Assembly (NCBI GenBank): GCA_026708055.1 | Contig: JAPOVS010000023.1 | Coordinates: 1 to 64,000, forward strand | Length of the DNA: 64,000 bases | Reading direction: 5' to 3' | DNA from: a bacterium | GTDB lineage: Bacteria > Actinomycetota > Acidimicrobiia > Acidimicrobiales > CATQHL01 | Shown: positions 1-64,000 of the stretch, piece after piece | Numbering within the stretch: the stretch's first letter is position 1 | Layout of the letters: every line of letters begins with the position of its first letter | Program-made: the position numbers and the translations under genes | Notes under the pieces: generated by a model | What the model was told of the DNA's origin: nothing | The model's input: the letters and a program-made list of their open reading frames with translations, nothing else | The model's database searches: none

Positions 1-111
1 AGCACCCATCGCCCCCAAACTACCGGCCCCGGCCCCGACCACGCCACGGAACCGCTTGATGTGGCTGCGGGGCTCCATGAGGGGATGGTTCGTTGCCAGC
101 GTCGTGGTCAT
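1..111 (-). CDS. Partial CDS cut by the left edge, function unknown
   Basis: On the minus strand an ATG at 111 opens a frame that runs off the left edge of the window. The visible N-terminus begins MTTTLATNHPLMEPRSHIKR and continues into a Gly/Ala-rich stretch. The frame is open throughout, but only 37 codons are visible and there is no clear Shine-Dalgarno sequence, so this may be a chance frame. No family can be assigned from such a short piece. The start would face the convergent repeat region at 278-423. Confidence 0.3.
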   Translation of the reverse strand, partial: MTTTLATNHPLMEPRSHIKRFRGVVGAGAGSLGAMGA

Positions 112-277
112 AGCGGACGGGATACTTTCGAACTCGACGACCGGATCGTCGCCACCCCCACCTCGGCGCTCTGGGCCGCAAGGGTCGGGCCGACTCCCAG
201 AACCCGAGCGACAGACCCCTCCTGGTCGGCCGTGCGCGACCACGGTCCGAGGAGGGCAGCAGGCACGACATGGAGTT

Positions 278-423
278 AGAGCATTAGCGGATAGGCTCTG
301 ACCAGGCACTTTGCAGTCGACTACAGAGGCGCGAACCGTGTCGCCGGAGCCTAGATTCCGGCCTTCGCCGGAATGACGGGAGAAGTGCTCAGTCGGCGGT
401 GGCCGCCTATCCGCTAATGCTCT
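278..423. repeat. 146-bp element bounded by 19-bp perfect inverted repeats
   Basis: Bases 278-296 (agagcattagcggataggc) are the exact reverse complement of bases 405-423. The intervening 108 bases carry a dispersed REP-like palindrome (354-377). No target-site duplication is obvious: the flanks are gagtt and cagcc. The arrangement resembles a small non-autonomous element (MITE-like) or a very long-loop hairpin. It begins 14 bases downstream of the hydratase stop codon. Confidence 0.6.
354..377. repeat. REP-like palindrome, copy 1
   Basis: The palindrome gattccggccttcgccgg continues with aatgac, forming a short hairpin. The same core (ATTCCGGC, 2-4 nt loop, GCCGGAAT, then GAC) recurs near 16049, 37903, 39831, 51730 and 63601, always outside or at the edge of coding sequence. 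Confidence 0.7.
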
Positions 424-436
424 CAGCCTTGCCCCC

Positions 437-1231
437 TCAGCCGTCCGTCGCCAGCCTCGTCGCAACCGCACCGACCTCTATCTCGTCGCCGGGCGAGAGC
501 GGGACCATGGGACCGAGCGAACCGGTCATGACACACTCCCCCGCCGCCAGCGGCGTGCCGCGCTCGCACATCGAGTCGGCCAGCCAAACAAGGGCGTGCA
601 ACGGGTTGCCGCCGAGCGCCGCCAGCTCAGGCCCCTCAACGGGCCAAGCCGACTTCCCGTTCAGGCGCAAACCCATGTGCACCTCGCCCCTTTGGATCCT
701 GAGGTCCGAGAGCGACATCGGCCGGCTGCCGACCACGTAGAACCAGGTGCAGGCGTTGTCGGCGACCATGTCCACGACGGTCAGGTCCCAGTCGACGATC
801 CGGCTGTCGACGATCTCGATCGCCGGCAGAACATAGGAAATCGCACTCATGACGTCGACGACGGTGTGGGTGCCCTTGTCGAGGTCGTCGCCGAGCACGA
901 CGGCGAGTTCGGCCTCGGCCCGCGGCTGCATGAGGGTGCCCGCCGGGATGGCGATCCCGTCCGCGACGCACCGGTCGGCGAACAGGGTGCCGCTCACGGG
1001 CTGGGCGAAGCCGAGCTGCCGCTGCACCGCCTCGGAAGTGAGTCCGATCTTGTGGCCGGCGATCCGGCGACCCTCGGACACGGCCAAGTCCGTGTTCACC
1101 TGCTGGACGGCGTACGCGGCGCCCACATCGGAGTCGCTGCCGAGCAGGTGGCGCACAGGCTCGCACTGCCGACCCGACTCGGCGGCCTCGCGAAGCCGCT
1201 GGGCGGCTACGGCGATCGACGATTGCAGCAT
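437..1231 (-). CDS. 2-keto-4-pentenoate hydratase (MhpD/HpaH-like)
   Basis: This 264-residue protein belongs to the 2-oxopent-4-enoate/2-oxohept-4-ene hydratase branch of the fumarylacetoacetase superfamily. These metal-dependent enzymes add water to 2-keto-4-enoates in meta-cleavage pathways for aromatic compounds. The family pattern is clear: GHKIGLTSEAVQRQLG near residues 62-77, the metal-site stretch QPRAEAELAVVLG, then AIEIVDSRI. The C-terminal GDEIEVGAVATRLA strand is typical. An upstream in-frame extension of 58 residues is possible. I chose the ATG at 1231 because it is preceded by AGGAAGG at good spacing and gives the usual family length. The gene stands alone with no other ring-cleavage gene nearby, so its substrate is open. 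Confidence 0.88.
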   Translation of the reverse strand: MLQSSIAVAAQRLREAAESGRQCEPVRHLLGSDSDVGAAYAVQQVNTDLAVSEGRRIAGHKIGLTSEAVQRQLGFAQPVSGTLFADRCVADGIAIPAGTLMQPRAEAELAVVLGDDLDKGTHTVVDVMSAISYVLPAIEIVDSRIVDWDLTVVDMVADNACTWFYVVGSRPMSLSDLRIQRGEVHMGLRLNGKSAWPVEGPELAALGGNPLHALVWLADSMCERGTPLAAGECVMTGSLGPMVPLSPGDEIEVGAVATRLATDG

Positions 1232-1426
1232 CCCGCGCCCTTCCTGGTCGGTCGAACCCGCCACAACGTAGCCGCGGCGACGCACCGTCCCGCCTCGGCG
1301 AACCGCCAAACGTGTATCTCGCTCATGCCCCCAGTGTGGCGAGGGGGTACGACAGTGCGCCGGGCCGAACGTCGGGGAACACCTCCAGCGGCCGAGTCGG
1401 GCCACCGGCCGGGAACGCCGCGGCGG

Positions 1427-1783
1427 CTACAGCCGCAATCGGCGGCGTTTCAGTTTGCCGTCAACGGGGTCGACGGTGTAGCCGCCCGACTCCAAGGCTG
1501 TGAGCCCCAGCAGCGGCTCGGCATCGTCCTCTCCGAAGATGACGGTGCTTCCCACGATCCTGCCCATGAACTCGACATCCGCCGTGGCCACCTCAGCGCT
1601 GAACTCTCGACCGTCGGCCAGGATGTAGACGCAACTGTCCAACGGGCGGAGGCCGATGGACACCAGATGCCGCCTGGGGACCTGACTGTCAGTGGCGCCC
1701 GTGTCCACCAGGAACCGTCCCTCCCAGCACCGATCCCGCTCAGCCGGGTTCCTGATCGTCACGTCTACGTGGGTTTCGCCCAT
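1427..1783 (-). CDS. Retropepsin-like clan AA aspartic protease (copy A)
   Basis: This 118-residue protein has the single aspartic protease motif FLVDTGATDS (Asp27) and the downstream LLGLTALESGGYTVDPV pattern typical of the small clan AA bacterial and archaeal protease family. These half-sized retropepsin-like proteins must dimerise to form an active site with two DTG loops. The start at 1783 is supported by GGAGAGG upstream and by exact agreement with the MGETHVDVTIRNPAE start of the neighbouring paralogue. It is the downstream member of a tandem pair (second copy 1926-2285) and its 3' flank is duplicated too. Targets of this family are not established. The two copies diverge mainly in the C-terminal half. 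Confidence 0.8.
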   Translation of the reverse strand: MGETHVDVTIRNPAERDRCWEGRFLVDTGATDSQVPRRHLVSIGLRPLDSCVYILADGREFSAEVATADVEFMGRIVGSTVIFGEDDAEPLLGLTALESGGYTVDPVDGKLKRRRLRL

Positions 1784-1925
1784 GGATCTGTTCCTCTCCT
1801 TTGGCTTCTTTCGGTCGGCCGCCACAGCCTCGATCGGATCACCGCGCCTCGGCGAACCTCCAAACGTGTCTCTCTTTCACGCCTTCACTCTGGCCGGGGG
1901 GTATGACACTCCCCGCCGGCAGCAG

Positions 1926-2285
1926 CTAGCGGCGCAGGCGGCGGGTCTGTTTGAGTCGGCCGTCGACGGGGTCGACGTCGAAGCCGGTCGACTCCAAAGC
2001 CGTGAGCCCCAGCAGCGGCTCGGCTCCGTCCTCTCCGAAGATGACGGCCCCTCCGGTCACAGTGCCTTCGAACTCGAGCTGGGCAACCGCAACCTCGGCG
2101 CGGGACACCCGACCGTCGGCCAAGAGGTACTCTCGGCTGCCTACGGGACGCAGGCCGATGGCCTCCAGATGCCCCCTGGCGACCTGACTGTCGGTGGCGC
2201 CTGTGTCCACCAGGAACCGTCCTTCCCAGCACCGATTCGGCTCGGCCGGGTTCCTGATCGTCACGTCTACATGTGTCTCGCCCAT
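1926..2285 (-). CDS. Retropepsin-like clan AA aspartic protease (copy B)
   Basis: This 119-residue paralogue of the gene at 1427-1783 has an almost identical N-terminal third and the same FLVDTGATDS catalytic loop (Asp27). The second half keeps FGEDGAEPLLGLTALES and VDPVDG. The start codon is preceded by GGGGAAGG. It is the promoter-proximal copy, with a strong promoter at 2369-2396 on the same strand. The conserved DTG motif and family-wide C-terminal pattern in both copies argue that both are functional. The spacing of 142 bases between the genes contains the duplicated 3' flank. Confidence 0.8.
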   Translation of the reverse strand: MGETHVDVTIRNPAEPNRCWEGRFLVDTGATDSQVARGHLEAIGLRPVGSREYLLADGRVSRAEVAVAQLEFEGTVTGGAVIFGEDGAEPLLGLTALESTGFDVDPVDGRLKQTRRLRR

Positions 2286-2368
2286 TTGCCGGTGCCTTCC
2301 CCTCCGCTGCGGGAGACTTGACTCGAATCGCCGCGGCCGCCGCACGGCCCTGAGAGATCCGATCTCCA

Positions 2369-2396
2369 AGTATAGCGCGCAGCTAATGAATGTCAA
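2369..2396 (-). promoter_or_regulatory. Sigma70-type promoter for the protease pair
   Basis: Read on the minus strand there is a perfect -35 TTGACA (2391-2396), a 16-bp spacer and a -10 TATACT (2369-2374). It lies about 80 bases upstream of the copy B start codon in a locally AT-rich stretch that stands out against the GC-rich surroundings. A divergent promoter for the helicase fusion probably shares this AT-rich island, but I cannot define its hexamers. Confidence 0.6.
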
Positions 2397-2507
2397 GTAT
2401 TTAAATTGATCGAAACTATATTATAAGTGACCGTCTGGATGCCGGGTGGCGCGAGACAGGAGGGGACCGCCCGGCGTTGGCGCATCGACCGCGTAGGGTC
2501 CGGCACC

Positions 2508-5500
2508 ATGGCCGACTCAGCGACTCGCGCCGCACCGGCGGGGCCGGGCGCCCACAGCGGGTACGTGGCCTTCGACTTGGAGGCGAACGCCGACCGGGCC
2601 GATCCGCCGGCGCATGAGATCATCGAGATCGGGGCCGTGGCGGTGCTCGACGGCCGGGAGGTCGGTCGCTTCGAGACCCTCGTGCGCCCCACCCGCACCC
2701 TACGAGAGACCACCCGGCAGCTCACCGGCCTGGACGACGCAGCACTGGCGGGCGCGGCGAGTCCGGCCGCCGCGCTGGAGAGTTTCTGCGAGTTCGCCGC
2801 CGGTCGGCCGCTGGTGGCCCACAACGGCTTCGGCTACGACTACCCGCTGCTCGACGCCACCGCCGAGCGGACCGGAGTGCGCCTGCCAGCGGTCACCCGG
2901 CTGGACAGCCTGGAGTTGGCGCACCTGGTCTACCCGCGGGCCGCCAAGAGCGCCGGCACCGACATCGACGGACGCCGGCCTCCAAAGGGCCACAGCCTCG
3001 ACGCCCTAGCCAAGTTCCTGCTGGGCACCCGACCCCGAACCACCCACCGGGCCCTGGGCGATGCGCTGCTGCTGCGAGAGGTGCTCACCCGCCTGCTTGC
3101 CGAAATGGGGCGCGACGAGCCCGTGCGACGGCTGCAGCGTTGGGCGCTGGGGGCGACCGGCCACCCGTGGGCCAGCCTGCTGGCCGAGGTGAGCAATCCC
3201 CCGCCGCTGGAGCATGTGATCCCGGCCCCGGCGCCGCCACCGGTGCGTCCGCCAGCCAGGGGAGCGCGCACTTTCGACCCGGTCGCGGTCGGGGCGGCCT
3301 TCGAACGGGGCGGGCGCCTCATGTCCAAGGCACGCGAGCCCCGCGAGGCGCAGATCCAGATGGCGAAGGCGGTTGCCGAGACCCTTCGCGACGGCGGCAG
3401 ACGGCTCATCGAGGCCCCCACCGGCACCGGCAAGACCCTGGCCTACCTGGCGCCAGCCATCGAGTACGCGATCGCCGCCGGAGAGACGGTGATGATCGCC
3501 CCGCACTCCAAGGTGCTCCAAGATCAGATCATGACGACCCTGGAAGAACTGCAGGGCGAGATCGGTCCGTTCGTCTCAGCGGTGGTGAAGGGGGCCGCCA
3601 ACTACATCAGCCTCGAAGCCCTGGCAGGCGAGCTCGACGCCCTGGCAGCGGCCCTCCCGCAGGAGTCGTCGAAGGGGGTCGAGTCGGCGGACCGCCCACT
3701 CGCCGGATCCGCCGGGGCGGGGTCGCCTCACGAGTCGGCGGGCGCGACCGACAACCCGGAATCGGCCGAGACGCCCGCCTTCGAGCCGGGACCGCCCCAC
3801 CCACCGGCCCCTGCGACCGACGCCGACGACCACGCCCTCGGGCTGATGCTGGCGATCATCTGCGGCTGGGTCGCCAAGACGCCGACAGGCGACTGGGACG
3901 ACCTCCGCAGCGGCTCGATCGAGTCAAACCGATCCGTGGCACCGCTCGGTTCCGGGCTCTGGACGCTCGACCCCAACGGACCCGCGACAACCACGAGTGG
4001 CAGTAGCGCCCCCGCACGCCCATCGGTCAATCCCAACCGGGCCGCCCGCCGGGCGCTGCAAGCCCGCCTGCGCACCACCGGCGAGGCCGACTCGTGGGCC
4101 GGCGACTTGGCGCGGCTGGACTTTCTCACACGAGCGCGGGACATGGTGTGCCCGACCCGCGACGGCCCCGCGCCTGCCCACGTCGTCGTCGGGAACCACG
4201 CTCTGATCGTCACCTGGGACGGCTGGCAGGACGGCGCCGAGCGGTTGATCCTGGACGAGGCCCACAACTTCGAGGACGCCGCCACTGACGCTCTCACCAG
4301 CGAGGCGGGCGTTTCCGACGTGGAGGAGTTGGCAAGGCTGGTCTGGAACGGGCGAGGCCGCAGCACCGTGCGCCGGTTGGCCGAGGCCGCCGGCTGGCGC
4401 CTTGCCGAGGAGCCGTTGTCGAGCCTGCGCGAGACCGCCGAGCAGGTGATCGAGACAACCTCGGCGCTCACCGCGCCGCTGGTGGGCTACGTGCGAGGCC
4501 GGACGGCCGCCTCCCCCAGCGACACTTACCCCGCGTCGCTGCGGATCCAGCCCGGGGGCGACACCGGACACCGGGACTATTCGCCGGTGGTGACGTCCGG
4601 CCGGAACCTGGTGGCGGCGTTGCGCCAACTTCGCGCTGCGTTCAACGAGGTCAATCTGCCCGGAGAGCTGAAGCCCCCCTACAAGCGGCGCCGCCTCGAG
4701 GACGAGATAGCGCGGATGGGCCAGGAGGCCAAGCGCCTAGCCGACGTCATCGACCGGGCGCTGTGGGCCGAGGACCCGACCCGCATGGTCTCGGCCTGCG
4801 AGATCGCCCACAGCAACGGCGCTTGGACATGGACGCTGAAGCAGATGCCGCTCTCGGTGGCCGGCAAGCTGCGGGATATCTGGGACAGCCTGAGCGCCCT
4901 GGTGGGCACCTCTGCCACCCTGGCGGTGGGCGGCGACTTCGGGCACATCATGAACTCGTTGGGGCTCGAGGCCACGAACCCTCCGCTGAGGCTGGCCAGC
5001 CCGTTCCCCTGGCTGAGCGAGAACCACCTGCTGCTGCGAACCGACTACCTGCCTGCGCCCCGGGCGCGCCTCATGGAGGAGTTCAAGGGTTCGGCGGCAC
5101 GGGAGATCCCCCGGCTCCTGATCCTCACCGGCGGGCGCGGGCTGGTGCTGATGACCGCCCGAGCCCGATTGGAGTTCGTGCGCGACCACGCCCGGCCGAT
5201 CCTGGAGGCCACCGAGGCCCCGGACGGCCCCAAAGCGGAGGGCATCCCGCTGCTAGCCCAGGGCGACGACTCGGCGGCGGCCCTCGTGGAGCGGATGCGC
5301 ACCGAGAGGGCTGCCAGCCTGCTGGCATTGCGCTCGTTCTGGGAGGGAGTGGACGTGCCCGGCGAGGCGCTCAGCCTGCTGATCATTGAGAAGATCCCCT
5401 TCGACTCGCCCGCCGACCCGCTCACCGCCGCTCGAATGGACGCCTTGGAGTTGGCGGGCCGCGATCCGTTCTCCCGCTACCTGGTGCCGCGGGCGGCGCT

Positions 5501-8114
5501 GCGGTTCGCCCAAGGCGTGGGACGCCTGATACGCACCGAGTCCGATCGGGGAGTCACAGTCGTGCTCGACAGCCGGCTCTGTCGCCCCACCCCCTACCGC
5601 GAGACGATGCTGAAGACCCTGCCGGGGCCGCCGAGCCGCCACACGGCCCGCAGCGGCGACGAGGCCTACCGCGCCGTCGCCGCTCACCTCGGCGACGTGA
5701 GCTATGACGACGCCATGCGGGCCCGGCTGGAGGCCGTACCCGGCGCCGGCGCTTGGAGCGACCTGGCGTCACTGGCACTGACAGACGCCGAGGCCGCAGA
5801 CGCCGCCCTGGTCGCCGAACGGCTGGACGAGGTGCGCCGCCGCTTCGGGTTCGACCGCTGGCGGCCGGGCCAGCTGGAGGTCATGCAGCGCTTCATCGCC
5901 GGCCGGGACACCCTGGCCGTGCTGCCGACCGGCTCGGGCAAGTCGATCACCTTCCAGATCCCGGCGTTGCTCTCCCCCGGTCTGACCCTGGTGATGTCGC
6001 CCCTGACGGCGCTCATGAACGACCAGGTTCAGAACCTGCGCTCCCGAGGGGTCACGCAGGTGCAGACCATCCACAGCGGGGTCGGCCAGTCCGAATGGCG
6101 CGACATCCTGCGGGCCGCCCGCAAGGGCCACTACAAGCTGATCTATGTGAGCCCCGAGCGGCTCTGGTCACAGGAGTTCGTCCGGACGCTGGCCGACCTG
6201 GACGTGCGCCGGGTGGCCATTGACGAGGCGCACTGCATCTCGCAGTGGGGGCACACCTTCCGCCCCGAGTACAAGGCCATCCCCAAGGCGCTGGAGTGGA
6301 TCACCGCGGGCCGGCTGCCGACTCTGGCGGTCACGGCCACCGCCACACCAAAGGTGCGCAGCGAGATCCGCGACCTGCTGCGGTTGCAGGCGGATCCAGC
6401 CGACGACATCGCGCGGTCGCCGGACCGCCCCGAGATCCGCTACTACATCGAGCGCTGCTCCGACCGCGCCGACCGCGACCTGCGAGCAGTGCAGATCGTC
6501 GAGAGCCTCCGACGCCGAGCCGCCATCGTCTACGTGCCCACCCGCCGCGACACCACCCGCCTGGCCGCAACGCTGGCGGTCGCCGGCCACGTCGCCCAGC
6601 CCTACCACGGCGGCATGGAGCAACCCCGCCGCCAGTACATCGAGGACGCATTCCGCCACGGCGAGGTGGATGTCGTCGTGGCCACCAAGGCCTTCGGCAT
6701 GGGCATCGACAAGCCCGACATCGAGCTGGTGGTACACCTCGAGATGCCGCCCACCATCGAGGAGTACGTGCAGGAGACCGGGCGGTTGGTGCGAGGCGCC
6801 ATCGACGGCCACGAACCCGCCATCGGCCACGCTGTGCTGCTGAGCACCCCCCGGGACTGTTCGATCCACCGCCACGTCATCCGCAACGCGGCCCCCGATC
6901 GGGACGAGGTGCAACGAGTCTGGGAGCGACTCCGCCCCGGCAGCAAGGCCTACGACCCCGATGAACTGCTCGAGGGCGACCCGGAACTCGCCGGGGCCGA
7001 CCGGGAAAGGGTGACCCTCGCCCTAGCGCTGCACTACCTGGCCGACGACGGCTGCGTGCGCCGCGGGCTCGACACCCCGTGGCGCGGCAGGGTGACGCTG
7101 CCCGGCTTCGAAAGCGCAGGGCACGCCAGCGCGCCGAACAGCGGCGCCGACGACGGCGACTCCGAGCGGAGCGTCGCCGGACACCCCGCCGCCCGGCGCA
7201 CCGATGCCGCCTACCCTGCAGCAGGGGGCCGCGCCGCAGCGGACGGCGGTTCACGCCACGACGTTGCCGGACTCTCGCCGGAGGCCCGGCGGATACTGGC
7301 GTACGTGGAGGAGCGAATCGCCGCGAGCGACGCCGAGGGCGCCTCGATCACCTACGAGGCCGAGACGTGGAGCGGAGACCTGCACATGACTCCCCAGGTG
7401 TTGGCCGGCGAACTGTTCGAGTTGAGCCGCCGGGACATCTTGGGTGTCGCCGCCTGGCGGTACGCCTGGACGCTGGAGCGCCACCCGGACCGCCAGCCCA
7501 ACTGGCAGGCCGTCTCCGAGCAGGCCGAGCAGCGCAGAGAGGTCGTCACGGAGCAGTCCGACCGGGCCAAGGCCTACGCGTCGCTCACGGCGAAGCGAAC
7601 CCAGCCCCCGAACCGGACGAGATCAGCCAGCCCGCCGCCGAGCGCACGCTGTCGGCGCCAAGTACTGCTCGACCACTTGGAGGGCGCCGGTCGCCGGGAC
7701 CCGGGAGAAGCACAGAACTGCGGTGCCTGCGACGGCTGTGTGGCCCTGGCCCGCCCGTGGGCCGACAGCCCGCTGGACCGCTCGAGCCTCATCGAGGCGC
7801 TGGGCGCCGAGGCAGTCATCCTCAGGCTGGTGGCCGACAACTCCAAGCTCTCCAAACCGTTCTCGCGCCGCAACCTCGTCCGCACCCTGGCCGGCACCGC
7901 CGGCACCGGGGAGCGCGCGCTGCGCAGGTGGCTCGCCGACCACCCCAGCTTCGGCCGCTTGCGCCTGCTCGACGAGGACGGTGTGAACGAGCGCGTCGAT
8001 GCGGCCGTCGAGTCCGGCTACTGCAAAGCCGAACAAGCCGAGGGCCCTTCGGGGACCCACTACGTGTACCTCGAGATCACCGCGGCCGGAAGGGACGCTC
8101 TGGGGGCGCGCTGA
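2508..8114 (+). CDS. Fused DEDDh exonuclease - DinG-like helicase - RecQ-like helicase
   Basis: This 1868-residue protein joins three DNA-processing modules. Residues about 15-200 form a DnaQ-like 3'-5' exonuclease (VAFDLEAN, then AHNGFGYDYPLLD). Residues about 280-1040 form an XPD/DinG-type superfamily 2 helicase with EAPTGTGKT near 302 and DEAHNF near 583. Residues about 1100-1480 form a RecQ helicase with LPTGSGKS near 1139, DEAHCISQWGH near 1238 and QETGRLVRG near 1421. A winged-helix region and a RecQ-type zinc site (CRRQVLLDHLEG then CGACDGC) follow near residue 1715. The usual Fe-S cysteines of DinG are not apparent: the first is replaced in VKGAANYIS and only scattered Cys remain before DEAH. 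An upstream in-frame start at 2427 exists, but the ATG at 2508 directly precedes the conserved domain. The protein likely acts in replication restart or recombination repair. Confidence 0.88.
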   Translation: MADSATRAAPAGPGAHSGYVAFDLEANADRADPPAHEIIEIGAVAVLDGREVGRFETLVRPTRTLRETTRQLTGLDDAALAGAASPAAALESFCEFAAGRPLVAHNGFGYDYPLLDATAERTGVRLPAVTRLDSLELAHLVYPRAAKSAGTDIDGRRPPKGHSLDALAKFLLGTRPRTTHRALGDALLLREVLTRLLAEMGRDEPVRRLQRWALGATGHPWASLLAEVSNPPPLEHVIPAPAPPPVRPPARGARTFDPVAVGAAFERGGRLMSKAREPREAQIQMAKAVAETLRDGGRRLIEAPTGTGKTLAYLAPAIEYAIAAGETVMIAPHSKVLQDQIMTTLEELQGEIGPFVSAVVKGAANYISLEALAGELDALAAALPQESSKGVESADRPLAGSAGAGSPHESAGATDNPESAETPAFEPGPPHPPAPATDADDHALGLMLAIICGWVAKTPTGDWDDLRSGSIESNRSVAPLGSGLWTLDPNGPATTTSGSSAPARPSVNPNRAARRALQARLRTTGEADSWAGDLARLDFLTRARDMVCPTRDGPAPAHVVVGNHALIVTWDGWQDGAERLILDEAHNFEDAATDALTSEAGVSDVEELARLVWNGRGRSTVRRLAEAAGWRLAEEPLSSLRETAEQVIETTSALTAPLVGYVRGRTAASPSDTYPASLRIQPGGDTGHRDYSPVVTSGRNLVAALRQLRAAFNEVNLPGELKPPYKRRRLEDEIARMGQEAKRLADVIDRALWAEDPTRMVSACEIAHSNGAWTWTLKQMPLSVAGKLRDIWDSLSALVGTSATLAVGGDFGHIMNSLGLEATNPPLRLASPFPWLSENHLLLRTDYLPAPRARLMEEFKGSAAREIPRLLILTGGRGLVLMTARARLEFVRDHARPILEATEAPDGPKAEGIPLLAQGDDSAAALVERMRTERAASLLALRSFWEGVDVPGEALSLLIIEKIPFDSPADPLTAARMDALELAGRDPFSRYLVPRAALRFAQGVGRLIRTESDRGVTVVLDSRLCRPTPYRETMLKTLPGPPSRHTARSGDEAYRAVAAHLGDVSYDDAMRARLEAVPGAGAWSDLASLALTDAEAADAALVAERLDEVRRRFGFDRWRPGQLEVMQRFIAGRDTLAVLPTGSGKSITFQIPALLSPGLTLVMSPLTALMNDQVQNLRSRGVTQVQTIHSGVGQSEWRDILRAARKGHYKLIYVSPERLWSQEFVRTLADLDVRRVAIDEAHCISQWGHTFRPEYKAIPKALEWITAGRLPTLAVTATATPKVRSEIRDLLRLQADPADDIARSPDRPEIRYYIERCSDRADRDLRAVQIVESLRRRAAIVYVPTRRDTTRLAATLAVAGHVAQPYHGGMEQPRRQYIEDAFRHGEVDVVVATKAFGMGIDKPDIELVVHLEMPPTIEEYVQETGRLVRGAIDGHEPAIGHAVLLSTPRDCSIHRHVIRNAAPDRDEVQRVWERLRPGSKAYDPDELLEGDPELAGADRERVTLALALHYLADDGCVRRGLDTPWRGRVTLPGFESAGHASAPNSGADDGDSERSVAGHPAARRTDAAYPAAGGRAAADGGSRHDVAGLSPEARRILAYVEERIAASDAEGASITYEAETWSGDLHMTPQVLAGELFELSRRDILGVAAWRYAWTLERHPDRQPNWQAVSEQAEQRREVVTEQSDRAKAYASLTAKRTQPPNRTRSASPPPSARCRRQVLLDHLEGAGRRDPGEAQNCGACDGCVALARPWADSPLDRSSLIEALGAEAVILRLVADNSKLSKPFSRRNLVRTLAGTAGTGERALRRWLADHPSFGRLRLLDEDGVNERVDAAVESGYCKAEQAEGPSGTHYVYLEITAAGRDALGAR

Positions 8115-8183
8115 GGAAGCCGAACACCCTGCCGTAGTGTTACGTGCTGATCATCTGACCGAGACGAAATCCCCTCCCGCACC

Positions 8184-9965
8184 ATGGCGTTCCTGCATCC
8201 TGCGAACATTCCGAGCCGAAACGACGTCCCCGAGCGCCTCAGGAAGGTGGCCAGAGCCTTCCGCGACCTACTGGGCAACGAGGTGACCGTCTGGCTCGAA
8301 CGCACCGGCGACGGGGAGGCGGCTGCCCTGCGCCGAGATCTGGACCCGGCGAGCGCCTCCGCCTCCGACGACTCCGAGCCGTACCTGGTGCTGCTCGCGC
8401 CCGGAACGGGCATTGCGGTCGTCGAGGTACCGGACGTCAGCAGGCGCAACCGCGGCCTGCTTCGCAACCGGAGAATCGAGAGGGATCGGCTGAACCGGTC
8501 AATATCCGAGAGGTCCGGCGAACTGCGCAGGCGCCTCGACGCGACGAATATCGAGCCCGACCGGGCCGTACACATCCTGGCCCTACCCGAGACCTCTCGT
8601 CACGAACTCCCCACGACCGGACTGCGGGCGCTCTGCCGTGAGGACTTCTTCCCCGAAGCACTGCCCGAGCAGCTACGGCGGCTCACGGGAGAGCGGCACC
8701 ACCCGCTCAGCACGCAGCAGGTGACGGCGGCTCGGGTGGCGGTGAAACCGTCGATCCGCATAGGCAAGCCCGCCCAAGACGCCCTTCTGTTCCGACCGCC
8801 CGACGACGAGGCGCGCGTCCGGGCGTTGGACCGCACCCAAGAGCGCCTCGCCGAGCATCTCGGGGCGGGCTACCGGCTGATCCGCGGCGTGGCGGGCAGC
8901 GGCAAGACCCTCGTCCTCACCCACCGTGCGAAGCATCTGGCCAGGTTCTTCCCCGAATGGCGCATCCTGCTGTGCTGCTACAACAAGTCGCTGGCGACGG
9001 CGCTGGAGGACGAAGTCTCCTCGGCCAGCAACGTCTCGGCCATGACCGTCGACCGTCTGGCCGGCAGGCTCCTGAAAGCAGCGGGGCGCAACGCCGACTA
9101 CAGCCCGAATCCCAGCGACGAGGACTTCCAGCGCATCCGCCGGGAGGCCGCCGCGGTTGCTCCGACACTCGCGGCCGAGCACCGCTTCGACGTCGTGCTG
9201 GTGGACGAGGCGCAGGACTTCGGCCCCTCGGGGCTCAATCTGGCGTGGGCCGCCCTGGCGGCAGGCAGGGACAACTTCGTCATCGCCCTCGACAGTGCCC
9301 AGAACGTCTACCGGCGGCGGATGGCCTGGAATCCGCCGGGGTTCACGGCGAGAGGGCGCTCCACCGTGTTGACCAGCAACTATCGCAACACCCGCGAGAT
9401 TCTGGACACCGCCTTGGGCGCACTGGTGGGCATCGGAGACGCCGCGAGCAGGGACCCGGAGTCCGACGAACTCGACGTGCTGGTGCTGCCTTCGGACGCA
9501 ATTCGGACCGGACCGCCGCCACAGCTGTGGACGTGCGCCGACATTGAGGCCGAGGCGGAAGCCGCAGCCAGAGCCGTCGGCGAGTTGCTGGAGGCGGGGA
9601 ACGAGCCCGATCAGATCGTGGTGCTGTCGGGGTGGCCGGAACTGCGGAAGCTGGTCCTGGAGAGAGTTCCCGACAGCACCGATACCAAGAAGAATCCCGC
9701 CGGGGCGGTCCGCAAGCGCGGTGCGGTACGGGTCGCCACCCTGCAATGGGCCAAGGGTTTGGAGTTCCGCTACGTCATCGTGGGCGGCGCCAACCACGTC
9801 TGGGTCCCCGAGGAGGACGACGAGGCCGAGGCGCGGGAGGACCGGCGTCGGCGCCTGCTTTATATGGCCATGACCCGAGCCACCGGGACTCTCACCGTCA
9901 CCTGTTCGGGCGACGGGGTGATGAGTTCGTTCCAACGGTTGCCGAGTTGGGATCCCGGACCTTGA
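8184..9965 (+). CDS. UvrD/Rep-like superfamily 1 helicase with degenerate N-terminal domain
   Basis: This is a 593-residue SF1A-type DNA helicase. Helicase motifs appear in order: Q-motif-like RALDRTQERLAEHL, Walker A GVAGSGKT (about residue 235), Walker B VVLVDEAQDF (about 341), motif III ALDSAQNVYRR, motif IV TSNYRNTREIL, motif V TLQWAKGLEFRYVIV (about 519) and motif VI YMAMTRAT (about 562). The N-terminal 200 residues resemble a NERD-type nuclease layout (YLVLLAPGTGIAVVEV), but I do not see a convincing catalytic set, so that assignment is tentative. It follows the exonuclease-DinG-RecQ gene by 69 bases on the same strand and may be co-transcribed with it. The start at 8184 lacks a clear Shine-Dalgarno sequence. 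Confidence 0.82.
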   Translation: MAFLHPANIPSRNDVPERLRKVARAFRDLLGNEVTVWLERTGDGEAAALRRDLDPASASASDDSEPYLVLLAPGTGIAVVEVPDVSRRNRGLLRNRRIERDRLNRSISERSGELRRRLDATNIEPDRAVHILALPETSRHELPTTGLRALCREDFFPEALPEQLRRLTGERHHPLSTQQVTAARVAVKPSIRIGKPAQDALLFRPPDDEARVRALDRTQERLAEHLGAGYRLIRGVAGSGKTLVLTHRAKHLARFFPEWRILLCCYNKSLATALEDEVSSASNVSAMTVDRLAGRLLKAAGRNADYSPNPSDEDFQRIRREAAAVAPTLAAEHRFDVVLVDEAQDFGPSGLNLAWAALAAGRDNFVIALDSAQNVYRRRMAWNPPGFTARGRSTVLTSNYRNTREILDTALGALVGIGDAASRDPESDELDVLVLPSDAIRTGPPPQLWTCADIEAEAEAAARAVGELLEAGNEPDQIVVLSGWPELRKLVLERVPDSTDTKKNPAGAVRKRGAVRVATLQWAKGLEFRYVIVGGANHVWVPEEDDEAEAREDRRRRLLYMAMTRATGTLTVTCSGDGVMSSFQRLPSWDPGP

Positions 9966-10011
9966 AATGGGCATCGCCAGCCGGGCGACAGGCCCAGGGG
10001 TCGTTGCCCGG

Positions 10012-10041
10012 TTGACTTCGGGCGCACGCCCAGGGTATTCT
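10012..10041 (+). promoter_or_regulatory. Candidate promoter upstream of the small protein and nuclease genes
   Basis: TTGACT (10012-10017) and TATTCT (10036-10041) are separated by 18 bases in a non-coding stretch after the helicase gene. Transcription from here would carry a leader of about 190 bases before the ATG at 10242. The assignment rests on hexamer match alone. Confidence 0.4.
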
Positions 10042-10241
10042 AACTTTCACTGTTTGTCGTTGGATTTGATTCTCCACCCGGCGAGAGGGCGGCTTGGCCA
10101 ACCGGAACGGCTGGCCGTGACGGAGCGATCCGGGTCCGGCACCTTGCGCCCGGCCCGATCGTCGTCGGCGGCGTCGGGGCACAGACGGACGGCACCGGGA
10201 TGGCCAGTGGCACTGTCACACCCCCTGAACAGAATGGGAAC

Positions 10242-10454
10242 ATGAGTACACAGCTACTGCTCTTCAACGAACCGGCCGGCCGACAACCACCCGCCGACGG
10301 GCGGAGTCGCCCGGCTGCCGCCTGGGTGCTCGACGACGAGACCAGGGCCATTGGACGTCGCCACGTGGCCGAGGCCCGGGCGATCCTGCGGGCCCGGCGG
10401 GCTACCGCGGAACGAGGCAACCTGCATCGGCCCCGCGCGCAGCCGGCGGCGTGA
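10242..10454 (+). CDS. Small basic protein of unknown function
   Basis: The 70-residue product begins MSTQLLLFNEPAG and has an Arg/Ala-rich helical second half (ETRAIGRRHVAEARAILRAR). I do not recognise a family. It is supported as a gene by GGGAAC upstream of the ATG and by the GTGA overlap of its stop codon with the start of the nuclease gene, which suggests translational coupling. An alternative upstream start at 10200 is possible. It could bind nucleic acid given its basic helix, but this is only a guess from composition. Confidence 0.5.
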   Translation: MSTQLLLFNEPAGRQPPADGRSRPAAAWVLDDETRAIGRRHVAEARAILRARRATAERGNLHRPRAQPAA

Positions 10455-11095
10455 ATCCGCGGGCAGCCGGAGCATCGCCGCGGGCGACGACCGTCGCGGC
10501 GGTCGTCGCCGCGGTCGGGACACTTGTCGGATGCGCGGGCGGCACCGGTGAGGCGAGCGCGGGCACCGAAGGCTCCGCCGGGGTGGTCCTCGCCGGTATC
10601 GATGTCGAGGCGATCAGGTCGCGGCATCCGACTTCGCTCTTCGGCATTCCCCCGGCCGCGGCGCGTGCCGAGGTCGTGCGGGTGGTGGACGGCGACACCG
10701 TCGTGGTCGCCCTCGAGGGGGGCCGCACCGAGAACGTGCGGCTCATCGGCATCGACACGCCCGAGAAGCCCGGCGGCCACCTGCCGGCGGAGTGCTTCGG
10801 CGCCGAGGCAACCGCGTTCGCCTCTGTGCTGCTGCCTCCGGGTACCCCAGTTCTGCTGACCGGCGGCGCCGAGACCCGCGACGTCTACGACCGGCTGCTG
10901 GCGTACGTCCACCGCGCGACCGACGGTCTGCTCGTGAACATGGCACTGGCCCGCGAGGGATACGCCGCGGCCCTGTCGATCGCCCCGAACACCGACTACT
11001 CCGCACACTTCTCCCGCGCCGTCGAGGAGGCGCGCGCCGAGGACCTGGGGCTCTGGGCGGCCTGCGGCGGAGCCGACACCCCGCTTCCCGAATGA
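10451..11095 (+). CDS. Secreted thermonuclease-like lipoprotein (SNase fold)
   Basis: This 214-residue protein has an N-terminal signal with a lipobox-like TLVGCAGG, followed by a staphylococcal nuclease domain. Catalytic-site patterns are visible: VVDGDTVVV, RLIGIDTPE (Arg, Asp and Glu of the active site) and DVYDRLLAYV carrying the second Arg. The C-terminal LGLWAACGG is typical of bacterial thermonuclease homologues. It probably degrades nucleic acids outside the membrane in a calcium-dependent way. The GTG start overlaps the stop codon of the preceding small gene. Gene length and motif set match the family well. Confidence 0.85.
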   Translation: MNPRAAGASPRATTVAAVVAAVGTLVGCAGGTGEASAGTEGSAGVVLAGIDVEAIRSRHPTSLFGIPPAAARAEVVRVVDGDTVVVALEGGRTENVRLIGIDTPEKPGGHLPAECFGAEATAFASVLLPPGTPVLLTGGAETRDVYDRLLAYVHRATDGLLVNMALAREGYAAALSIAPNTDYSAHFSRAVEEARAEDLGLWAACGGADTPLPE

Positions 11096-11147
11096 GAGGG
11101 GTCGTCGCTGAGGAGTAGGTGAGGGCTCGCCGCCCCGCGATCCAAAG

Positions 11148-11230
11148 AGCCCCCGCCGGCTGCGTGCGGTTGGCCCTGTGCGGCCAGCCTCACTGAGCGG
11201 GACGGGCAGCCCCCACCGGCTGCGTGCGGG
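11148..11230. repeat. Direct repeat pair between nuclease and ChbG-like genes
   Basis: The string agcccccgccggctgcgtgc begins at about 11148 and recurs with one change at about 11206, giving a period near 58 bases. A small imperfect hairpin (ggttggcc and ggccagcc) sits between the copies. The block lies in the 183-base gap before the ChbG-like gene and may be a transcription end or a duplicated regulatory segment. Confidence 0.45.
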
Positions 11231-11278
11231 TGCGCCGGGACAGGCCGCCGTAGGCGAGACGCGGGTAGGGTCGGACGC

Positions 11279-12109
11279 GTGGGCACCCTGGTCGAGCGGC
11301 TCGGCTATCCCTCCGAGACACGCCTGCTGATCATCACCTGCGAGAACCTTGGCTGCGCGCATGCCACCAACGTGGGCTCCTACGACGTGCTGCGCGCCGG
11401 TATCGGCACCAGCGCCTCGCTGATGGTGCCCTGCCCCTGGGCCCGCGAGGCGGCCGCCGCCTACCGGGGCGAGGACGTGGGGGTCAACCTCACGCTGAAC
11501 GCACCGTTCGACAAGTACCGCTGGGGTCCCATCACGCTGGCCCCGTCGCTGCTGGACGGCGACGGCGGATTCCCCCGCACCGCCGGCGACCTCTGGGATC
11601 ACGCCGACACCGAGGAGGTCCGCCGGGAGTGCCGGGCGCAGATCGAGCGGGCCATCCTCTGGGGGTTCGACGTCAACCACCTCGGCTCCCACCTCGACGC
11701 CCTCAACGCCCGACCCGAGTTCTTCGACGTGTACCTGGAACTGGCCACCGAGTTCAACCTTCCGCTCCGCCTGCAGAGCGGGGACAGCGAGTCCACCTAC
11801 GGCTTCCCGTTCCGGCGGCGGGCGGAGGAGCACGGCGTGCTGAGCCCCGATCGGGTGCTGCGCCCCCGCACCGCCGAAGCCCTGGAGCAGGCGCTCGCCG
11901 AGATCGGACCGGGCGTGACCGAATTGGTCGTCAACCCCGGCATCGAGACGCCCGAGTTGCGGGCGGCGCACACCGGATGGAACGACTGGGTCGGCCAGCA
12001 CGAGTTGCTCGTGGACACGGTGTCGATACCGAAACTGCTGGAGCGCACCGGCGTCACCAGGATCGGCTACGGCAGCCTGCGGGCGGCGCAGACGGCGAGA
12101 GGACTGTGA
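11279..12109 (+). CDS. ChbG/HpnK (YdjC) family protein with altered metal site
   Basis: This 276-residue protein has the layout of the ChbG/HpnK carbohydrate deacetylase family: an N-terminal LLIITCENLGCAHATN strand, GTSASLMVPCPWA, DVGVNLTLNAPF, and DVNHLGSHLDAL. Characterised members use a metal bound by Asp (ADDFG), His (GLHL) and a third His to deacetylate amide-linked acetyl groups. Here the first motif reads CENLG and the second GVNLTL, so two of the expected ligands are changed while HLGSH is kept. Either the metal site has been rebuilt or the protein has a different chemistry. The start is GTG with the next ATG far inside. It precedes an HpcH-type aldolase by 85 bases. Confidence 0.72.
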   Translation: MGTLVERLGYPSETRLLIITCENLGCAHATNVGSYDVLRAGIGTSASLMVPCPWAREAAAAYRGEDVGVNLTLNAPFDKYRWGPITLAPSLLDGDGGFPRTAGDLWDHADTEEVRRECRAQIERAILWGFDVNHLGSHLDALNARPEFFDVYLELATEFNLPLRLQSGDSESTYGFPFRRRAEEHGVLSPDRVLRPRTAEALEQALAEIGPGVTELVVNPGIETPELRAAHTGWNDWVGQHELLVDTVSIPKLLERTGVTRIGYGSLRAAQTARGL

Positions 12110-12194
12110 GACCGGGCGCACCCCGGAGCCCGGCACCGTCCCCGCCTCGCGCAACACGAGTCTTCGAGAATCAGCGACAAGAAGGTCCGAACCC

Positions 12195-12956
12195 ATGAAT
12201 CCCCTCCGAGCGAAGTGGCAGAACGACGAGTGCACCATCGGGGCGTGGCTGTCGATCCCCTCGCCGGTCACCGCCGAGATCATCGGGCGGGCCGGCTTCG
12301 ACCACGCCACGGTGGATCTGCAGCACGGCATGGCGGACTACGCCGACGCCCTGGCCATGTTCCAGGCCATCGAACTCGGCAGCAGCGTCCCGTTCGCGCG
12401 GGTCACGTGGAACGAGCCGGGAATCATCGGCCGGATGCTGGACCTGGGCGCCGGTGGCGTGATCATCCCCATGGTGAACAATCCCGCCGACGCCACCGCC
12501 GCGGTCGCCTCCTGCAGGTACGCCCCCGTCGGGCGGCGCAGCGTCGGGCCCACCCGCGTCCGCATCGGGAAGCCCGACTACTTCGAGGGTGTCGACGACT
12601 GGGTGCTGTGCATCCCGATGATCGAGACCGTCGAGGCGGTCGCCAAGATCGACGACATCCTGGCGACCCCCGGCATCGACGCCGTCTACGTCGGCCCGTC
12701 GGACCTGGCCGTCTCGCTGGGCGTCGGGGGGCCGGGACTGCACCACGACCACCCGGCGTTCAGCGAGGCCCTGGCGACGGTCGTCGACTCGTGCCGGCGC
12801 CACGGCGTCGTCCCGGGCATCCACACCAACGTCGACCTCGTGGAGCGGCGCGTCGCCGAGGGCTTCCAGCTGATGACCGTCATCATCGACGTCCCGACCC
12901 TGCAGATGGCCGTCGGCGCCCAACTCGCCGAGGCCCGCGCCAAGACGTCCCGCTGA
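12195..12956 (+). CDS. HpcH/HpaI-type class II aldolase
   Basis: The 253-residue product belongs to the HpcH/HpaI aldolase/citrate lyase superfamily. These metal-dependent enzymes cleave 2-keto-4-hydroxy acids such as 4-hydroxy-2-oxoheptanedioate to pyruvate and an aldehyde. Visible family patterns are AGFDHATVDLQHG near residues 33-45, PFARVTWNE, the metal-ligand Glu in IPMIETVEAV and the Asp in VGPSDLAVSLG. The start is preceded by AAGAAGG. The 2-keto-4-pentenoate hydratase at 437-1231 could in principle feed such an enzyme, but the two genes are 11 kb apart and on opposite strands, so no pathway link is claimed. Confidence 0.85.
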   Translation: MNPLRAKWQNDECTIGAWLSIPSPVTAEIIGRAGFDHATVDLQHGMADYADALAMFQAIELGSSVPFARVTWNEPGIIGRMLDLGAGGVIIPMVNNPADATAAVASCRYAPVGRRSVGPTRVRIGKPDYFEGVDDWVLCIPMIETVEAVAKIDDILATPGIDAVYVGPSDLAVSLGVGGPGLHHDHPAFSEALATVVDSCRRHGVVPGIHTNVDLVERRVAEGFQLMTVIIDVPTLQMAVGAQLAEARAKTSR

Positions 12957-12978
12957 GCAACGCCGTCCCCCACGAGAA

Positions 12979-13068
12979 GCGTTCCCACACGCTGGAACGC
13001 GGCGACCGGCTGAGGCTCTCAACGCATCGAGGGCCCGCTTCTCCACCCGCGCAGCGCGGGGGGGGAGA
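12979..13068. other. Two GC-rich hairpins downstream of the aldolase gene
   Basis: A perfect 7-bp stem (gcgttcc 12979-12985 with ggaacgc 12994-13000) is followed by a second strong hairpin around 13048-13064 (cccgcg, cag, cgcggg). Neither has a run of T residues, so Rho-independent termination is not certain. They occupy the 201-base gap before the thiolase gene and could end the aldolase transcript. Confidence 0.35.
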
Positions 13069-13157
13069 TGCACGAGAGAACGCCACCGTTAGCCTGACGG
13101 TCCGCCGGTCGGACTCACCGGAGGGGCCGCCCGGCGACGCGATCCGAGGAGGTCCCC

Positions 13158-14366
13158 ATGCGCGACGCCGTCATTCTCGCCACCTCCCGCACGCCGATCG
13201 GGCGGGCCTTCAAGGGCTCACTGGTGGACGTGCGGCCCGACGACATGTCGGCGTTCATCATCGACGACGTGCTCTCGAAGGTGCCCGCCGTGGATCCCGA
13301 CACCGTGGAGGACGTGATCTGGGGCGTCGGTCAGCCGGCCGGCGAGGCCGGCTACAACATCGCCCGCGTCGCCGGCATCCTCGCCGGGCTGCAGGCCCCG
13401 GGGGTCACGGTCAACCGCTACTGCTCCTCGTCGCTGCAGACCATACGGATGGCCGCCCACGCCATCGCCGCCGGCGAAGGGGACTGCTTCGTGGCCGGCG
13501 GCGTCGAGACCATCAGCCGGTACGGGGCGGGAATGGCCGACGACAAGGCAAGTACGCGCAACCCGCGGTTCGGCGAGGCCGAGGCCCGCAGCGCGGTCCG
13601 CGCCGGTGGCGGGGAGGGCGATTGGACGCCCCCGGCGGGATTCCCGGACATCTACATCGCCATGGGCCAGACCGCCGAGAACGTGGCCGAGATGAAGAGC
13701 GTGTCGCGCCAGCGGCAGGACGAGTTCGCCTGCCTGTCGCAGAACCGCGCCGAGGCGGCCCGTGACCGCGGCTTCTTCGAGCGAGAAATCACCCCCTACC
13801 CGCTGGACGACGGGAAGTTGCTGCAGAACGACGACGGCATCCGGGCCGGCACCACGATGGAGCGCCTCGCCGACCTGCTGCCGGCGTTCCGCCCGGACGG
13901 CACGGTGACGGCCGGCAACTGCTGCCCCCTGAACGACGGCGCCGCTGCGGTGCTCGTCACCAGCGCCGAGCGCGCCGCCGAACTGGGCGTCGCCCCGCTG
14001 GCACGCATCGTTTCCAGCGGTGTGTCCGCCCCTGACCCCGAGATCATGGGACTCGGTCCCGTCGGAGCCGTCCGCCAGGCACTGGCCCGCGCCGGGATGA
14101 CGATCGATGACATCGATCACATCGAGATCAACGAGGCATTCGCAGCCCAGGTGATCGCCTCGGCGGACGAACTGGGGATCGACTGGGAGAAGCTGAACCC
14201 CAACGGCGGCGCCATCGCCCTGGGTCATCCCTTCGGCATGACCGGCAGCCGCATCATGGGCACGCTGCTGAACGGGCTGGAGGACGCCGACGGCGAGATC
14301 GGTCTGGAGACCATGTGCGTGGGCGGCGGCCAGGGCGTGGCGATGATCGTCCAGCGCCTCAGCTGA
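13158..14366 (+). CDS. Thiolase (acetyl-CoA C-acyltransferase)
   Basis: This 402-residue thiolase cleaves or forms 3-ketoacyl-CoA. The nucleophilic Cys89 lies in NRYCSSSLQT, the NEAF motif in INEAFAAQV, the catalytic His in IALGHPFGMTGSR and the second Cys in MCVGGGQG, all in order and at normal spacing. GHPFG rather than GHPLG is seen in degradative and steroid-type thiolases, so a beta-oxidation or acetoacetyl-CoA role are both possible. The Shine-Dalgarno AGGAGG precedes the ATG. It is a single gene that ends convergently with the lipoprotein gene at 14405. Confidence 0.9.
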   Translation: MRDAVILATSRTPIGRAFKGSLVDVRPDDMSAFIIDDVLSKVPAVDPDTVEDVIWGVGQPAGEAGYNIARVAGILAGLQAPGVTVNRYCSSSLQTIRMAAHAIAAGEGDCFVAGGVETISRYGAGMADDKASTRNPRFGEAEARSAVRAGGGEGDWTPPAGFPDIYIAMGQTAENVAEMKSVSRQRQDEFACLSQNRAEAARDRGFFEREITPYPLDDGKLLQNDDGIRAGTTMERLADLLPAFRPDGTVTAGNCCPLNDGAAAVLVTSAERAAELGVAPLARIVSSGVSAPDPEIMGLGPVGAVRQALARAGMTIDDIDHIEINEAFAAQVIASADELGIDWEKLNPNGGAIALGHPFGMTGSRIMGTLLNGLEDADGEIGLETMCVGGGQGVAMIVQRLS

Positions 14367-14369
14367 GCG

Positions 14370-14402
14370 GCGCCGATCCGCGGCGCGCGGCCGGATCGGC
14401 GC
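14370..14402. terminator. Bidirectional hairpin between convergent genes
   Basis: An 11-bp perfect stem (gcgccgatccg 14370-14380 with cggatcggcgc 14392-14402) closes an 11-base loop exactly between the stop codons of the thiolase and the convergent lipoprotein gene. The position supports a shared transcription terminator, although the T-tract is weak on both sides. Confidence 0.6.
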
Positions 14403-14404
14403 TC

Positions 14405-16030
14405 CTAAGGCTCCGAGGGCGCGTCGCGGGCGGCGGGCTCCGGCGGGGACTCGAGACCCAGTTGCGCGGTCGCCTGGAGGGCGAACAGGTTCTCCGGCGC
14501 GCAGTCGAACGTACCGGGCAGCACGGGATGGAACCGGAAGAGATTCCCGCCCGAGGCGCCCATCACCACGCCGCACGGCGAGGGATCACCGGTGCCCGGA
14601 TTGCTGGGCCCGTGCAGGCCGTGGCCGTGCCAGTTCACGATCCCGGCCGCGGCCCTGGCGACGCCGGCGGGACTGAGCGTCTCGGGATCCTCCGCCGGGG
14701 TCCCCGCGCCGATCGCCCGCCGCACCGCCTCCTCGAACAGCCGTCCCGCGGCCCAGGCCGCCACGCCCTGCAGATCGGGGGCGGCGCCGGGCTCGACGAC
14801 GGCCAGCCACTGCCGGTAGGCGGCCAGTTCGGGGCTGTAGGCCTCTTCCCGCATCGGTAGGAAGGGACTCCACATCAGCACGCCGTCGGCCGTCTCGCCG
14901 GCCGTCTCCAGGAACAGCGCGCTGTCACAGGCCGTGGCGCAGTTGATGCCGACGGTGAGATCGGCGGCGTCCAGCGACGCCAGCAGATCCAGGAGCCGGT
15001 GGGTGTCGCCGTCCCACAGCACGTGGTGCACGCCGGCGGCGGCCATGTCCTCCACATAGGGGTCGAGGCTCTCCCCGATCGCCACCGAGGGGTCGTAGAT
15101 CAGTTCGAAGCCGACGTCGCGAGCCGCCTCGGCGGTCCGTTCGGCGGCGATGACCGTGACGGGGAGGTCCACGAAGAACGTGGCGGTGGAGCGGATCCGC
15201 ACCGGCTGGCGCTCGGCGACCCACCGCAGGGCGCCCACGTTCACGGCCTCGTTGGAGACCGGCACAGCCTGGAACGTGCGCGGCGAGGCGGCCCGGCGGG
15301 GTGAATGCACCCGCGCCGGGAAGTCCACCAGGTCGCATGCGGGATCGGCCAGCAACTCGACCCCCTCGTCGTCGAGCAGCGCGTCGCCGCCCACCAGGGC
15401 GAAGAAGTCGCCGGCGCAGGCCTCCACCAGGACGGCCTCGTGGCCGAAAAGGCCAGCGTCCAGAGCCACGACCTCGACGTTGCGTCCCGCCAGGCCGCCG
15501 GCGGCGTTCACCGCCTCGGCCCATGCCCGCATCGCCGCATGCACCGAGCGCGACCGGCCGTCGGCCACACCTCCGGTCTCCACGTCGGCGATGGCGGCCA
15601 CGCGGAGGGTCGTGGCGGTCAGCCCGGCGACCTCGGCGCCGGGCGCCGGGGGCGGCGGCTCGGACGGCTCCTGCCCGCTCGCCGCCGGATCCTCGACCGG
15701 GGCCGGCGGATCGGAGCCCCCGGCGGGCCGGGTGGGCGGAGCGGGGGCCGGAGGCGACTCCGCACCACCCGCCGGCGGCTCCTCCGGACCGGGCGGCTCG
15801 GCGGCCGGATCGGGAGCCGCCTCCGGTGGGGGGGCCGTCTCACCGCCGTCGTCGGGCACCGGCTCCGGCGTCTCGCTCGAATCGGGGGACTCGACCACCC
15901 CGGGTGGCGGCGCGGTCGTGGTGGTGTTCGGTACGCCGACGGTCAGGTCGGGTTCGGCACAGGCGGCGACCAGCGCCACCGCAGCGATGACGGCGAGAGC
16001 CGGCGCCAGTCGGCTCCCGGTGCGGGCCAT
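14405..16030 (-). CDS. Type 1 periplasmic-binding lipoprotein with Pro-rich linker
   Basis: The 541-residue product starts with a lipoprotein signal ending at Cys24 (VALVAACAEP). Residues about 30-150 form a Thr/Pro/Gly/Glu-rich linker. The rest resembles the Leu/Ile/Val-binding (Peripla_BP_6) fold: LRVAAIADVETGGV, AWAEAVNAAGGLAGRNVEVVALD, FALVGGDALLDDEG, and AAGVHHVLWDGDT. The protein is a candidate substrate receptor anchored to the membrane outer face. No permease is adjacent. The complete Liv-type transporter at 44653-49862 has its own receptor, so this one may serve another permease or act as a sensor. The start and length fit a single clean frame. Confidence 0.75.
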   Translation of the reverse strand: MARTGSRLAPALAVIAAVALVAACAEPDLTVGVPNTTTTAPPPGVVESPDSSETPEPVPDDGGETAPPPEAAPDPAAEPPGPEEPPAGGAESPPAPAPPTRPAGGSDPPAPVEDPAASGQEPSEPPPPAPGAEVAGLTATTLRVAAIADVETGGVADGRSRSVHAAMRAWAEAVNAAGGLAGRNVEVVALDAGLFGHEAVLVEACAGDFFALVGGDALLDDEGVELLADPACDLVDFPARVHSPRRAASPRTFQAVPVSNEAVNVGALRWVAERQPVRIRSTATFFVDLPVTVIAAERTAEAARDVGFELIYDPSVAIGESLDPYVEDMAAAGVHHVLWDGDTHRLLDLLASLDAADLTVGINCATACDSALFLETAGETADGVLMWSPFLPMREEAYSPELAAYRQWLAVVEPGAAPDLQGVAAWAAGRLFEEAVRRAIGAGTPAEDPETLSPAGVARAAAGIVNWHGHGLHGPSNPGTGDPSPCGVVMGASGGNLFRFHPVLPGTFDCAPENLFALQATAQLGLESPPEPAARDAPSEP

Positions 16031-16048
16031 CCTGCGAGCCTAGGCAGC

Positions 16049-16074
16049 GGATTCCGGCCGCCGCCGGAATGGCG
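16049..16074. repeat. REP-like palindrome, copy 2
   Basis: The core ATTCCGGCCGCCGCCGGAAT at 16051-16070 is a variant of the dispersed palindrome. It lies in the gap between the start of the lipoprotein gene and the end of ilvC. Confidence 0.6.
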
Positions 16075-16128
16075 AGGCGGCGGAGCCGGAACTGCGAGGC
16101 AGGAGAGTTGGAATGGCGCGGGAGGCGT

Positions 16129-17160
16129 TCAGCCCTGGCCGCCCGAGGCCTCCTGCACCGACTGCTTGCCGGCGCTGATCCACGGCATCATGGCCCGCAA
16201 CTGCCTGCCCACCTGCTCGATCTGGTGCTCACGGCCGGCGGCCTCCAGCGCCCGGAAGCGTTCCCGCGTGCGGCTCTCGGCGATCCACTCGGTGGCGAAG
16301 GCGCCCGACTGCACCTCGGCCAGGATCTGGCGCATCGTGGCCCGCACATGGTCGTCCACCATCCGGGGGCCGCGGGTCAGGTCGCCGTACTCGGCGGTGT
16401 CCGAGACGGAATAGCGCATGCCGCCGATCCCCTCCTCGTACATGAGATCCACGATCAGCTTCAACTCGTGCAGGCACTCGAAGTAGGCCACCTCGGGCTG
16501 GTAGCCGGCCTCCACGAGGGTCTCGAAGGCGGCCTGGGTGAGGGCGGTCAACCCGCCGCACAGGACCACCTGCTCGCCGAACAGGTCGGTCTCGCACTCC
16601 TCGGTGAAGGTCGTCTCGATGACCCCCGCCTGCGCCCCGCCGATGGCGTCGGCGTACGCCAGGGCGGTCTCCCGGGCATGACCCGTCGCGTCCTGCTCCA
16701 CGGCGATGAGGCACGGCACGCCGCCACCCTCCTCGAAGGTCCGGCGCACCAGATGCCCGGGGCCCTTGGGCGCGACCATGGCCACGTCGATCCCCGCCGG
16801 CGGCACGATGCAGTCGAAGCGGATGTTGAAGCCGTGCGCGAAGTAGAGCGCGTCGCCGGGATCCTGATTCGGCTCGACGTGCTCGGCATAGATCTCGGCC
16901 TGCAGCGTGTCGGGCAGCAGCATCATGACCAGGTCGGACTCGGCCACCGCATCGGCCATCGACAGCACGCGAACCCCGGCCTCGGCGGCCTTGGTGGCTG
17001 ACGCCGATCCCTCACGCAGGCCCACCCGCACGTCGATGCCGGAGTCCTTCAGGTTCAGGGTGTGGGCATGGCCCTGCGAGCCGTAACCCAGCACCGCCAC
17101 CTTGCGGTCGGCGATGAAGCTGCGGTCGGCGTCGGCGGAGTAGTACATCGTGGCGGCCAT
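16129..17160 (-). CDS. ilvC: Ketol-acid reductoisomerase
   Basis: IlvC converts 2-acetolactate or 2-aceto-2-hydroxybutyrate to the dihydroxy acids of valine and isoleucine synthesis, using NADPH and magnesium. The 343-residue length is that of the short (class I) enzymes. The Rossmann loop [18 protein letters not shown] (residues about 23-40) and the knotted C-terminal domain pattern ([40 protein letters not shown]-like) are clear. It is third in the order ilvB-ilvN-ilvC on the minus strand. A triplicated 25-bp repeat fills the ilvN-ilvC gap. Confidence 0.97.
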
Positions 17161-17169
17161 GGGGACCCC

Positions 17170-17244
17170 TCTCTCTTCGATCCTTTGCGTTCCGGGCTCT
17201 CTTCGATCCTCGCGTGCCGGGCTCTCTTCGATCCTTGCGTGCCG
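17170..17244. repeat. Three tandem 25-bp repeats between ilvN and ilvC
   Basis: Units at 17170-17194, 17195-17219 and 17220-17244 share the core ctcttcgatcct followed by gcgtgccg. They fill almost all of the 96-base gap between ilvC and ilvN. On the transcribed strand each unit contributes an AGGATCGAAGAGA-like purine-rich segment, the last one just ahead of the ilvC start codon. Each unit could thus supply a ribosome-binding or stability element. Confidence 0.7.
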
Positions 17245-17256
17245 GGCGGGGGACCC

Positions 17257-17775
17257 TCAGAACTCTCCGACCTCCCCGCCGGCCTTGGCGAGCCGGGGCA
17301 GGGCCACCTTGCCGGTGCGCTGCAGCTCGACGATGCCGTAGGGGCGCAGCAGGCTCTCGAAGTCGTCCACCCGGTTCGGACCGCCCGACATCGACACCAT
17401 CAGCTTGTCGGGGCCGACGTTCAACACCCGCCCGTCGAAGATGCGCACCAGATCCATGATCTGGCCGCGGGTGTCTCCGGTGGCGTTCACCGTCACCACG
17501 AGAAGCTCCCGCTCGACGGACTCCTCCGGTGCCAGCTCGCGGATGCTCACCACGTTGATGAGCTTGTCGAGCTGGTTGATGACCTGCTCGAGCGGGGCCG
17601 ACTCGGCGTCCACCGCCAGGGTGATGCGGCTGAGGCGGGCGTCCTCGGTGGGCGCCACGGCCAGGGACTCGATGTTGAAGCCCCGCCGGGCGAACAGGCC
17701 CGCCACCCGGGCCAGCACGCCCGCCTTGTTCTCCACGAGCACCACGAGTGTGTGGTGGCGCTTGGTCCCGGCCAT
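17257..17775 (-). CDS. ilvN: Acetolactate synthase small (regulatory) subunit
   Basis: This 172-residue protein is the regulatory subunit of acetohydroxyacid synthase. It begins with an ACT domain (HTLVVLVENKAGVLARVAGLFARRGFNIESL, residues about 7-37) that binds valine for feedback inhibition. The C-terminal ALS_ss_C-type domain follows (ELLVVTVNATGDTRGQIMDLVRIFDGRVLNVGPDKLMVSMSG). Length and order match actinobacterial IlvN/IlvH. It follows ilvB with a 27-base gap and precedes ilvC in the same operon. Confidence 0.96.
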   Translation of the reverse strand: MAGTKRHHTLVVLVENKAGVLARVAGLFARRGFNIESLAVAPTEDARLSRITLAVDAESAPLEQVINQLDKLINVVSIRELAPEESVERELLVVTVNATGDTRGQIMDLVRIFDGRVLNVGPDKLMVSMSGGPNRVDDFESLLRPYGIVELQRTGKVALPRLAKAGGEVGEF

Positions 17776-17802
17776 GATCGGTCTGCGCGCGCTGTCCCGC
17801 GG

Positions 17803-19542
17803 CTAGCGGGGCGGGGGTTGCTGGGACGGGTCCAGCACGATGTCGTCGTTGGAGGCGCCCGCCGGCACCATCGGGAACACCTTCTCCTGCGTGTCGATCC
17901 GGAAGTCGATGACCACGCTGCGATCGTCGATCTCGTTGGCCTTCTCGATGGCGGGGCGCACCTCGGCGGGGTTCTCGATGCGCATGGCCTCGCAGCCCAT
18001 GGCCTCGGCCCAGCCCTTGTAGTCGGGCAGGTCCGGCGAGAGGTACACCTCGGAGTAGCGCTCCTCGTAGAACATCTCCTGCCACTGGCGCACCATGCCC
18101 AGGTAGGCGTTGTTCAGGATGGCCACCTTGATGGGGATGCGCTCGGTGTTGGCGGTGACCAACTCCTGGGCGGTCATCTGGAAGCAACCGTCGCCGTCCA
18201 CCGCCCAGACCATGCGGTCGGGCCGCCCGGCCTTGGCGCCGATGGCCGCCGGCACCGCGTAGCCCATGGTGCCGAGACCCCCGGAGTTGATCCACGTGTA
18301 GGGGTGGTTGAAGCGCCAGTACTGGCTGGCCCACATCTGGTGCTGGCCCACGCCGGCGCACACGACGGTGTCGTCGGGGGTGGCGTCGCGCAGCTGCTCC
18401 AGCACGAACTGGGGCTTCAGCGCCCCACCCGAGTCGCCGGCCTCGTAGACCAGCGGGTAGCGCTCCTGCCAGTCGGCGATGGTGTCGTGCCACTGCCGGC
18501 GGTCCGCCTGAGCCTCGGCCCCGCCGAGGGCGGTCACCGCCTCGGTCAGCGCCTCGATGCCCGGGCGGCAGTCGGCGGCGATGGCCACGTCCGCCTGACG
18601 CACCTTGCCCAACTCGGCAGGGTCGATGTCCATGTGGATGACCTTGGCCTCGGGGGCGAAGGCGCCCACCTTGCCGGTGACGCGGTCGTCGAAGCGGGCG
18701 CCGAGGGTGATCAGCAGGTCGGCCCGCTGCATGGAGGTGACGGCGGTGTAGTTGCCGTGCATGCCGGGCATCCCCAGGCACAGCGGGTGGTCGTCGGGGA
18801 ACCCGCCCCGGTTCATGAGGGTCGTGACCACGGGGATCCGGACCAACTCGGCGAAGCGCAGCAGGGCATCGGCGGCGCGAGACTTGAGGATCCCCCCGCC
18901 GGAGTAGATGACCGGCCGTTGCGCCGAGCAGATCAGCTCGGCGGCCGCGGCCACCGCAGCCGGGTCGGGTTCGGTGCGGGGCCGGTAGCCCGGCAGGTCG
19001 TGACCGTCGGGCTCGTACCACTCCAGGGCCGAGCGCGGGTTGCGCGGGTCCACGATGCACTTCGGGATGTCCACCAGCACCGGGCCGGGGCGCCCGCTGG
19101 TGGCGATGTGGAAGGCGTCGTGGATCACCTGCGGCAGGTCCTGCGCATCGGAGACCAGGAAGTTGTGCTTGGTGACCGACATGGTGATGCCGGTGGTGTC
19201 GCACTCCTGGAAGGCGTCGGTGCCGATGGCGGCGTAGGGCACCTGCCCGGTGATGACAACGAGCGGCACCGAGTCCATGTAGGCGTCGCACAGCGGCGTC
19301 ACGATGTTGGTGGCACCGGGACCGCTGGTCACGATGGCCACGCCGGGCCGGCCGGTGGCCTGGGCGTAGCCCTGCGCCATATGGCCGGCACCCTGCTCGT
19401 GGCGCACCAGCACGTGGCGGATGGTGGAGTCGATGAGCGGGTCGTAGGCCGGCAGGATCGCCCCGCCGGGCAGCCCGAATACGATCTCGACCCCTTGGCG
19501 CTCGAGACTGCGCATGAGGGCCTGCCCGCCGTTCAGCTTCAT
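17803..19542 (-). CDS. ilvB: Acetolactate synthase large (catalytic) subunit
   Basis: IlvB is the thiamine-diphosphate-dependent catalytic subunit that condenses pyruvate with pyruvate or 2-ketobutyrate. The 579-residue protein shows VEIVFGLPGGAILPAYD with the downstream catalytic Glu in HVLVRHEQGAGHMAQGYA. The ThDP-binding GDGCFQMTAQELVTANTERIPIKVAILNN lies in the C-terminal third. I chose the ATG at 19542 (MKLNGGQALMRSLE) because it has GGGAGAAGG upstream. An in-frame codon ten residues earlier lacks one. A leader peptide and hairpin at 19610-19693 probably control its transcription. Confidence 0.97.
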   Translation of the reverse strand: MKLNGGQALMRSLERQGVEIVFGLPGGAILPAYDPLIDSTIRHVLVRHEQGAGHMAQGYAQATGRPGVAIVTSGPGATNIVTPLCDAYMDSVPLVVITGQVPYAAIGTDAFQECDTTGITMSVTKHNFLVSDAQDLPQVIHDAFHIATSGRPGPVLVDIPKCIVDPRNPRSALEWYEPDGHDLPGYRPRTEPDPAAVAAAAELICSAQRPVIYSGGGILKSRAADALLRFAELVRIPVVTTLMNRGGFPDDHPLCLGMPGMHGNYTAVTSMQRADLLITLGARFDDRVTGKVGAFAPEAKVIHMDIDPAELGKVRQADVAIAADCRPGIEALTEAVTALGGAEAQADRRQWHDTIADWQERYPLVYEAGDSGGALKPQFVLEQLRDATPDDTVVCAGVGQHQMWASQYWRFNHPYTWINSGGLGTMGYAVPAAIGAKAGRPDRMVWAVDGDGCFQMTAQELVTANTERIPIKVAILNNAYLGMVRQWQEMFYEERYSEVYLSPDLPDYKGWAEAMGCEAMRIENPAEVRPAIEKANEIDDRSVVIDFRIDTQEKVFPMVPAGASNDDIVLDPSQQPPPR

Positions 19543-19609
19543 GGTTCGCCTTCTCCCGGTCGATGCCCCCAATGCCCGCGGGGCCGCCGTACCGTCTGCA
19601 AAATGTCAA

Positions 19610-19631
19610 CGACCTCCCGGGCGGGAGGTCG
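19610..19631 (-). terminator. Candidate attenuator hairpin ahead of ilvB
   Basis: A perfect 9-bp stem (cgacctccc 19610-19618 with gggaggtcg 19623-19631) closes a 4-base loop. On the transcribed minus strand it is followed by TTGACATTTT, a moderately T-rich tract, and then by about 60 bases to ilvB. It sits 27 bases after the stop codon of the leader peptide, as expected of a transcription attenuator. Confidence 0.55.
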
Positions 19632-19657
19632 GGGGAGCGCGCAGCAGAGCCGCCCGC

Positions 19658-19693
19658 TCAGTGCGATACGAGAACCTGGTGTCGCCGCGTCAC
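19658..19693 (-). CDS. ilvB leader peptide (putative attenuator)
   Basis: A GTG codon at 19693 opens a short frame encoding MTRRHQVLVSH and a stop. The Val-Leu-Val run is encoded by GTT CTC GTA, so all three codons respond to the branched-chain amino acids whose synthesis follows. The -10 box TATACT (19701-19706) ends seven bases before the GTG, which would make the transcript leaderless, a common arrangement in actinobacteria. The downstream hairpin completes a classical attenuator layout. The peptide was found by eye and is too short for routine gene calling. I infer its function from position and composition. Confidence 0.6.
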   Translation of the reverse strand: MTRRHQVLVSH

Positions 19694-19700
19694 GCCGTCG

Positions 19701-19706
19701 AGTATA
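19701..19706 (-). promoter_or_regulatory. -10 box of the ilvB promoter
   Basis: On the minus strand TATACT lies seven bases ahead of the leader-peptide GTG. No convincing -35 hexamer is seen: TTGGGA lies at a short spacing of 14. The AT-rich hexamer is isolated in a GC-rich region. Confidence 0.5.
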
Positions 19707-19767
19707 GCCCCGGGGCCGCTTCCCAACCCCCTCGGGCCCCCGTCAGGCCCCCCGGCAGGCCCCCATT

Positions 19768-21447
19768 TCAGGCTTCGGTGATGGCGCCCTTCTCGGCTCC
19801 CTGGGCGAGCCGGGCGTACTTCGCCAGGAAGCCCGACGTGTAGCGGGGTGCCGGGGCCTTCCAGTCGGCGCGCCGGGCGGCCAGCTCCTCCTCGGAAACC
19901 AGCAGGTCGATGCGGTGGCTGCGCACGTCGATGCGGATGCGGTCGCCTTCGGCCACCAGGCCGATGGGTCCGCCGTCGGAGCCCTCGGGCGCCACGTGGC
20001 CCACGCAGAACCCGTGGGTGCCGCCCGAGAAGCGGCCGTCGGTCACCAGGGCGGCATCGGCGCCCCTCCCGGCGCCCTTCATGGCGCCGGTGATGGCCAG
20101 CATCTCGCGCATGCCGGGACCGCCCTTGGGACCCTCGTAGCGGATCACGACGACGTCGCCGGGGTTGATGCGGCCCGACAGCACCATCTCCATGGCGGCG
20201 TCCTCGCCGTCGAAGACCCGCGCCGGCCCCTCGAAGCTGTCGGTGTCGATGCCGGCCACCTTCACCACCGCCCCCGAGGGCGCCAGGCTGCCGGTCAGCA
20301 CGGCGATGCCGCCGATGTCGTGAATGGGGTCGTCGAAGCGGTGCACCACCTCGCCGTCGGCGCCGGGCGGATCCAGATCCGCCAGGTTCTCGGCCATCGT
20401 GCGCCCGGTGACGGTGACCTCGTCGCCGTGGAACAGACCCTCTTCCAGCAGCAGGCGCATCACCACCGGTATGCCGCCGATCCGGTCGATGTCGGCCATG
20501 TGGTAGCGGCCGTGCGGCTTGGTGTCGGCGAGATGCGGCACGCGCGCCGCCACCTTGTTGAAGTCGTCCAGCTCCAACTCCACCCGCGCCTCATAGGCGA
20601 TGGCGAGCAGGTGCAGCACGGCATTGGTGGAGCCGCCGAGGGCCATCACCAGGGCGATGGCGTTCTCGAAGGCCCCCTTGGTCAGGATGTGGCGGGGCCG
20701 GATGCCGGCGCGCAGCAGACCGATGACCGCCTCTCCGCTGGCGCGGGCGATGTCGTCGCGGCGGCTGTCGGGCGCCGCCGGGGAGGCGCTGCCCGGCAGC
20801 GACATGCCGAGGCCCTCCCCCACCGCCGCCATGGTGTTGGCGGTGAACATGCCGGCGCAGGAACCCTCGCTGGGGCAGGCGTTGCGCTCGACGGTCGCCA
20901 GCTCGTCGGCGTCGATGGCGCCCACGGCGTGGGCGCCCACCGCCTCGAACACGCTGACGATGTCGATGGCACGGCCGCGGTGCGTGCCCGGCCGGATGGA
21001 GCCGCCATAGACGAAGACGCTGGGCAGGTTCAGCCTGGCGGCGGCCATGAGCATGCCCGGCAGCGACTTGTCGCAGCCGGCGAAGCTGACCAAGGCGTCG
21101 AGCCGCTCGGCGTGCATGACCGCCTCCACCGAGTCGGCGATGATCTCGCGGCTTACCAGCGAGGCCCGCATGCCCTCGTGACCCATGGAAATGGCGTCGC
21201 TGACGGCGATGGTGTTGAACTCGATCGGGAAGCCGCCGGCGGCGCGCACGCCCTCCTTGGAGGCACGGGCCAGGCGGGCCAGCGGCAGGTTGCAGGGCGT
21301 CACCTCGTTCCAGGACGAAGCCACCCCCACCTGCGGCTTGGACCAGTCGTCGTCGGTCATCCCGACCGCCCGGAGCATGGCCCGGGCGGGCGCCCGCTCC
21401 GCTCCGGAGGTCACCTCGTGGCTGCGGATCTTCAGGTCGTCGCTCAT
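19768..21447 (-). CDS. ilvD: Dihydroxy-acid dehydratase
   Basis: IlvD dehydrates 2,3-dihydroxy acids to 2-keto acids in valine, isoleucine, leucine and pantothenate synthesis, using an Fe-S cluster. The 559-residue length is normal. Cluster and active-site patterns are visible: [13 protein letters not shown] (about residues 120-133), [17 protein letters not shown] (about 190) and [18 protein letters not shown] near the C-terminus. It lies upstream of ilvB on the same strand, separated by about 225 bases that contain the ilvB promoter, so the two are probably transcribed separately. Its start is 64 bases from the divergent selenoprotein gene. Confidence 0.97.
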
Positions 21448-21511
21448 GCCGCAGAGCCTAGGCCCCGGTTAGCCTGACCCCAGAGTTGGCCGCAGGGAGA
21501 CGAACCCGACC

Positions 21512-21781
21512 ATGGCGCACACCATCACCATCACCTACTGCGTGGCTTGAGACTATTCCGACCGCGCCGTGAGCGCGGCCGCAGAAATGCTCGGCGCATA
21601 CCAACACGTGATCGGCGAACTGCGGATCATCGGCGGCGGGGGCGGTGTCTTCGACATCACCGTCGACGGCCGGACGATCTTCTCCAAACACGCCTGCGCG
21701 GACCGCTTCCCCGAGCCGGGCGAGTTGGCGGGCACGCTGGCGCACCTCGTGGCGCCGGGCACCCGCCGCTACGGCACCTGA
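21512..21781 (+). CDS. SelW/Rdx-family selenoprotein with in-frame TGA (Sec)
   Basis: Read through the TGA at 21548-21550, this frame encodes 89 residues beginning MAHTITITYCVA-U-DYSDRA, where U is selenocysteine. The rest (GGGGGVFDITVDG, then RTIFSKHACADRFPEPGEL) matches the thioredoxin-like SelT/SelW/SelH (Rdx) family, whose redox motif is CxxC or CxxU at exactly this place. A hairpin (CCGCGC 21562-21567, loop CGTGA, GCGCGG 21573-21578) begins 11 bases after the TGA, its loop 18-22 bases away, where bacterial SECIS elements lie. A GGGAG precedes the ATG. Standard gene calling would split or miss this gene. The start is divergent from ilvD. The product is probably a cytoplasmic thiol oxidoreductase. 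SelA, SelB and tRNA-Sec are not in this window. Confidence 0.8.
21551..21590 (+). promoter_or_regulatory. Candidate bacterial SECIS element
   Basis: Immediately 3' of the TGA, a 6-bp GC stem (21562-21567 with 21573-21578) closes a 5-base loop containing G and U. Position and size suit a SelB-binding SECIS within the coding sequence. The same stem-loop, with one G-U wobble, occurs after the TGA in the remnant at 50220. Confidence 0.55.
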
Positions 21782-21856
21782 CCGCCACCTGAGGCAGGGC
21801 TCCCGCTCGGCACCTGATCCCGATCGGCCTCCCGCCCGCCCGAGCGGCCACCGGTC

Positions 21857-24067
21857 TCAAACGCTCGCGGCCAGCACATTCATCACCGAATGGACTTTCA
21901 GGGCAAGGTCCAGATTGATTCGATCCTCGTGCCTGCTGAGATCCAGGCCGCTCAACTCCTCAATACGGGTCAGGCGGTACCGCACCGTCTTGTGGTGGAT
22001 GAAGAGCTTGTCGGCCGCATCCTGCTGCGAGCAGTTCGCTTCGAAGTACACCCGCAGGGTCTCCAGCAGGCGCCCGTCCTTCCGCTCGTCGTACTCAATG
22101 ATGTCGCCGAGCATCTGCCGCACGAACTCCCGAATGCTGTCGTCCCCCTGGGCGGCAACGAAAAGCCGCACCACCCCGAGCTCGTCATAGCTGGCGACCG
22201 TTCCCGCCTTCAGCTTCTCGGCGGCCCGCAACGCCGTCGACGCCTCGCGGCTGGCGCGATCCAGACTGAGCGGTCGCTCGCAGACGCCGCTCACACCCCA
22301 CACCGGCTCGACGTCGGGAATGAAATCGCAAACGATCGCCGTGATGTCATCCACGATCCTGCGAACCTTCGGCAGGAGAGTGAACGGGACGATGGCAGCG
22401 AGTTCGTTGCCTCGCAACGCCACCAGTTCGCCTGCCCCCTCCGCCACCATGAAGTCCCTCAATCTCGCCAGGAGCCTGTGCCTCACCCGTCCTGACCGCA
22501 CCAGCTCCCCCGTCGCGCCGGCCGGCTCCACCTCCGGATCCCACAGCCTCCCGCGGAGCAATCGCTGCGGTTGCGCCAGTTGCGGCCGCAGCCACCTGGA
22601 ACGATCCACCGCCATCAGGCGGCTGGCGGTACTGCCCTCGATGAGGTCCCAGAGAATCTCCTCGCGCTCTGAGGAACGCACGTAGTCGGCCGTTCTCTCC
22701 ATGACCTGACAGAGCGCGATGTGCAGGAACGCCTCGCCGATGGCGAGTTCGACGGCCATGTCCGGGGCATAGTCCATCGTCACGTACAGCCAGCCCAGCT
22801 GATCGTCGCCGGCCGAGATGCGCTGCAGCACCGCCCACTTCTCGCCCACCTTCCGGAAATTCAGTTCCGCCGGCTTCGGATCCTTCATCTTGACCAGCGC
22901 CGCCACCTCGTCTCTGACCTCATAGCCCTGTTCGATCGGCGGATACGCATCGATGACATCGAACTCATTCGACAGGACCACCGTCGTGGCCCCGAGTTCG
23001 GTGGATGCCAGCCGGATGATCGCTGCAAGTCCGGCGCCCTCGAGTAGCAACTGGCCGAGTGTCTGCTGGAAAGATCGGGCTCCCTGGATCGCGGAGAGTC
23101 GACCCTGCAGAGTGAACCTCGCCTCGCTCAACTCCCGGACGTCCTCCTGCTGCCGCTCGAACTCGCGGGCGTTGTTGATGGCGATGGAGACGAACTTCGC
23201 CACCTCGACGATGCGCCTCTCGTGGCTCTCGACGAACACCGAGCGGCGCCTCGCCCAGACCTCCAGAACGCCGATGATGTCGCCGCCGATCGCCAGGGGA
23301 GCGGCAAGTGCGGCGAACGCGCCCTCCTTCTCCGCAAGCGTGTCGAACTCGTGCGTGATGACCGCGCTGGCGAAGTAGTCGTCGATGGCGCAGGGCCGCC
23401 CGGTGGCGAGGACCTGACCGGCCAGCCCTTGGCCCTTGTGCATCCTCAGGTGGGCTGTCTGCGCAGTCCTGTGCCCGACGCAGCTCCGCATCACCAGCTC
23501 GCCCTCCTCGAGCAGGAAGACCCCGGCCATGTCCGCCTCGACGATCTGGAGAGCGGCGTTGACGCTGGAGAGCAGCAACTGGTCGATCTCCCGCATCGAG
23601 AGAATCTCGAGGGGGACGATAGGTCCGTCGGAGACCTCGTCGATCAGGAACCGCAGGTTCTCGATGCGCTCGGCGTCCCTCACGAGGATGTCGCACATCT
23701 CCGCCGCGATGCTGGTCGTGGTGGCGATCTCGGATCGGGGATCCAGGAGCTTGGGAACGATGGCGGCCAGCGCGCCGGCGCGGAGGGGCACGAACGTCAT
23801 GCCCAGATCCGGGATCTCTCGACGCGTGTCCCATTCCCGCGACCCTGCCGGCAGCTTCTCGATCACGCCGGCCGCTTCGACCGGCAGGTCGTCCTTCAGG
23901 GCGTTCTGCCAGGAGTCCCCGACGTTCTCGACGATGACCGCGTAGTCGCTGCCGGAGAGCCGGCCCAACACGGCGGCGGCCGCGCGCAGGACGGCGTCGG
24001 TGCCGCGGAGCGTCGCCTCGCGCAGCAGGGCGAGATGTCTCTCGTCGGAGCTTCCCTCAATGGTCAT
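21857..24067 (-). CDS. GAF-domain transcriptional regulator with PucR/CdaR-type C-terminus
   Basis: This 736-residue protein has an N-terminal region of unknown type, a GAF sensor domain at about residues 150-310 (AALQIVEADMAGVFLLEEGEL, GQGLAGQVLATGRPCAIDDY, APLAIGGDIIGVLEVWA), a middle GGDEF-like or CdaR region and a C-terminal PucR helix-turn-helix (DAADKLFIHHKTVRYRL, about residues 690-710). Such regulators sense small molecules and control adjacent catabolic genes. It is the last gene of the minus-strand cluster next to the microcompartment operon, 67 bases after the dikinase-like gene, so it probably controls that cluster. The ligand is unknown. It ends convergently with the selenoprotein gene. 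Confidence 0.82.
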   Translation of the reverse strand: MTIEGSSDERHLALLREATLRGTDAVLRAAAAVLGRLSGSDYAVIVENVGDSWQNALKDDLPVEAAGVIEKLPAGSREWDTRREIPDLGMTFVPLRAGALAAIVPKLLDPRSEIATTTSIAAEMCDILVRDAERIENLRFLIDEVSDGPIVPLEILSMREIDQLLLSSVNAALQIVEADMAGVFLLEEGELVMRSCVGHRTAQTAHLRMHKGQGLAGQVLATGRPCAIDDYFASAVITHEFDTLAEKEGAFAALAAPLAIGGDIIGVLEVWARRRSVFVESHERRIVEVAKFVSIAINNAREFERQQEDVRELSEARFTLQGRLSAIQGARSFQQTLGQLLLEGAGLAAIIRLASTELGATTVVLSNEFDVIDAYPPIEQGYEVRDEVAALVKMKDPKPAELNFRKVGEKWAVLQRISAGDDQLGWLYVTMDYAPDMAVELAIGEAFLHIALCQVMERTADYVRSSEREEILWDLIEGSTASRLMAVDRSRWLRPQLAQPQRLLRGRLWDPEVEPAGATGELVRSGRVRHRLLARLRDFMVAEGAGELVALRGNELAAIVPFTLLPKVRRIVDDITAIVCDFIPDVEPVWGVSGVCERPLSLDRASREASTALRAAEKLKAGTVASYDELGVVRLFVAAQGDDSIREFVRQMLGDIIEYDERKDGRLLETLRVYFEANCSQQDAADKLFIHHKTVRYRLTRIEELSGLDLSRHEDRINLDLALKVHSVMNVLAASV

Positions 24068-24134
24068 GATTCAGTCATGGTCCGTCCCGGCGGACCTCCC
24101 GTTCCCCGACCGCATCGAGGTGCGGCAGAAGCCC

Positions 24135-26714
24135 TCAGCCACCCGGCGCACCGGCGAAGACCTCGACATCGGACGCCTGCCGGAGCGCCGCCTTGCCCAG
24201 CTCGACGATCGCGACCCGCAAGTCCTCCGGTTCCAGGATGAAGATGCGAGCACCGGCCCGAAAGTACGCACCGAGAAGCTCCGGTGACTGCGCGCGTCCC
24301 ATGCGCACGCCGATCTGACAATCGGGAACGCCGATACGCACCGTCGTGAGTGCCGTGAAGATCCTCTGCTGCCAGCTGTCCTGACCCAGCCGCGGGTCCT
24401 CGGCGAGCCGCCCCTTTCGCATGTACTCGTCAAGGGGCTCGGCCGAGGTGAAAACGACCGCCGGGTAGCCCGAGGAGCTGACCATCAGGCGGTGCGCGTC
24501 GAGCCACAGGACTCGGGACCGCTGAGCCAGTTCCGCCGCCTTCTCGATGCCGAGCGGCGTGCTCACGAGCGCTCCGACCTCCAACTCGCCGCGACCCTCC
24601 TGTGACTGTTGCTGGGCGGCGAGTTCCTCGAGCATGGCCAGTTCCCGCGGGTCCGAGAGGTGGCGAACCACGAAGTAGGGAGTCGGCATGTCACCGGTCT
24701 CGCCGCAGGCCTGAGCCAGGGCTGCGACCTGGAGGCGGAGCAGTTCGCCGAGGCCCACCGGCAGGCCGACACCGGGATGGGCGACCAGCAACGACTCCAG
24801 ATCCAGGAACTCGCCCGCATCGCCGTCGATGAGATCGATGGCGCGCACGACGATGGGAACGCGGCGGGCGGCTTCGAAGACCGGGACCAGCAGCTCGGCC
24901 AGAGTCGGTTCGAGGCGGCTGAGGTCCACCCGGTCGCGGTGACGCTGCGCGCTCAGCTCGTCGGCCAGCTGCTGGACCGCACCGCTGGCCACGAGCAGGT
25001 CGATCAGCCGGATGCCGATGCCGTCGGCGCCGCGCTCGAGCGTCTCGGTGACCTGACCGGGCGTGGTGCAGAGCCCCAGGATGCGGCAGCTGCCCGCCGC
25101 CTCGCGGGCCACCCGCAACACCTCGCCGAGCCCGGTGCTCGACGAGGCGGGCTGCGACAGCGGCACGATCCCCTCGAACACGTCACCGGCGGCGCCGTCC
25201 ACCGAGAGACCGGTCCCCTCGGAGAACCGTCTCGACCCGACGCTGAACGTGCGGCCCTCGGGGTCGATGCCGAGGTCGGCGCAACCGACCACCGCCGGCC
25301 GGCCCAATGCCCGCGCCACGACCGCGGCGTGGCTCGTGGCGCCCCCGCGCGCCGTCACGATGCCCGTCGAGGCGATCATGCCGTGCAGGTCGAACGGGCT
25401 CGTCGTCTCCCGCAGGAGGATCACGTTCTCCCCGTCGGCGGCGATCGCCTCGGCGCGGTCGGGATCCAGTACCGCTGCCCCGTGCGCGTGGCCCACCGAG
25501 GCGGCTATCCCCTTCACCAGCAGCTTGCCGCTCGCCCGGGCGTCGGCGAGCGCGGCCGGCGCGAAACGGGGGCGCTCCACGTCGCGGATCTGGCCGGGCG
25601 TCACGCCGCTCAGAGCCTCCAGCGGGCTCACCGCGCCCTCGGCGAGGAGGTCCGCGGCGATGCGCACCGAGGCGTTCGGCGTCCGCTTGGCGCTGCGCAC
25701 CTGCAACAGGTACAGCCTCCCCCGCTCGACGGTGAACTCCAGGTCCAGTACGTCCTTGCGCTGCTGCTCGAGTCTGAGCGCCATGCGCTCGAAGTCCTCG
25801 AAGAGTTCCGGGCGCCGGCGCGCCGCCTCGGCCAGCGGCTCGGGCGTCCTGGTGCCCGCCACGATCTCCTCGCCCTGGCCGCCTTCGAGGTACTCCCCGT
25901 AGAGGCCGGGCTCGCCGGTGGTGGGGTTGCGGGTGAACGCCACACCGCTGCCCGAGGGGGAACCGAGATTGCCGAAGACCATCGCCTGCACGACGACGGC
26001 GGTGCCGAGCGAGTCGGATATGCCGTTCACGCGGCGGTAGGCAATGGCTCGACGGGTGTTCCAGGACCGGAACACCGCGGCGATGGCGCCGCGCACCTGT
26101 TCCATGGGGTCCTCGGGAACCGCCACGCCCACGTCGTCCACCTCGGCGGCGGCCATCGCCGACCAGAGACCGTCGAACGGCACCGGTGCGGACCGGTCCG
26201 CGGCGACGCCGTCCAGGAACTCCGAGCCGCGCGCGGCGACCTCGTCGCCGTCGGCGTCCAGCACGATCTCCGCGTACATGCGGTGGAACCGGATCATGAC
26301 CTCGGCCGCGAACTGCGCCGAGCCCGACGCCTCGGCCAGAGCGCGGGCCCGCCGCGGGTTGATCCCGAGGTTCAGGACCGTGTCCATCATCCCGGGCATC
26401 GAGACCGGCGCCCCCGAGCGGACCGACACCAGCAGGGGGCCGGCGCCGTCGGCAGGCTCCCCGACGCCCCGGAAGCTGGACGATGTCGCCTCCTCCAGCG
26501 CATCGATGTACCGCTCGAGTTGGCTGCCCAGCGCGGCCGGCAGGCTGCCGGCCTGCATGAACTCCCGGCATGCGGCCGTCGAGATGATGAAGCCGGGAGG
26601 AACCGGGTAGCCCCCCTCGACCAGGTGCGCCAGCCCGGCGCCCTTGCCCCCGAAGAGTGCCAGGTCCGATGGATCGGCTTCGTCAAAAGAGAAAACGAGC
26701 CTCGACGAGTCCAC
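24135..26714 (-). CDS. Pyruvate phosphate dikinase-like protein with degenerate C-terminal half
   Basis: The 859-residue protein has the PPDK_N ATP-grasp domain (ALFGGKGAGLAHLVEGGYPVPPGF at the N-terminus and ARGNLGSPSGSGVAFTRNPTTG-like features near residue 245) and a central phosphohistidine swivel domain with GIVTARGGATSHAAVVARA (His near 461). The length is that of PPDK (about 870). The C-terminal half, however, lacks the PEP/pyruvate-domain signature (CGEHGG active-site Cys region) and ends VGVRMGRAQSPELLG. It may therefore phosphorylate something other than pyruvate, as rifampin and phenol dikinases do. The start is GTG. It is co-transcribed with the 195- and 474-residue proteins and a separate swivel domain, and adjoins a microcompartment operon. 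The acceptor substrate is unknown. Confidence 0.78.
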   Translation of the reverse strand: MDSSRLVFSFDEADPSDLALFGGKGAGLAHLVEGGYPVPPGFIISTAACREFMQAGSLPAALGSQLERYIDALEEATSSSFRGVGEPADGAGPLLVSVRSGAPVSMPGMMDTVLNLGINPRRARALAEASGSAQFAAEVMIRFHRMYAEIVLDADGDEVAARGSEFLDGVAADRSAPVPFDGLWSAMAAAEVDDVGVAVPEDPMEQVRGAIAAVFRSWNTRRAIAYRRVNGISDSLGTAVVVQAMVFGNLGSPSGSGVAFTRNPTTGEPGLYGEYLEGGQGEEIVAGTRTPEPLAEAARRRPELFEDFERMALRLEQQRKDVLDLEFTVERGRLYLLQVRSAKRTPNASVRIAADLLAEGAVSPLEALSGVTPGQIRDVERPRFAPAALADARASGKLLVKGIAASVGHAHGAAVLDPDRAEAIAADGENVILLRETTSPFDLHGMIASTGIVTARGGATSHAAVVARALGRPAVVGCADLGIDPEGRTFSVGSRRFSEGTGLSVDGAAGDVFEGIVPLSQPASSSTGLGEVLRVAREAAGSCRILGLCTTPGQVTETLERGADGIGIRLIDLLVASGAVQQLADELSAQRHRDRVDLSRLEPTLAELLVPVFEAARRVPIVVRAIDLIDGDAGEFLDLESLLVAHPGVGLPVGLGELLRLQVAALAQACGETGDMPTPYFVVRHLSDPRELAMLEELAAQQQSQEGRGELEVGALVSTPLGIEKAAELAQRSRVLWLDAHRLMVSSSGYPAVVFTSAEPLDEYMRKGRLAEDPRLGQDSWQQRIFTALTTVRIGVPDCQIGVRMGRAQSPELLGAYFRAGARIFILEPEDLRVAIVELGKAALRQASDVEVFAGAPGG

Positions 26715-26735
26715 ACGCGCCCCCGGTTGCTCGCC

Positions 26736-27323
26736 TCAGTCCTCCAGAGACTCTCGAGGCCGGCCCAGTACGGCCAGAAGGTCCTCGTGGAACTCGAACC
26801 AGGTGTTGTGGAGAGAGTCCACCATCGGGCTGCTCACGTAGTCGGACCGGCCCGAATCGATGTACTCCAGGCTGCGCTCGAAACGCGCCGCGTAGTGGCT
26901 GTAGCGGGGGATCCAGCTCGCCGCCGCGCCCAGCGCCTCGACGTGGCGCTCGACGACCCGCGCCAGGCGTGAGTAGGTCCGTTCCTTCGCCTCGTCCGCT
27001 TCGGTCTGCCAGGCGCTCATCAGGTTCAGGAACCGCGCGTTGTAGCCCTCGAAGCGCTCGTACCACTCGAGGAATTCCGGCTCGCTGCGCAAGCCGGCGT
27101 ACTCGCGGTCGTAGTGCTCCAGGACGGCGCGCCGCCCCGGCTCGGTGAGGACGTGGTAGTCGCCCAGCTCGCGGACCAGCTCGCGTTCGACAGCCGATCG
27201 GAGGCAGGACTCGGCGTCGGCGCTGGAGAGGCCGGCGTTCTCCTCCATCGTGCCGCGGGTCGCCATCTTCGCCAGCCACACGGCGTTCAGCAGGAGGAAC
27301 TGCCCCTCGGGGAGCGTCGTCAT
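26736..27323 (-). CDS. Uncharacterised 195-residue protein of the dikinase cluster
   Basis: I do not recognise this family. The N-terminal 60 residues (FLLLNAVWLAKMATRGTMEE, then DYHVLTEPGRRAVLEHYDR) look like a winged-helix-type fold with a terminal-wing pattern. The rest is helical with many aromatic and charged residues (FLEWYERFEGYNARFLNLMSAWQ, ASWIPRYSHYAARFERSLEYI). It lies 21 bases upstream of the dikinase-like gene and 81 bases downstream of the 474-residue gene on the same strand, so it is very probably an accessory subunit or an activity regulator of that system. No signal peptide or membrane segment is present. Confidence 0.7.
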   Translation of the reverse strand: MTTLPEGQFLLLNAVWLAKMATRGTMEENAGLSSADAESCLRSAVERELVRELGDYHVLTEPGRRAVLEHYDREYAGLRSEPEFLEWYERFEGYNARFLNLMSAWQTEADEAKERTYSRLARVVERHVEALGAAASWIPRYSHYAARFERSLEYIDSGRSDYVSSPMVDSLHNTWFEFHEDLLAVLGRPRESLED

Positions 27324-27404
27324 GCCACCGAAGCCCGCCGGCGGATCAGCCCCGCGACCGCACGCCGTCCGGAGACCGGCGGGCGGTCGCGTGCATCGAG
27401 CGGG

Positions 27405-28829
27405 CTAAGCCCAGAGGTACTTCGAGGCCCGCAGATCGGCCTCGTCGGAGAACGGCAGGTAACCCTCTCCGGAGAAGATCTTCTGCGGGACGACCACCTG
27501 CACGAAGTTCCGCTTGGTGATCTCGTAGTAGTAGTTCATGACCCGCTGGTCGATCTCCCAGAAGTCCTTCTTGGCGCAGATCTCGTCGTACATGCCCGCC
27601 TTGCGGAGATGCGGGAGGATCATCTCGATGTAGTAGCTGTAGATGCCGTTGAGGCACAGGGTGTGCCGGGACATCTTTGCGGTCTTCTTGTACATCCGGT
27701 AGGTGGAGTCGCGCAGCCTCTCCATGTGGGGCTCGAGCTCCGTCAGCGGCACCGCGTACACGTCGCTCATCGGCGTGTCCCACTTGTCGCGCACGAACAC
27801 CGCCCCGCCGGTGATGTGGGGGACGTAGTTCTTCGGGATCGTGAAGCTCGTGGAGATGTCGTTGACCCGGATCTCCTGGAGTCCCATCAGGTCGGGATCC
27901 AGGACCACCGCCAGCGTGTAGCAGTGCGGGAGACCCTCGCAGACGTCGCTCCAGTGGAAGACCTCCTCGTTCACGAAGAGGTCCCGGACGATGAGAATCC
28001 GCCCGTCGGGAAGCGGGTACGGTCCCGTGTCCCCGAGGCCCAGACGGCAGTCGTAGTGGTCGAAGAACGCCAGCAGCTCGGCGGTCGCATTGAACTGCTC
28101 GAAGGTGTGCTGGTCCGGGGATCCCGGGTCGAAGTCCTGGACCTGCCCCATCAGCTGATCGATGAGCGCCGGCTCGTGGATCTTGCAGCGGTAGCGGTCC
28201 TGGGAGTTGAGGATGTAGCCGTCCTGCCGCTTGCCCCAGAGGACGCGCTGCATGAACTTGAGGATGATGTTGCTCTCCTCGACGTAGTCGTCGGCGCCGA
28301 TCCACTCGCCGGCCAGCAGACCGCAGCGGCCCATGCCGAACGCCACCGCGCCGAGGCACCAGTCGTGCACGCAGTTGATCTTGGTGCCGATCTCCGAACG
28401 GGCGCTCTCGCCGATGTCGATCACGCCCTGGGCGCCGATCCGGTCGGTGACCATGCGCATGAACTCGGGGTACCGGTAGAACTCGTTCATGAACGCCAGG
28501 ATCTCGTACTCCTGGCGGGGGATCATGCCCGAGACGCCCTCGGTGGCCCGCATCACGAGCACGTCCCAGATGTTCCACGCCAGGTAGTTGTTCAGATCGT
28601 TCAACTCGTCCAGGGTGAACTGGTCGTTCAGGACTTCCTCGTGCGTGACCTTCTCGAGCACGCCCGACTTGGCACGCGTCCGCATGATCTTGTCGCCGAG
28701 GATGCCGTCGGGTACCGGCTCCATGCCCTTGAAGTTCCCGACGTACTCCAGCGGCTGGAACCGCAGCCCGTCATCGTCCGGCTCGTAGCGCTTCGCGTAC
28801 TCGGCGGTTGCCTGTTCGAGGATCGTCAT
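27405..28829 (-). CDS. Uncharacterised 474-residue protein, possible catalytic subunit of the dikinase cluster
   Basis: The sequence has no family that I can name. It is rich in Asp, Tyr, Trp and Cys, lacks membrane segments, and shows likely conserved islands: INCVHDWCLGAVAFGMGRCG (about residues 150-169), SQDRYRCKIHEPALIDQLMG, VNEEVFHWSDVCEGLPHCYT and YVPHITGGAVFVRDKWD. The several His, Cys and Asp residues could form a metal or active site. GAAGGAG precedes the ATG. Position between a phosphohistidine domain gene and the dikinase gene suggests that it binds or transforms the phosphoryl acceptor. That function is inference only. Confidence 0.72.
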   Translation of the reverse strand: MTILEQATAEYAKRYEPDDDGLRFQPLEYVGNFKGMEPVPDGILGDKIMRTRAKSGVLEKVTHEEVLNDQFTLDELNDLNNYLAWNIWDVLVMRATEGVSGMIPRQEYEILAFMNEFYRYPEFMRMVTDRIGAQGVIDIGESARSEIGTKINCVHDWCLGAVAFGMGRCGLLAGEWIGADDYVEESNIILKFMQRVLWGKRQDGYILNSQDRYRCKIHEPALIDQLMGQVQDFDPGSPDQHTFEQFNATAELLAFFDHYDCRLGLGDTGPYPLPDGRILIVRDLFVNEEVFHWSDVCEGLPHCYTLAVVLDPDLMGLQEIRVNDISTSFTIPKNYVPHITGGAVFVRDKWDTPMSDVYAVPLTELEPHMERLRDSTYRMYKKTAKMSRHTLCLNGIYSYYIEMILPHLRKAGMYDEICAKKDFWEIDQRVMNYYYEITKRNFVQVVVPQKIFSGEGYLPFSDEADLRASKYLWA

Positions 28830-28956
28830 CGCATTTCTCCTTCGGGGTATTCGGGTTCGGTCCTGCCAGTCGGCGACATTGCCGTCTCGGTAAGCAGCAG
28901 CCGGATGGTTCGGGGACGAGCAGCCGCGCGTTCGCCGGATTCGAGGGGCGCCCGGC

Positions 28957-29376
28957 TCAGTCGAGCAGAACGACCTTTCCGACGTCGTGGTCGGAGCAGT
29001 CGAGCTTGACGCTCTTGCCGTTCAGCGCCTCAACGATCTCCTCGAAGTGCGAGTCGTCCGTCTCGCCGGGCACATAGCGGGAGCCGCTGCCCTCGGTGAG
29101 ATAGGCGGTCATCACGCAGGGCGTCTGGAACTCGCGGGAGAGGATGCCCAGGTGGGACTCCGGCGCCCCCGACATCGTGACGACGCCGATGGCTCCCATC
29201 GTGAGGGCGGGCGCCAGGAAGGTGGTGGTGCCGCCGCGAACGAGCAGGATGTGATCGCGCAGCTTGCCGCTGTCGATCAGGGAAATGACGTCCATGGGGC
29301 TCGCCAGGTAATGCACGGTTCCTGAAGGCTGCTTGTTTGTTTCGAAGACATTCATGCCTTCAGCAATGACAGTCAC
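28957..29376 (-). CDS. Free-standing phosphohistidine (PEP-utiliser swivel) domain
   Basis: This 139-residue protein corresponds to the mobile phosphohistidine domain of PEP-utilising enzymes. The stretch VVTMSGAPESHLGILSREF, with the candidate phosphoryl-carrying His75, aligns with VTARGGATSHAAVVARA in the neighbouring dikinase-like protein, and ILLVRGGTTTFLAPAL precedes it as in the family. It has no ATP-grasp or PEP-binding domain of its own, so it must receive its phosphoryl group from another protein, most simply the dikinase encoded 2.2 kb downstream. The start is GTG with GAGGAGG upstream. A separate swivel subunit beside a dikinase that already has one is unusual. Confidence 0.75.
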   Translation of the reverse strand: MTVIAEGMNVFETNKQPSGTVHYLASPMDVISLIDSGKLRDHILLVRGGTTTFLAPALTMGAIGVVTMSGAPESHLGILSREFQTPCVMTAYLTEGSGSRYVPGETDDSHFEEIVEALNGKSVKLDCSDHDVGKVVLLD

Positions 29377-29667
29377 CTCGTCGTCCTCCTCGTGGTAGTC
29401 GCGAGCATCTGAACGCGCAGCGACGGCGCGTCAGTGGCCATCCGCATCAGCATCGCCCACCGGCTCCGGGCGCGGGGATATCCCGGAGGGACAAATTCCC
29501 CTTGGATCGCTATCTGGGGGAGCAGTGCGATTTATCGGCCCGGTCCGGCCAGCGGCGTGGTCATTCTCCGCGCGGACCCATCGCGGACCTCACATTGCGG
29601 ACCTGTGCCCGCGGAGCGGCGGCAGCCCCGCGGCGGCGGGTTCCAGCCTGCTCCCCGGCACGACGGA
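29377..29667 (-). other. 291-base gap within the minus-strand cluster
   Basis: No credible gene is seen here. The gap separates the HAD phosphatase from the swivel-domain gene and probably holds a promoter for the downstream four genes plus the regulator. The first bases upstream of the swivel gene carry its Shine-Dalgarno sequence. No clear -35/-10 pair could be picked. Confidence 0.4.
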
Positions 29668-30729
29668 TCAGCTGCCGATGGCCGCCAGGACGCTGCGCAG
29701 CAACTCGTCGCGGACCTCCGGGGCGTTGCTCGGGACGGTGCCGGCCGGCGGCGCATCCGCCGCGGCCTGCGGATCGCAGCAGCCGCTCTCGGTGGTCGTC
29801 CCGCCGCAGTCGCAGGATGCCCCGCAGCAGGATGCCCCAGGGGTCGCGGCGGCGGGCGACTCCATCCCGCGAGCCGCAGCCGCCGAGGACGTACTGCGAC
29901 CGGCCGTCGGCTTCGCTCTCCGGCCACGGCGGTGCGCCGCCGCGGCAGCCGCCGCGCTGCGGACGGCGTTGCCCGCCGCCGCGGCGGACCGGGACGGCGG
30001 CGGTCCCGCGGTACACGGGCCCCCCTCGGCACTGCGGCCGTCGCGGAGATACACCAGCAGCTCCTCGGGCCAGACGCACACGAACTCCGCGCCGGCCGCC
30101 TTCAGCCGATCCGCGCTGTGCATGCCCCAGGCCACGCCGCAGACCCGGATCCCGGCCTTGAGCGCCTCGGTGACGTCGCCCACCGTGTCGGTGATCAGCA
30201 TGACCTCGTTGGATGCATGCTTGTGGGGAGTCACCGCCTCGTCGTAGTACGGCACGCATTGGCGCCCGCAGGCGTACGTGGGGTCCTCCAGGACGTGATC
30301 GATCGCATGCACCTTGCTGGGTGCGACCTCGCCGGAGAACACGTGCGCGAAGCAGTCCGCCAGACCGTTGTTCTCCAGAACCCGCCGCACCGACTCCATC
30401 GTGTTCGAGGAGACGATCATCAACGTGTACGACGAGGCCAGCTTGCGCACGATCGCCGCGATGCCGGGCACCACCTCCGGGAGATAGTCCGAACGCAGGT
30501 TGCGCTGGAAGTGCTCCTGCACGAGCGCCGGATCGACCACGCCCCGCTCCCGCGCCAGCGCCTCCAGCGCCTCGAAGAAGTTCTCCTCGAACAGCTGGAA
30601 GAACTCCGCCGCCGAACCGACTCCCAGCCCGAACTCCGAATCAGTCTCCTGGAAGATCTGCCAGGAACTGTTCCGCGTCTGGACGAGCGTGCCGTCGAGG
30701 TCGAACAGCAGTGCCCGAAGTTCGGACAT
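29668..30729 (-). CDS. HAD-family phosphatase with Cys-rich linker and encapsulation-peptide-like tail
   Basis: Residues 1-230 form a phosphoglycolate-phosphatase-like HAD hydrolase: LLFDLDGTLVQT (nucleophile Asp10, Asp12), MIVSSNTMESV, Lys in VAPSKVHAID and LITDTVGDVTEALKAG. After residue 235 there is an Ala/Arg/Gly-rich linker, a Cys cluster (ASCCGASCDCGG, then SGCCDP), an Ala/Pro stretch and a final short helix, VRDELLRSVLAAIGS. Such an amphipathic terminal helix behind a flexible linker is how many enzymes are addressed to the microcompartment lumen. The shell operon starts 1.2 kb away. The substrate is unknown; a phosphorylated intermediate made by the dikinase-like system is a reasonable guess. 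Confidence 0.78.
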   Translation of the reverse strand: MSELRALLFDLDGTLVQTRNSSWQIFQETDSEFGLGVGSAAEFFQLFEENFFEALEALARERGVVDPALVQEHFQRNLRSDYLPEVVPGIAAIVRKLASSYTLMIVSSNTMESVRRVLENNGLADCFAHVFSGEVAPSKVHAIDHVLEDPTYACGRQCVPYYDEAVTPHKHASNEVMLITDTVGDVTEALKAGIRVCGVAWGMHSADRLKAAGAEFVCVWPEELLVYLRDGRSAEGGPCTAGPPPSRSAAAAGNAVRSAAAAAAAHRRGRRAKPTAGRSTSSAAAARGMESPAAATPGASCCGASCDCGGTTTESGCCDPQAAADAPPAGTVPSNAPEVRDELLRSVLAAIGS

Positions 30730-30732
30730 CCA

Positions 30733-31707
30733 TCAGCTTCCTTCGGCACCGAGGGCCGTGACGGTGGACAGTCCCAGGAAGTCCTGCGTCTCCCCCTTGC
30801 CGACGTTGCCGTCCTGGTCCTGCCAGTCCATCAAGGCGTTGAAGCCGATGACGCCGGGCCAGGCCTGCCACGGGAAGGTGGTCAATCCCGTGCCGGTGAA
30901 CCGGTACCGGCGGCCGATGCGGTCCTCCACCTCAAGGTGCTTCTCGACGGGATAGAAGCCGTCCCTGACCGTCCGCCCGCTGCCGCCACGGAGGCCGTAC
31001 ACCTCCCCGTGATCCATGATGTAGCCGTGCGTCAACCGCAACCCCTCCAGTTCGTGGGGGTCGTAGTCGAAGATGGCGTGGAGGGCGTAGTCCTCCGAGA
31101 AGTGCGCGTGCAGCCAACTCATCGAATGGGCGTGGCGCTCGGCCCTGACTCCCCAACTGTGGTCCATCGTGGAGACGCACCGGAACGGGATCTTGGAGCC
31201 GCGTAGCACGATCTCTCCCTCGAAGAGGCCAGTCTCGTCGAAGTGGCCGCTGTAGGCCGTCCCCCACTGGAAGTCCGAGCCCGCCACCTTCGCCGCCAGC
31301 ATCGGATCCTGCTCGGGATCGTTGATGTCGTACGGCGCCATGAGCGAGCGGTAGCTGAAGTGGATCTCGGTGCCCTCGCCGTCGTCGTAGTCGACCTCCC
31401 AGTCCATGTTGGGCTTGGTGCAGCGGACCGCCAGCCCGTTGGCGAGCCTGTAGTCCTGCAGGTCGAAATCGGGGCCCATCGGGAGGTGCATCTGCATGTC
31501 GCAGTACTCGGCCTCCCAGTGGGAGTAGGCGCGCCGCGAGCACATGTGGATCGTCGACAGCGCGACGCCCAGATTGGTGCGGCACAGCACATAGACGCCG
31601 CAATTGAGATTCAACTGCGGCACGTAGAACCCGAAGAAGTTCGTCTCCGCCCAGTGCGGGTCGTCCGAGGTCGGAACGTGGAGTGCCGCATCGCTGTCCA
31701 GAATCAT
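30733..31707 (-). CDS. Lipocalin-like (DUF7064/CrtC-type) protein
   Basis: The 324-residue soluble protein resembles the DUF7064/hydroxyneurosporene-synthase-like group built of two lipocalin-type beta-barrels. Recognisable points are the repeated aromatic beta-strand pattern, the central MDHSWGVRAERHAHSMSWLHAHF segment (about residues 190-210) and GYIMDHGEVYGLRG. Relatives bind or modify hydrophobic molecules, but functions are mostly unproven. It is the first gene of the minus-strand cluster, only three bases before the phosphatase gene, and diverges from the shell operon across 252 bases. The assignment to this family is from memory of the motif and is moderately secure. Confidence 0.6.
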   Translation of the reverse strand: MILDSDAALHVPTSDDPHWAETNFFGFYVPQLNLNCGVYVLCRTNLGVALSTIHMCSRRAYSHWEAEYCDMQMHLPMGPDFDLQDYRLANGLAVRCTKPNMDWEVDYDDGEGTEIHFSYRSLMAPYDINDPEQDPMLAAKVAGSDFQWGTAYSGHFDETGLFEGEIVLRGSKIPFRCVSTMDHSWGVRAERHAHSMSWLHAHFSEDYALHAIFDYDPHELEGLRLTHGYIMDHGEVYGLRGGSGRTVRDGFYPVEKHLEVEDRIGRRYRFTGTGLTTFPWQAWPGVIGFNALMDWQDQDGNVGKGETQDFLGLSTVTALGAEGS

Positions 31708-31959
31708 GCTCGCCTCCCTGGAAGTCTCCGCTGTATCCCTGTATCCCCGTCCGTCCCCACAACGGCGTACGACAACTTTGTTCTAGTTGTCCCCAGGCAT
31801 CGCGGTACCCGATTCTCGGGATATCAACCGGCACCCAGAGTTATCCACAGGGGAGTAGTCCGGCCGAGTTTGGCGGGCGTATTTTGCTGTCATGGCGTAT
31901 CGGCGGCTGTTCTCCAAGGCTGGTTCGGCGCGCCGCGACCGCCCCGAGGCGTGGGTGTC
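31708..31959. promoter_or_regulatory. Divergent control region of the microcompartment locus
   Basis: These 252 bases must hold the promoters of both divergent operons. Visible elements are the dyad at 31771-31791, short tandem tgtatccc repeats near 31733-31747 and AT-rich patches around 31885-31895. I could not define -35/-10 pairs with confidence. Confidence 0.5.
31771..31791. promoter_or_regulatory. Palindromic candidate operator
   Basis: The arms gacaact (31771-31777) and agttgtc (31785-31791) are perfect reverse complements around a 7-base spacer. It is AT-rich compared with its surroundings and lies between the two divergent operons, so it is a candidate binding site for the PucR-type regulator at 21857-24067. 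Confidence 0.45.
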
Positions 31960-32256
31960 ATGCAGCTAGCCAGAGTCATCGGCCAAGTCGTTGCGACGGT
32001 CAAGGAGCCGGGTCTGGACACCTTCAAGATCCTGATCGTGCAGAACATCGATCCGTCCGCGCCGGACGGCGAGGCGAGCGCGCCTCCCTATGTCGCCGTC
32101 GACCTCGTCGGCGCCGGCGAGGGAGAGCTGGTCACCGTGGCACAAGGGAGCGCGGCTCGGGTGCCGAGAGCCACGGCGAACACCCCGACCGACAGCGCGG
32201 TCGTGGCGATAGTCGACACGTTGAACGTTGACGGAGCGGTCACCTTCGAGAAGTGA
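31960..32256 (+). CDS. Microcompartment pentamer shell protein (BMC-P, EutN/CcmL family)
   Basis: The 98-residue protein has the EutN/CcmL/PduN pattern: it begins MQLARVIGQVVATVKEPGLD, followed by LDTFKILIVQNID, PYVAVDLVGAGEGELVTVAQGSAAR and AVVAIVDTLNV. BMC-P pentamers cap the vertices of the icosahedral shell. The ATG at 31960 is preceded by GAGG. It is the first gene of the plus-strand operon, an uncommon place for the vertex protein, and is followed 77 bases later by the hexamer gene. One BMC-P, one BMC-H and one BMC-T are present, which is the minimum needed for a closed shell. Confidence 0.93.
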   Translation: MQLARVIGQVVATVKEPGLDTFKILIVQNIDPSAPDGEASAPPYVAVDLVGAGEGELVTVAQGSAARVPRATANTPTDSAVVAIVDTLNVDGAVTFEK

Positions 32257-32333
32257 CCCCTCGCTCGGCGCTCTGACACCGCGCGCTCCGAAACCGAAGA
32301 ACCACAAGCACACACTGATGGAGGTACGACCAA

Positions 32334-32651
32334 ATGGCGACCAGAGGATCAGGCATCTCCCTAACGGCTCTCGGCCTCATCGAGACTCGCGGGCTCGTCG
32401 GTGCGATAGAAGCCGCTGACGCAATGGTGAAGGCAGCCAACGTGCAACTGGTCTCACGCGAGCAGATCGGGGGTGGTCTCGTGACTGTGATGGTTCGGGG
32501 CGACGTCGGCGCCGTCAAGGCCGCCACGGACGCCGGATCGGTCGCCGCGGGCAAGGTGGGCGAAGTCATCGCCGTTCACGTCATCCCGCGGCCTCACGAC
32601 GAGGTCGAGATGATCCTCGGTGATGCCGCCGCTGGAGCTGCGACGACCTGA
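32334..32651 (+). CDS. Microcompartment hexamer shell protein (BMC-H)
   Basis: This 105-residue protein is a canonical single BMC domain: [55 protein letters not shown] and [19 protein letters not shown] hexamers tile the shell facets and their central pores pass metabolites. A strong GGAGG lies before the ATG. The short C-terminal tail ([12 protein letters not shown]) has no extra domain. It is the only BMC-H in the window. Confidence 0.96.
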
Positions 32652-32695
32652 CCACTGCCGCCTGAGCAGACCACCAATCACAGCTCGGCAGCGTC

Positions 32696-34090
32696 ATGAC
32701 CACCGCCGTTGACACTGACCTGGCCGCACTGGCCGAGGCCCGCACCAAGGCGCGGGAGGCAAGAGCCGCGTTCGAGGAGTTCGTCGGCACGAGCCAGGAA
32801 CGCCTCGACGCCATCCTCCGGCAGATGGCACGTGCGGGAACGGCCGCGGCCGAGGAACTGGCGCGCCTGGCCGTCGAGGAGACCGGCTACGGCGTCTACG
32901 AGCACAAGATCCTCAAGAACCGCTACAACACGACCTTCGTCGCCAAGCACATGCTCCGCCAGAGGGCGGTCGGCGTGCTCTGGGTGGACGAGGCGAGCAG
33001 GATGACCGCCGTCGGGTGCCCGATGGGAGTGATCGCCGGACTCATTCCGCGCACCAATCCCACCTCCACCGTGCTCTTCAAGGCCCTCGCCGCGATCAAA
33101 TCGGGCAACGGGATCGTCTTCTCACCTCACCCCCGCGCCGTCGAGTGCTGCCGACGGACGACCGAGGTCGTGGCCGAGGCGGCGGTGAAGGCCGGGGCGC
33201 CGCGCGGGCTGATCTCCTGCCTGGAGACTCCCACGCTCGCGAGCACGCAGGAGTTGATGAGCCACCCGGCGGTGTCCCTGGTGCTCGCCACGGGAAGCGG
33301 CGAGATGGTCCGGGTGTGCTACTCCTCCGGCAAGCCGACGATCGCCGTGGGGGCGGGCAACGTCCCGGTCTACATCCACCGCAGCGTGCCCGACGTCACC
33401 GAGGCCGCGCTCATGGTCGTCGAATCGAAGGCCTTCGACAACGGCACGGCGTGCGTCGCCGAGCAGGCCGTCATCCTGGACGAGCCGATCGCGGATGAGT
33501 TCCTCGACGCCCTGCGCGGGGCCGGTATGGCCATGCTGGAGCGGTCCCAGCACGAATCATTGCGGCGGCTGGTCTTCGATGAGCGCGGCGGGCTCAGGCC
33601 GGATCCGGTGGGGCAATCCGCAGTAACCCTCGGAAACCTCTGCGGCATACCGGTCGCTCCCGGGACGCGGGTGCTCGGTGTCCAACTCGACACCGTGGGA
33701 CCGCACGAGATGCTGTCCGCGGAGATCCTGGGGCCCGTTCTGAAGCTCTACCGGGAGCCCACGCCGGCGGCCGCATTCGACAGGTGCCTGGAGGTGCTCC
33801 ACTTCGGAGGCGAGGGCCACACTCTGGGTCTGCACGCCACGGACGTGGACGTCATCGAGCGTTTCTCCTCCCTGCCCGCGTCGCGCTTCCCGGTGAACAC
33901 GCCGACCCTCTTCGGCGGGATGGGTTACAGCGCCGACATCGACCCCTCGTTCATGCTCGGCACCGGGACCTGGAGCGGGTCGATCAGCTCGGACAACATC
34001 ACGGCGCTGCACCTCATCAACATCAAGCGGATCGCGCACGAGGTGCGTCCCTGGCGCCAGCTCGTCGGCGACACGGCACTCCCGCCATGA
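32696..34090 (+). CDS. CoA-acylating aldehyde dehydrogenase of the microcompartment
   Basis: The 464-residue enzyme oxidises an aldehyde to acyl-CoA with NAD+ and CoA. It matches the EutE/PduP/AdhE N-terminal group: GVIAGLIPRTNPTSTVLFKA, LVLATGSGEMVRVCYSSGKP, VGAGNVPVYIHRS and the catalytic Cys253 in FDNGTACVAEQ. The C-terminal LTIGTGTWSGS-like segment (MLGTGTWSGSISSDNI) is also typical. The N-terminal helix DLAALAEARTKAREARAAFEEF is part of the standard fold, so an N-terminal targeting peptide is not evident. It overlaps the EutJ gene by an ATGA junction. The acyl-CoA formed would need a phosphotransacylase, which is not encoded here. Confidence 0.92.
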   Translation: MTTAVDTDLAALAEARTKAREARAAFEEFVGTSQERLDAILRQMARAGTAAAEELARLAVEETGYGVYEHKILKNRYNTTFVAKHMLRQRAVGVLWVDEASRMTAVGCPMGVIAGLIPRTNPTSTVLFKALAAIKSGNGIVFSPHPRAVECCRRTTEVVAEAAVKAGAPRGLISCLETPTLASTQELMSHPAVSLVLATGSGEMVRVCYSSGKPTIAVGAGNVPVYIHRSVPDVTEAALMVVESKAFDNGTACVAEQAVILDEPIADEFLDALRGAGMAMLERSQHESLRRLVFDERGGLRPDPVGQSAVTLGNLCGIPVAPGTRVLGVQLDTVGPHEMLSAEILGPVLKLYREPTPAAAFDRCLEVLHFGGEGHTLGLHATDVDVIERFSSLPASRFPVNTPTLFGGMGYSADIDPSFMLGTGTWSGSISSDNITALHLINIKRIAHEVRPWRQLVGDTALPP

Positions 34091-34911
34091 CCCTCGCCGC
34101 GGTGCGACCTGCTCATCCAGCCGAGTTCTACCTCGACCGGGTGGCGCGCTGCCTCGAGGCGGCGCCCGTCCCCCTGAGCGGTGAGCTGCACGCCGGCATC
34201 GACCTGGGGACCTCCACGGTCGTCCTGACCGTCACCGACGGCGACGGGCTGCCGGCGTTCGTCGCAACCGAACCCTGCGAGGCGCTGCGCGACGGCGTCG
34301 TGGTGGACTTCGGTGGGGCGGTCGAGGCGGTCACGAGGCTCGTCGAGACCGCCGCCGCCGACACCGGCCACCGGATCGACGCGGCGTCCGCCGGTTACCC
34401 GCCGGGCATCGGGCCGACCGAGAGCCGGGCATGCCGCTTCGTCCTGGAGCGTGCCGGCCTGGATTGCACGACACTCACCGACGAGGTGAGCGCGGCCAAC
34501 TCGGTCCTGGGGATCAGCGACGGCGTTCTGGTGGACGTCGGCGCCGGCTCCACCGGGGTGGGGATCTTCCGCGACGGTGAACTCGTCGAGGTGGGTGACG
34601 TGCCGGGCGGCGGCCATCATCTGAACCTGATCCTGGCCGGGGCACTCGGAACCTCCGTCGAGGAGGCGGAGCGGCGCAAGCGGACCGACGGCGCCGACCA
34701 CCTGCCGATCCTGCGTCCCGGACTCGAACGCATCGCCGTCTCCATCGAGCGCCTCTCCAGCGGCCACGGATCGCTGCCGGTGCACCTGGCCGGCGGCGGG
34801 TTGATGCTGCCCGGCGCCGCCGGGGTCGTCTCGCAATACCTGGAACGGGCGGTCATCGAGTACCCGCACGCCCTCTACATCACACCCCTCGGCTTGGCCT
34901 GGAGTTCGTAA
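34087..34911 (+). CDS. EutJ-like actin/Hsp70-fold ATPase
   Basis: This 274-residue protein has the ASKHA ATPase fold of EutJ: phosphate-1 motif AGIDLGTSTVVLTVTD (about residues 37-52), phosphate-2 DVGAGSTGVGIF (about 153-164) and the adenosine motif LAGGGLMLPG near the C-terminus. EutJ proteins are thought to act as chaperones or reactivating factors for microcompartment enzymes. The start at 34087 overlaps the aldehyde dehydrogenase stop (ATGA), and its own TAA overlaps the start of the BMC-T gene (TAATG). A longer frame upstream is open but internal to the dehydrogenase gene. Confidence 0.88.
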   Translation: MTLAAVRPAHPAEFYLDRVARCLEAAPVPLSGELHAGIDLGTSTVVLTVTDGDGLPAFVATEPCEALRDGVVVDFGGAVEAVTRLVETAAADTGHRIDAASAGYPPGIGPTESRACRFVLERAGLDCTTLTDEVSAANSVLGISDGVLVDVGAGSTGVGIFRDGELVEVGDVPGGGHHLNLILAGALGTSVEEAERRKRTDGADHLPILRPGLERIAVSIERLSSGHGSLPVHLAGGGLMLPGAAGVVSQYLERAVIEYPHALYITPLGLAWSS

Positions 34912-35531
34912 TGGCAGACGTGACCCTCCGGACCTACGCCTTCATCGACCGGCTGCAGCCGCAGTGCGCCGCGCACATCGCCGCCACCTGCCAGGGCGAC
35001 GTGCCCGTGGCGGGAATGGCGGAACTCTTCGTGGAGATGTCGCCGGGCAACGAGGTCTTCCACGTTGCCGACGTCGCCCTCAAGGCGGCCAGCGTCCGAC
35101 CGGCCCTGCAGATCATCGAGCGCGAGTTCGGGCTCCTGGAACTCCACTCCGAGAGCCAGGCCGAGGTGCTGGCTTCGGGAGCGGCGATCCTGTCGGAGCT
35201 GAACCTGCAGGAATCGGACCGCCTCAAGCCGACGATCGCCTCGACGCAGTTCATCACCAACATCCACCCCTACCAGGCGCAACTACTGAACAAGTTCCGC
35301 AAGGGCGCGCTGCTCATTCCTGGCGAGAGCCTCTTCGTCCTTGAGGTCGCGCCGGCCGCCTACGCCGGTCTGGCCGCCAACGAGGCGGAGAAGGCCGCCA
35401 CGATCAAGGTCGTCGAGATCCGGGCGGTGGGACGGTTCGGCCGCACGTTCCTGGCGGGCAGCGAGAGTGAGGTCGCCACCGCACGGGACGCCGCCGTCGG
35501 GGTGCTGTCGAGTCTCGAAGGCCGCACATGA
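34911..35531 (+). CDS. Circularly permuted tandem shell protein (BMC-T, EutL/PduB-like)
   Basis: The 206-residue protein contains two diverged BMC domains in the circularly permuted order seen in EutL and PduB. The first half carries HVADVALKAASVRPALQIIE. The second carries ESLFVLEVAPAAYAGLAANE and GRFGRTFLAGSESEVATARD. Trimers of such proteins form pseudohexameric tiles, often with a large gated pore for cofactors. Similarity to the standard pattern is weak in the first domain, so routine searches may give a low score. Its start overlaps the stop codon of the EutJ gene. Confidence 0.82.
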   Translation: MADVTLRTYAFIDRLQPQCAAHIAATCQGDVPVAGMAELFVEMSPGNEVFHVADVALKAASVRPALQIIEREFGLLELHSESQAEVLASGAAILSELNLQESDRLKPTIASTQFITNIHPYQAQLLNKFRKGALLIPGESLFVLEVAPAAYAGLAANEAEKAATIKVVEIRAVGRFGRTFLAGSESEVATARDAAVGVLSSLEGRT

Positions 35532-35544
35532 GGGCCACCCGGAC

Positions 35545-36786
35545 ATGAGGGTCGTCGGCGTCAGGGACGTCGAGCAGAACGCAGGGGGAGAACTCCGCGT
35601 CACCGTCGGCGACGTCGTCACCCCGCTGGCACGGGACCGCGCCCGCGAGTTGAACGTCCGCTTCATCGTCACACCCAATTCAGGGGCCAGCCCGGACTAC
35701 ATCGGCACCCCCGGCGCCGCCTTCGAGGAGCCCGCTCCGAACGGCAGGCAGGCGACCAACGACCCGCCTGCCGGAGCCCTCTACCGGCGAGGCGCCCCGG
35801 TCGTGAACGCCGATCAGGACCCCCGGTCGGTCGTCTCGGGGGCGCACCGGGGCCCCGGCGGGCGCCTGACCGTCGTGGGCGCCGGACACGTGGGCGTCAC
35901 GACCGCCATGCGCCTCGCCGAGTCCGACCTGTTCGGCGAGATCGTGATGGTCGACACCGTGCCGGGACTGGCTGAGGGCCTGGCACTGGACCTCACCCAC
36001 AGCGCCGGCCTGCAACGCTTCGGGACGACGCTGCGGGGGACCAACGACCCGGCGGACGCCGCCGGTGCCGACTACGTGGTCGTGACCGCGGGTCGACCCC
36101 GGCAACCCGGCATGTCCCGCAGCGACCTGATCCGGGTGAACGCCGAGATCATCAGCGCGGTCTCCACCGACATCGGGCGGCACTCGCCCGACGCCGCGGT
36201 GCTGGTCGTCACCAATCCGTTGGACGAGATGACCGCCCTGGCCCAGCGGGAGACCGGCTTCGGTCCCGAGCGCGTTCTGGGCATGGCCGGAGTGCTGGAC
36301 GCCGCCCGCTTCTGCGCGCTCGTCGCCCTCGCCACGGGCGGGCGTGCCGAGGAGGTCTCGGCACTGGCCCTCGGCAGCCACGGCAACGAGATGGTGATAC
36401 CCCTCAGCCAGGCCCGCGTCGGTGGCCGGCGGATCGCCTCGGTCCTCGACGAGGCAACCCTTGAGCGGATCGTTGAGCGCACCCGAGACTCGGGCGCCGA
36501 GGTGGTCGGGCTGCTGAAGACGGGCAGCGCCTACTACGCCCCCGCGGCCTCGGTGGCCCGGATGATCGGCGCCATGGTCCAGGGCAGCGACGAGGTGCTC
36601 GGTGCCTGCGTCCAGGCGGACGGAACCTTCGGCATCAGCGGCACCTACCTCGGCCTTCCGGTCCGCCTGGACTCCGGCGGGGTCGCCGAGATCGTGAGCC
36701 TCGACCTCAGCGCCGCCGAACTCTCCGAGCTCCGCGTGGCCGCGCAAAGGATCGAAGAACGGTTCAGTGAACTGGCAGGCGCCTGA
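35545..36786 (+). CDS. Malate/lactate dehydrogenase-like protein with microcompartment-type N-terminal extension
   Basis: Residues about 110-413 form an NAD-dependent L-lactate/malate dehydrogenase: LTVVGAGHVGVTTAMRLAES, VVTAGRPRQPGMSRSDLI (substrate Arg), VTNPLDEMTALA, GMAGVLDAARF and the catalytic His in GSHGNEMVIPL. The first 100 residues are an extra segment. It opens with MRVVGVRDVEQNAGGELRVT and then VGDVVTPLARDRARELNVRF, a pattern I know from other microcompartment-associated proteins, and ends in a disordered linker. The segment may tether the enzyme to the shell or cargo. The dehydrogenase probably recycles NADH to NAD+ inside the shell. Its substrate could be malate, lactate or another 2-hydroxy acid. 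Confidence 0.82.
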   Translation: MRVVGVRDVEQNAGGELRVTVGDVVTPLARDRARELNVRFIVTPNSGASPDYIGTPGAAFEEPAPNGRQATNDPPAGALYRRGAPVVNADQDPRSVVSGAHRGPGGRLTVVGAGHVGVTTAMRLAESDLFGEIVMVDTVPGLAEGLALDLTHSAGLQRFGTTLRGTNDPADAAGADYVVVTAGRPRQPGMSRSDLIRVNAEIISAVSTDIGRHSPDAAVLVVTNPLDEMTALAQRETGFGPERVLGMAGVLDAARFCALVALATGGRAEEVSALALGSHGNEMVIPLSQARVGGRRIASVLDEATLERIVERTRDSGAEVVGLLKTGSAYYAPAASVARMIGAMVQGSDEVLGACVQADGTFGISGTYLGLPVRLDSGGVAEIVSLDLSAAELSELRVAAQRIEERFSELAGA

Positions 36787-37820
36787 TGCGCGCCGTCGTC
36801 TTCGATTCCCCCGGCAGGGTCGCCCTCGCCGACGTCCCGGAGCCTCGCATCGAGAACCACACCGATGCCCTCGTGGACATCAGGGTCAGCGCCATCTGCG
36901 GAACCGACCTGCATGCGCTGCATGGGCTTCCCGGCATCCCGCCCGGCACGGTGCTGGGTCACGAGTTCGTCGGCGAGATCGTCGCCGTCGGCTCGGCGGT
37001 GCAGGACCGCAAGGTCGGGGAGCTGGTCAACGCCAGTGACTTCACGGCCTGCGGCCGCTGCTGGTGGTGCCGCCAGGGCGATCACTGGGAGTGCGAGGAG
37101 CGCAGCTTCTTCGGCTTCGGGTCGGTCTTCGGCGCGCCCCTGCCGGGGGCGCAGTCGGAGATCATCCGCGTGCCCCACGCCGACTCGGTGCTCTGCCCGG
37201 TGCCCGAGCACTGCACCGCTGAGGCCGCCGTGTTCGTGGGCGACACGCTGGCCTGCGGTTTCGCAGCCGCTGAGCGCGGCGGGCTGGTGCCGGGCGAGAC
37301 CGTGGCCATCGTGGGCGGGGGCACCGTCGGGCAGATGGCCAGCCTGGCCTGCCAGATCATCGGCGCGGCGACCGTCGTCGTCACCGACCGGCTCCCGGCG
37401 CGCCTGCAGGTGGCGGTCGACAACGGAGCGATCCCCGCCTCGCCCGAAGAGGCCGAGGGGATCATCGCCGAACTGACCGACGGGCGCGGCGCGGACGTGG
37501 CCATCGACGCCGTCGGCGGCCCGGCGCCGCTGGAAGCCGCCTGCGACCTCGTGCGGCGTCGCGGCAGGATCGTCTCGGTGGGCGCCCACTTCGATGCGAC
37601 GTTCCCCTACCCGATCGCCAGGGCGTTCGCCGACGAGCTGACGCTCACCTGCGCCATCGGGGACTCCATCAGGCTGCGCGACCGGATCTTCCCGCTGCTG
37701 TCGGCCGGGGTGCTCGACCCGACCGCCATCGTGACGGGCACGGTCTCCCTGGCCGGGGTGCCCGAGGCGTATCAGCGCATGGCCGCCCACGAGGAGCTGA
37801 AGGTGCTGATCCGCCCCTGA
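36786..37820 (+). CDS. Zinc-dependent alcohol dehydrogenase
   Basis: This 344-residue medium-chain dehydrogenase has catalytic-zinc residues in SAICGTDLHAL and GHEFVGEIV and a full structural-zinc set CGRCWWCRQGDHWEC. The Rossmann loop is VAIVGGGTVGQMASL. Its start overlaps the stop codon of the malate dehydrogenase-like gene (TGATG), so it belongs to the microcompartment operon. In known metabolosomes an alcohol dehydrogenase reduces part of the aldehyde to regenerate NAD+ for the acylating enzyme. Alternatively it may generate the aldehyde from an alcohol substrate. It is the last gene of the operon. Confidence 0.9.
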   Translation: MRAVVFDSPGRVALADVPEPRIENHTDALVDIRVSAICGTDLHALHGLPGIPPGTVLGHEFVGEIVAVGSAVQDRKVGELVNASDFTACGRCWWCRQGDHWECEERSFFGFGSVFGAPLPGAQSEIIRVPHADSVLCPVPEHCTAEAAVFVGDTLACGFAAAERGGLVPGETVAIVGGGTVGQMASLACQIIGAATVVVTDRLPARLQVAVDNGAIPASPEEAEGIIAELTDGRGADVAIDAVGGPAPLEAACDLVRRRGRIVSVGAHFDATFPYPIARAFADELTLTCAIGDSIRLRDRIFPLLSAGVLDPTAIVTGTVSLAGVPEAYQRMAAHEELKVLIRP

Positions 37821-37902
37821 GGGCACCCTTCTCGGCGAGCCGGCGAGCCACCGGAGTTTGCCGAGTAGTCGCTCCACGGCGCTGGCCAACCCGCTGGACA
37901 GT

Positions 37903-37927
37903 GGATTCCGGCTTCCGCCGGAATGAC
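37903..37927. repeat. REP-like palindrome, copy 3
   Basis: The core ggattccggcttccgccgg followed by aatgac lies in the 140-base gap where the microcompartment operon and the next minus-strand operon converge. Confidence 0.7.
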
Positions 37928-37960
37928 GATCGTGGCCGAGCGCAGCGTCGCGGGCGGGCG

Positions 37961-39172
37961 CTACGGGGTGAGGCTGCCGATCGACTCGCTCAAGACGTGC
38001 GCGTACTTCAGGATCGTCACGCACACGACGATCAGGACGCCGCCCACGCCGATCGTGACGAGGCTGACCCGCGGCACCGTCAGCAGCCGGGCGCGTCCGG
38101 CGGCCTGCCGAGGCTGCTCAGGCGCCGCCGCGGCGCCGCGCCTGCCGCGCACGGCGGCCCATCTGTCATGGCTCTTGGCACGACCCACAGTCCCGCCGGC
38201 CGACCGGCGGGCGGCGCGGCTGAGCGGTATGAGCAGCAGCGTCATGACCGAGTACATGGCGATCTTGAGGTACAGGGCGATGGTGTAGGGCTGCGCGTAC
38301 GGGAGCGTGAACAGGGCGCGCGCCTGGTCGGCCGACAGGGGCGGCGGGTACGCCACCGAGAAGTTGAGGTTCAGGATGCCGGTCAGCCACATGGCGAAGG
38401 TCACCGCGATCGCCGCCCGCACCAGCCGGTTCACGTTCCGCTCCAGGAAGTCGTTGGCGCGCACGGAGAACCACTTCGCCCGGTTCGGGGAGCTGATGCA
38501 CACCAGCGCCAACGCCACGGCGAACCACAGCACGCCGAAGATCGAGTGAACCGTCAGCAGGATCACCTCGCCCGGATTCGCCGACGGAAGCTCGCTGACC
38601 TCGCCGAACTCGGCCGCACTCAGCAGGGTCTGCACATCGGTCACGTTCATGACCAGTTCGGCGTGGCCGAGAGCTGTCGGCACCTCACTGGTGGCTTCGT
38701 CGATGGGATCGAAGGCGTTCACGACGACGGTCCAACGACCCGGCGCGGGAACGATCACGGTGCCCTTGTAGACGCCGGCCGGCTCGGCGTCCGGGTAGTT
38801 GAGATACGGGTAGCTGAACGAGTAGACGGCCGTGCCCCGACGGCCGGTGCTGTCGGCCAGGCCGGCGAGAACGACGTAATCCAGAACGACCGGTTCGTTC
38901 GTGTCGGGGTCGAGCAGGCGCACGATCATCGGCAGGAAGTTCGGCGACAGCGCCTCGTAGCCCACGGGATCCTCTTCCACCACGACCGTGACCGGACCGC
39001 GCGGTTCGTAGTAGAGGTCGATACGACCATCGACGTCATTGTCGTCGGACTGGGCTGCGACACTGCCGGAGACGCCGGCGGCGAGCAGGATCAGCAGCAC
39101 CGAACCGGCGAGGAGCCGGAGCCTCCTGCGGACCGCCTTGGGGGTGCGCGTCCCGTCGATCAACGACCTCAT
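37961..39172 (-). CDS. Signal-bearing multi-pass membrane protein, function unknown
   Basis: The 403-residue protein has a signal-anchor (LAGSVLLILLAAGVSGSVAAQ), an extracytoplasmic beta-rich domain of about 180 residues (VVVEEDPVGYEAL, GVYKGTVIVPAPGRWTVVVNAFD) and then four to five hydrophobic segments (VHSIFGVLWFAVALALVCIS, AAIAVTFAMWLTGILNLNF, ALYLKIAMYSVMTLLLIPLS, LVTIGVGGVLIVVCVTILKY). The layout resembles a copper-resistance CopC-CopD type protein, but I cannot confirm metal ligands. The ATG overlaps the preceding gene's stop (ATGA), so the two are coupled. It is the last gene of the operon that includes the ABC system. Confidence 0.72.
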   Translation of the reverse strand: MRSLIDGTRTPKAVRRRLRLLAGSVLLILLAAGVSGSVAAQSDDNDVDGRIDLYYEPRGPVTVVVEEDPVGYEALSPNFLPMIVRLLDPDTNEPVVLDYVVLAGLADSTGRRGTAVYSFSYPYLNYPDAEPAGVYKGTVIVPAPGRWTVVVNAFDPIDEATSEVPTALGHAELVMNVTDVQTLLSAAEFGEVSELPSANPGEVILLTVHSIFGVLWFAVALALVCISSPNRAKWFSVRANDFLERNVNRLVRAAIAVTFAMWLTGILNLNFSVAYPPPLSADQARALFTLPYAQPYTIALYLKIAMYSVMTLLLIPLSRAARRSAGGTVGRAKSHDRWAAVRGRRGAAAAPEQPRQAAGRARLLTVPRVSLVTIGVGGVLIVVCVTILKYAHVLSESIGSLTP

Positions 39173-39768
39173 CGGCTGTCCCGATCTCCCGCCGGATCGC
39201 CGCCGGTTGTCGGCGCGCCCGCATCGTCGCTGGCCGGGACGTCCTCGGCCTCCACCTCGTCGTCCAGTGCGAGCCGGCGGCGGCGCAGCACGACGAGCAG
39301 GGCGACGACCGCCGCGCAGATCGGCAGGACGGTCGCCAGGATGGTCGTCGCCGCCGATCCCCCGCCCGCCGACGCCACGACCCGGCCGGCTGCGTCGATC
39401 TCCAGCGTCTTGCGGTGCGACGACTCGATTGCCGGGAGCGAGGAGGCGCCCTGGTGGGTGGTCACCAGGATCTCCCAGCGTCCGGGGCCCAACGGGAGCG
39501 TGGCCGAGTAGACGGCGAACTCCGACTCCTGCAACTCGACGGGTCCCACCCGGTCGCCGCCCCCGGTGGCCGTGACCCGCGCACCGAAGCCGGACACCGA
39601 CTCGCCGGATTCCCGCTCGATGAGCCGCACCGTCACCAGGACGCCGCCCGGTGAGTCCTGGAAGTCCACCGTCGACGCCCACAACTGGACCTCGCCGGTG
39701 AAGTGGTGCGCCAAGACCGTCGGGGCGAGCAGGGCGGACGACGCCAGCAGCCCACCGACCAGCGCCAT
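39169..39768 (-). CDS. Secreted, C-terminally anchored protein (CopC/FixH-like beta domain)
   Basis: From the ATG at 39768 the 199-residue product has a signal sequence (MALVGGLLASSALLAPTVLA) with the mature part starting at HHFTGEV. A beta-sandwich-like domain follows, and then a single transmembrane helix (TILATVLPICAAVVALLVVL) and a short acidic tail. A longer frame from 39897 would translate the REP palindrome at 39831 and is unlikely. A GTG at 39789 is an alternative start. The domain and its neighbour resemble pairs in which an external domain presents a ligand to a CopD-like membrane protein. The role is not established. Confidence 0.68.
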   Translation of the reverse strand: MALVGGLLASSALLAPTVLAHHFTGEVQLWASTVDFQDSPGGVLVTVRLIERESGESVSGFGARVTATGGGDRVGPVELQESEFAVYSATLPLGPGRWEILVTTHQGASSLPAIESSHRKTLEIDAAGRVVASAGGGSAATTILATVLPICAAVVALLVVLRRRRLALDDEVEAEDVPASDDAGAPTTGGDPAGDRDSR

Positions 39769-39830
39769 GAAGCTGGCGAAGCGGACCACCCGGGGGGCCC
39801 AGCGTCGGGGCCGCCGGCACCGCTGCAGCC

Positions 39831-39856
39831 TGGATTCCGGCCTACGCCGGAATGAC
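39831..39856. repeat. REP-like palindrome, copy 4
   Basis: The core ggattccggcctacgccgg followed by aatgac lies between the start of the anchored protein gene and the stop of the foldase gene. Confidence 0.7.
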
Positions 39857-39908
39857 GAGAAGGAACCGCGCTGCATGAGGGAGCCGCCCCGCACCATCCA
39901 GCCTCCGG

Positions 39909-40928
39909 CTAGGCCGGCACCCGGTCCGGACCGTCGTCCTGGTCCCGGTCGTCCCTGTCATCGCCCCCCTGCCTCGATGAGCGCACAGTTCCCGACTGCG
40001 CGTTCCAGCGTCCGTAGAACTCATCGACCTCGACGTCCGCCTCCGTCACCCGCTGCTGGAACCAGTCGTCGAAGAGCCGCTGCCGCTCCTGGTCGGCCAG
40101 GACCGCCAGGATCTCGAGCCTCGCCACGTCGTAGGGCGTCTCGCCGATCGCCTCCCGTGTCTCCACGAAGAACAGCAACCAGCCGATGGAGGCCTGGATC
40201 GCCTCGCTGACCTCTCCGGGAGCCAGCGAGCCGATCGCCTCCAGGATGTCGGGCGGCAGCGGGCTGGTGGAGGTGACGACGCCCATGCTGCCCGACTCGA
40301 GCGCGCCGAGCGTCTCTGCGGTCCCGAGGAACGACGCTCCCTGCTGAGTGGCGCTCCGCAGTTGTTCGGCGGCGGCGAGCGAACCGAGGAACGCGGTGTG
40401 CACCGTCGCCGACCAGCCGGACTCGTAGCGGTACGACTCCTGCTCGTATATCCGCCGCACCTCGTCCTCCGCGACGGCGACCTCCGGGAAGAGCGCCACG
40501 GCGACACGCCGGGAGATGTCCCCCGCTCGCTCGGCCACGCGCAGGTCGTCGGCGGTCACGTTGGAACGGGCGAAGTCCTCCGGCGAGACGGACTCGAGGG
40601 CCATCTCGAGCTCGGGATCGATCTCCACCTCGAGATCGAACTCCCCTGCGACGACCTCCAGCATCGTGAGCCGGATCAGATAGTTGAGGACGAACCGCAG
40701 CGCCACCGGCCGCTCGAGCGGCGGGATCGTCGAGCCCGTCCGCCCACTGGTGGCGGGCGCCGCCAGGTAGCGATCGGTCAGGGCGTCGACCTCGACCGCC
40801 AGTATCTCCCGCCCGTCGACGACCGCGGCGACCTCCGGCGGAGCGGTCTGCTCCTCTCCGCCGCAGGAGGCGGCCGGCAGCGCCAGCGCGACGACCGTCG
40901 CCAGGAGAAGGCACAGCACGCGCCTCAT
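39909..40928 (-). CDS. SurA/PrsA-like peptidyl-prolyl isomerase lipoprotein
   Basis: The 339-residue protein has a lipoprotein signal (CLLLATVVALALPAASCGG) and the architecture of SurA N-terminal plus PpiC rotamase domains: VDGREILAVEVDALTDRYLA, a long helical region, then ASFLGTAETLG, VTSTSPLPPDILEAIGSLAPGEVSE and GWLLFFVETREAI. It probably assists folding of exported proteins. The C-terminal tail is very acidic and disordered. The start at 40928 overlaps the preceding gene's stop. An earlier in-frame codon at 40961 lies within that gene. Its coupling to the ABC operon suggests that it helps to assemble that envelope system. Confidence 0.8.
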   Translation of the reverse strand: MRRVLCLLLATVVALALPAASCGGEEQTAPPEVAAVVDGREILAVEVDALTDRYLAAPATSGRTGSTIPPLERPVALRFVLNYLIRLTMLEVVAGEFDLEVEIDPELEMALESVSPEDFARSNVTADDLRVAERAGDISRRVAVALFPEVAVAEDEVRRIYEQESYRYESGWSATVHTAFLGSLAAAEQLRSATQQGASFLGTAETLGALESGSMGVVTSTSPLPPDILEAIGSLAPGEVSEAIQASIGWLLFFVETREAIGETPYDVARLEILAVLADQERQRLFDDWFQQRVTEADVEVDEFYGRWNAQSGTVRSSRQGGDDRDDRDQDDGPDRVPA

Positions 40929-41578
40929 CGGCCTTCGTGCTCCAGCACCTGAGCGAGCCACGGGTTGAGCTCACCCTCCTCCATGGTCACGAGCTGCAGC
41001 TCGTTGAGCGCCGCCGCGAAACGCGGGTCGATGCCGCGGTCGATCTTCTCACCGAGCGCGACCGACTCCAGGCTGTCCAGCACCTTCGGAATGACGACAT
41101 AGACGTGCGGATCACCGTCGAGCCGCGCATAGTGACCGCCGCCACTGAACGTCTCGGCGCCGAAGCTGACCCGCCAGCGGTCCCCGGCCGGCGTGTGCAC
41201 GCTGACCCCGAGCACCGAGTCGCGCAGCCCGAACGCCGGGTCATCGCCGTCGACCGACAGCCGGCGGTAGGCGAGCAGCGGGAAGAGCACTCGCTCCACG
41301 TCGAACATCAGCGACTGGATGACCGGATCGGCATCAGCCGTGGCCCAGCGCCCCGGGCCGGCCCGGGTCACCTCCACGGTGCGACCCTCGAACTCGACGG
41401 CGACGCTGTCGACCTGCTCGGACCTGAGCGGCACGACCTCCCAGACCGTCTGGGACTCCTCCGAGAGCTGTGCCTGGAGTTCCCGGTACTCGGCGGCCCG
41501 GTCCACGTCGGCACAGCTGATCGCTGCCAGTGCCAGCGCGGGCGCCGCGATGCACAGCCGCCGGACCCTGCGACTCAT
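40925..41578 (-). CDS. DUF4340-like lipoprotein of a gliding-type ABC system
   Basis: The 217-residue protein has a lipoprotein signal (CIAAPALALAAISCADVDR) and a beta-rich body with repeated short motifs: VAVEFEGRTVEVTRAGPGRWAT, then VSVHTPAGDRWRVSFGAETF and HVYVVIPKVLDSL. This is the pattern of DUF4340 proteins that accompany GldF/GldG-type transporters. It overlaps both neighbours by four bases. The role is presumably as an envelope component of the transporter. Family assignment is moderately secure. Confidence 0.72.
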   Translation of the reverse strand: MSRRVRRLCIAAPALALAAISCADVDRAAEYRELQAQLSEESQTVWEVVPLRSEQVDSVAVEFEGRTVEVTRAGPGRWATADADPVIQSLMFDVERVLFPLLAYRRLSVDGDDPAFGLRDSVLGVSVHTPAGDRWRVSFGAETFSGGGHYARLDGDPHVYVVIPKVLDSLESVALGEKIDRGIDPRFAAALNELQLVTMEEGELNPWLAQVLEHEGR

Positions 41579-43614
41579 CCTGTGCGCGACCTCCGCAGCG
41601 TGAGCAGCAGCAGGGCGAATGCCGCCACCGCCGGGAACACGATCGCGTTCCGGATGTACCGCCCGCGGTCGTCCTCGGTCAGGACCAAGCGCGGCACACC
41701 CCGTACTGGGCGCATGGCGCTGATGAGGTCGTCCTGCCGGGCGACCCACGAGACGAGTCGAGCGGAGAACTCGCCGTTGCCGAGCCGGTCGAAGTAGCCG
41801 TTGGCGGCGACCTCGACGGTGCCGACCACCCCGATGCGGGTCCGGGCGATCTCGCGATCGCCGACCTCCCCCTCGACACTGCTCCAGTCGGTGATGAGGC
41901 CGAGCACGAACGGGCCCTGGGTCCCGTCATCCAGCGAACTCCAGGAACTCGATGTCACGAGCGGCGAGATCCACGCCTGATCCTCGAACGCCAACCCGAC
42001 GAGCGCGGACTCGACCGGCTGCGCGGCCACGAGCAGCAGCGGAATGTTGTCGCGTGTCAGCGAGACCGTCACCGGGCTGGCGCTGGGATACCGGTACGCG
42101 ACGATCGACCCCGGGTCGTCCTTGAGCGAACTCCGGTCCGACACGGTCCCCTGGCGGACCGCCACCCCCCACGGGCGGAGCAGTTCGTTGAGCTGAGCGG
42201 TGGCGCGTGCGCCGGCGGAGTCGGCGAAGACGACGAGGCGCCCGTTGGCATCGGCGTGGCGCCGGAGCAGCTCGACCTCCTCGGGCAGGAACTCCACGCG
42301 AGCGCCGCCGATCACCACCACCGTGCAGGTCGCGAGCCGCTCGACCCCCCCGACAGCTCCCAGCGCCAGCGGCTCCACCGTGAACCCCAACTGGCGGAGT
42401 TCCTCGGCGAACTGCAGGAATCCTCCCGGCAGGATGTCCTTGATGTCACGCTCGCCGTGGCCGACGGTGAAGCAGGCCACCGGCGGGTCGATCCGGGCGA
42501 GCCGCTGCAGCGCGCTCGTCACCTCGATCTCCAGGATGTCGTCCACGAGCTCCCGCCGCCCGTCCATCTCCACCATCATCTGCCCGTAGGTCCTGGCCCC
42601 GACCGCCTTGGTGAGGGCGGGTTGGGCGTCGGGGTCGATGAACTCCAGCCTGATGTTGTCGTTCTCCAGCTGGTAGCGCCGGATCAGGGAACGCATCTCG
42701 ACCTGCTGCGCCGAGCCCGGCTCCACGAACCCGTAGATGGTCGTGGGCGCGGTGACCGCGTTCAGCACGAAGCGCGAGTGGTCGGTGAGGGTGAACCGCT
42801 TCTCCGGGGTCAGGTCCACCTGTCCCTTGGCCACGATCGAGGCACCACCGACGCCGGCGGTCACGATCAGACCCAGCAGAACCCCCGCGAAGCGACCGCG
42901 GACCGCGCCCTCGAAGGACCGCGGGCGCGGCTCGGCCAGCCACAGCACGGCAAGGCTCAACCCGAGGCACATGCCGGCCACGAAGTAGAGCCCGTCGCCG
43001 AGATCCAGCAGGCCGCGCCCGCTGTTGGCGATGTGGTTGGTCGGCGCCAGAAAGGAGATGACGCTGTCGAACCGTCCGCCCAGCCAGCCGGGCACGAAGT
43101 CCAGCACCCAGAGGGCGATCAGGACGCCGAACCCCACGAACGCGGCCGTCGCCGGCGACCGGGAGCGGGCCGAGACGGCCAGGGCTATGGCGTTGAACAT
43201 CAGCAGGATCATCAGGAGGCCGATGTACCCCGCCCCGCTCTTGCCGATCTCGACGTCGACCTCCCTGTTCAAGAGCCAGACGTAGAGCCAGACGATGCTG
43301 ACGATCAGCCAGGTCAGGAGCGTGTTGGCGACGAACTTCGAGATCACCAGCCACCAGCGGGACGTGGGCCAGGACAGGGTGATGTCCAGGGCGCCGGTGC
43401 GGCGCTCCTCCGCGAAGGAGCGCATCGCCACGATCGGCGCGAGGACCACGAGGGTCGTCTCGATGTTGGAGTAGTAGCCCTCGAGGTCGGCGATCCCGCG
43501 ACTGAAGAGGAGGACGACGAAGAAGATCCCCGAGAAGACGATGTAGCCGGTCACCATCGCCCAGGTGACCGGCGAGACGAGGAGTGCTCTCAGCTCATTG
43601 CGCAGGCTCGTCAT
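41575..43614 (-). CDS. Fused ABC permease and GldG-like protein
   Basis: The 679-residue protein joins two usual subunits. Residues 1-240 are an ABC-2 permease with six hydrophobic segments (VSPVTWAMVTGYIVFSGIFF, LWVLDFVPGWLGG region). Residues about 250-660 form a GldG/IFT52-like extracytoplasmic domain (FTLTDHSRFVLNAVTAPTTI, FTVGHGERDIKDILPGGFLQ, VVVIGGARVEFLPEEVELLR). A last transmembrane helix follows (AIVFPAVAAFALLLLTL). In Bacteroidetes, GldF and GldG are separate and needed for gliding and secretion. In actinobacteria the function is not known. The start at 43614 overlaps the ATPase gene's stop. An open extension upstream lies inside the ATPase gene. Confidence 0.82.
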   Translation of the reverse strand: MTSLRNELRALLVSPVTWAMVTGYIVFSGIFFVVLLFSRGIADLEGYYSNIETTLVVLAPIVAMRSFAEERRTGALDITLSWPTSRWWLVISKFVANTLLTWLIVSIVWLYVWLLNREVDVEIGKSGAGYIGLLMILLMFNAIALAVSARSRSPATAAFVGFGVLIALWVLDFVPGWLGGRFDSVISFLAPTNHIANSGRGLLDLGDGLYFVAGMCLGLSLAVLWLAEPRPRSFEGAVRGRFAGVLLGLIVTAGVGGASIVAKGQVDLTPEKRFTLTDHSRFVLNAVTAPTTIYGFVEPGSAQQVEMRSLIRRYQLENDNIRLEFIDPDAQPALTKAVGARTYGQMMVEMDGRRELVDDILEIEVTSALQRLARIDPPVACFTVGHGERDIKDILPGGFLQFAEELRQLGFTVEPLALGAVGGVERLATCTVVVIGGARVEFLPEEVELLRRHADANGRLVVFADSAGARATAQLNELLRPWGVAVRQGTVSDRSSLKDDPGSIVAYRYPSASPVTVSLTRDNIPLLLVAAQPVESALVGLAFEDQAWISPLVTSSSWSSLDDGTQGPFVLGLITDWSSVEGEVGDREIARTRIGVVGTVEVAANGYFDRLGNGEFSARLVSWVARQDDLISAMRPVRGVPRLVLTEDDRGRYIRNAIVFPAVAAFALLLLTLRRSRTG

Positions 43615-44594
43615 CCCGGGACCACCGCGACCTGGGGCGCGTCGGAGGGGCTGAGTCCGGCCCGCTCGAATGCGGCGCCGATGAGATCGGTCAGAGGCTC
43701 GAGGTGCGCCACGGACCATCCCTCGGTGATCGCGGCCTGCACGAGGTCACTCACCGATCGGGGATCCTCGGCATCGATCACCAGGTTGTTGCTGGTTCCA
43801 CTCCCGGCCTGATAGACGATCGACGCCCCGACGGAGGCGACTTGGCGGCTGAGTTCGTCCAGGGTCGGTCCCAGCACGCCGATCCGCCAGCGCCGCGCCA
43901 CCCGGCCGCTCAGTTCGGCGCCGATCAGGGAGCCGTCGTAGACGAGCAGGCCCTCGGAGACCACCAGCACGCGGTCGCAGAGGACCCGAGCCTCGGGAAT
44001 CATGTGGGTGGAGAGCAGGATGGTGTGCGCGGAGGCGTACGCCGCCAGGACGTCGCGGAAGTCCCAGATGTGCAGCGGATCGATGCCGGCCAAAGGCTCG
44101 TCGAGGACCAGCACCGGCGGCTTGCCGACCAGAGCCTGCGCCAGACCCACCCTCTGGCGGTAGCCCTTGGAGAGGTTCCCGACCAGCCGCTTGGCGACCG
44201 GCTTGAGATCCAGCTGGTCCAGCGCCAGCTCCACGGCGTCGGCACGGTCGGCCCGCGGCACCTTCTTCATGTGCGCCGCGTACTCCAGATAGGCCGTCAC
44301 GCGGAGCTCGTTGGGGAATGCGGCCCGCTCGGGGAGGTAGCCGATCTTCGACCGGGCGAGTTGCGGGTCGAGGCGGCAATTCACCCCGCCGACGGCGATG
44401 TCCCCCTCGTTCCAGTCGATGAGACCGCTGATGCAGCGGATGATCGTCGACTTGCCCGCCCCGTTCGGGCCCAGTAGGGCCGTGATGCCCTTGCCGAGTT
44501 GGAACGAGACGTTCCGGACGGCGGGTCTATTGCCGTACAGCTTGGTCAGGTTGCTGACCGTGACATCGGACCCGTTGGCCGCCGGCACCTCCAC
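43611..44594 (-). CDS. ABC transporter ATPase (GldA/CcmA-like)
   Basis: This 327-residue ATPase has Walker A LLGPNGAGKSTIIR, the LSKGYRQRVGLAQAL signature typical of GldA/CcmA-type subunits, Walker B VLVLDEPLAGIDP and the H-loop LLSTHM. An extra C-terminal domain of about 110 residues follows (VARRWRIGVLGPTLDELSRQ). The start is GTG. It is the first gene of the overlapping operon reaching to 37961 and pairs with the fused permease downstream. Confidence 0.88.
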   Translation of the reverse strand: MEVPAANGSDVTVSNLTKLYGNRPAVRNVSFQLGKGITALLGPNGAGKSTIIRCISGLIDWNEGDIAVGGVNCRLDPQLARSKIGYLPERAAFPNELRVTAYLEYAAHMKKVPRADRADAVELALDQLDLKPVAKRLVGNLSKGYRQRVGLAQALVGKPPVLVLDEPLAGIDPLHIWDFRDVLAAYASAHTILLSTHMIPEARVLCDRVLVVSEGLLVYDGSLIGAELSGRVARRWRIGVLGPTLDELSRQVASVGASIVYQAGSGTSNNLVIDAEDPRSVSDLVQAAITEGWSVAHLEPLTDLIGAAFERAGLSPSDAPQVAVVPG

Positions 44595-44652
44595 GATCGT
44601 TCACCGCGCGCCGCTGGCGTCGGTCTGCGGCGCCGGTCCGACCGTGCGAGCG

Positions 44653-45321
44653 CTAGGCATCACCGCTCGTGGACACCGTGAGCGAGACGATCCGACCCTT
44701 TTCGATGACGCAGACCCGGTCAGCGGCGGAGGTGGCCTCCTCAGACCGTTCGTCGACCACGACGATGCCGATCCCCTCGGTGGCCAACGCGTGCAGCACC
44801 CGGTACAGCTCGGCCACGATGAGCGGGGCCAGACCCATGGAGGGCTCATCGATGAGGAGCATCTTGGGTGCGGAGATCAGAGCCCGGCCGATGGCGAGCA
44901 TCTGCTGCTCGCCGCCGCTGAGCGATCCGGCCTCCTGGGCGGTGCGCTCCCGCAGGATCGGGAACAGCGCATAGATCCTCTCCAGCTGCTGCTCGACGAC
45001 CTCGGGCGGGGTCCGGGCCGCGCCGGCCAGGAGATTCTCCCGCACGCTCAGGCCGGCGAAGATCCGGCGACCCTCGGGCGCCAGGGCCATGCCCCGCTCG
45101 ACGCGCAGGTGCGGCGGCTCGTGAGTGACCCGGGCGCCGTCGAAGACGACCCTTCCCGCAGTCGGGGAAACGACGCCGATGATGGACTTCAGCAGCGTCG
45201 ACTTGCCCGCGCCGTTGGGGCCCACGATCGCCAGCACCTCGCCCTGCTCGACGGACAGGTCGATGTCGAACAGCACCGGCAGGCGCCCGTAGCCCGCCCG
45301 CAGGCTCTCGATCTCGAGCAT
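44653..45321 (-). CDS. livF: Branched-chain amino acid-type ABC transporter ATPase LivF
   Basis: The 222-residue protein has Walker A VGPNGAGKSTLLKS, signature SLSGGEQQMLAIGRAL, Walker B MLLIDEPSMGLAP and the LivF-specific ALAPEGRRIFAGLSVRENL. The region after Walker B reads VVVDERSEEATSAADRV where most LivF proteins have LVEQN, so the H-loop is diverged. It is the last gene of a five-gene minus-strand transporter cluster. It energises uptake of amino acids or related amides; the substrate is set by the binding protein. Confidence 0.93.
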   Translation of the reverse strand: MLEIESLRAGYGRLPVLFDIDLSVEQGEVLAIVGPNGAGKSTLLKSIIGVVSPTAGRVVFDGARVTHEPPHLRVERGMALAPEGRRIFAGLSVRENLLAGAARTPPEVVEQQLERIYALFPILRERTAQEAGSLSGGEQQMLAIGRALISAPKMLLIDEPSMGLAPLIVAELYRVLHALATEGIGIVVVDERSEEATSAADRVCVIEKGRIVSLTVSTSGDA

Positions 45322-45334
45322 CGCCGGTGACTCC

Positions 45335-46198
45335 CTACTGCTCGCCCAGATAGTGCTCTTGCGCCGCCTTGGAGTTCCGCACCTCTTCGGGCGTGCCCTC
45401 GGCGATCACCTGGCCCTCGGCGAGGGCGTAGACGATCCCGCAGTGATCGAAGACGATCCGCACGAAGTGCTCGATGAGGCAGACGGCGAACCCGAGGTCG
45501 GACTGCAGGCGCGTCACCAGGCGGAGCAGATCGCTCGCCTCGTTCGAGTCCATCCCGGCGCTGGGTTCGTCCAGCAGGAGCAGCCGCGGCCGGCTCATGA
45601 TGCTCCGGCCGATCTCGGCGCGCCGCTGCCCGCCGAAGGAGAGCACGCCGGCGCGGACGTCCAGAACCTTCTCAAGATCGATCAACCGGGCGACGGCCCG
45701 GGTCAACTCGGCGGCCTGGCGCTGATCGCGGCGCGGCTTGGGCAACTGGAAGACCGACGCGAAGACGCCGCCGCCGATGCTCAGGAAGGCGCCGGTGATG
45801 AGGTTCTCGAAGACGGTGAGATTGGGGTCGATGTGATTGGCCTGGAACGTCCGGCACATCCCCAGCCGCGCCCGATTCCACGGGTTCAGGTCGGTGATGT
45901 CCTGGCCGAACGCCCGCACCCGTCCCGAGTCCGGGACGGTGAACCCGTTGATGACGTCGAAGAGCGTCGACTTGCCCGATCCGTTCGGCCCGATCAGCCC
46001 GACGATGGTCCCGGCGGGGATCCGCAGCGACGCACCCTGCAGGGCCCGGACGCCGCCGAAGGAGACATGGATGTCCTCAGCCTCCAGGACCATGCCCTCG
46101 GTGACCGGCGGCGGCAGGGCCGCCTCGACCACCTCGAGGGCGGCCAGTTGCCCCTCTTCCCAGGACTCCTGGCCGTTGTGGGCAGGGTTGGCAGTCAT
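45335..46198 (-). CDS. livG: Branched-chain amino acid-type ABC transporter ATPase LivG
   Basis: The 287-residue protein has Walker A GPNGSGKSTLFDV, signature LSFGGQRRAEIGRSIM, Walker B LLLLDEPSAGMDS and ICLIEHF-like H-loop (CLIEHFVRIVFDHCG). The Pfam BCA_ABC_TP_C-like tail AEGTPEEVRNSKAAQEHYLG is present. An N-terminal extension of about 35 residues is acidic and not conserved. It overlaps livM by four bases and is 13 bases from livF. Confidence 0.93.
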   Translation of the reverse strand: MTANPAHNGQESWEEGQLAALEVVEAALPPPVTEGMVLEAEDIHVSFGGVRALQGASLRIPAGTIVGLIGPNGSGKSTLFDVINGFTVPDSGRVRAFGQDITDLNPWNRARLGMCRTFQANHIDPNLTVFENLITGAFLSIGGGVFASVFQLPKPRRDQRQAAELTRAVARLIDLEKVLDVRAGVLSFGGQRRAEIGRSIMSRPRLLLLDEPSAGMDSNEASDLLRLVTRLQSDLGFAVCLIEHFVRIVFDHCGIVYALAEGQVIAEGTPEEVRNSKAAQEHYLGEQ

Positions 46199-47286
46199 GC
46201 CGGCTCCTCGGACTCCGCCGGCTCGAGCGGCGCTGCGGGCTCCTCCTCGGTGCCCGCGGCCTTGCGCAAGCGAGCCACGTCACGGCGCTGCTGGAGCATG
46301 TCGAGCAGCGTGCCGGCCATACCGCGCGGTCCGAGCAGGGTTCCACCGATCAGCCCGGCGCCGCCCAGCAGGTACACCGACAGCCGGTGGCTCTCCAGGG
46401 CCGCGGGCAGGATCTGGAAGGCGACCGCCACGCTGGCCAACCCGACGATCGTCTGCGTGCCGGCAACGACCGGGATCGCCAGCAGGAACAGCGACTGGAA
46501 GAGGATGTACTGGGTCAGCGCGGGAGGCGATTCGAGGAAGGGCGCCGTGAAGGCCCCGGCGACCCCGATCAGGAACCCGCCGAAGGCGAATGCGATCACG
46601 CGGTAGCGCCACGGTGAGATCCCCACGGCGGCCGCGGCCTGCCTGTCGGTCCGCACGAGATGGATGGCGCGCCCGTGCCGGGAGCGCCGGAGAGCATGCA
46701 GCAACAGTCCCGAGACGACCATCACGCCGAATGCGAGGTAGAAGTACCGCATGTCGGTGTTGAAATGGAACCCGAACACCTTCGGGCGAGGGACGCGCAC
46801 GTCCGCGCCGGCCCCGCCGGTGACCCACGTATAGGTGAACAGCGTGCGTTCCAAGGTGACCTGCAGGCCCATGGTCAGCACCATGACGTAGATCCCCGAG
46901 AACCGGGCCGTGGGAATCGCCACCAGCGCCGACAGCACGGTGGCGCAGGCCACCCCGCCGATCATCGCCGGGATGAACGGCCAGGGCGCCGAGCCCGCCA
47001 AGCCCTCCCGCAGCAGGTACCCCGTCATGTAGACGGAGGTTCCCAGGAGCGCCGCACCGGCGAGGGTGACCTGACCCGCCCAGCCGATGATGACGGCGAG
47101 GCCCATGACGGTGATCGCCATCAGGAAGCCGGCGGTGGAGAGGAAGACCCAGTACTCCCTGACGAAATGCGGGACGATCCCGATGGCGAGCGCCAGCACC
47201 AGCACGCCCGCGAGTTGGGGCGAGGGTTGGAAGCCGGACAGCGAGCCCGGAAGCCGCGGCGGTGTCCTGACGGAATTCAGCGACAC
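46195..47286 (-). CDS. livM: Branched-chain amino acid-type ABC permease LivM
   Basis: This permease has about eight to nine transmembrane segments and the LivM patterns YWVFLSTAGFLMAITVMGLA, IGWAGQVTLAGAALLG and a Q-rich coupling region (VRTDRQAAAAVGISPWRYRVIAFAF is the cytoplasmic EAA-like loop). I chose the GTG at 47286 (VSLNSVRTPP) with GGAG upstream. A TTG at 47304, giving 369 residues, would overlap the livH end and is an alternative. The C-terminal tail is long and acidic (GTEEEPAAPLEPAESEEPA). Confidence 0.9.
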   Translation of the reverse strand: MSLNSVRTPPRLPGSLSGFQPSPQLAGVLVLALAIGIVPHFVREYWVFLSTAGFLMAITVMGLAVIIGWAGQVTLAGAALLGTSVYMTGYLLREGLAGSAPWPFIPAMIGGVACATVLSALVAIPTARFSGIYVMVLTMGLQVTLERTLFTYTWVTGGAGADVRVPRPKVFGFHFNTDMRYFYLAFGVMVVSGLLLHALRRSRHGRAIHLVRTDRQAAAAVGISPWRYRVIAFAFGGFLIGVAGAFTAPFLESPPALTQYILFQSLFLLAIPVVAGTQTIVGLASVAVAFQILPAALESHRLSVYLLGGAGLIGGTLLGPRGMAGTLLDMLQQRRDVARLRKAAGTEEEPAAPLEPAESEEPA

Positions 47287-47290
47287 GGAC

Positions 47291-48232
47291 TCACGTCTCC
47301 GCAAGCCGGAACTGCGAGCGCTTCCTCCGCACCACGATCATGACGCCCAGGAAGAGCACCGCCATGAGGATGACCTCGCGCCATCCGGAACTGATCTTGC
47401 CGAACGTCCCACCGGCTGTGTGCGCCTCGACCTGGCCGAAGAGCATCGCCCCGAGCAGGGCCAGAGGCAGGCTCCTGAAGCCGCCCAGGACCGCGCCCGC
47501 AAGCGACCTGATCAGCACGAACAGGATGACGCTGGCCCCGAGCCTGGTCATGGGCGTCAGCAGGACGCCGCCGAGGCCGGCCAGGGCCCCCGTCAGGCAC
47601 CAAACGCCCATGGAGACCTTCCGCACGGGTATGCCGACGATCTCGGCGGCTTCGGTGTCGTCGGAGATGGCGCGCATCTGCACGCCGACCTTCGTCCTCG
47701 TCACGACGAAGTGCAGCACGATCACCAGGAAGACGAGTATCGCGATCGTGGCGATCTGATGGTGCGACACGTTCGCGCCCCAGATGGTCACGCGACCCCT
47801 CCCGAACGGGCTCGGCACGATCTCGAAGGCGCCGGGCCAGATCTCCTGGGTGATGCCCGTGAAGATCAGCATCCCGCCCAAGGCGAAGGTGGTCACGGTG
47901 ACCCGGGGCCAGCGCGCCATACGCCCCGTCGCCACCCAGGCGAACAGGGCCGCCAAGCCGGCACCCAGTAGGACGGCCAGGATGACCGCCGGGGCCTTGG
48001 GCCATTCCTTGGTGGCATAGGCCAGATTGGTGCCGTGGCCGGAGGTGCGTGCCGGGTCGGCCGTCAGGTACCAGTAGAGGAACGCCGAGCAGAGCGCGAT
48101 GCCCCCGTGCACGAACGCCACGATCCGGCTCATGCGGAAAGAGAGGACGAGGCCGACGGCGAGAATGCCGTAGAGCGCACCGAGGGCGACACCGGTGACG
48201 AGTGCTGCCTTGACTATGAACGGCTCAAACAC
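47291..48232 (-). CDS. livH: Branched-chain amino acid-type ABC permease LivH
   Basis: The 313-residue permease has about eight membrane segments and the LivH-like start GVALGALYGILAVGLVLSFR, with the coupling motif MRAISDDTEAAEIVGI. The start is GTG. It precedes livM with almost no gap and follows the binding-protein gene after a 139-base gap holding a strong hairpin. Confidence 0.92.
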   Translation of the reverse strand: MFEPFIVKAALVTGVALGALYGILAVGLVLSFRMSRIVAFVHGGIALCSAFLYWYLTADPARTSGHGTNLAYATKEWPKAPAVILAVLLGAGLAALFAWVATGRMARWPRVTVTTFALGGMLIFTGITQEIWPGAFEIVPSPFGRGRVTIWGANVSHHQIATIAILVFLVIVLHFVVTRTKVGVQMRAISDDTEAAEIVGIPVRKVSMGVWCLTGALAGLGGVLLTPMTRLGASVILFVLIRSLAGAVLGGFRSLPLALLGAMLFGQVEAHTAGGTFGKISSGWREVILMAVLFLGVMIVVRRKRSQFRLAET

Positions 48233-48264
48233 CGCGGCCCCCCAACCCTCCGATCAGTGAGCGC

Positions 48265-48306
48265 TCGGGGCGCCGTGCCAGACCCCAGCCTGGCGGGGCG
48301 CCCCGA
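48265..48306 (-). terminator. Large hairpin between binding-protein gene and livH
   Basis: Outer arms tcggggcgcc (48265-48274) and ggcgccccga (48297-48306) and inner arms gccag and ctggc form a long stem. Between receptor and permease genes such hairpins usually act as partial terminators or RNA-stability elements that keep receptor expression higher. There is no T-tract. Confidence 0.5.
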
Positions 48307-48313
48307 TGCGTCT

Positions 48314-48354
48314 CGTGACCCTCGACCGGTCAATGCGTGACTCTCGACCGGTCA
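48314..48354. repeat. Two 19-bp direct repeats
   Basis: The string cgtgaccctcgaccggtca (48314-48332) recurs with one change at 48336-48354, a 22-base period. It lies in the gap between the binding-protein stop codon and livH. Confidence 0.55.
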
Positions 48355-48371
48355 GAGCCAGCCGGCTTCAC

Positions 48372-49862
48372 TCAGCTGTCATACGTGGCACAGGCCTCGT
48401 AGCCCTCGGGGGCCGGGATCCACACCAGGAAGTCGGTCGAAGCGGCGGACTGGTTGTACTTGAACTGGTACTCACAGCGCAGCGTGTCGTGCGCCGCCGT
48501 CTCGGCGATGCCGTTCTCACGCTCATAACTGGCGTCGCCCCAGGTGAAGGTGATGCCCATTCCCGGACCGGCGTCCCATGGCTGCGACTCCCAAGCCTCC
48601 ATCATGTTCTCCCGGGTGATGTCCGGGCCCACCTGCTTGGCGGTCTCGATGAAGATTCGAGCACCGGCATAGCCGGACTGGGTGATGTGGTGGATCTTGA
48701 GGAGCTGGTCGGGGTTGTACTTCTCGAGTGCGGCAAGGTACTCGGTGTTGTCGTTCCAGATCTTGAACGTGGTGATCGTCCACATGCCCTTCAGCGGCCA
48801 GTCGCCCACGAACTCGCCCAGAGCCTCCGCCGCGAAGTGGTTGCCGCTGACACCCAGAGGCGGCCAGTAGCCCTGCTGCTCGGCGGCGATCATCCAGCCC
48901 GCCATGGGCGCCGCCCAAGCGAAGTGAATGACGTGGTCCGGGTTGGCGGCCTGCATCTCGATGACGGCAGGCGTGTGGTCGGGCGTCTCGATCTCGATCG
49001 GCTGCTCGAGGACGACCTCGATGCCCGCAGGATCGTAGACGGCGCGCATGGAGTCCGCCGCGAGGCGATCCTCGGGAATGTTGAGGTAGATGATGCCGAC
49101 CGACTCCGGCTGCAGGATGTCCCGCACCCAGATGGAGTTGGCGGTCGCCTCGTGGATGGTGGCCATGTGCGTCGGGAACATCCAGGGGTCGCGCCACTCG
49201 CTGGTGAAGAAGCCCCAGGAGCCGAACCACGGGACCTGGTCGCGGGCCAGATCCTGGTGCAGCTCGCCGGTGCCCCAGGTGATGCTGGTGATGAAGCCGA
49301 AGACCTGGTCCTCGTCCACCAGCTTCCTGAAGCAGGCGCGGGCGCGGGCGACGTCGCCGGCGGCGTCGCAGTTCGTGACGCTGATCGTGCGCCCGTGCAC
49401 GCCGCCTTCGTCGTTGACCGCGTCGAACATGGCGATGGCCGAGGCCACGACCGGGATCGTCACGATCTCCGGAAGCGGCAGACCGTCGTCGCTTATCGCC
49501 CCGAGCTTGATCTCTGTCGCGCTGACGCCGGGCGCCGGACTGTCGCCCGCTGCTGCGGGCTCCGGCTCATCGGCGGGTGGCGGCTCGGCAGCCGGCGGGG
49601 GCTCCGCCGCGGGTGGCGGCTCGGCAGCCGGCGGGGGCTCCGCCGCGGGTGGCGGCTCGGCAGCCGGCGGGGGCTCCGCCGCGGGTGGCGGCTCGGCAGC
49701 CGGCGGGGGCTCCGCCGCGGGTGGCGGCTCGGCAGCCGGCGGGGGCTCGGGCGGCGGAGGCGCAGTAACCGTACCCCCATCGTCCCCGTCCCCGCCGCAA
49801 GCGGCGGCGATGAGGAGAACCGCAACCGCAACGGTCACGATCCTGGATATCAACTTGCCCAT
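48372..49862 (-). CDS. LivK-like substrate-binding lipoprotein with PPPAAE repeat linker
   Basis: The 496-residue receptor has a lipoprotein signal (VTVAVAVLLIAAACGGDGDD), then a linker made of repeated EPPPAA units (about residues 36-100), then a type 1 periplasmic-binding domain (EIKLGAISDDGLPLPEIVTI, FDAVNDEGGVHGRTISVTN, FGFITSITWGTGELHQDLA). The linker may span the envelope space. AGGAGG precedes the ATG at 49862; one codon earlier is TTG. It lies at the head of the livH-M-G-F cluster and must set the specificity. The large aromatic binding-domain sequence (FGSWGFFTSEWRDPWMFP) suggests an unusual ligand, which I cannot name. Confidence 0.88.
   Translation of the reverse strand: MGKLISRIVTVAVAVLLIAAACGGDGDDGGTVTAPPPPEPPPAAEPPPAAEPPPAAEPPPAAEPPPAAEPPPAAEPPPAAEPPPAAEPPPAAEPPPADEPEPAAAGDSPAPGVSATEIKLGAISDDGLPLPEIVTIPVVASAIAMFDAVNDEGGVHGRTISVTNCDAAGDVARARACFRKLVDEDQVFGFITSITWGTGELHQDLARDQVPWFGSWGFFTSEWRDPWMFPTHMATIHEATANSIWVRDILQPESVGIIYLNIPEDRLAADSMRAVYDPAGIEVVLEQPIEIETPDHTPAVIEMQAANPDHVIHFAWAAPMAGWMIAAEQQGYWPPLGVSGNHFAAEALGEFVGDWPLKGMWTITTFKIWNDNTEYLAALEKYNPDQLLKIHHITQSGYAGARIFIETAKQVGPDITRENMMEAWESQPWDAGPGMGITFTWGDASYERENGIAETAAHDTLRCEYQFKYNQSAASTDFLVWIPAPEGYEACATYDS
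49573..49749. repeat. 36-bp minisatellite inside the binding-protein gene
   Basis: Units of 36 bases starting gcgggtggcggctcggcagc repeat almost perfectly at 49573, 49609, 49645, 49681 and, partly, 49717. Each encodes two PPPAAE hexapeptides on the minus strand. The length is a multiple of three, so unit gain or loss keeps the frame. Confidence 0.85.
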
Positions 49863-50319
49863 CAAGAAGCCTCCTCCCGCTGCTCATTCGAGCCGGCTCT
49901 CGGAATGTGTCAGTCGGCTACGCGTCGCTGTGCACCCAGCCGACTCCTCAGAAAGTAGGTTTCGCTTTCGGACGGTTGTATGGCCGGGTGAGACAAGGAG
50001 ACGGAATCGGCTTATCTACTGCTGACAAGACGTCGCCATTGTCCTCGCCGCAGGGTGAGAGCCACGACCTCGGCGGCGGTATCGACGACCACGGTCTGGG
50101 TGACCATGTAGGGGAAACCACAGATCCAACGGGAACCGCAGTGCCTACGCCCCCCGCCAACCTTCCGATTCGCGGCACGGGACCGAGGAATCGGACCGGC
50201 TACGTCACGGCGAGCGGCGATGAAGGACGAGACCACCATCACCCACTGCGTGGCCTGAGACGATTCCAACCGCGTCGTGAGCGCGGCCGGCCTGACGCGC
50301 GGCGCCCTCCGGCGCCTGC
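49863..50319. other. Intergenic region holding the livK promoter and a selenoprotein gene remnant
   Basis: These 457 bases contain the upstream region of the binding-protein gene, whose promoter I cannot define exactly, and the truncated SelW-like fragment at 50220-50285. Short frames cross it but none has a convincing family or ribosome binding site. Confidence 0.6.
50220..50285 (+). pseudogene. Truncated SelW-like gene remnant with in-frame TGA
   Basis: From an ATG at 50220 the frame reads MKDETTITHCVA, then TGA (50256-50258), then DDSNRVVSAA. This aligns with the start of the selenoprotein at 21512, including the CVA-TGA-D motif and the hairpin that follows, where one C-G pair has become a U-G wobble. 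After about residue 22 similarity stops and the sequence runs into the end of the convergent SCP2-like gene. It is probably a partial duplicate or decayed copy, not a working gene. Confidence 0.65.
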
Positions 50320-50712
50320 TCAGCCGCCTGCGGTCAGGGCGCGCACCCGCTCGGCGAAGGCGGCGAAGGCCGCCGAACCGAGGGCGGGACGCAGGCCGAA
50401 GAGCACCCGCTCGTAGGACCCGTCGACCTTGAGGCGCCCCTGCATGTAGGCAACCGCAGGGTCCAGCTCGCCGCGGAGGATCCCCCCGGCGTCGGCGGCG
50501 TTGCACGACACCGTGCAGTCGGGGTCGCTGAGGCGCCCGGGGCTCAACTCCACCAGCCGGCCGTCGCTGATGACCACTCCGAGCCGGCAGGGACCGCCGG
50601 GGCCACCGGCGATCTCCAGGCGGGCGCGTACGCTGCAGCCCGGGACCGCCGGGAGCGCCTCGGCGGCGGCACGCACGCCGGCCAGCCAGCCCTCGCTCCC
50701 GAAGTCCTCCAC
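50320..50712 (-). CDS. SCP2 sterol-carrier-like domain protein
   Basis: The 130-residue protein has the SCP2-fold pattern: CTVSCNAADAGGILRGELDP, followed by AVAYMQGRLKVDGSYERVLF. Such proteins bind lipids or acyl-CoA and often occur as single genes in actinobacteria. The start is GTG. It follows the Mca gene by 12 bases and is probably co-transcribed with it. Confidence 0.8.
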   Translation of the reverse strand: MEDFGSEGWLAGVRAAAEALPAVPGCSVRARLEIAGGPGGPCRLGVVISDGRLVELSPGRLSDPDCTVSCNAADAGGILRGELDPAVAYMQGRLKVDGSYERVLFGLRPALGSAAFAAFAERVRALTAGG

Positions 50713-50724
50713 GTCCGGGGCTCC

Positions 50725-51606
50725 TCAGCCGCCCGGACCCCGCAGCCCGGCGAACAGGTCGTCCTCGGGCAGTTCGGTCGCCACGTCGGAGCGCGCCAGG
50801 ATGTAGTCCTCGCAGGGGTAGGCCTCGGCTGCCACCTCCCGCGGCAGCCCGAACCAGAACGGCGAGTCGGGATCCACCTGCGTCTCATGGGCCAGCAGTG
50901 CGTCGCAGCGCCGGTCGTACCACTTCGCCACCTCGATCCGGGTGGTGATGCGGTGATCCTGCCAGGGCCGCTCGAACCACCACTCCTCGTAGGGGGACTG
51001 CAAGCCCAGCTCGCCGAACGCTTCGTGTATCGCCAGCATCCGGGCCTTGGACCACAGCGAGTAGTAGAGCTTGGGCGGGTGCCAGGGCGGGCCCGCGGCA
51101 GGGAACGCCAGAGGGTCGCCGGCCGCCTCGTAGGCCGCCAGACCCACGTCGTGCACCCGCAGGTGGTCGGGGTGGCGGTAGCCCTGCTGGTCGTCGGGAT
51201 AGATGACGACCACGTGAGGGCGCCGGGCACGCAGGATCGCCACGAGGCGTTCCGTGGCCTCCTCCAGCGGCGCCGCCCCGAACGAGCCGGCCGGGAGTTC
51301 CGGTGGCCCGGCGGGCTCCTCGTGGACGTCGGGCGCCTCGGGATAGCCCGAGTCGCGGTAGCCCAGCCACAGCACCTCGTGGTAGCCGATGATCGCCGCG
51401 GCGCGCTCGAGCTCGGCGCGCCGCACCTCGGCCAGCCGCTCGCGCACCCCCGGCAGGTCGGCGGCGGGGTTCAGGATGTCGCCCTCCTCGCCGCCGGTGC
51501 AGCACACCAGCACGGTGCGCACCCCCTCGTCGCTGTAGCGGGCCACCGTGGCCGCCCCCTTGGAGGACTCGTCGTCGGGATGCGCGTGCACGGTCAGCAG
51601 ACGCAA
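50725..51606 (-). CDS. mca: Mycothiol S-conjugate amidase
   Basis: The protein matches Mca of actinobacteria, a zinc amidase that cleaves mycothiol conjugates of toxic electrophiles to release mercapturic acids. The zinc motif VHAHPDDESSKGAATVARYS is at the N-terminus, and ELERAAAIIGYHEVLWLGYRD and YRHPDHLRVHDVGLAAYE (His ligand) follow. The true start is uncertain. Counting from the TTG at 51606 gives 293 residues, the family length. The open frame continues upstream to 51762, but that part is translated from a REP-like repeat array and is unlikely to be ancestral. Presence of Mca implies that the cell makes mycothiol. Confidence 0.88.
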   Translation of the reverse strand: MRLLTVHAHPDDESSKGAATVARYSDEGVRTVLVCCTGGEEGDILNPAADLPGVRERLAEVRRAELERAAAIIGYHEVLWLGYRDSGYPEAPDVHEEPAGPPELPAGSFGAAPLEEATERLVAILRARRPHVVVIYPDDQQGYRHPDHLRVHDVGLAAYEAAGDPLAFPAAGPPWHPPKLYYSLWSKARMLAIHEAFGELGLQSPYEEWWFERPWQDHRITTRIEVAKWYDRRCDALLAHETQVDPDSPFWFGLPREVAAEAYPCEDYILARSDVATELPEDDLFAGLRGPGG

Positions 51607-51630
51607 TTCCGAGCCCGCGACCTCGCCCCC

Positions 51631-51729
51631 GTTCCGGCGGGCATCACCACCCCCGCGGGCATCGTTCCGGCGGGCATCACCACCCCCGCGGGCATCGTTC
51701 CGGCGGACATCGTCACCCCGGCGAACATC
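51631..51729. repeat. 33-bp tandem repeats upstream of mca
   Basis: Units starting gttccggcgggcatcaccac occupy 51631-51663 and 51664-51696, followed by shorter degenerate units to 51729. They look like an expanded piece of the adjacent REP-like palindrome. The array is in frame with mca and would encode repeated RRNDARGGGDA if translated. Confidence 0.75.
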
Positions 51730-51756
51730 GTCATTCCGGCGAAGGCCGGAATCCAG
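51730..51756. repeat. REP-like palindrome, copy 5
   Basis: The core tcattccggcgaaggccgg followed by aatcc is the reverse orientation of the dispersed palindrome, next to the repeat array upstream of mca. Confidence 0.7.
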
Positions 51757-51788
51757 ACTCAAGGACGCCCCATCCGCGGCCGGGGACT

Positions 51789-53102
51789 TCAGGCCCGCAC
51801 CCCGAGCACTCCCGCCCGGGGCGACAACTGATCGGTGCCCGTCTCCGGGTCTCGCTCGAGGTTCCAGCCCAGCAGGGCGGCGAACGCGCCGCGTCCCTCG
51901 TCGGGACCCGAGGCGATCACCTCATCTCCCGCCTGCAGCACGGTCGGCCCCCGCGGCCGGTACAGGTACCGCTGACCCCGCAGGATGGTCAGCACGGTGA
52001 AGCCGGGTTCGATGTTCAAGCCCAACTCGGCCAGGGAACAGCCGTCGACCGGGGATCCCGCGGCAACCGGGTAGTCCACGACGACCTCGTCGGAGTCGCC
52101 CAGGGCGATCTCCAGGATGGGGTGCACGTCCTCGCCCTTCTCCACGAGCCACACCATCTGGCAGGCCTGGTCGCCCAGGTCCTCGGCCGCCTTGGAGATG
52201 TGCAGCAGGCCGCGCAGCGGCGCAGGGTCGGCGTGATCGGCGGCCGCCCGCAGAACCCACACCTCCAACTCGTCGTGGCCGTCGTCGAGCCGGGACTCCA
52301 ACTGGCGCACCTGCGCCGCCAGACCCGGATCGCCCAGCACCAGGGCGGAATACGCCAGATCCACCGACACCTCGGAGAGGTTCTTCATCTCCACGAGCAG
52401 GTCGGCGGCACGGTCGAGGTCGCTGATGGAGGACTCCGCGGGCGCCTCGGGCGGAACCCACGCCTCGTCTCCGGCGAGTTCGCGGATCCGGGGGATGCCG
52501 TCGGACGAGCCGCGCATGAACAGGGCGTCACCGGGCATCAGCACGTCCTCGCCGCCCACGCCGGTGATCCACTGCCGGCCCCGGCGGATGGCCATGATGC
52601 GCGTGCCGGTCGCCACCGGCAACTCGAGGGCGCCGACGGGTCGGTGGGCCATGGCGGAGCCCTCGGCGACCTGCGCCCGGTGCGAGACCTCTTCGGCGGC
52701 CGACAGCGAGACCACCAACTCGGCGGGGATCCCCAACTGGTGGGTGACGACCCGGGCGATGTCCACAGCGGCGTTGGCGATGCGCTCGATCGCACTCACC
52801 ACCTGCAGCACCGAGGACATGCCGCCGGCATCCCGGGGGCGGCGCGCGGCCTTCACGCAGACGGCGCGCATGTCGTGCACCAGGTCGCTCATCTGCTCCT
52901 CGAGGGCGCGCACCTCGGTGGCCAACTCGGGGTGACCGAAGCAGACCGAGGCATACGCCAAGTCGACCATCAACTCGCTGAGGTCCTTGGCCTCGGCGAG
53001 CATCGAGCGCAGATTCCGGGGGCGTTCGTCCATCGGTGTCTTCGCGAGACTATCGCGCCGCCGGCGCGGCACCCTCAGCGCGTCGTCGGAACCGGTGCCC
53101 AT
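51789..53102 (-). CDS. Duplicated PhoU-like/TrkA_C protein, probable regulator of the MgtE-like channel
   Basis: This soluble protein of 437 residues (or 414 from the internal ATG at 53033) has an internal duplication. Each half has a PhoU-like helical part (AEAKDLSELMVDLAYASVCF; LLVEMKNLSEVSVDLAYSAL) followed by a TrkA_C (RCK-C) beta domain (LPVATGTRIMAIRRGRQWIT; LNIEPGFTVLTILRGQRYLY). RCK-C domains bind small ligands and gate cation channels. The first possible ATG (53102) overlaps the MgtE-like stop codon as TGATG, which supports coupled translation and a joint function in Mg2+ or other cation transport. Confidence 0.8.
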   Translation of the reverse strand: MGTGSDDALRVPRRRRDSLAKTPMDERPRNLRSMLAEAKDLSELMVDLAYASVCFGHPELATEVRALEEQMSDLVHDMRAVCVKAARRPRDAGGMSSVLQVVSAIERIANAAVDIARVVTHQLGIPAELVVSLSAAEEVSHRAQVAEGSAMAHRPVGALELPVATGTRIMAIRRGRQWITGVGGEDVLMPGDALFMRGSSDGIPRIRELAGDEAWVPPEAPAESSISDLDRAADLLVEMKNLSEVSVDLAYSALVLGDPGLAAQVRQLESRLDDGHDELEVWVLRAAADHADPAPLRGLLHISKAAEDLGDQACQMVWLVEKGEDVHPILEIALGDSDEVVVDYPVAAGSPVDGCSLAELGLNIEPGFTVLTILRGQRYLYRPRGPTVLQAGDEVIASGPDEGRGAFAALLGWNLERDPETGTDQLSPRAGVLGVRA

Positions 53103-54361
53103 CACAGGATCGCCAGCGCCGCCAGCGCCGCCACCAGGGTGAGGGCGCCAACCAGGTCCATCACCGAGGTGACCAGCGGGATGCCGTAGGTGTCGGGGTC
53201 CAGACCGAAACGCTCTGCCAGGATCGTGCCGTAGTACGCTACGAGAGCGGCCGCCGCCACCGCAACCAGGCCGCCGAGCAGCGCCACGCCGATCATGTCC
53301 GCCGGCCCGGGACCGGCCAGACCGGCGATCCTGGCGGCGCCGTAGGCGAGCGCTCCCGTTCCGGCGAGGGCGGGAAGTCCCATCACAAAGGTGTTGCGCA
53401 CCTCCCGGCGAGCCTCGCGGCCCGGAACCGCCGACGGTTCGATGAGACCCAGGTGCAGCTTGGATGCCAGCCGGCTCGAGAGGATGCCACCGAGCGCGCC
53501 CCCGACCGCCAGGTACCCCGGCAGCAACACCAGCAGGCTCGGGAGCCGTCCGAGGAACACCTCCTGCTGCTCGACGATCACCCCGGCGCCGAGGTCCAGC
53601 AGCAGCGCGATCACCAGCACGCCGAAGGACTCCCGCAGGATGGCGCGCAGCGAAGTGCCGCCGGTCTGCCAGACGCTCACAGCGGTGACCAAGGCGGCCG
53701 CGCCGCAGACGATGGCCACCGCGCCCACCACCGCCTCGGACTCGGCCAGCGGAACCACCAGCAGCAACACCGGCAGCGTGATCACGTCGGCCGCGGCGGT
53801 CACCAGCGGGGCCGTCACGTTGTCGGGGTCCCAGCCGAGGCGCACCGAGCCGGCTGTCATCCCCAGCGCCACCACCAGCACGAACAGCGACGAGATCACG
53901 CCCCCGAGCGTGCTGATGACCACGAAGGCCGCCAGGCTCATCGGCACGGGGATGTTGAAGAGCTCCGCCGCCGCCTTGGCCAGCATCGCCAGTATCGCCG
54001 AGGACACGATGCTGAGCGCCAGGCCGGCCAGGATGTTCTCCCCCACGACGGTTGCGGGGCGCAGGCTCAGGCGGAAGGTGCCGGCGTGAATGGCGGTGCC
54101 CAGGCGCGACCCGAGAGCCCCGAAGATCTTCCCCTGCAGCGCGATGGCGGCCGGCACCATCAGCAGCAGCCCGCCGAGCTGCCCCAGGCGGTCGGCGCTG
54201 GCACCGAGCAGGATCCCCACCACGACGCTGACGGTGGCCAGCAGCCCCAGAGCCACGAGGCTCTGCATGCCCGCCCAGTGGGGCACACCGGGAACGCCTC
54301 GCCCCTGCGGGGGTGCGCGCCGCAGACGGAACCTCGCCAGCAGCGGGAAGGTTCGGTCCAT
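53102..54361 (-). CDS. MgtE/SLC41-like divalent cation transporter (channel part only)
   Basis: The 419-residue membrane protein has two homologous SLC41-type channel halves, each of five or so helices: PAAIALQGKIFGALGSRLGTAIHAG in the first and GYLAVGGALGGILSSRLASKLHL in the second. It lacks the N-terminal MgtE_N and CBS domains that gate classical MgtE. Regulation may instead come from the PhoU/TrkA_C protein encoded directly downstream. GGGGAG precedes the ATG. The last helices end exactly at the overlap with the downstream gene. Confidence 0.85.
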   Translation of the reverse strand: MDRTFPLLARFRLRRAPPQGRGVPGVPHWAGMQSLVALGLLATVSVVVGILLGASADRLGQLGGLLLMVPAAIALQGKIFGALGSRLGTAIHAGTFRLSLRPATVVGENILAGLALSIVSSAILAMLAKAAAELFNIPVPMSLAAFVVISTLGGVISSLFVLVVALGMTAGSVRLGWDPDNVTAPLVTAAADVITLPVLLLVVPLAESEAVVGAVAIVCGAAALVTAVSVWQTGGTSLRAILRESFGVLVIALLLDLGAGVIVEQQEVFLGRLPSLLVLLPGYLAVGGALGGILSSRLASKLHLGLIEPSAVPGREARREVRNTFVMGLPALAGTGALAYGAARIAGLAGPGPADMIGVALLGGLVAVAAAALVAYYGTILAERFGLDPDTYGIPLVTSVMDLVGALTLVAALAALAIL

Positions 54362-54474
54362 GCCACGCTCCCCGGGGCCGAGTAGTGACCAAGTCTCCCC
54401 CAGCGTGCAGGAACCCGGCGGAATTTGCGACCGGAATGCTCGTGGCGGCGGGATGCGCTTCCTACGCTGGCGCC

Positions 54475-55122
54475 ATGGGACGTCACCGATCCCGAACGGC
54501 CGTGGGTGGCTCCGGCCGGCGCCACCGGCACACCGGCAGCCGCCGAGTTGGCGGCCGCGCCCTGATCCTGGTGGCAGTCGCCGCACTCGTCGCAACCGGA
54601 TGCGGCTCATCGGGGCGGGAGTTGCGCGCCCCGCCCAACTTCGCCGCCTCCCAGGCCCGCTTCGTACCGGTCAACCAGAGCCAGGGACCCGGCGGCATGC
54701 TCATCGAGGGCACCGACTTCGCACCAGGCGGCGAGCTGCCCCCGGGACTGCTGGAGACGGGCGAACCGCCGACTCTGGTGTGGTGGAACATCCCGCCCCT
54801 GACCACGGAGTTGGTGGTGCTCGTCAGCGCCTTCGATCCGCAGGAGCCACCGGTGCTGTGGGCCGTCGCCGGGCTCGGTCCCTCCAGCGCCGGGCTCTTC
54901 GGCGGGCCGCTGCCCCCGGGCGTGCGGTCGCTGCCGCGGGCCGGCGGCGAGCTGGACTGGCCGGGCTACCCACCGGCAGGCACTCGCGTCGTGTTCAGCC
55001 TCTGCGCCCTGACGGCCCCGCTGTCCCCCGACGCCGCTGCCTCCGACGCCTGGAACCTCTGCTACTCCGACTCGCTCGGCCTCGCCACCGTCAGCGGGCT
55101 GGTCCCGGCGGCGCAGACATGA
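54475..55122 (+). CDS. PEBP-family (YbhB-like) lipoprotein
   Basis: The 215-residue protein has a basic N-terminus, a lipobox-like signal (LVAVAALVATGCGSSG) and a phosphatidylethanolamine-binding domain: GTDFAPGGELPPGLLETG, then TLVWWNIPPLTTELVVLVSA, AFDPQEPPVLWAVAGL and TRVVFSLCAL. Bacterial PEBP proteins are of uncertain function; some inhibit proteases. The canonical DPDAP and GxxHR ligand-site motifs are replaced (AFDPQEPP; no His), so the anion pocket is altered. Its stop overlaps the next gene start (ATGA). Confidence 0.75.
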   Translation: MGRHRSRTAVGGSGRRHRHTGSRRVGGRALILVAVAALVATGCGSSGRELRAPPNFAASQARFVPVNQSQGPGGMLIEGTDFAPGGELPPGLLETGEPPTLVWWNIPPLTTELVVLVSAFDPQEPPVLWAVAGLGPSSAGLFGGPLPPGVRSLPRAGGELDWPGYPPAGTRVVFSLCALTAPLSPDAAASDAWNLCYSDSLGLATVSGLVPAAQT

Positions 55123-56096
55123 GTCAGAGCGTCATGAGGCCGAGCGATCAGAGGTACCGGGTCTGGATCGACGGGCCGGTGCCGGACATCGAGATGCCCG
55201 CCGACGTGGACCTCGTCGGCAGCCGGGCGGGCGCCGAGGCGGCGATCGTGGGGGCGAGCGAGCCGTGGGGCGACGCCGCCTGCCGGCGATTGCCCGACCT
55301 GAAGGTCGTGGTTCGACGTGGCATCGGTTTCGACAACGTGGACGTTGCGGCCTGCGCCGCCCACGGCGTCGCCGTCTGCAACGCTCCCGACGCGCCCACG
55401 ATCTCGACCGCTGAACACGCCCTGATGCTGCTGCTGGCCGTCAGCAAGCGCCTCAAGCCCGCCGAGCGCCGCCTCCGCGACGGCGACGGGCTGGTTGGGA
55501 CCCCGGCCTCTGTCGGCGGTCTCGAACTCGACGGCCGCACTCTCGGTCTCATCGGCTGCGGTCGCATCGGGAGGCGCCTGGGCGCCTACGCCGAGGCGCT
55601 GGGCATGCAGGTGCTGGCACACGATCCCCACCTCGATGTCGCGCCCGTGGGCAGGCTGGTCGAACTCACCGAGATCTGGTCCGCCGCCGACGTCGTGTCG
55701 CTGCACGCCCCCGCCACGACCGCGACACGCCACCTCGTCGACGCCACCTCACTGGCGGCGATGCGTCCTGGCGTGGTGATCATCAACTGCGCCCGCGGCG
55801 CCCTCGTGGATCACGACGCCCTCCTCGCCGCCGTGGAGTCCGGCCAGGTCGCCGGCGCCGGACTGGACGTGACCGATCCCGAGCCGCTGCCCGCCGACCA
55901 CCCTCTGCTGCACCGGGACGACGTTGTGGTCACGCCCCACGTTGCCTCGGCAACGACGGCCGGCACGGACCGGCTCGTGACCCAGGCGCTGGCACAGGCG
56001 CTCGAGTGGCTGCGGGGCGGCAGCCCCGAATACCTGCTGGATCCCGCAGCCGCCGACCCGGCGGTCGACCGCCGGCTGCGAGCCCGGATCGATTGA
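55119..56096 (+). CDS. D-isomer 2-hydroxyacid dehydrogenase
   Basis: This 325-residue NAD-dependent dehydrogenase has the Rossmann loop LGLIGCGRIGRRLGAYAEAL and the catalytic triad of the family: Arg in NCARGALVDHDALL, Glu in DVTDPEPLPADHPL and His in TPHVASAT. It lacks the C-terminal ACT domain of long 3-phosphoglycerate dehydrogenases. Substrates may be phosphoglycerate, glyoxylate or similar acids. Translation is coupled to the PEBP lipoprotein through ATGA. Confidence 0.88.
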   Translation: MSQSVMRPSDQRYRVWIDGPVPDIEMPADVDLVGSRAGAEAAIVGASEPWGDAACRRLPDLKVVVRRGIGFDNVDVAACAAHGVAVCNAPDAPTISTAEHALMLLLAVSKRLKPAERRLRDGDGLVGTPASVGGLELDGRTLGLIGCGRIGRRLGAYAEALGMQVLAHDPHLDVAPVGRLVELTEIWSAADVVSLHAPATTATRHLVDATSLAAMRPGVVIINCARGALVDHDALLAAVESGQVAGAGLDVTDPEPLPADHPLLHRDDVVVTPHVASATTAGTDRLVTQALAQALEWLRGGSPEYLLDPAAADPAVDRRLRARID

Positions 56097-56111
56097 GGGG
56101 CCCGGCGGCGC

Positions 56112-57704
56112 TCAGTGCCGGAGCCGCTCCCGCAACGCGAACTTCTGGATCTTGCCGGTGCTGGTCCTGGGGAGATCGCCGAAGATCACCCGTCTGGGCG
56201 CCTTGAAGCGGGCGATGGAGTTGCGGACGAACTCGATCAGCTCCTCCTCGGTCACCGAGGATCCCGGGCGCGGCACGACGAACGCCACCGGCACCTCGCC
56301 CCAGGTCTCGTCGGGCGCACCCACCACGGCCGCCTCGAGCACCCCGGGATGGCGGGCCAGGGTCTGCTCCACTTCGATCGAGGCGATGTTCTCCCCGCCG
56401 CTGATGATCACGTCCTTGGCCCGGTCGCGCACCTCCATGTAGCCGTCGGGGTGCACCACACCCACGTCGCCGGTGCGGAACCAGGCGCCGTCGGGACGCT
56501 GCAGGGTCGCCGCGGCCGTAGCTCCGGGGTCGCGGTAGTAGCCGAGCATCACGACGTTGCCCCGCAGGACCACCTCGCCGGCCGTGGCGCCGTCGGGGGG
56601 CACGTCGCGGCCCTCGGCGTCCACGACCCGCAGCGGCGAGCAGGCGACGTTGGCCACACCTTGGCGCGCCTTGCGCCGGGCCTGCTCGGCGGGCCCGAGG
56701 GTGCCCCATTCGGGACGCCAGTCGCAGATCACCGCCGGGCCGTAACTCTCGGTCAACCCGTAGAGGTGCGTGACGTGCAGGTTCAGGTCGGCGAGGCGGG
56801 CCAGCAGGCTGGGCGACGGCGGCGCCCCGCCCACGGCCACGTGCACCGGGGAGGCCGCCGGGGTGGCGCCGGGGTGGGCGGCCAGCATCGTCAGCACGGT
56901 GGGGGCGGCGTTGAGGTGGGTGATGCCCCGCCGGTGGATCTCCGACCAGACCGCCTCGGCATCGACACGGCGCAGCGCCACGTGCACGCCGCCGGCCGCG
57001 GTGACCGCCCACGGATAGCACCAGCCGTTGCAGTGGAACATCGGCAGGGTCCAAAGGAACACGCCGGCGGCGTCGAGGCCTCCCTGGGCGACCATGGCCA
57101 GCGCCTGCAGGTAGGCGCCGCGGTGGGAGTACATCACGCCCTTGGGGCGCCCGGTGGTGCCCGAGGTGTAGTTGAGGCTCAGCATCGCCCACTCGTCGTC
57201 GACGTCGCGGCGCAGGGGCGCGGCGGCGGCGAGCCGCTGCTCGTAGTCGTCTTCCGGCTCGCCGCAGAGGATCAGCTGCACCGGGTGGTCGGCCCCCGCC
57301 ACGATCGCCTCGCCGACCTCCGCCAGGGAGTGGTCACAGACGAGCACCCGGGACCCGGCATGGTCGGCGATCCAGGTCAGCTCGCCGGGCGACAGGCGCG
57401 TGTTCAGTGCGTTCAGAACGGCCCCGGCCCAGGCCACGCCGAAGTGCGACTCCAGCGCCGCGTGCGTGTTCGGAACCAGCGTCGAGACCCGGTCGCCGGG
57501 CCTCACCCCCGCCTCGGCCAGCGCCCCCGCCAGCCGCATGCAGCGCTCCCGCAGCTCCCGGTAGGTGAAGCGGCGCTCCCCGTCGATCAACGCCGTCCGG
57601 TCGCCGAAGACGAGCGCGCTGCGGTCCAGGAACAGCGTCGGCGCCAGCGGTTCGGGGCCGAAAGCCGGACCGTGGCGAGTGGGCGGCGAGGGGGGCTCTG
57701 GCAT
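56112..57704 (-). CDS. Acyl-CoA synthetase (AMP-forming)
   Basis: The 530-residue adenylate-forming enzyme shows LNYTSGTTGRPKGVMYSHRG (P-loop, about residues 176-195), HLYGLTESYGPAV, FRTGDVGVVHPDG, RAKDVIISGGENIAS and the catalytic Lys in STGKIQKF at the C-terminus. It activates a carboxylic acid to acyl-CoA through an acyl-AMP, and resembles medium-chain synthetases and dimethylsulfoniopropionate-type DmdB proteins. I chose the ATG at 57704 (MPEPPSPPTRHGP) because sequence upstream is not conserved-looking. It ends convergently with the dehydrogenase gene. Confidence 0.9.
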   Translation of the reverse strand: MPEPPSPPTRHGPAFGPEPLAPTLFLDRSALVFGDRTALIDGERRFTYRELRERCMRLAGALAEAGVRPGDRVSTLVPNTHAALESHFGVAWAGAVLNALNTRLSPGELTWIADHAGSRVLVCDHSLAEVGEAIVAGADHPVQLILCGEPEDDYEQRLAAAAPLRRDVDDEWAMLSLNYTSGTTGRPKGVMYSHRGAYLQALAMVAQGGLDAAGVFLWTLPMFHCNGWCYPWAVTAAGGVHVALRRVDAEAVWSEIHRRGITHLNAAPTVLTMLAAHPGATPAASPVHVAVGGAPPSPSLLARLADLNLHVTHLYGLTESYGPAVICDWRPEWGTLGPAEQARRKARQGVANVACSPLRVVDAEGRDVPPDGATAGEVVLRGNVVMLGYYRDPGATAAATLQRPDGAWFRTGDVGVVHPDGYMEVRDRAKDVIISGGENIASIEVEQTLARHPGVLEAAVVGAPDETWGEVPVAFVVPRPGSSVTEEELIEFVRNSIARFKAPRRVIFGDLPRTSTGKIQKFALRERLRH

Positions 57705-58168
57705 TGCCTCAGTGTCGCAGACGGAGGCCGGGGCCCGTGGCCGACAGTCCCGTGGCCCCAAAGGTCCCGTGGTCGAAAAGGTCGAGGCGGGCTCGGACCT
57801 CGCTCCAAAGGTCCGAACCCGCCTATTCCACCTGCCGCAACCCTGCTGCTCCAACCGCTCGGGCCGCGGCGTCCGGAAGATCCCGGCGATCTTTGCTCCA
57901 CAGACGCCTCAGCCGCCGGTTCGGTTGACAACCTCGGAATATTTTTTCCACAACCCAGCGGGCACCCGTTGCAGCCTCGCGGCACGCCGACCGAGCCTGG
58001 GGGGAAGGCGGGCGATCAGCCGAGGCGAACTGCACCAGTCATCTGACTCATATGACAGGCTCCGCGCGCTGCGATCCGCCACATTGCTACGACAAATATC
58101 TCATAATAGCCATCTCACGTCGATATCGAACCGCGAGATTCTCGCATCTGCACTATCATCTGGCTATC
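57705..58168. other. Divergent intergenic region
   Basis: These 464 bases separate the acyl-CoA synthetase from the divergent AlbA-type gene. I see no gene. There is a T-run at 57938-57955 (aatattttttcc) and an AT-rich zone at 58080-58170 that probably holds the promoter of the downstream regulator. Confidence 0.6.
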
Positions 58169-58182
58169 ATGCCAGCTATCAT
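58153..58182 (+). promoter_or_regulatory. Three phased CTATCAT repeats at a regulator start
   Basis: CTATCAT occurs at 58153-58159, 58164-58170 and 58176-58182, 11 and 12 bases apart, so all three face the same side of the helix. They overlap the proposed ATG and could be an autoregulatory operator of the DNA-binding product. Confidence 0.4.
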
Positions 58183-60061
58183 GAGCGCGCTCGGAGAACG
58201 GCTCCAATCCGTACTGCCAACGCTACGAGCGGCAGGAACCGACCTGCAGCGCGTCGAGGTCAAAGACGCAAGCGGCGGTTTCCCGAGGAGCGTGCTCAAG
58301 AGCGTCTCGGCCTTCGCCAACTGGGGAGGCGGCCTGATCATCCTGGGGCTCGCCGAGCCGGGCTTCGAACCGTCCGGAATCGATGCACCAAGAATCGCGT
58401 CCTCGCTGGCCTCGGCGTGTGCCGACAGCCTCCAGCCGCCCATCCGCCCGGAGATCGAAATCTGCACAGTCGACGGCTGTCCGGTCGTCGCGGCGGCAGT
58501 GGACGAGATCAACCCGGGCCAGAAACCGTGCGTCGTGAAGCAACCCGATCACCTCGAGGGGGCCTACATCCGGACCCACGACGGCAACCGTCGACTCACC
58601 GGCTACGAGCACTACGCCTTGTTCGCCGCGAAGGGGCAGCCTACCGACGACGAGCAGGCGGTCGATGGAGCAAGGCCAGAGGACCTCAACGCGGAACTCC
58701 GCGACCTCCTGCTCCGCCGGATCAGAGCAACCCGCGGTCCGACGCTGCGCGACGCGGGCGACAACACGATTCTCCGGCTGCTGGGAGTTCTGACCGGCGA
58801 AGGGGGTGAGGAGGTCCCCACGCTCGCCGGCCTGCTGGCACTGGGGACCTACCCCCAGCAGTTCGCACCACGACTTAACGTCACGTTCGTGGCGTTCGCC
58901 ACCGAGACCGGCGAACCGCTGGCGGACGGGACCCGCTACCGAGACAGCCAACAGATCGACGGGCCGATACCGGAGATTCTCGAACTGGCAGGCGACGCGC
59001 TGCGCCGAAACATGCGCCGGCGAGCCGTTGTCGTCGGCCTCGGACGGGAGGACCATTGGGACTACCCGCTGGAGGCAGTGCGCGAGGTGGTCGTCAACGC
59101 CCTTATGCACCGCGACTACCACTCTTCTGTCCGCGGTCAGCCTGTCGTAATGGCCCTCTATCCAGACCGGCTGGAGATAACGAGCCCCGGCGGTCTCTAC
59201 GGAGCGTTCAGCCCCGAGAGACTCATGACCGAGCCCGTGACCGCCGCCCGCAACGCTCGCCTGGCCAAGTTGCTCCAGGACGTCTCGAACACACAGTCCA
59301 ACCGAACCGTCTGCGAAAATGTGGGCACGGGCCTCGTCTCCGTCGCCAAGTATCTGCGCGACGCTGGCTTGGAACCACCGGAGATCATCCACAGCCTCAC
59401 GGAATTCAGGGTCGTCCTTCGCAACCACACGGTGCTTGATGGCGAGGCTCTGGAATGGCTCTCGGCAATCGAGGACGCTGAACTCTCCGACCGCCAACGG
59501 CTCGGACTTGCAGCCTCGCGACGCACCGGCAGGATCGACAACCGCGGCTACCGCGCCCTGACGGGCTGTGATCCCGCCACTGCGACCACCGAGTTGACCG
59601 ATCTAGGTCGTCGGGGGATGTTGCGGCGGATCGACGGAAAGAGCTGGGCGGAGTGGGTTCTCGCCGACCGTCTCCAGCCCCCGGCCGGCGTCCGCGACGC
59701 TGGCCGCCGAGAACTGGCAACGACACGACCGACCGAGGGTCGAGCGACGCCGCTGCCGCTGCTCCCGGACACACCCACGCTGAAGGGTGTCGGCGACACC
59801 GGTGCAACACCAGCCGAAGCCGGGCTGACCAAGCGGCAGCAAGAAATCGTCGAGACCCTCTCGGAGGGGCCGATGACGAGCAAGGAACTCGCCGATCGGT
59901 TCGGCGTGACCCGAGGAGCGGTACTGATCCAGCTCCGCAGCCTCGAGAAGCTCGGTCGCGTAAGCCCTACCGAGGAGGGCAGGCGCAGTCGCAAGCAGCG
60001 CTGGGAGTTGGGGTCGCGCCAAAGGTTTGGGGGAAGACGAATTGTGCCTAGCGAAAGTTGA
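58169..60061 (+). CDS. AlbA/Schlafen-domain ATP-binding transcriptional regulator-like protein
   Basis: The 630-residue protein has an N-terminal AlbA_2/Schlafen-type domain (RVEVKDASGGFPRSVLKSVS, AFANWGGGLIILGLAE), then a central GHKL-like ATP-binding domain with EAVREVVVNALMHRDYHSSV, PDRLEITSPGG and NVGTGLVSVAKYL. The C-terminus is a winged helix (TKRQQEIVETLSEGPMTSKE then LADRFGVTRGAVLIQLRSLE). This is the layout of the group often called ATP-dependent DNA-binding or putative HTH regulators, found with defence islands and stress genes. The start is uncertain: ATGs at 58169 and 58181 both fit. Three phased repeats overlap the start. Confidence 0.8.
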   Translation: MPAIMSALGERLQSVLPTLRAAGTDLQRVEVKDASGGFPRSVLKSVSAFANWGGGLIILGLAEPGFEPSGIDAPRIASSLASACADSLQPPIRPEIEICTVDGCPVVAAAVDEINPGQKPCVVKQPDHLEGAYIRTHDGNRRLTGYEHYALFAAKGQPTDDEQAVDGARPEDLNAELRDLLLRRIRATRGPTLRDAGDNTILRLLGVLTGEGGEEVPTLAGLLALGTYPQQFAPRLNVTFVAFATETGEPLADGTRYRDSQQIDGPIPEILELAGDALRRNMRRRAVVVGLGREDHWDYPLEAVREVVVNALMHRDYHSSVRGQPVVMALYPDRLEITSPGGLYGAFSPERLMTEPVTAARNARLAKLLQDVSNTQSNRTVCENVGTGLVSVAKYLRDAGLEPPEIIHSLTEFRVVLRNHTVLDGEALEWLSAIEDAELSDRQRLGLAASRRTGRIDNRGYRALTGCDPATATTELTDLGRRGMLRRIDGKSWAEWVLADRLQPPAGVRDAGRRELATTRPTEGRATPLPLLPDTPTLKGVGDTGATPAEAGLTKRQQEIVETLSEGPMTSKELADRFGVTRGAVLIQLRSLEKLGRVSPTEEGRRSRKQRWELGSRQRFGGRRIVPSES

Positions 60062-60190
60062 GCCTCCTCGCCTACGACCACCAACCTTGGAACTACTCAT
60101 CCAGGGCCGCCGCCAAACTGCCCAACTCGCCCGCCGCGCCCCCGAGCCAACCCGGCGTAGCCGTCAAGATCACGTCAGCAAGGGAAGGGG

Positions 60191-60688
60191 TCAGCCGCCC
60201 GGCAAGCGGTAGCGCTCGCCCGTGGCACCGCTCTGTGTGTCGGCCGCCTGCGTGGCCAGGAGGTCGGCCGCGTCGTTCCAGGGGTCGCCGGCGTGTCCCT
60301 TCACCCAGCGGAACGCGACACCCCGCGCCAGGACCTGTTCGATCAGCGGCACCCACAGGTCCTGGTTCTTAACCGGCTTCCTGTTGGCGTTGCGCCAGCC
60401 CCGCCGCTGCCAGCCCTCCCACCAGCGCTGCTCGAAGCAGTTCACGATGTACGCGGAGTCGGTGACCACCCGCACGGGATCGGAACCCGCCAGCGCCCCG
60501 AGCGCCTCCAGGACGGCCTGCAACTCCATGCGGTTGTTGGTCGTCTCGGGCGCGGCGCCGGCCGCCCAGGGGCCGTCGGGCACCACCCAACCCCAGCCGC
60601 CGGGGCCCGGGTTCCCCCGGCAGGCCCCATCGGTGTACACGATCGTGCGTTGCGGGGAACGACCCGGTGCGTCCATCACAGCGCTCAT
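60191..60688 (-). CDS. rnhA: Ribonuclease HI
   Basis: The 165-residue enzyme cleaves the RNA strand of RNA-DNA hybrids. All four catalytic acids are visible: Asp in VYTDGACRGNPGPGGWG, Glu in NNRMELQAVLEAL, Asp in VVTDSAYIVN and Asp in VKGHAGDPWNDAADLLAT. The WWEGWQRRGWRNANRKPVKN segment is the basic handle region of RNase HI. Either the ATG at 60688 or that at 60676 may start translation. The gene is divergent from aceE. Confidence 0.95.
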   Translation of the reverse strand: MSAVMDAPGRSPQRTIVYTDGACRGNPGPGGWGWVVPDGPWAAGAAPETTNNRMELQAVLEALGALAGSDPVRVVTDSAYIVNCFEQRWWEGWQRRGWRNANRKPVKNQDLWVPLIEQVLARGVAFRWVKGHAGDPWNDAADLLATQAADTQSGATGERYRLPGG

Positions 60689-60745
60689 CCTCGCACGCGC
60701 CACATCCCCATCAGCGCTTCGGCGACCCCGACAGCTGCAAAATTG

Positions 60746-60824
60746 GCGCCAGCGGACTTGGCCGAAACTTGCTGCACCGCGGACCGAGCGCCGGCGGACT
60801 TGGCCCAATAACTCTTGCACCGTG
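60746..60824. repeat. Two 36-bp direct repeats upstream of aceE
   Basis: The string gcgccagcggacttggcc (60746-60763, continuing to 60780) recurs as gcgccggcggacttggcc (60788-60805, continuing to 60824) with a period of 42 bases. Both include a trailing tTGCACCG segment. They fill the space between rnhA and aceE and lie just before the aceE start codon. Confidence 0.65.
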
Positions 60825-60839
60825 CGAGAATGAACCCCG

Positions 60840-63566
60840 ATGCGCGGACATTTCTCGCACCAGCTTCCCGACACCGATCCCACCGAGACCGGCGAGTGGA
60901 TCGACTCCTTCGACGCCCTGGTCCACGAGCGGGGCCCCGAGCGCGCCCGGCTGGTCGTGGCACGGATGCTGGAGCGGGCGCAGCAGCTCGACGTCGGCAT
61001 CCCCGCCACCGTCACCACCCCGTACGTCAACACCATCCCCGCGGACAGCCAGCCGTTCTTCCCCGGCGACGAGCACCTCGAGAAGCTGATCCGGCGCTAC
61101 ATCCGCTGGAACGCCGCCGTCATGGTGATCCGGGCCAACAAGGCGGCCGACGGCATCGGCGGGCACCTGTCCACCTTCGCCTCCTCGGCGTCGCTGTACG
61201 ACGTGGGCTTCAACTGGTTCTTCCGGGGCAAGGACGACGGCCTGCCGGGCGACCACGTGTACTTCCAGGGCCACGCCGCCCCCGGCATCTACGCCCGCGC
61301 CTTCCTCGAGGGGCGCCTCGACACCGAGCACCTCGACAACTTCCGGATGGAGATCGGCGGCCGGGGCGTCTCCAGCTACCCGCACCCCCGGCTCATGCCC
61401 GACTTCTGGGAGTACCCCACCGTGTCCATGGGCCTCGGCCCCATCAACTCCATCTACCACGCCCGCTTCAACCGCTACCTGCAGCACCGGCGCATCGACG
61501 ACACCTCCGGGTCGCGCGTCTGGTGCTTCGTGGGCGACGGCGAGATGGACGAGCCGGAGACGCTGGGCGCCGTCTCCCTGGCGGGGCGCTCCGAACTGGA
61601 CAACCTCATCTGGGTGGTGAACTGCAACCTGCAGCGCCTCGACGGGCCGGTGCGGGGCAACAGCCAGATCATCACCGAACTCGAGGGGCTGTTCCGCGGC
61701 GCCGGCTGGAACGTCATCAAGGTCATCTGGGGGTCGCGCTGGGACGAACTCCTGAAGCGGGACCACACCGGTCTGCTGCTCAACAAGATGAACTCCACCG
61801 TCGACGGCGAGTACCAGCGCTACGCCACCGAGTCGGGGGACTACATCCGCGAGCACTTCTTCGGCCCCGATCCGCGCCTGCGCGCCATGGTGGCCGACTA
61901 CGGCGACGAGGACCTCGCCAACCTGCCCCGCGGCGGCCACGACCACCAGAAGCTGTACGCCGCCTACAAGGCCGCCACCGAGAACGCCGGCTCGCCGACG
62001 GTGATCCTGGCCAAGACCATCAAGGGCTGGAGCCTGGGCAAGGGGTTCGAGGGCCGCAACGCCACCCACCAGATCAAGAAGATGACCACCCGCCAGCTGC
62101 TCGAACTCCGGGACCGGCTGGGCCTGTGGGAGGAGATCCCCGAGAGTGCGCTCGCCGACGACGCCTCGCCGCCGTACTACCGGCCGCCGCCCGACGCCGA
62201 GGAGATGGTGTACATGCGCCGGCGCCGCCAGGCGCTGGACGGCCTGCTGCCGTCGCGCCTCGTGCGGGACCGGCGGCCGCTGCGCCAGCCCGACCGCAAG
62301 GTCTTCGCCACCTTCGACGAGGGCTCCGGCGACCGGGAGGTCTCCACCACGGTGGCGTTCACCAGCATGCTGCGCTCGCTGCTGCGGGACAAGGACTTCG
62401 GCGCCCGCGTGGCCCCGATCGTGGCCGATGAGGCGCGCACCTTCGGCATGGACTCGCTGTTCCGGGAGTTCGAGATCTACGCCCCACGCGGGCAGCTCTA
62501 CGAGCCGGTGGACCATGATCTGCTGCTGTCGTACAGCGAGGACACCGGCGGGCAGATCCTGGAGGAGGGCATCACCGAGGCCGGCTCGCTGGCGGAGTGG
62601 ATCGCCGCAGGCACCAGCTACGCCAACCTCGGCGTGCCGATGGTGCCGATGTACACCTTCTACTCGATGTTCGGCTTCCAGCGGGTGGGCGACCTCATCT
62701 GGTCGGCCGCCGACAGCCGGGCCCGGGGCTTCCTGCTGGGCGCCACCGCCGGTCGCACCACCCTCATGGGGGAGGGACTGCAGCACCAGGACGGCCACAG
62801 CCACCTGCTGGCCGCCTCGGTGCCGGCCTGCCAGGCCTACGACCCGGCCTTCGCCTACGAGATGGCCACGATCATCGCCTGCGGGCTCGAGCGCATGTAT
62901 CCCCCGGCGGGGGCTGCGCACGGCGACGACGTCTTCTACTACCTCACGATCTACAACGAGAACTACCTGCAGCCCGCCCGCGCCGACCATGTGAGCGACG
63001 CCGACATCATGAGCGGCCTGTACCGCTGGGATCCCGGGCCGGCGGGCATGCGTCACCGGGCCACGATCCTGTTCTCGGGCCCGGCGCAGGCTGCGGCCCG
63101 CGGGGCCCAGGCGACGCTCGCCGAGCACTACGACACCGGCGCCGAGCTCTGGAGCGCAACCTCCTACAAGAGGCTGCGGGAGGAGGCCCTGGACGCCGAG
63201 CGCTGGAACCGCCTGCACCCCACCGAGGCGCCGCGCCTGCCGGCGGTGACCGCCGAGCTGGCCCGCTCGCAGGGCCCGATCACAGCGGTGAGCGACTACC
63301 TCACCCTGGTGCCCGATCAGATCGCCCGCTGGGCACCCCGGCACTTCTCGGTGCTCGGCACCGACGGCTACGGCCGCAGCGACACGCGCAGCGCGCTGCG
63401 GCGCTTCTTCGAGGTGGACGCCGCCCACATCACCGTGGCCGTCCTGTCCGGGCTGGTCGCCAACGGTGAGATCGACCCCTCCGCGGTGGGCGACGCCATC
63501 GAGCGCTTCGGCGTGGATCCCGAGGCGGTCAACCCCGTCAACTACGAGTGCGGCCCGCTCACCTAG
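60840..63566 (+). CDS. aceE: Pyruvate dehydrogenase E1 component, homodimeric type
   Basis: This 908-residue protein is AceE, the thiamine-diphosphate-dependent E1 that decarboxylates pyruvate and acetylates lipoyl-E2. Clear family motifs are GGHLSTFASSASLYDVGFNW (about residues 107-126), PGDHVYFQGHAAPGIYARAF, the ThDP motif VWCFVGDGEMDEPE and then NLIWVVNCNLQRLDGPV. The length is close to that of proteobacterial AceE (about 887). Actinobacteria also use this type. No E2 or E3 gene follows in the window. The start at 60840 gives MRGHFSHQLPDTDP; the ATG at 60833 is out of frame. Confidence 0.96.
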   Translation: MRGHFSHQLPDTDPTETGEWIDSFDALVHERGPERARLVVARMLERAQQLDVGIPATVTTPYVNTIPADSQPFFPGDEHLEKLIRRYIRWNAAVMVIRANKAADGIGGHLSTFASSASLYDVGFNWFFRGKDDGLPGDHVYFQGHAAPGIYARAFLEGRLDTEHLDNFRMEIGGRGVSSYPHPRLMPDFWEYPTVSMGLGPINSIYHARFNRYLQHRRIDDTSGSRVWCFVGDGEMDEPETLGAVSLAGRSELDNLIWVVNCNLQRLDGPVRGNSQIITELEGLFRGAGWNVIKVIWGSRWDELLKRDHTGLLLNKMNSTVDGEYQRYATESGDYIREHFFGPDPRLRAMVADYGDEDLANLPRGGHDHQKLYAAYKAATENAGSPTVILAKTIKGWSLGKGFEGRNATHQIKKMTTRQLLELRDRLGLWEEIPESALADDASPPYYRPPPDAEEMVYMRRRRQALDGLLPSRLVRDRRPLRQPDRKVFATFDEGSGDREVSTTVAFTSMLRSLLRDKDFGARVAPIVADEARTFGMDSLFREFEIYAPRGQLYEPVDHDLLLSYSEDTGGQILEEGITEAGSLAEWIAAGTSYANLGVPMVPMYTFYSMFGFQRVGDLIWSAADSRARGFLLGATAGRTTLMGEGLQHQDGHSHLLAASVPACQAYDPAFAYEMATIIACGLERMYPPAGAAHGDDVFYYLTIYNENYLQPARADHVSDADIMSGLYRWDPGPAGMRHRATILFSGPAQAAARGAQATLAEHYDTGAELWSATSYKRLREEALDAERWNRLHPTEAPRLPAVTAELARSQGPITAVSDYLTLVPDQIARWAPRHFSVLGTDGYGRSDTRSALRRFFEVDAAHITVAVLSGLVANGEIDPSAVGDAIERFGVDPEAVNPVNYECGPLT

Positions 63567-63600
63567 CGGCCACCGATCGGCGCTCCGTTCAGGCTCTTGC

Positions 63601-63626
63601 GTCATCCCGGCGGAGGCCGGGATCCA
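63601..63626. repeat. REP-like palindrome, copy 6 (divergent)
   Basis: gtcatcccggcggaggccgg followed by gatcc is a variant with CCCGGC in place of TCCGGC. It lies 34 bases after the aceE stop codon, between it and the convergent transporter gene. Confidence 0.6.
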
Positions 63627-63684
63627 CACAGCGCCGGCAACGACGCCCGTGCCCTGCGGAACTCGGAGAGAACTCCCGGCCGCG

Positions 63685-64000
63685 CTAGTCGCGTGCAGGC
63701 GATCCGCCGCCGACACCACCTGCCGCCAGGCCGGCCCGCCCGGCGGCACTGCCGGAGGGGTAGAAGAGCGCTATCGTCAGTCCCGCCAAGGCGTAGGAGC
63801 AGATGAGCCAGATCCAGGGACGCGGGTAGCGGGCGAGATCCTCGGCACCGCCGGCGCCCAGCAGCGCCACGACCGCGGCCACACCGACGGCGTAGCAGAG
63901 CTGCTGCACGGTGCGGGCCGTGGCATTTCCCATGGCGAACTGGTCGCTGCCAAGGTCCGCCAGGGGCGCGGCCGTGATGCAGGTGATCGCCATCCCGACT
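63685..64000 (-). CDS. C-terminal end of an MFS transporter (DHA2-like), cut by the right edge
   Basis: The frame is open to the right edge and only the last 105 or so residues are seen. They contain the final membrane segments: ITCITAAPLADLGSDQFAMG, then NATARTVQQLCYAVGVAAVVALLG and WIWLICSYALAGLTIALFYP. The pattern after the second-last helix (GNATARTVQQLCYAVGVA) is typical of 14-helix drug-type transporters. Substrate cannot be judged. It converges with aceE. Confidence 0.75.
   Translation of the reverse strand, partial: VGMAITCITAAPLADLGSDQFAMGNATARTVQQLCYAVGVAAVVALLGAGGAEDLARYPRPWIWLICSYALAGLTIALFYPSGSAAGRAGLAAGGVGGGSPARD

Follow-up and report, generated by a model that had tools for sequence, protein, structure and literature searches.

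An exonuclease–DinG–RecQ fusion protein without Fe–S cysteines is paired with a UvrD-like helicase in a putative mobile cassette

The 64,000-nucleotide stretch of DNA analyzed here (the window) contains a single uninterrupted gene for an 1868-residue protein in which a DEDDh exonuclease, a DinG-type motor, and a RecQ helicase follow one another in one chain (Table 1). The catalytic motifs are complete, the DinG part has no Fe–S cysteines, the gene is constantly paired with that of a UvrD-like helicase, and the pair behaves as a mobile cassette. With moderate confidence, we read the protein from its sequence as an Exo-DinG with a pseudo-Fe–S (pFeS) region and a C-terminal RecQ, which would form an accessory unit of two genes together with the neighboring UvrD-like helicase; this unit is predicted to unwind and degrade DNA, perhaps foreign or aberrant.

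Table 1. Features of the fusion gene and its partner (positions in the window).
Feature	Position	Strand	Basis or remark
CDS, exonuclease–DinG–RecQ fusion	2508–8114	+	1868 aa; ATG start, alternative GTG start at 2427
DEDDh 3'–5' exonuclease domain, RNase_T, residues 20–190	2565–3077	+	Pfam; D23, E25, D111, H180, D185 invariant in 8/8 aligned fusions
DinG/XPD-type motor region, residues 270–1045	3315–5642	+	Pfam
Walker A (GTGKT) of DinG motor	3423–3437	+	
Cysteine-less (pseudo) Fe–S region, including window-specific low-complexity insertions	3588–4205	+	Alignment, cysteine scan
NYIS, residues 365–368; Ser368 at the first Fe–S cysteine position of canonical DinG	3600–3611	+	Alignment, cysteine scan
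DEAH of DinG motor	4254–4265	+	
Helicase_C_2 of DinG motor, residues 870–1039	5115–5624	+	Pfam
RecQ helicase core (DEAD 1119–1283, Helicase_C 1329–1429)	5862–6794	+	Pfam, NCBIfam
RecQ-type zinc-binding cysteines C1715, C1738, C1741, C1744	7650–7739	+	Invariant in 8/8 aligned fusions
Gap of 69 bases between the co-directional fusion and partner genes	8115–8183	+	
UvrD-like SF1 helicase partner, 593 aa	8184–9965	+	Pfam, conserved adjacency
Partner N-terminal domain (MAFLxPxNxPxR...)	8184–8798	+	No Pfam family; profile co-occurs with the fusion

The frame is open from 2427 (GTG) or 2508 (ATG) to 8114 on the forward strand, with no in-frame stop, and the similarity of relatives to the protein starts near residue 17. 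The GC bias at the third codon position is steady from end to end, and the probability of a frame this long arising from composition alone is about 10^-15. Within this one frame the Pfam modules follow in order, which bears out the original prediction of three modules in a single chain. A scan for promoters and terminators on the forward strand near 2508 gave nothing useful, and single-sequence structure predictions of window sequences (mean pLDDT of 35.3 and 37.8) were set aside. Upstream of the fusion lie two tandem small genes for retropepsin-like aspartyl proteases, at 1430–1825 and 1929–2396 on the reverse strand.

The N-terminal DEDDh exonuclease joined to DinG motor domains, of which a Pfam ResIII match at residues 277–351 represents the ResIII/DinG N-terminal core, is the arrangement of the ExoDinG subgroup of DinG-like proteins. 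NCBIfam models of the DinG type match the fusion with scores below their cut-offs. The C-terminal part resembles the RecQ family in its SF2 core with RecQ-type motifs and in its four zinc cysteines, and it passes the RecQ subfamily model TIGR00614 (318.9 against a cut-off of 219.8). It differs from that family in scoring far below the cut-off of the RecQ equivalog TIGR01389 (371.2 against 640.2) and in having no Pfam match to an HRDC domain at an E-value of 0.001; HRDC is missing from some RecQs. An alignment of eight fusions shows no variation at any of the 22 catalytic and zinc positions listed.

Where canonical members of the DinG family have NYxC, the fusion reads NYIS. The S. aureus Exo-DinG, also devoid of Fe–S, has DYIS at the corresponding position of the alignment. 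Between Walker A and DEAH, the fusion has only cysteines 452 and 548, in non-canonical places and not as a clustered set. The four 4Fe–4S-ligating cysteines that characterize Fe–S XPD/DinG helicases are thus not found, in agreement with the original prediction that they are missing; hidden Fe–S cysteines are ruled out by the alignment and by a cysteine scan. The scan found no clustered Fe–S cysteines in any of the nine parsed fusions of the window clade or the three sister exo-DinGs, and recovered them in the positive controls, namely E. coli DinG, the YoaA-type paralog from the same genome (L002), and 18/18 parsed YoaA rows (7 of the 25 rows failed at the longest-frame pick or the motif search). 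In the truncated copy L097 the scan mis-parsed at the RecQ Walker A, and its DinG stretch was instead read in part from the alignment. The FeS/pFeS region is kept in length, with about 175–275 residues from Walker A to DEAH, and this retention in the absence of the cysteines suggests a region of the pFeS type.

Searches with the DinG part as query, in overlapping samples of which the first three each include the window's genome, identified the fusion in 6 of 41 close relatives, 5 of 247 genomes of the class sample, 2 of 396 of the phylum sample, and 1 of 27 in the class of an outlying match. Ten distinct fusions are known from these searches: that of the window and L095, L096, L097, L098, L099, L111, L112, L113, and L235. 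Nine other genomes thus carry it, seven with an intact gene and two (L097 and L235) with copies cut by contig ends, so that the fusion is not split in most relatives. An assembly or annotation error joining separate genes is extremely improbable: the window's genome (G000) and most of its relatives are drafts in many contigs, but the same fusion recurs in independent assemblies, among them G008 (3 contigs), G019 (2 contigs), and complete Thermus plasmids, in addition to the absence of stops and the steady codon bias noted above. Four WhiB genes suggest an actinobacterial host, this family being present in just one of 14 control genomes (Corynebacterium).

The sole RecQ-less form found is an exo-DinG of family f51, from the same class, which constitutes a separate sister lineage; it has about 1010 residues and no UvrD-like partner, and one copy (L117) is broken. 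A decayed second copy of the exo-DinG portion of the fusion, in pieces and with a stop, is present in one genome (L100; G004:C9, about 72448–73533) about 55 kb from the intact fusion. A scan of genome contigs with the fusion returned 62 loci, whose matches all fall within residues 1074–1548 of the RecQ part and are uninformative on the fusion. A phage origin was rejected, as none of the 79 loci from a viral-contig scan with the fusion alignment contains a fusion. The fusion query is not covered to 80% by any record of an annotated phage, and the 20 matches listed are to DinG or RecQ alone.

The three-module architecture has been known since 2005, when Omelchenko et al. described a T. thermophilus HB27 protein as a unique three-domain fusion of DnaQ, DinG, and RecQ (PMC1274311). 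This protein (TT_RS10770, WP_011174436.1) is encoded on the megaplasmid pTT27, and tblastn searches on plasmids located the same architecture in Thermus, Meiothermus, Allomeiothermus, and Deinococcus actinosclerus, while T. thermophilus HB8 has kept only the exonuclease part. The HB27 protein shares with the window fusion the module order, all catalytic positions, and the RecQ zinc cysteines, at about 28% identity overall. In contrast to the window fusion, all seven Thermaceae/Deinococcus fusions examined in the same cysteine scan have the four Fe–S cysteines.

In the DinG tree, Fe–S-less fusions and exo-DinGs join at 97/94, and this group stands beside the Fe–S-bearing fusions at 98/94, the midpoint root serving for drawing only. 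The tree omits L097, L086, three YoaA rows without a recognized motif VI, and the unparsed rows, and uses a segment of L111 shortened to 420 residues. In the RecQ tree, which includes only every fifth of L003–L064, the fusions all fall on the same side, at a low support of 61/63. In the simplest putative scenario, the modules would have been joined once, with the Fe–S cysteines lost later and RecQ lost in f51.

The UvrD-like gene is a dedicated partner of the fusion, because it is adjacent to it, co-occurs with it across genomes, and has diverged along with it. It is found directly 3' of the fusion in all nine assessable cassettes; the tenth fusion (G525) is broken off by the end of its 3935-base contig and does not permit assessment. 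Two of the partner copies are incomplete, that of L097 being cut by the contig end and that of L112 having a frame that ends early. Among the 41 close relatives, the profile of the partner's N-terminal domain is found in 6/6 genomes with the fusion and 0/35 others. In the class sample (n = 247), whose co-occurrence was put through a Fisher test, it matches 5/5 fusion genomes strongly and 3/242 others more weakly (E-values of 4e-19 to 2e-6). Pairwise divergences of fusion and partner correlate with r = 0.99, a value reached in 2 of 5000 permutations. These data confirm that the two genes belong together in a compact unit, as had been predicted from the window alone. In G043, which has a weak match to the N-terminal domain, a partner-like gene is located beside one for an 863-residue protein with a weak RecQ-like match.

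The helicase part of the partner (residues 174–578) is similar to NERD–UvrD helicases (PADLOC C3a187, 'NERD+UvrD'; E-value of 2e-43). The N-terminal domain sets it apart: none of the eight members has a Pfam NERD match at E-values up to 5, or any Pfam family at a meaningful score. A NERD–UvrD helicase gene (L099:11810–13531) divergently adjoins the fusion of G019, in addition to the usual partner. Giant helicases with a RecQ-like core followed by UvrD in one chain are encoded at G000:C2:2064–7229 (L271) and in G004:C87 (L272:4748–10054); with frames of 1722 and 1769 residues, they echo the pair of RecQ fusion and UvrD-like gene in the window.

When eight loci are compared by blastn, 25 of the 28 pairs are similar in DNA only across the fusion and partner genes. 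The clearest case is L095–L096, with 89% DNA identity over 7170 bases and a loss of all likeness directly before the start of the gene; downstream, the L096 cassette runs to the end of its contig. The other three pairs all belong to family f62. In L111–L112 and L112–L113 the similarity runs past the cassette edge as listed, by at most about 85 bases; L111–L113 has additional sequence in common upstream of the cassette. Since the similarity ends with the two genes or close to their borders, fusion and partner have the look of an accessory cassette that moves horizontally, although no cassette ends, target duplications, or genes for mobilization came to light at this depth of analysis. Next to the cassette, no defense genes stand out in the window clade. 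Among 10 chosen neighbors from six loci, Pfam searches identified a toxin resembling PemK/MazF at L112 and, below threshold, an antitoxin resembling CcdA at L111.

The surroundings of the plasmid-borne relatives are different. Of eight Thermaceae/Deinococcus loci inspected, three (HB27, A. silvanus, and T. oshimai) lie near CRISPR-cas or BrxL-bearing operons, and five (T. parvatiensis, T. aquaticus, T. brockianus, M. taiwanensis, and D. actinosclerus) have no obvious neighbors of this kind. Genes for BrxL, a tubulin-like protein, and a vWA protein form a BREX-like island beside the fusions of T. oshimai pTHEOS01 (L129) and A. silvanus pMESIL01 (L133), the latter also with genes for a DNA methyltransferase and a giant DEAD helicase. 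The position behind the fusion, held by the UvrD-like partner in the window clade, is occupied in the seven Thermaceae plasmids inspected by three other genes. These are conserved (e.g., L120:15637–18535); in two loci scanned, two of them give weak matches of a coiled-coil type, and the third, with about 500 residues, has no Pfam match. A UvrD-like gene is located directly upstream of the fusion in T. oshimai, and one for an 828-residue UvrD-like helicase upstream of it in D. actinosclerus.

E. coli DinG translocates with 5'–3' polarity. Loss of the Fe–S cluster need not mean a dead DinG motor, because the S. aureus Exo-DinG, without Fe–S, is described in a 2025 study as unwinding 5'–3' (PMC12345164); CasDinG also unwinds 5'–3' with a vestigial FeS domain (PMC10450177). 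Alanine changes of the S. aureus MD2 residues K801, F804, F823, R858, and Y864 are reported to abolish unwinding (PMC12345164). These residues align with K962, F965, F988, R1023, and Y1030 of the fusion, which are invariant in the eight-row alignment. The DinG part of the fusion is predicted, if active, to unwind 5'–3'. The two motors may thus have opposite polarity, but the literature on Fe–S-less Exo-DinG is in conflict (PMC12345164 versus PMC12525004). The B. subtilis enzyme is described as having no robust helicase activity and as degrading forks, not unwinding them (PMC12525004), and an earlier report of no helicase activity for the S. aureus protein is recounted in PMC12345164 and PMC11981726; from these accounts, regulation of the nuclease may be all that the DinG motor does. 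We therefore consider it possible, as a tentative alternative, that the DinG half has ceased to be a helicase and serves as an ATP-gated clamp on single-stranded DNA to control the exonuclease, leaving all unwinding to RecQ together with the partner. The absence of Fe–S cysteines throughout the window-clade fusions and sister exo-DinGs, together with the behavior of the B. subtilis protein at forks, would suit such a clamp, but Walker A, DEAH, motif VI, and the DNA-contacting MD2 residues are all invariant, and the unwinding by CasDinG and the S. aureus Exo-DinG argues against it as well. The clamp concerns mechanism and is compatible with a role in either repair or defense.

RecQ and UvrD are classical repair helicases, which counts in favor of the core-type DNA repair that the original prediction proposed, with fusion and partner processing host crosslinks, stalled forks, or R-loops. 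Published functions of Exo-DinGs point in the same direction and weigh against our preferred reading, since the known proteins act in crosslink repair, R-loop removal and translesion synthesis, or rRNA quality control, and not in defense. The S. aureus Exo-DinG, with a role in crosslink repair, is reported to be needed for resistance to mitomycin C and formaldehyde, which requires both of its activities (PMC12345164); that of B. subtilis helps translesion bypass and removes R-loops (PMC12525004), and that of Listeria is described in rRNA quality control. We nevertheless regard a core repair function as somewhat unlikely in view of the patchy occurrence in the close-relative, class, and phylum samples, the unrelated contexts even of same-genus copies with 89% DNA identity, and the presence in G000 of a separate YoaA-type DinG and a separate RecQ–UvrD protein besides the fusion. 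An accessory, possibly defensive unit fits at least as well as a 'repair block', because the two-gene cassette is patchily distributed and sharply bounded in unrelated contexts, and because three of the eight Thermaceae/Deinococcus relatives have CRISPR or BrxL surroundings.

In the accessory unit that we favor, the RecQ motor (3'–5') and the DinG motor (5'–3', if active) would most likely open the duplex. The DEDDh exonuclease would degrade the 3'-ended strand fed to it, and the SF1 partner would load, clear, or extend unwinding. Both the activities and the way in which they would be coordinated are inferred, as is the view that the unit serves to destroy or process aberrant or foreign DNA and not core repair. 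A bolder version, which we hold to be rather unlikely, is a single-chain, Fe–S-independent counterpart of RecBCD-type enzymes: DinG (5'–3') and RecQ (3'–5') would travel on opposite strands in the same direction from a DNA end, the DEDDh domain would destroy the 3'-ended strand, and the SF1 partner would complete a mobile two-gene system against foreign DNA.

The fusion shares the N-terminal DEDDh exonuclease, the DinG motor, and the lack of Fe–S cysteines with the Exo-DinGs of S. aureus and B. subtilis (PMC11981726, PMC12345164, and PMC12525004), and its best sequence match in the PDB (8zef) is on the Exo-DinG side. Unlike the fusion, these proteins, of 897 and 931 residues, have no RecQ part, and the sections of the same three papers used here describe no dedicated UvrD-like partner. 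RecQ is unmentioned in the main text of the 2025 review of DinG-like proteins (PMC11981726), so that the RecQ-bearing branch seems to lie outside the current classification as given there. Searches of open-licence PMC papers, with passages of PMC9122126 and PMC5512222 consulted, turned up no account of a DinG–RecQ fusion in a defense setting. A known PADLOC defense system was rejected as a match: the best 25 of 51 matches are to single modules only (DpdF, PsyrT, typeIV_DinG, and DEDDh).

The cassette joins three separate facts, namely the Fe–S-less Exo-DinGs of Bacilli, the Thermus three-domain fusion of 2005, and a dedicated UvrD-like partner. If it is defensive, it would be a two-gene system without a whole-protein match among the best 25 of 51 matches in PADLOC-DB 2.0.0. 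The need for an Fe–S cluster in the DinG motor is a disputed question, and the Fe–S-bearing proteins of Thermales and the Fe–S-less ones of the window clade, with equal architecture, form a natural pair that would make this need directly testable.

Follow-up and report, generated by a model that had tools for sequence, protein, structure and literature searches.

The analyzed stretch of DNA (64,000 nucleotides; hereafter, the window) almost certainly encodes a SelW-like selenoprotein at positions 21512-21781, in which an in-frame UGA is read as selenocysteine with the participation of SelD, SelA, SelB and a hairpin immediately downstream. The assignment draws on six lines of observation: the machinery genes, the conserved TGA, cysteine in the same column of relatives, a hairpin under selection, family membership, and the predicted fold. 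From these, selenocysteine insertion at UGA 21548-21550 and a redox activity of the product would be expected. The protein belongs to an already known family and is not new in kind. The features discussed below are as follows.

21512-21781, plus strand: selW-like (Rdx family) selenoprotein gene, 89 aa, predicted selenocysteine at residue 13
21548-21550, plus strand: in-frame TGA, predicted to be read as selenocysteine; CVAU, second redox position of the CxxU redox motif
21562-21578, plus strand: bacterial SECIS apical stem-loop, 6-bp stem CCGCGC/GCGCGG, loop CGUGA
50234-50289, plus strand: probable decayed copy of the selW TGA and SECIS region, 56 bp, 91% identical to 21526-21581

Reading frame, family assignment and homologues

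The selW frame starts with ATG at 21512, is interrupted by TGA at 21548-21550, and continues through 76 sense codons to the terminator TGA at 21779-21781. The read-through product, MAHTITITYCVA-U-DYS...RRYGT, is an Rdx/SelT-W-H protein of 89 residues. The first-pass annotation had proposed one SelT/W/H frame across the TGA, and its coordinates proved exact. With Cys substituted at the TGA, the product scores 56.4 bits against Pfam Rdx PF10262 (cut-off 22.6) and 44 bits against TIGR02174 CXXU_selWTH (cut-off 34.2). It also aligns across nearly the full length of the NF041051 SelTWH_Campy equivalog profile, but with 68.8 bits against a cut-off of 88, and hence is not a SelTWH_Campy equivalog. 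When open reading frames are listed under table 11 without read-through, this frame yields only a 70-aa 3' piece with a GTG start at 21569. The selenoprotein call is clean, and standard gene callers would miss or shorten the gene.

The motif C10-V-A-U13 follows the first strand (residues 3-10) of the predicted product, and the placement of the TGA at the second redox position of this motif, suggested in the initial annotation, recurs in the homologues of related genomes. A SelW homologue was found in 27 of 99 related genomes, each with exactly one in-frame stop, which is TGA and lies at the CxxU site. A separate scan of named genomes, with a peptide pattern left free at the TGA residue, produced 80 loci, mostly from Acidimicrobiia/Acidimicrobiales MAGs, and all 80 have TGA at the site; the closest named relatives include the Acidimicrobiia MAGs SB0668_bin_6 and SB0661_bin_55. 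Of 57 Rdx matches in a phylum-wide sample of 396 Actinomycetota genomes, 40 contain one TGA and 17 are stop-free. The alignment with Cys-containing homologues that had been recommended as a check shows TGC or TGT at the TGA column in 14/14 of the stop-free sequences that were read. The search revealed no viral relatives of selW. In a second order-level SelW subgroup (FCVPUDYVPRAVGLADELLxGWAP), the TGA is followed by a hairpin of another sequence (GCCGTCGGTCTGG).

Had a Cys-type SelW gene acquired a nonsense mutation, a stop would equally lie within the conceptual frame, and a short, probably decayed copy of selW is located elsewhere in the same window. However, the same TGA is present in more than 100 homologues, and no other stop was ever seen at the site. 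Moreover, dN/dS 3' of the TGA is 0.14-0.41 among five genus members, indicating that the downstream part is translated and is under purifying selection. These two observations already refute the pseudogene explanation, and the complete selenocysteine machinery of the genome, described below, also speaks against it; we consider it wholly improbable and retain the selenoprotein reading.

The hairpin downstream of the TGA

The hairpin lies 12-28 nt 3' of the TGA, with a UGA-to-loop spacing of 17 nt, and consists of the arms CCGCGC (21562-21567) and GCGCGG (21573-21578) enclosing a 5-nt loop, CGTGA (21568-21572), with G in the second position. Bacterial SECIS elements are described as hairpins just downstream of the UGA with a small apical loop containing guanosine (PMC1088965), and the window hairpin has both this position and such a loop. 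The GC hairpin that had been noted at SECIS distance is present, and relatives conserve it far more strongly than chance would allow: it is under selection and behaves as a bacterial SECIS.

The evidence comes from position-specific stem and codon tests. Folding energy was rejected as weak evidence for a SECIS, and these tests were used instead. The free energy of the window hairpin is unexceptional for GC-rich sequence (z from -0.29 to -1.4); compared with per-gene synonymous recoding, it gives z of -0.3, and averaged across genes the energy lies only mildly below that of the recodings (mean z -0.76). At the fixed stem position, on the other hand, 23 relatives have a mean of 4.91 consecutive pairs versus 1.22 in synonymous recodings (0/5000), and 93 distinct sequences have 5.29 versus 1.31 (0/2000). 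Double, compensatory changes are seen in four of the six stem pairs; the outer pairs are broken in some relatives.

Codon choice within the hairpin gives the plainest indication. The loop Val codon is GTG in 90 of 93 sequences, although the remainder of these genes uses GTC twice as often. Ser at +8 is encoded by AGY in 74/74 cases, and Ser at +3, five codons earlier, by TCN in all but one. Whenever the Ala codon GCC of the 5' arm is replaced by the Thr codon ACC (+6), Ser at +8 is AGT (6/6), which restores an A-U pair. The mild shift in folding energies is what would be expected if the hairpin were a mere by-product of GC-rich coding sequence and conserved amino acids, but neither the position-specific stem nor the compensatory changes across codons fit such an origin, and we regard it as very unlikely. 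The interpretation of the hairpin as a SECIS thus stands, and the analysis contributes a well-resolved element with cross-codon covariation.

When the own genome was scanned with a covariance model built on the SECIS region, only selW and the decayed fragment gave convincing matches, the latter at 50250-50297 of the window (E 5.6e-4). The fragment is intergenic, an ATG in frame with it occurs at 50221, and by our reading of the alignment four of the five differences from selW alter the amino acid. The seven other genomes of the genus yielded no such copy. The segment 50234-50289 is probably a decayed selW pseudogene fragment; the selW finding does not depend on it. Elsewhere in the window, a periplasmic binding protein-like ORF (48372-49865, minus strand) contains a tandem Ala/Pro-rich coding stretch (AEPPPA repeats) close to its N-terminus, at about 49577-49768.

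Selenocysteine machinery and predicted function

The set of genes by which a bacterial selenoprotein is recognized, SelA, SelB, SelD and tRNA-Sec in one genome, is present in the host genome of the window (3.9 Mb, 87 contigs, 96% complete), in agreement with the selenocysteine system postulated in the first-pass annotation. The same annotation had stated that absence of selA, selB and tRNA-Sec would make selW a pseudogene; the presence of these genes and of selD removes that argument. The single tRNA-Sec scores 64.3 bits, over the Rfam cut-off, and ARAGORN independently calls its anticodon as UCA. The adjoining genes selA (387 bits) and selB (260.6 bits) share a contig (C26) with the tRNA gene and lie about 10 kb from it, and selD scores 337 bits.

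Targeted searches identified at least three selenoproteins in this genome. The selD gene itself encodes one, MTHRLTQYSHGAGUAGKLG, with TGA as U (G000:C40:58500-63500, about 1732-2790). Another is the formate dehydrogenase alpha subunit FdhA, with TGA at NRTUHAPSVVGL (G000:C55:39563-41431, minus strand), which corresponds to the catalytic selenocysteine site of FdhF. Thus, TGA occupies known selenocysteine sites of three different families, SelW, SelD and FdhA, in one genome. The FdhA match covers the profile from position 51 onward; positions 1-48 are matched by a segment situated about 13 kb off on the same contig.

UGA might also be decoded without selenium, as Trp or Arg, by near-cognate reading or reassignment. 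Reassignment of UGA occurs in some bacteria, but nothing specific favors it here: TGA terminates selW itself and many relatives, the UCA tRNA-Sec is accompanied by SelA and SelB, the TGA residue aligns with Cys and not with Trp, and the TGAs of selD and fdhA likewise fall at known selenocysteine sites. The probability of such decoding appears negligible. In the selenocysteine reading, SelD would supply selenophosphate, SelA would turn Ser-tRNA-Sec into Sec-tRNA-Sec, and SelB, attached to the hairpin directly 3' of the UGA, would deliver it to UGA 21548-21550.

The product is predicted to adopt the thioredoxin-like Rdx fold, with CxxU as the redox pair. The AlphaFold2 model has pLDDT 94.2, and its best structure matches in Foldseek are the SelW-related 2fa8, 2oka, 2obk, 3dex and 2p0g, with 2fa8 as the top one (E 5e-9, TM 0.87-0.89, rmsd 1.4). 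Most likely, the protein is a small thiol/selenol oxidoreductase, a redox role via CxxU that follows from the family. Gene neighborhood was dropped as a clue to the substrate because it is not conserved across 81 loci: no neighbor family occurs at more than 17 of them, and the fourteen commonest families include no gene of the window.

Distribution in the order and known SelW-like proteins

The initial suggestion that a selenocysteine system is uncommon in Acidimicrobiia-type actinobacteria is not supported, since selA matches occur in 61 of the 99 related genomes, about 60% (mostly from the same order; 58 over the curated cut-off). SelW is confined to genomes with selA (27/27; Fisher p=2.1e-7, related genomes being treated as independent) and was found in none of the 38 sampled genomes lacking selA. 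It was also not found in three draft genomes of the same genus that have selA, two of which are only about 76% complete. With 27/27 selenocysteine forms, no Cys forms and no gene in the 38 selA-less genomes, the SelW-like protein in this order could be obligately a selenoprotein, so that loss of selenocysteine decoding leads to loss of the gene and not to a switch to Cys; we hold the chances of this scenario to be even.

SelW-like proteins are the most abundant marine bacterial selenoproteins. They are described in the Sargasso Sea and GOS selenoproteomes (PMC1088965, PMC2398784), selenocysteine forms far outnumber Cys forms in marine data (427 versus 56 in GOS), and few or no Cys homologues of SelW-like proteins were reported in selenocysteine-using organisms (Zhang et al., 2006; PMC1794560). 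The family described here shares with the marine proteins short Rdx length, CxxU and a bacterial SECIS directly 3' of the UGA, but is an order-level family with its own signature (YCVPUDYS, AYQHVI/NYQHVI and C-terminal RYGT). A limited literature search revealed no report naming such a family in Acidimicrobiia. Among proteins with known structure, 2fa8 from Agrobacterium and 3dex from Streptomyces avermitilis have the same fold with 31-36% identity over 80-84 residues; 3dex has CTQC against CVAU of the window and is placed with the phylum-sample subgroup that has only Cys forms.

In summary, the selW finding leaves the general picture of bacterial selenocysteine use unchanged, and its contribution is a broad collection of Sec-only SelW-like genes from a poorly cultured actinobacterial order. 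If the protein is indeed obligately a selenoprotein, it may be among those that keep the selenocysteine system in Acidimicrobiia.

Follow-up and report, generated by a model that had tools for sequence, protein, structure and literature searches.

A probable encapsulation peptide at the C-terminus of a HAD-family phosphatase encoded beside a microcompartment shell operon in Acidimicrobiia

In the window (the whole stretch of DNA that was analysed, 64,000 nucleotides), a HAD-family phosphatase encoded divergently from a microcompartment (BMC) shell operon ends in a short tail that is probably a bona fide encapsulation peptide (EP), and this would make the phosphatase luminal cargo. The original prediction, that the phosphatase of the divergent operon is carried inside the compartment, is supported by the BMC-linked conservation of the tail, by its match to EutC and by its likeness to the cargo peptides of a related locus (L106), and from these we infer the luminal position of the enzyme. 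According to our model, the last ∼13–16 residues would form an amphipathic helix at the end of a long flexible linker, this helix would bind other EPs and/or the inner face of the shell, and the binding would carry the phosphatase into the microcompartment of the divergent shell operon. Because the tail closely resembles the address tag of EutC, the phosphatase is probably packed inside together with the neighbouring aldehyde-processing enzymes. The signal is thus of a known kind; the enzyme that carries it and the locus are unusual.

Catalytic domain, linker and tail of the phosphatase

The features of the phosphatase and of its locus are collected in Table 1. The motifs DLDGT, SN, K and TDTVGD are retained in all six homologues that we compared, as in HAD enzymes of the subfamily I type, and among the NCBIfam models the phosphatase was nearest to PpaX and phosphoglycolate phosphatase, with scores far below their cut-offs. 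Phosphonatase (PhnX) was rejected as an identity because motif I is DLDGT and the PhnX-like NCBIfam model gave 28 bits against a cut-off of 219; DLDGT is the motif I of the phosphatase type, which differs from the PhnX motif. A 16-residue C-terminal tail behind an Ala/Pro-rich linker had been noted in the sequence, and this was confirmed: ∼110 Ala/Pro/Gly/Arg-rich residues precede the tail, and the stop codon TGA (29668–29670) follows directly after EVRDELLRSVLAAIGS. EPs are joined to their cargo by poorly conserved flexible linkers, and in three close relatives the linker had an amino acid identity of 34–54% and many gaps, compared with 83–88% identity in the catalytic domain; the linkers of three further homologues (G001, G205 and G220) allowed no confident alignment. 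The Cys-rich cluster within the linker could bind metal or form disulfides.

The tail had also been described as a helix with V2, L6, V10 and A13 on one face and L7, L11 and I14 alongside. All of these residues are present, but V2 is not conserved across the homologues, and the comparison leaves L6-L7-(V/A/I)10-L11-I14-G15 of the 16-mer as the conserved core, usually with an acid before it. The hydrophobic moment of the tails was 0.46–0.61 (0.52 for E. coli EutC), a range that was reached by 5–24% of shuffles, hence the moment alone is no proof of an EP. A PDB sequence search with the tail as query returned no match.

Table 1. Features of the phosphatase gene and of the surrounding locus, with coordinates in the window
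Feature	Position	Strand	Basis or remark
Pyruvate phosphate dikinase (PPDK)-like protein	24135..26714	−	Strong similarity in ATP-grasp and swivel; substrate domain at the C-terminus divergent
195-aa protein, no family match, third module member	26736..27323	−	Syntenic
474-aa protein, no family match	27405..28829	−	Paired with swivel domains across the class
Stand-alone PEP-utiliser swivel domain, His kept (SHLGI)	28957..29376	−	Pfam PF00391; syntenic in all six loci
HAD-family phosphatase gene, 353 aa	29668..30729	−	Pfam HAD_2, 65 bits; alignment
C-terminal 16 residues EVRDELLRSVLAAIGS, proposed EP	29671..29718	−	Translation
Tail core DELLRSVLAAIGS	29671–29709	−	Conserved in six homologues; top match to EutC 7–19
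Variable Ala/Pro/Arg/Cys-rich linker, residues 229–337	29719..30045	−	Linker identity low, many gaps
Cys-rich cluster in linker (SCCGASCDC...GCC)	29776..29829	−	Cys-rich stretch at corresponding place in all six homologues
Basic RRGRR segment (RR-x-RR) in linker	29917..29931	−	Similar basic segment in all six homologues
HAD catalytic domain, residues 1–228	30046–30729	−	Pfam HAD_2 above cut-off
DUF7064/7065 protein, first gene of divergent operon	30733..31707	−	Pfam; syntenic, G006 copy on second contig
BMC-P (EutN/CcmL-like) shell protein, first shell-operon gene	31960..32256	+	By eye, compared with E. coli EutN; syntenic
BMC-H shell protein	32334..32651	+	By eye, compared with E. coli EutM; syntenic
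CoA-acylating-type aldehyde dehydrogenase, no C-terminal extension	32696..34090	+	TIGR02518, 442 bits
EutJ-like protein, start approximate	34087..34911	+	Assigned by eye; synteny
BMC-T shell protein, CcmP-like	34911..35531	+	Pfam BMC; NF053796, 248 bits (cut-off 340)
Malate dehydrogenase-like enzyme, ∼106-aa N-terminal extension with GDVVTPLARDRA and linker	35545..36786	+	Profile matches
Zinc-type alcohol dehydrogenase-like enzyme	36786..37820	+	Pfam and NCBIfam profile matches

Conservation of the tail and its association with shell loci

Relatives in the class and phylum were sought with the catalytic domain alone as query. The six homologues compared (G000, G003, G006 and G001 from the family of the window, G205 and G220 from another family) span three genera, two families and one class (Acidimicrobiia) and form three tight groups; the orthologue set includes the public records L002 (bacterium isolate APA_bin_18) and L003 (Acidimicrobiia bacterium isolate SB0661_bin_55). 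The phosphatase operon is divergent from the same shell operon in all six loci, with the PPDK-like, 195-aa, 474-aa, swivel, HAD and DUF7064 genes on one strand and, on the opposite strand, the genes of BMC-P, BMC-H and aldehyde dehydrogenase, followed by those of the EutJ-like protein, BMC-T and the malate and alcohol dehydrogenase-like enzymes. The locus of G006 is split over two contigs, the halves of which are joined by the broken phosphatase gene, and the contigs of G205 and G220 end soon after BMC-H. Conservation of the tail in homologues adjoining BMC genes had been predicted, and each of the six linked loci keeps it; outside the window, the tails read DELLRRVLASIGS (G006), AALFRRALVAIGD (G003), DRLLLRALELIGS (G001), DPLLRQVLTVIGS (G220) and DPLLRQILTVLGS (G205). 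The pattern (D)xLL..(V/A/I)L..(I/L)G is retained in every homologue, at the end of the extension or close to it, although the rest of the extension is hardly alignable. It is terminal in four of them; ∼36 more residues come after it in G205 and G220, and hence it is not strictly terminal in these two.

A regular expression for the motif, with R/K/Q at the third position, matched the terminal region of every HAD except that of G001, which has L at this position (five of six), and none of the other ORFs (894 ORFs of at least 90 aa), and the remaining matches from a DNA pattern scan of the six whole genomes sit in open frames that are not gene-like. It might be argued that an Ala-rich, GC-rich extension merely looks amphipathic by chance, and the low complexity of the linker is in line with this, as is the pN/pS of the tail, which in pairs with G003 (just 13 codons) did not fall clearly below the value for the linker. 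Such an origin is extremely unlikely, because the same pattern recurs at the equivalent position in three homologue groups with unrelated linkers, and the tail is unique among the 894 ORFs and 93,310 13-mers.

Within the family of the window, the phosphatase is present in four of nine genomes, and these are exactly the four with a BMC-T gene; this overlap is one arrangement in 126 if the two genes are independent, in genomes that are related and partly incomplete. As controls we used 24 more distant HADs (23 from the phylum-wide search and L004), which at 23–42% identity are distant controls. None of them has a comparable extension, as expected from the prediction that homologues away from BMC genes lack the tail, and the number of residues past the equivalent of query position 230 ranged from below zero to 16 in local alignments. 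In the class sample (198 genomes) and the phylum sample (396 genomes), we found no close homologue of the phosphatase (>50% identity) that was unlinked to BMC genes; such a homologue would be the sharpest control. The same tail in BMC-free genomes, named in the original prediction as the observation that would speak against it, was not encountered, and all orthologues found are BMC-linked. The tail is thus present with BMC-linked homologues (six of six loci) and absent from the distant HADs, which is the distribution by which EPs are recognized. Given its unexceptional hydrophobic moment, the tail could nevertheless be a common structural helix at the C-terminus of this HAD subfamily, serving oligomerisation or stability with no link to a compartment, a role that any conserved amphipathic helix could fill. 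We consider this very improbable: the tail stands behind ∼110 unconserved residues, and both the distant controls and the BMC linkage of every orthologue argue against it.

Likeness to known encapsulation peptides and to cargo of related loci

When the window tail was compared with 14 Eut proteins of E. coli K-12 MG1655, the best gapless match was to residues 7–19 of EutC (EEIVRSVMASMGQ), with a BLOSUM62 score of 37; the next Eut match scored 21, and none of 20,000 shuffles reached 37. With EutC 7–19 as query, the phosphatase tail was first at 37 among the 93,310 13-mers of the window (six frames), and the next scored 26. Over these 13 gapless residues, EEIVRSVMASMGQ and DELLRSVLAAIGS are alike in hydrophobic spacing, in the acid-Arg pair and in the Gly. 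EutC 1–19 is the EP of the ethanolamine ammonia-lyase small subunit; Salmonella EutC1-19 (MDQKQIEEIVRSVMASMGQ) targets EGFP into Eut shells, and the EutC EP also targets beta-galactosidase (PMC3299773). The Salmonella peptide is identical to E. coli EutC over the matched part. Their settings differ, because the EutC EP is N-terminal on a B12 enzyme, whereas the window tail lies at the C-terminus of a HAD phosphatase and follows a ∼110-residue linker that contains Cys-rich and basic segments.

Metabolosome EPs have been described as carrying an acidic residue and an Arg that are spaced by one helical turn, together with a key hydrophobic residue; in PduP the pair is E7/R11 (PMC12339742). The hydrophobic residue is present in all six tails, and the pair, as D-x-x-x-R, in four (window, G006, G205 and G220). 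Against an EP stand the tails of G003 and G001, which are without this pair and scored poorly against EutC (13 and 8, respectively), whereas those of G220 and G205 gave moderate scores (20 each); strict likeness to EutC is seen in two of the six tails and the hydrophobic pattern in all six. A further point against an EP is that the aldehyde dehydrogenase of the window has no recognisable EP.

Of 395 genomes sampled from the class, 94 (about a quarter) have relatives of the CcmP-like BMC-T gene, thus shells are common in the class although the phosphatase is rare. The locus with the nearest other shell found, L106 (BMC-T 69%, BMC-H 83%), has EP-like peptides on its aldehyde dehydrogenase (EDLVHRVLERLGG), its malate dehydrogenase (EELTRKVMERITG) and a small protein (EELVAAVMARLGC), and an N-terminal one on an octopine-dehydrogenase-like enzyme (DDLVEAIVAELRS). 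An averaged score built from EutC, EutE, four L106 peptides and one L115 peptide, with no HAD included, placed the window tail first of 93,310. Because the L106 peptides were found with a HAD-tail score, this L106-based comparison is partly circular, but the match to EutC is not. In L106, L113 and L114, the aldehyde dehydrogenase is extended at its C-terminus by 40–72 residues and ends in an EP-like helix; as in other type I BMC aldehyde dehydrogenases (PMC8217296), the peptide is C-terminal and behind a linker, which is also the arrangement in the phosphatase. In contrast to type I BMCs, the aldehyde dehydrogenase of the window ends without an extension (it matches TIGR02518 up to model position 454 of 488) and the putative EP is on the phosphatase instead; those of L115 and L123 also stop at the domain end. 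Hence the recognisable targeting sequences in the window would be that of the phosphatase and perhaps one on the malate dehydrogenase-like enzyme, which is a second candidate cargo; its N-terminal extension (35545–35860, +) was weakly like EutT and EutQ (E 0.009 and 0.34, in a two-sequence database).

In L106 and L115, the domain of this extension is encoded on its own, as a small protein that has an EP-like helix towards its C-terminus, and these small proteins end in Cys-rich sequences (CGCGCEHG and CACGEHG) that may be compared with the cluster in the phosphatase linker. L106 (5500–16700) and L115 (6700–15100) represent another type of BMC locus, in which glutamine synthetase-like, glutamate synthase-like and octopine-dehydrogenase-like genes adjoin the aldehyde and malate dehydrogenases; the octopine-dehydrogenase-like protein of L106 matches Pfam PF02317. 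The BMC-T protein of the window resembles carboxysome CcmP, at a score below the cut-off, although the locus is that of a metabolosome.

The dikinase-like module and the possible role of the phosphatase

The region 24135–29376 (−) looks like a divided dikinase-like module. The 474-aa and 195-aa proteins had no Pfam or NCBIfam match, and a PDB sequence search with the 474-aa protein gave nothing meaningful. HpeHI, PpsAB and CreHI are split two-component small-molecule dikinases (PMC12167813), and as in the window their swivel and ATP-grasp parts are split and encoded together; the window module is unlike them in that the swivel stands alone as a small protein, no family was matched by the 474-aa and 195-aa proteins, and the ATP-grasp lies inside a PPDK-like protein whose C-terminal domain has diverged. 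Pairs of the 474-aa protein and a swivel domain, joined in some cases by the 195-aa protein, were seen in ∼47 of 395 genomes of the class, and G205 and G220 have several tandem copies of genes of the 474-aa/swivel type.

Since the phosphatase gene lies inside the operon of this module, the synteny of which extends to all six loci, the tail could be a docking helix that keeps the phosphatase in a cytosolic complex with its operon partners, the swivel, 474-aa and 195-aa proteins, rather than with the shell. Moreover, 20 other BMC-T loci that were read had, within the stretches taken, no phosphatase, swivel, 474-aa, 195-aa, PPDK-like or DUF7064 gene, and because module and phosphatase are both missing there, the tail follows the distribution of the module as much as that of the shell. 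Nevertheless docking to the module is improbable, as it leaves the likeness to the EutC EP and to the cargo peptides of the related locus unexplained, and the 474-aa/swivel/195-aa module is widespread in the class without a close relative of the phosphatase.

If the tail is an EP, the dikinase-like module outside the shell would make a phosphorylated metabolite, which the phosphatase would hydrolyse inside the shell; the product would lead to an aldehyde taken by the acylating aldehyde dehydrogenase, and the malate and alcohol dehydrogenase-like enzymes would recycle NADH. That a phosphate ester made by the module is hydrolysed in the shell and feeds the aldehyde dehydrogenase is a guess, conceivable but doubtful. 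It is unlikely that this is a BMC with the kinase outside and the phosphatase inside, in which a multi-part dikinase would phosphorylate in the cytosol, the phosphate ester would enter the shell and the HAD phosphatase would be the signature enzyme, releasing an aldehyde or an aldehyde precursor, for instance through hydrolysis of an enol phosphate.

Our literature search found no description of this locus or of a HAD phosphatase as a candidate BMC cargo, and the main text of the BMC catalogue (PMC8217296) makes no mention of phosphatase, malate or PPDK. The tag would link both of the divergent operons to a single organelle, with a HAD phosphatase as a candidate for its cargo. Thus one short peptide may offer a direct handle on the function of an uncharacterised compartment of the Acidimicrobiia.
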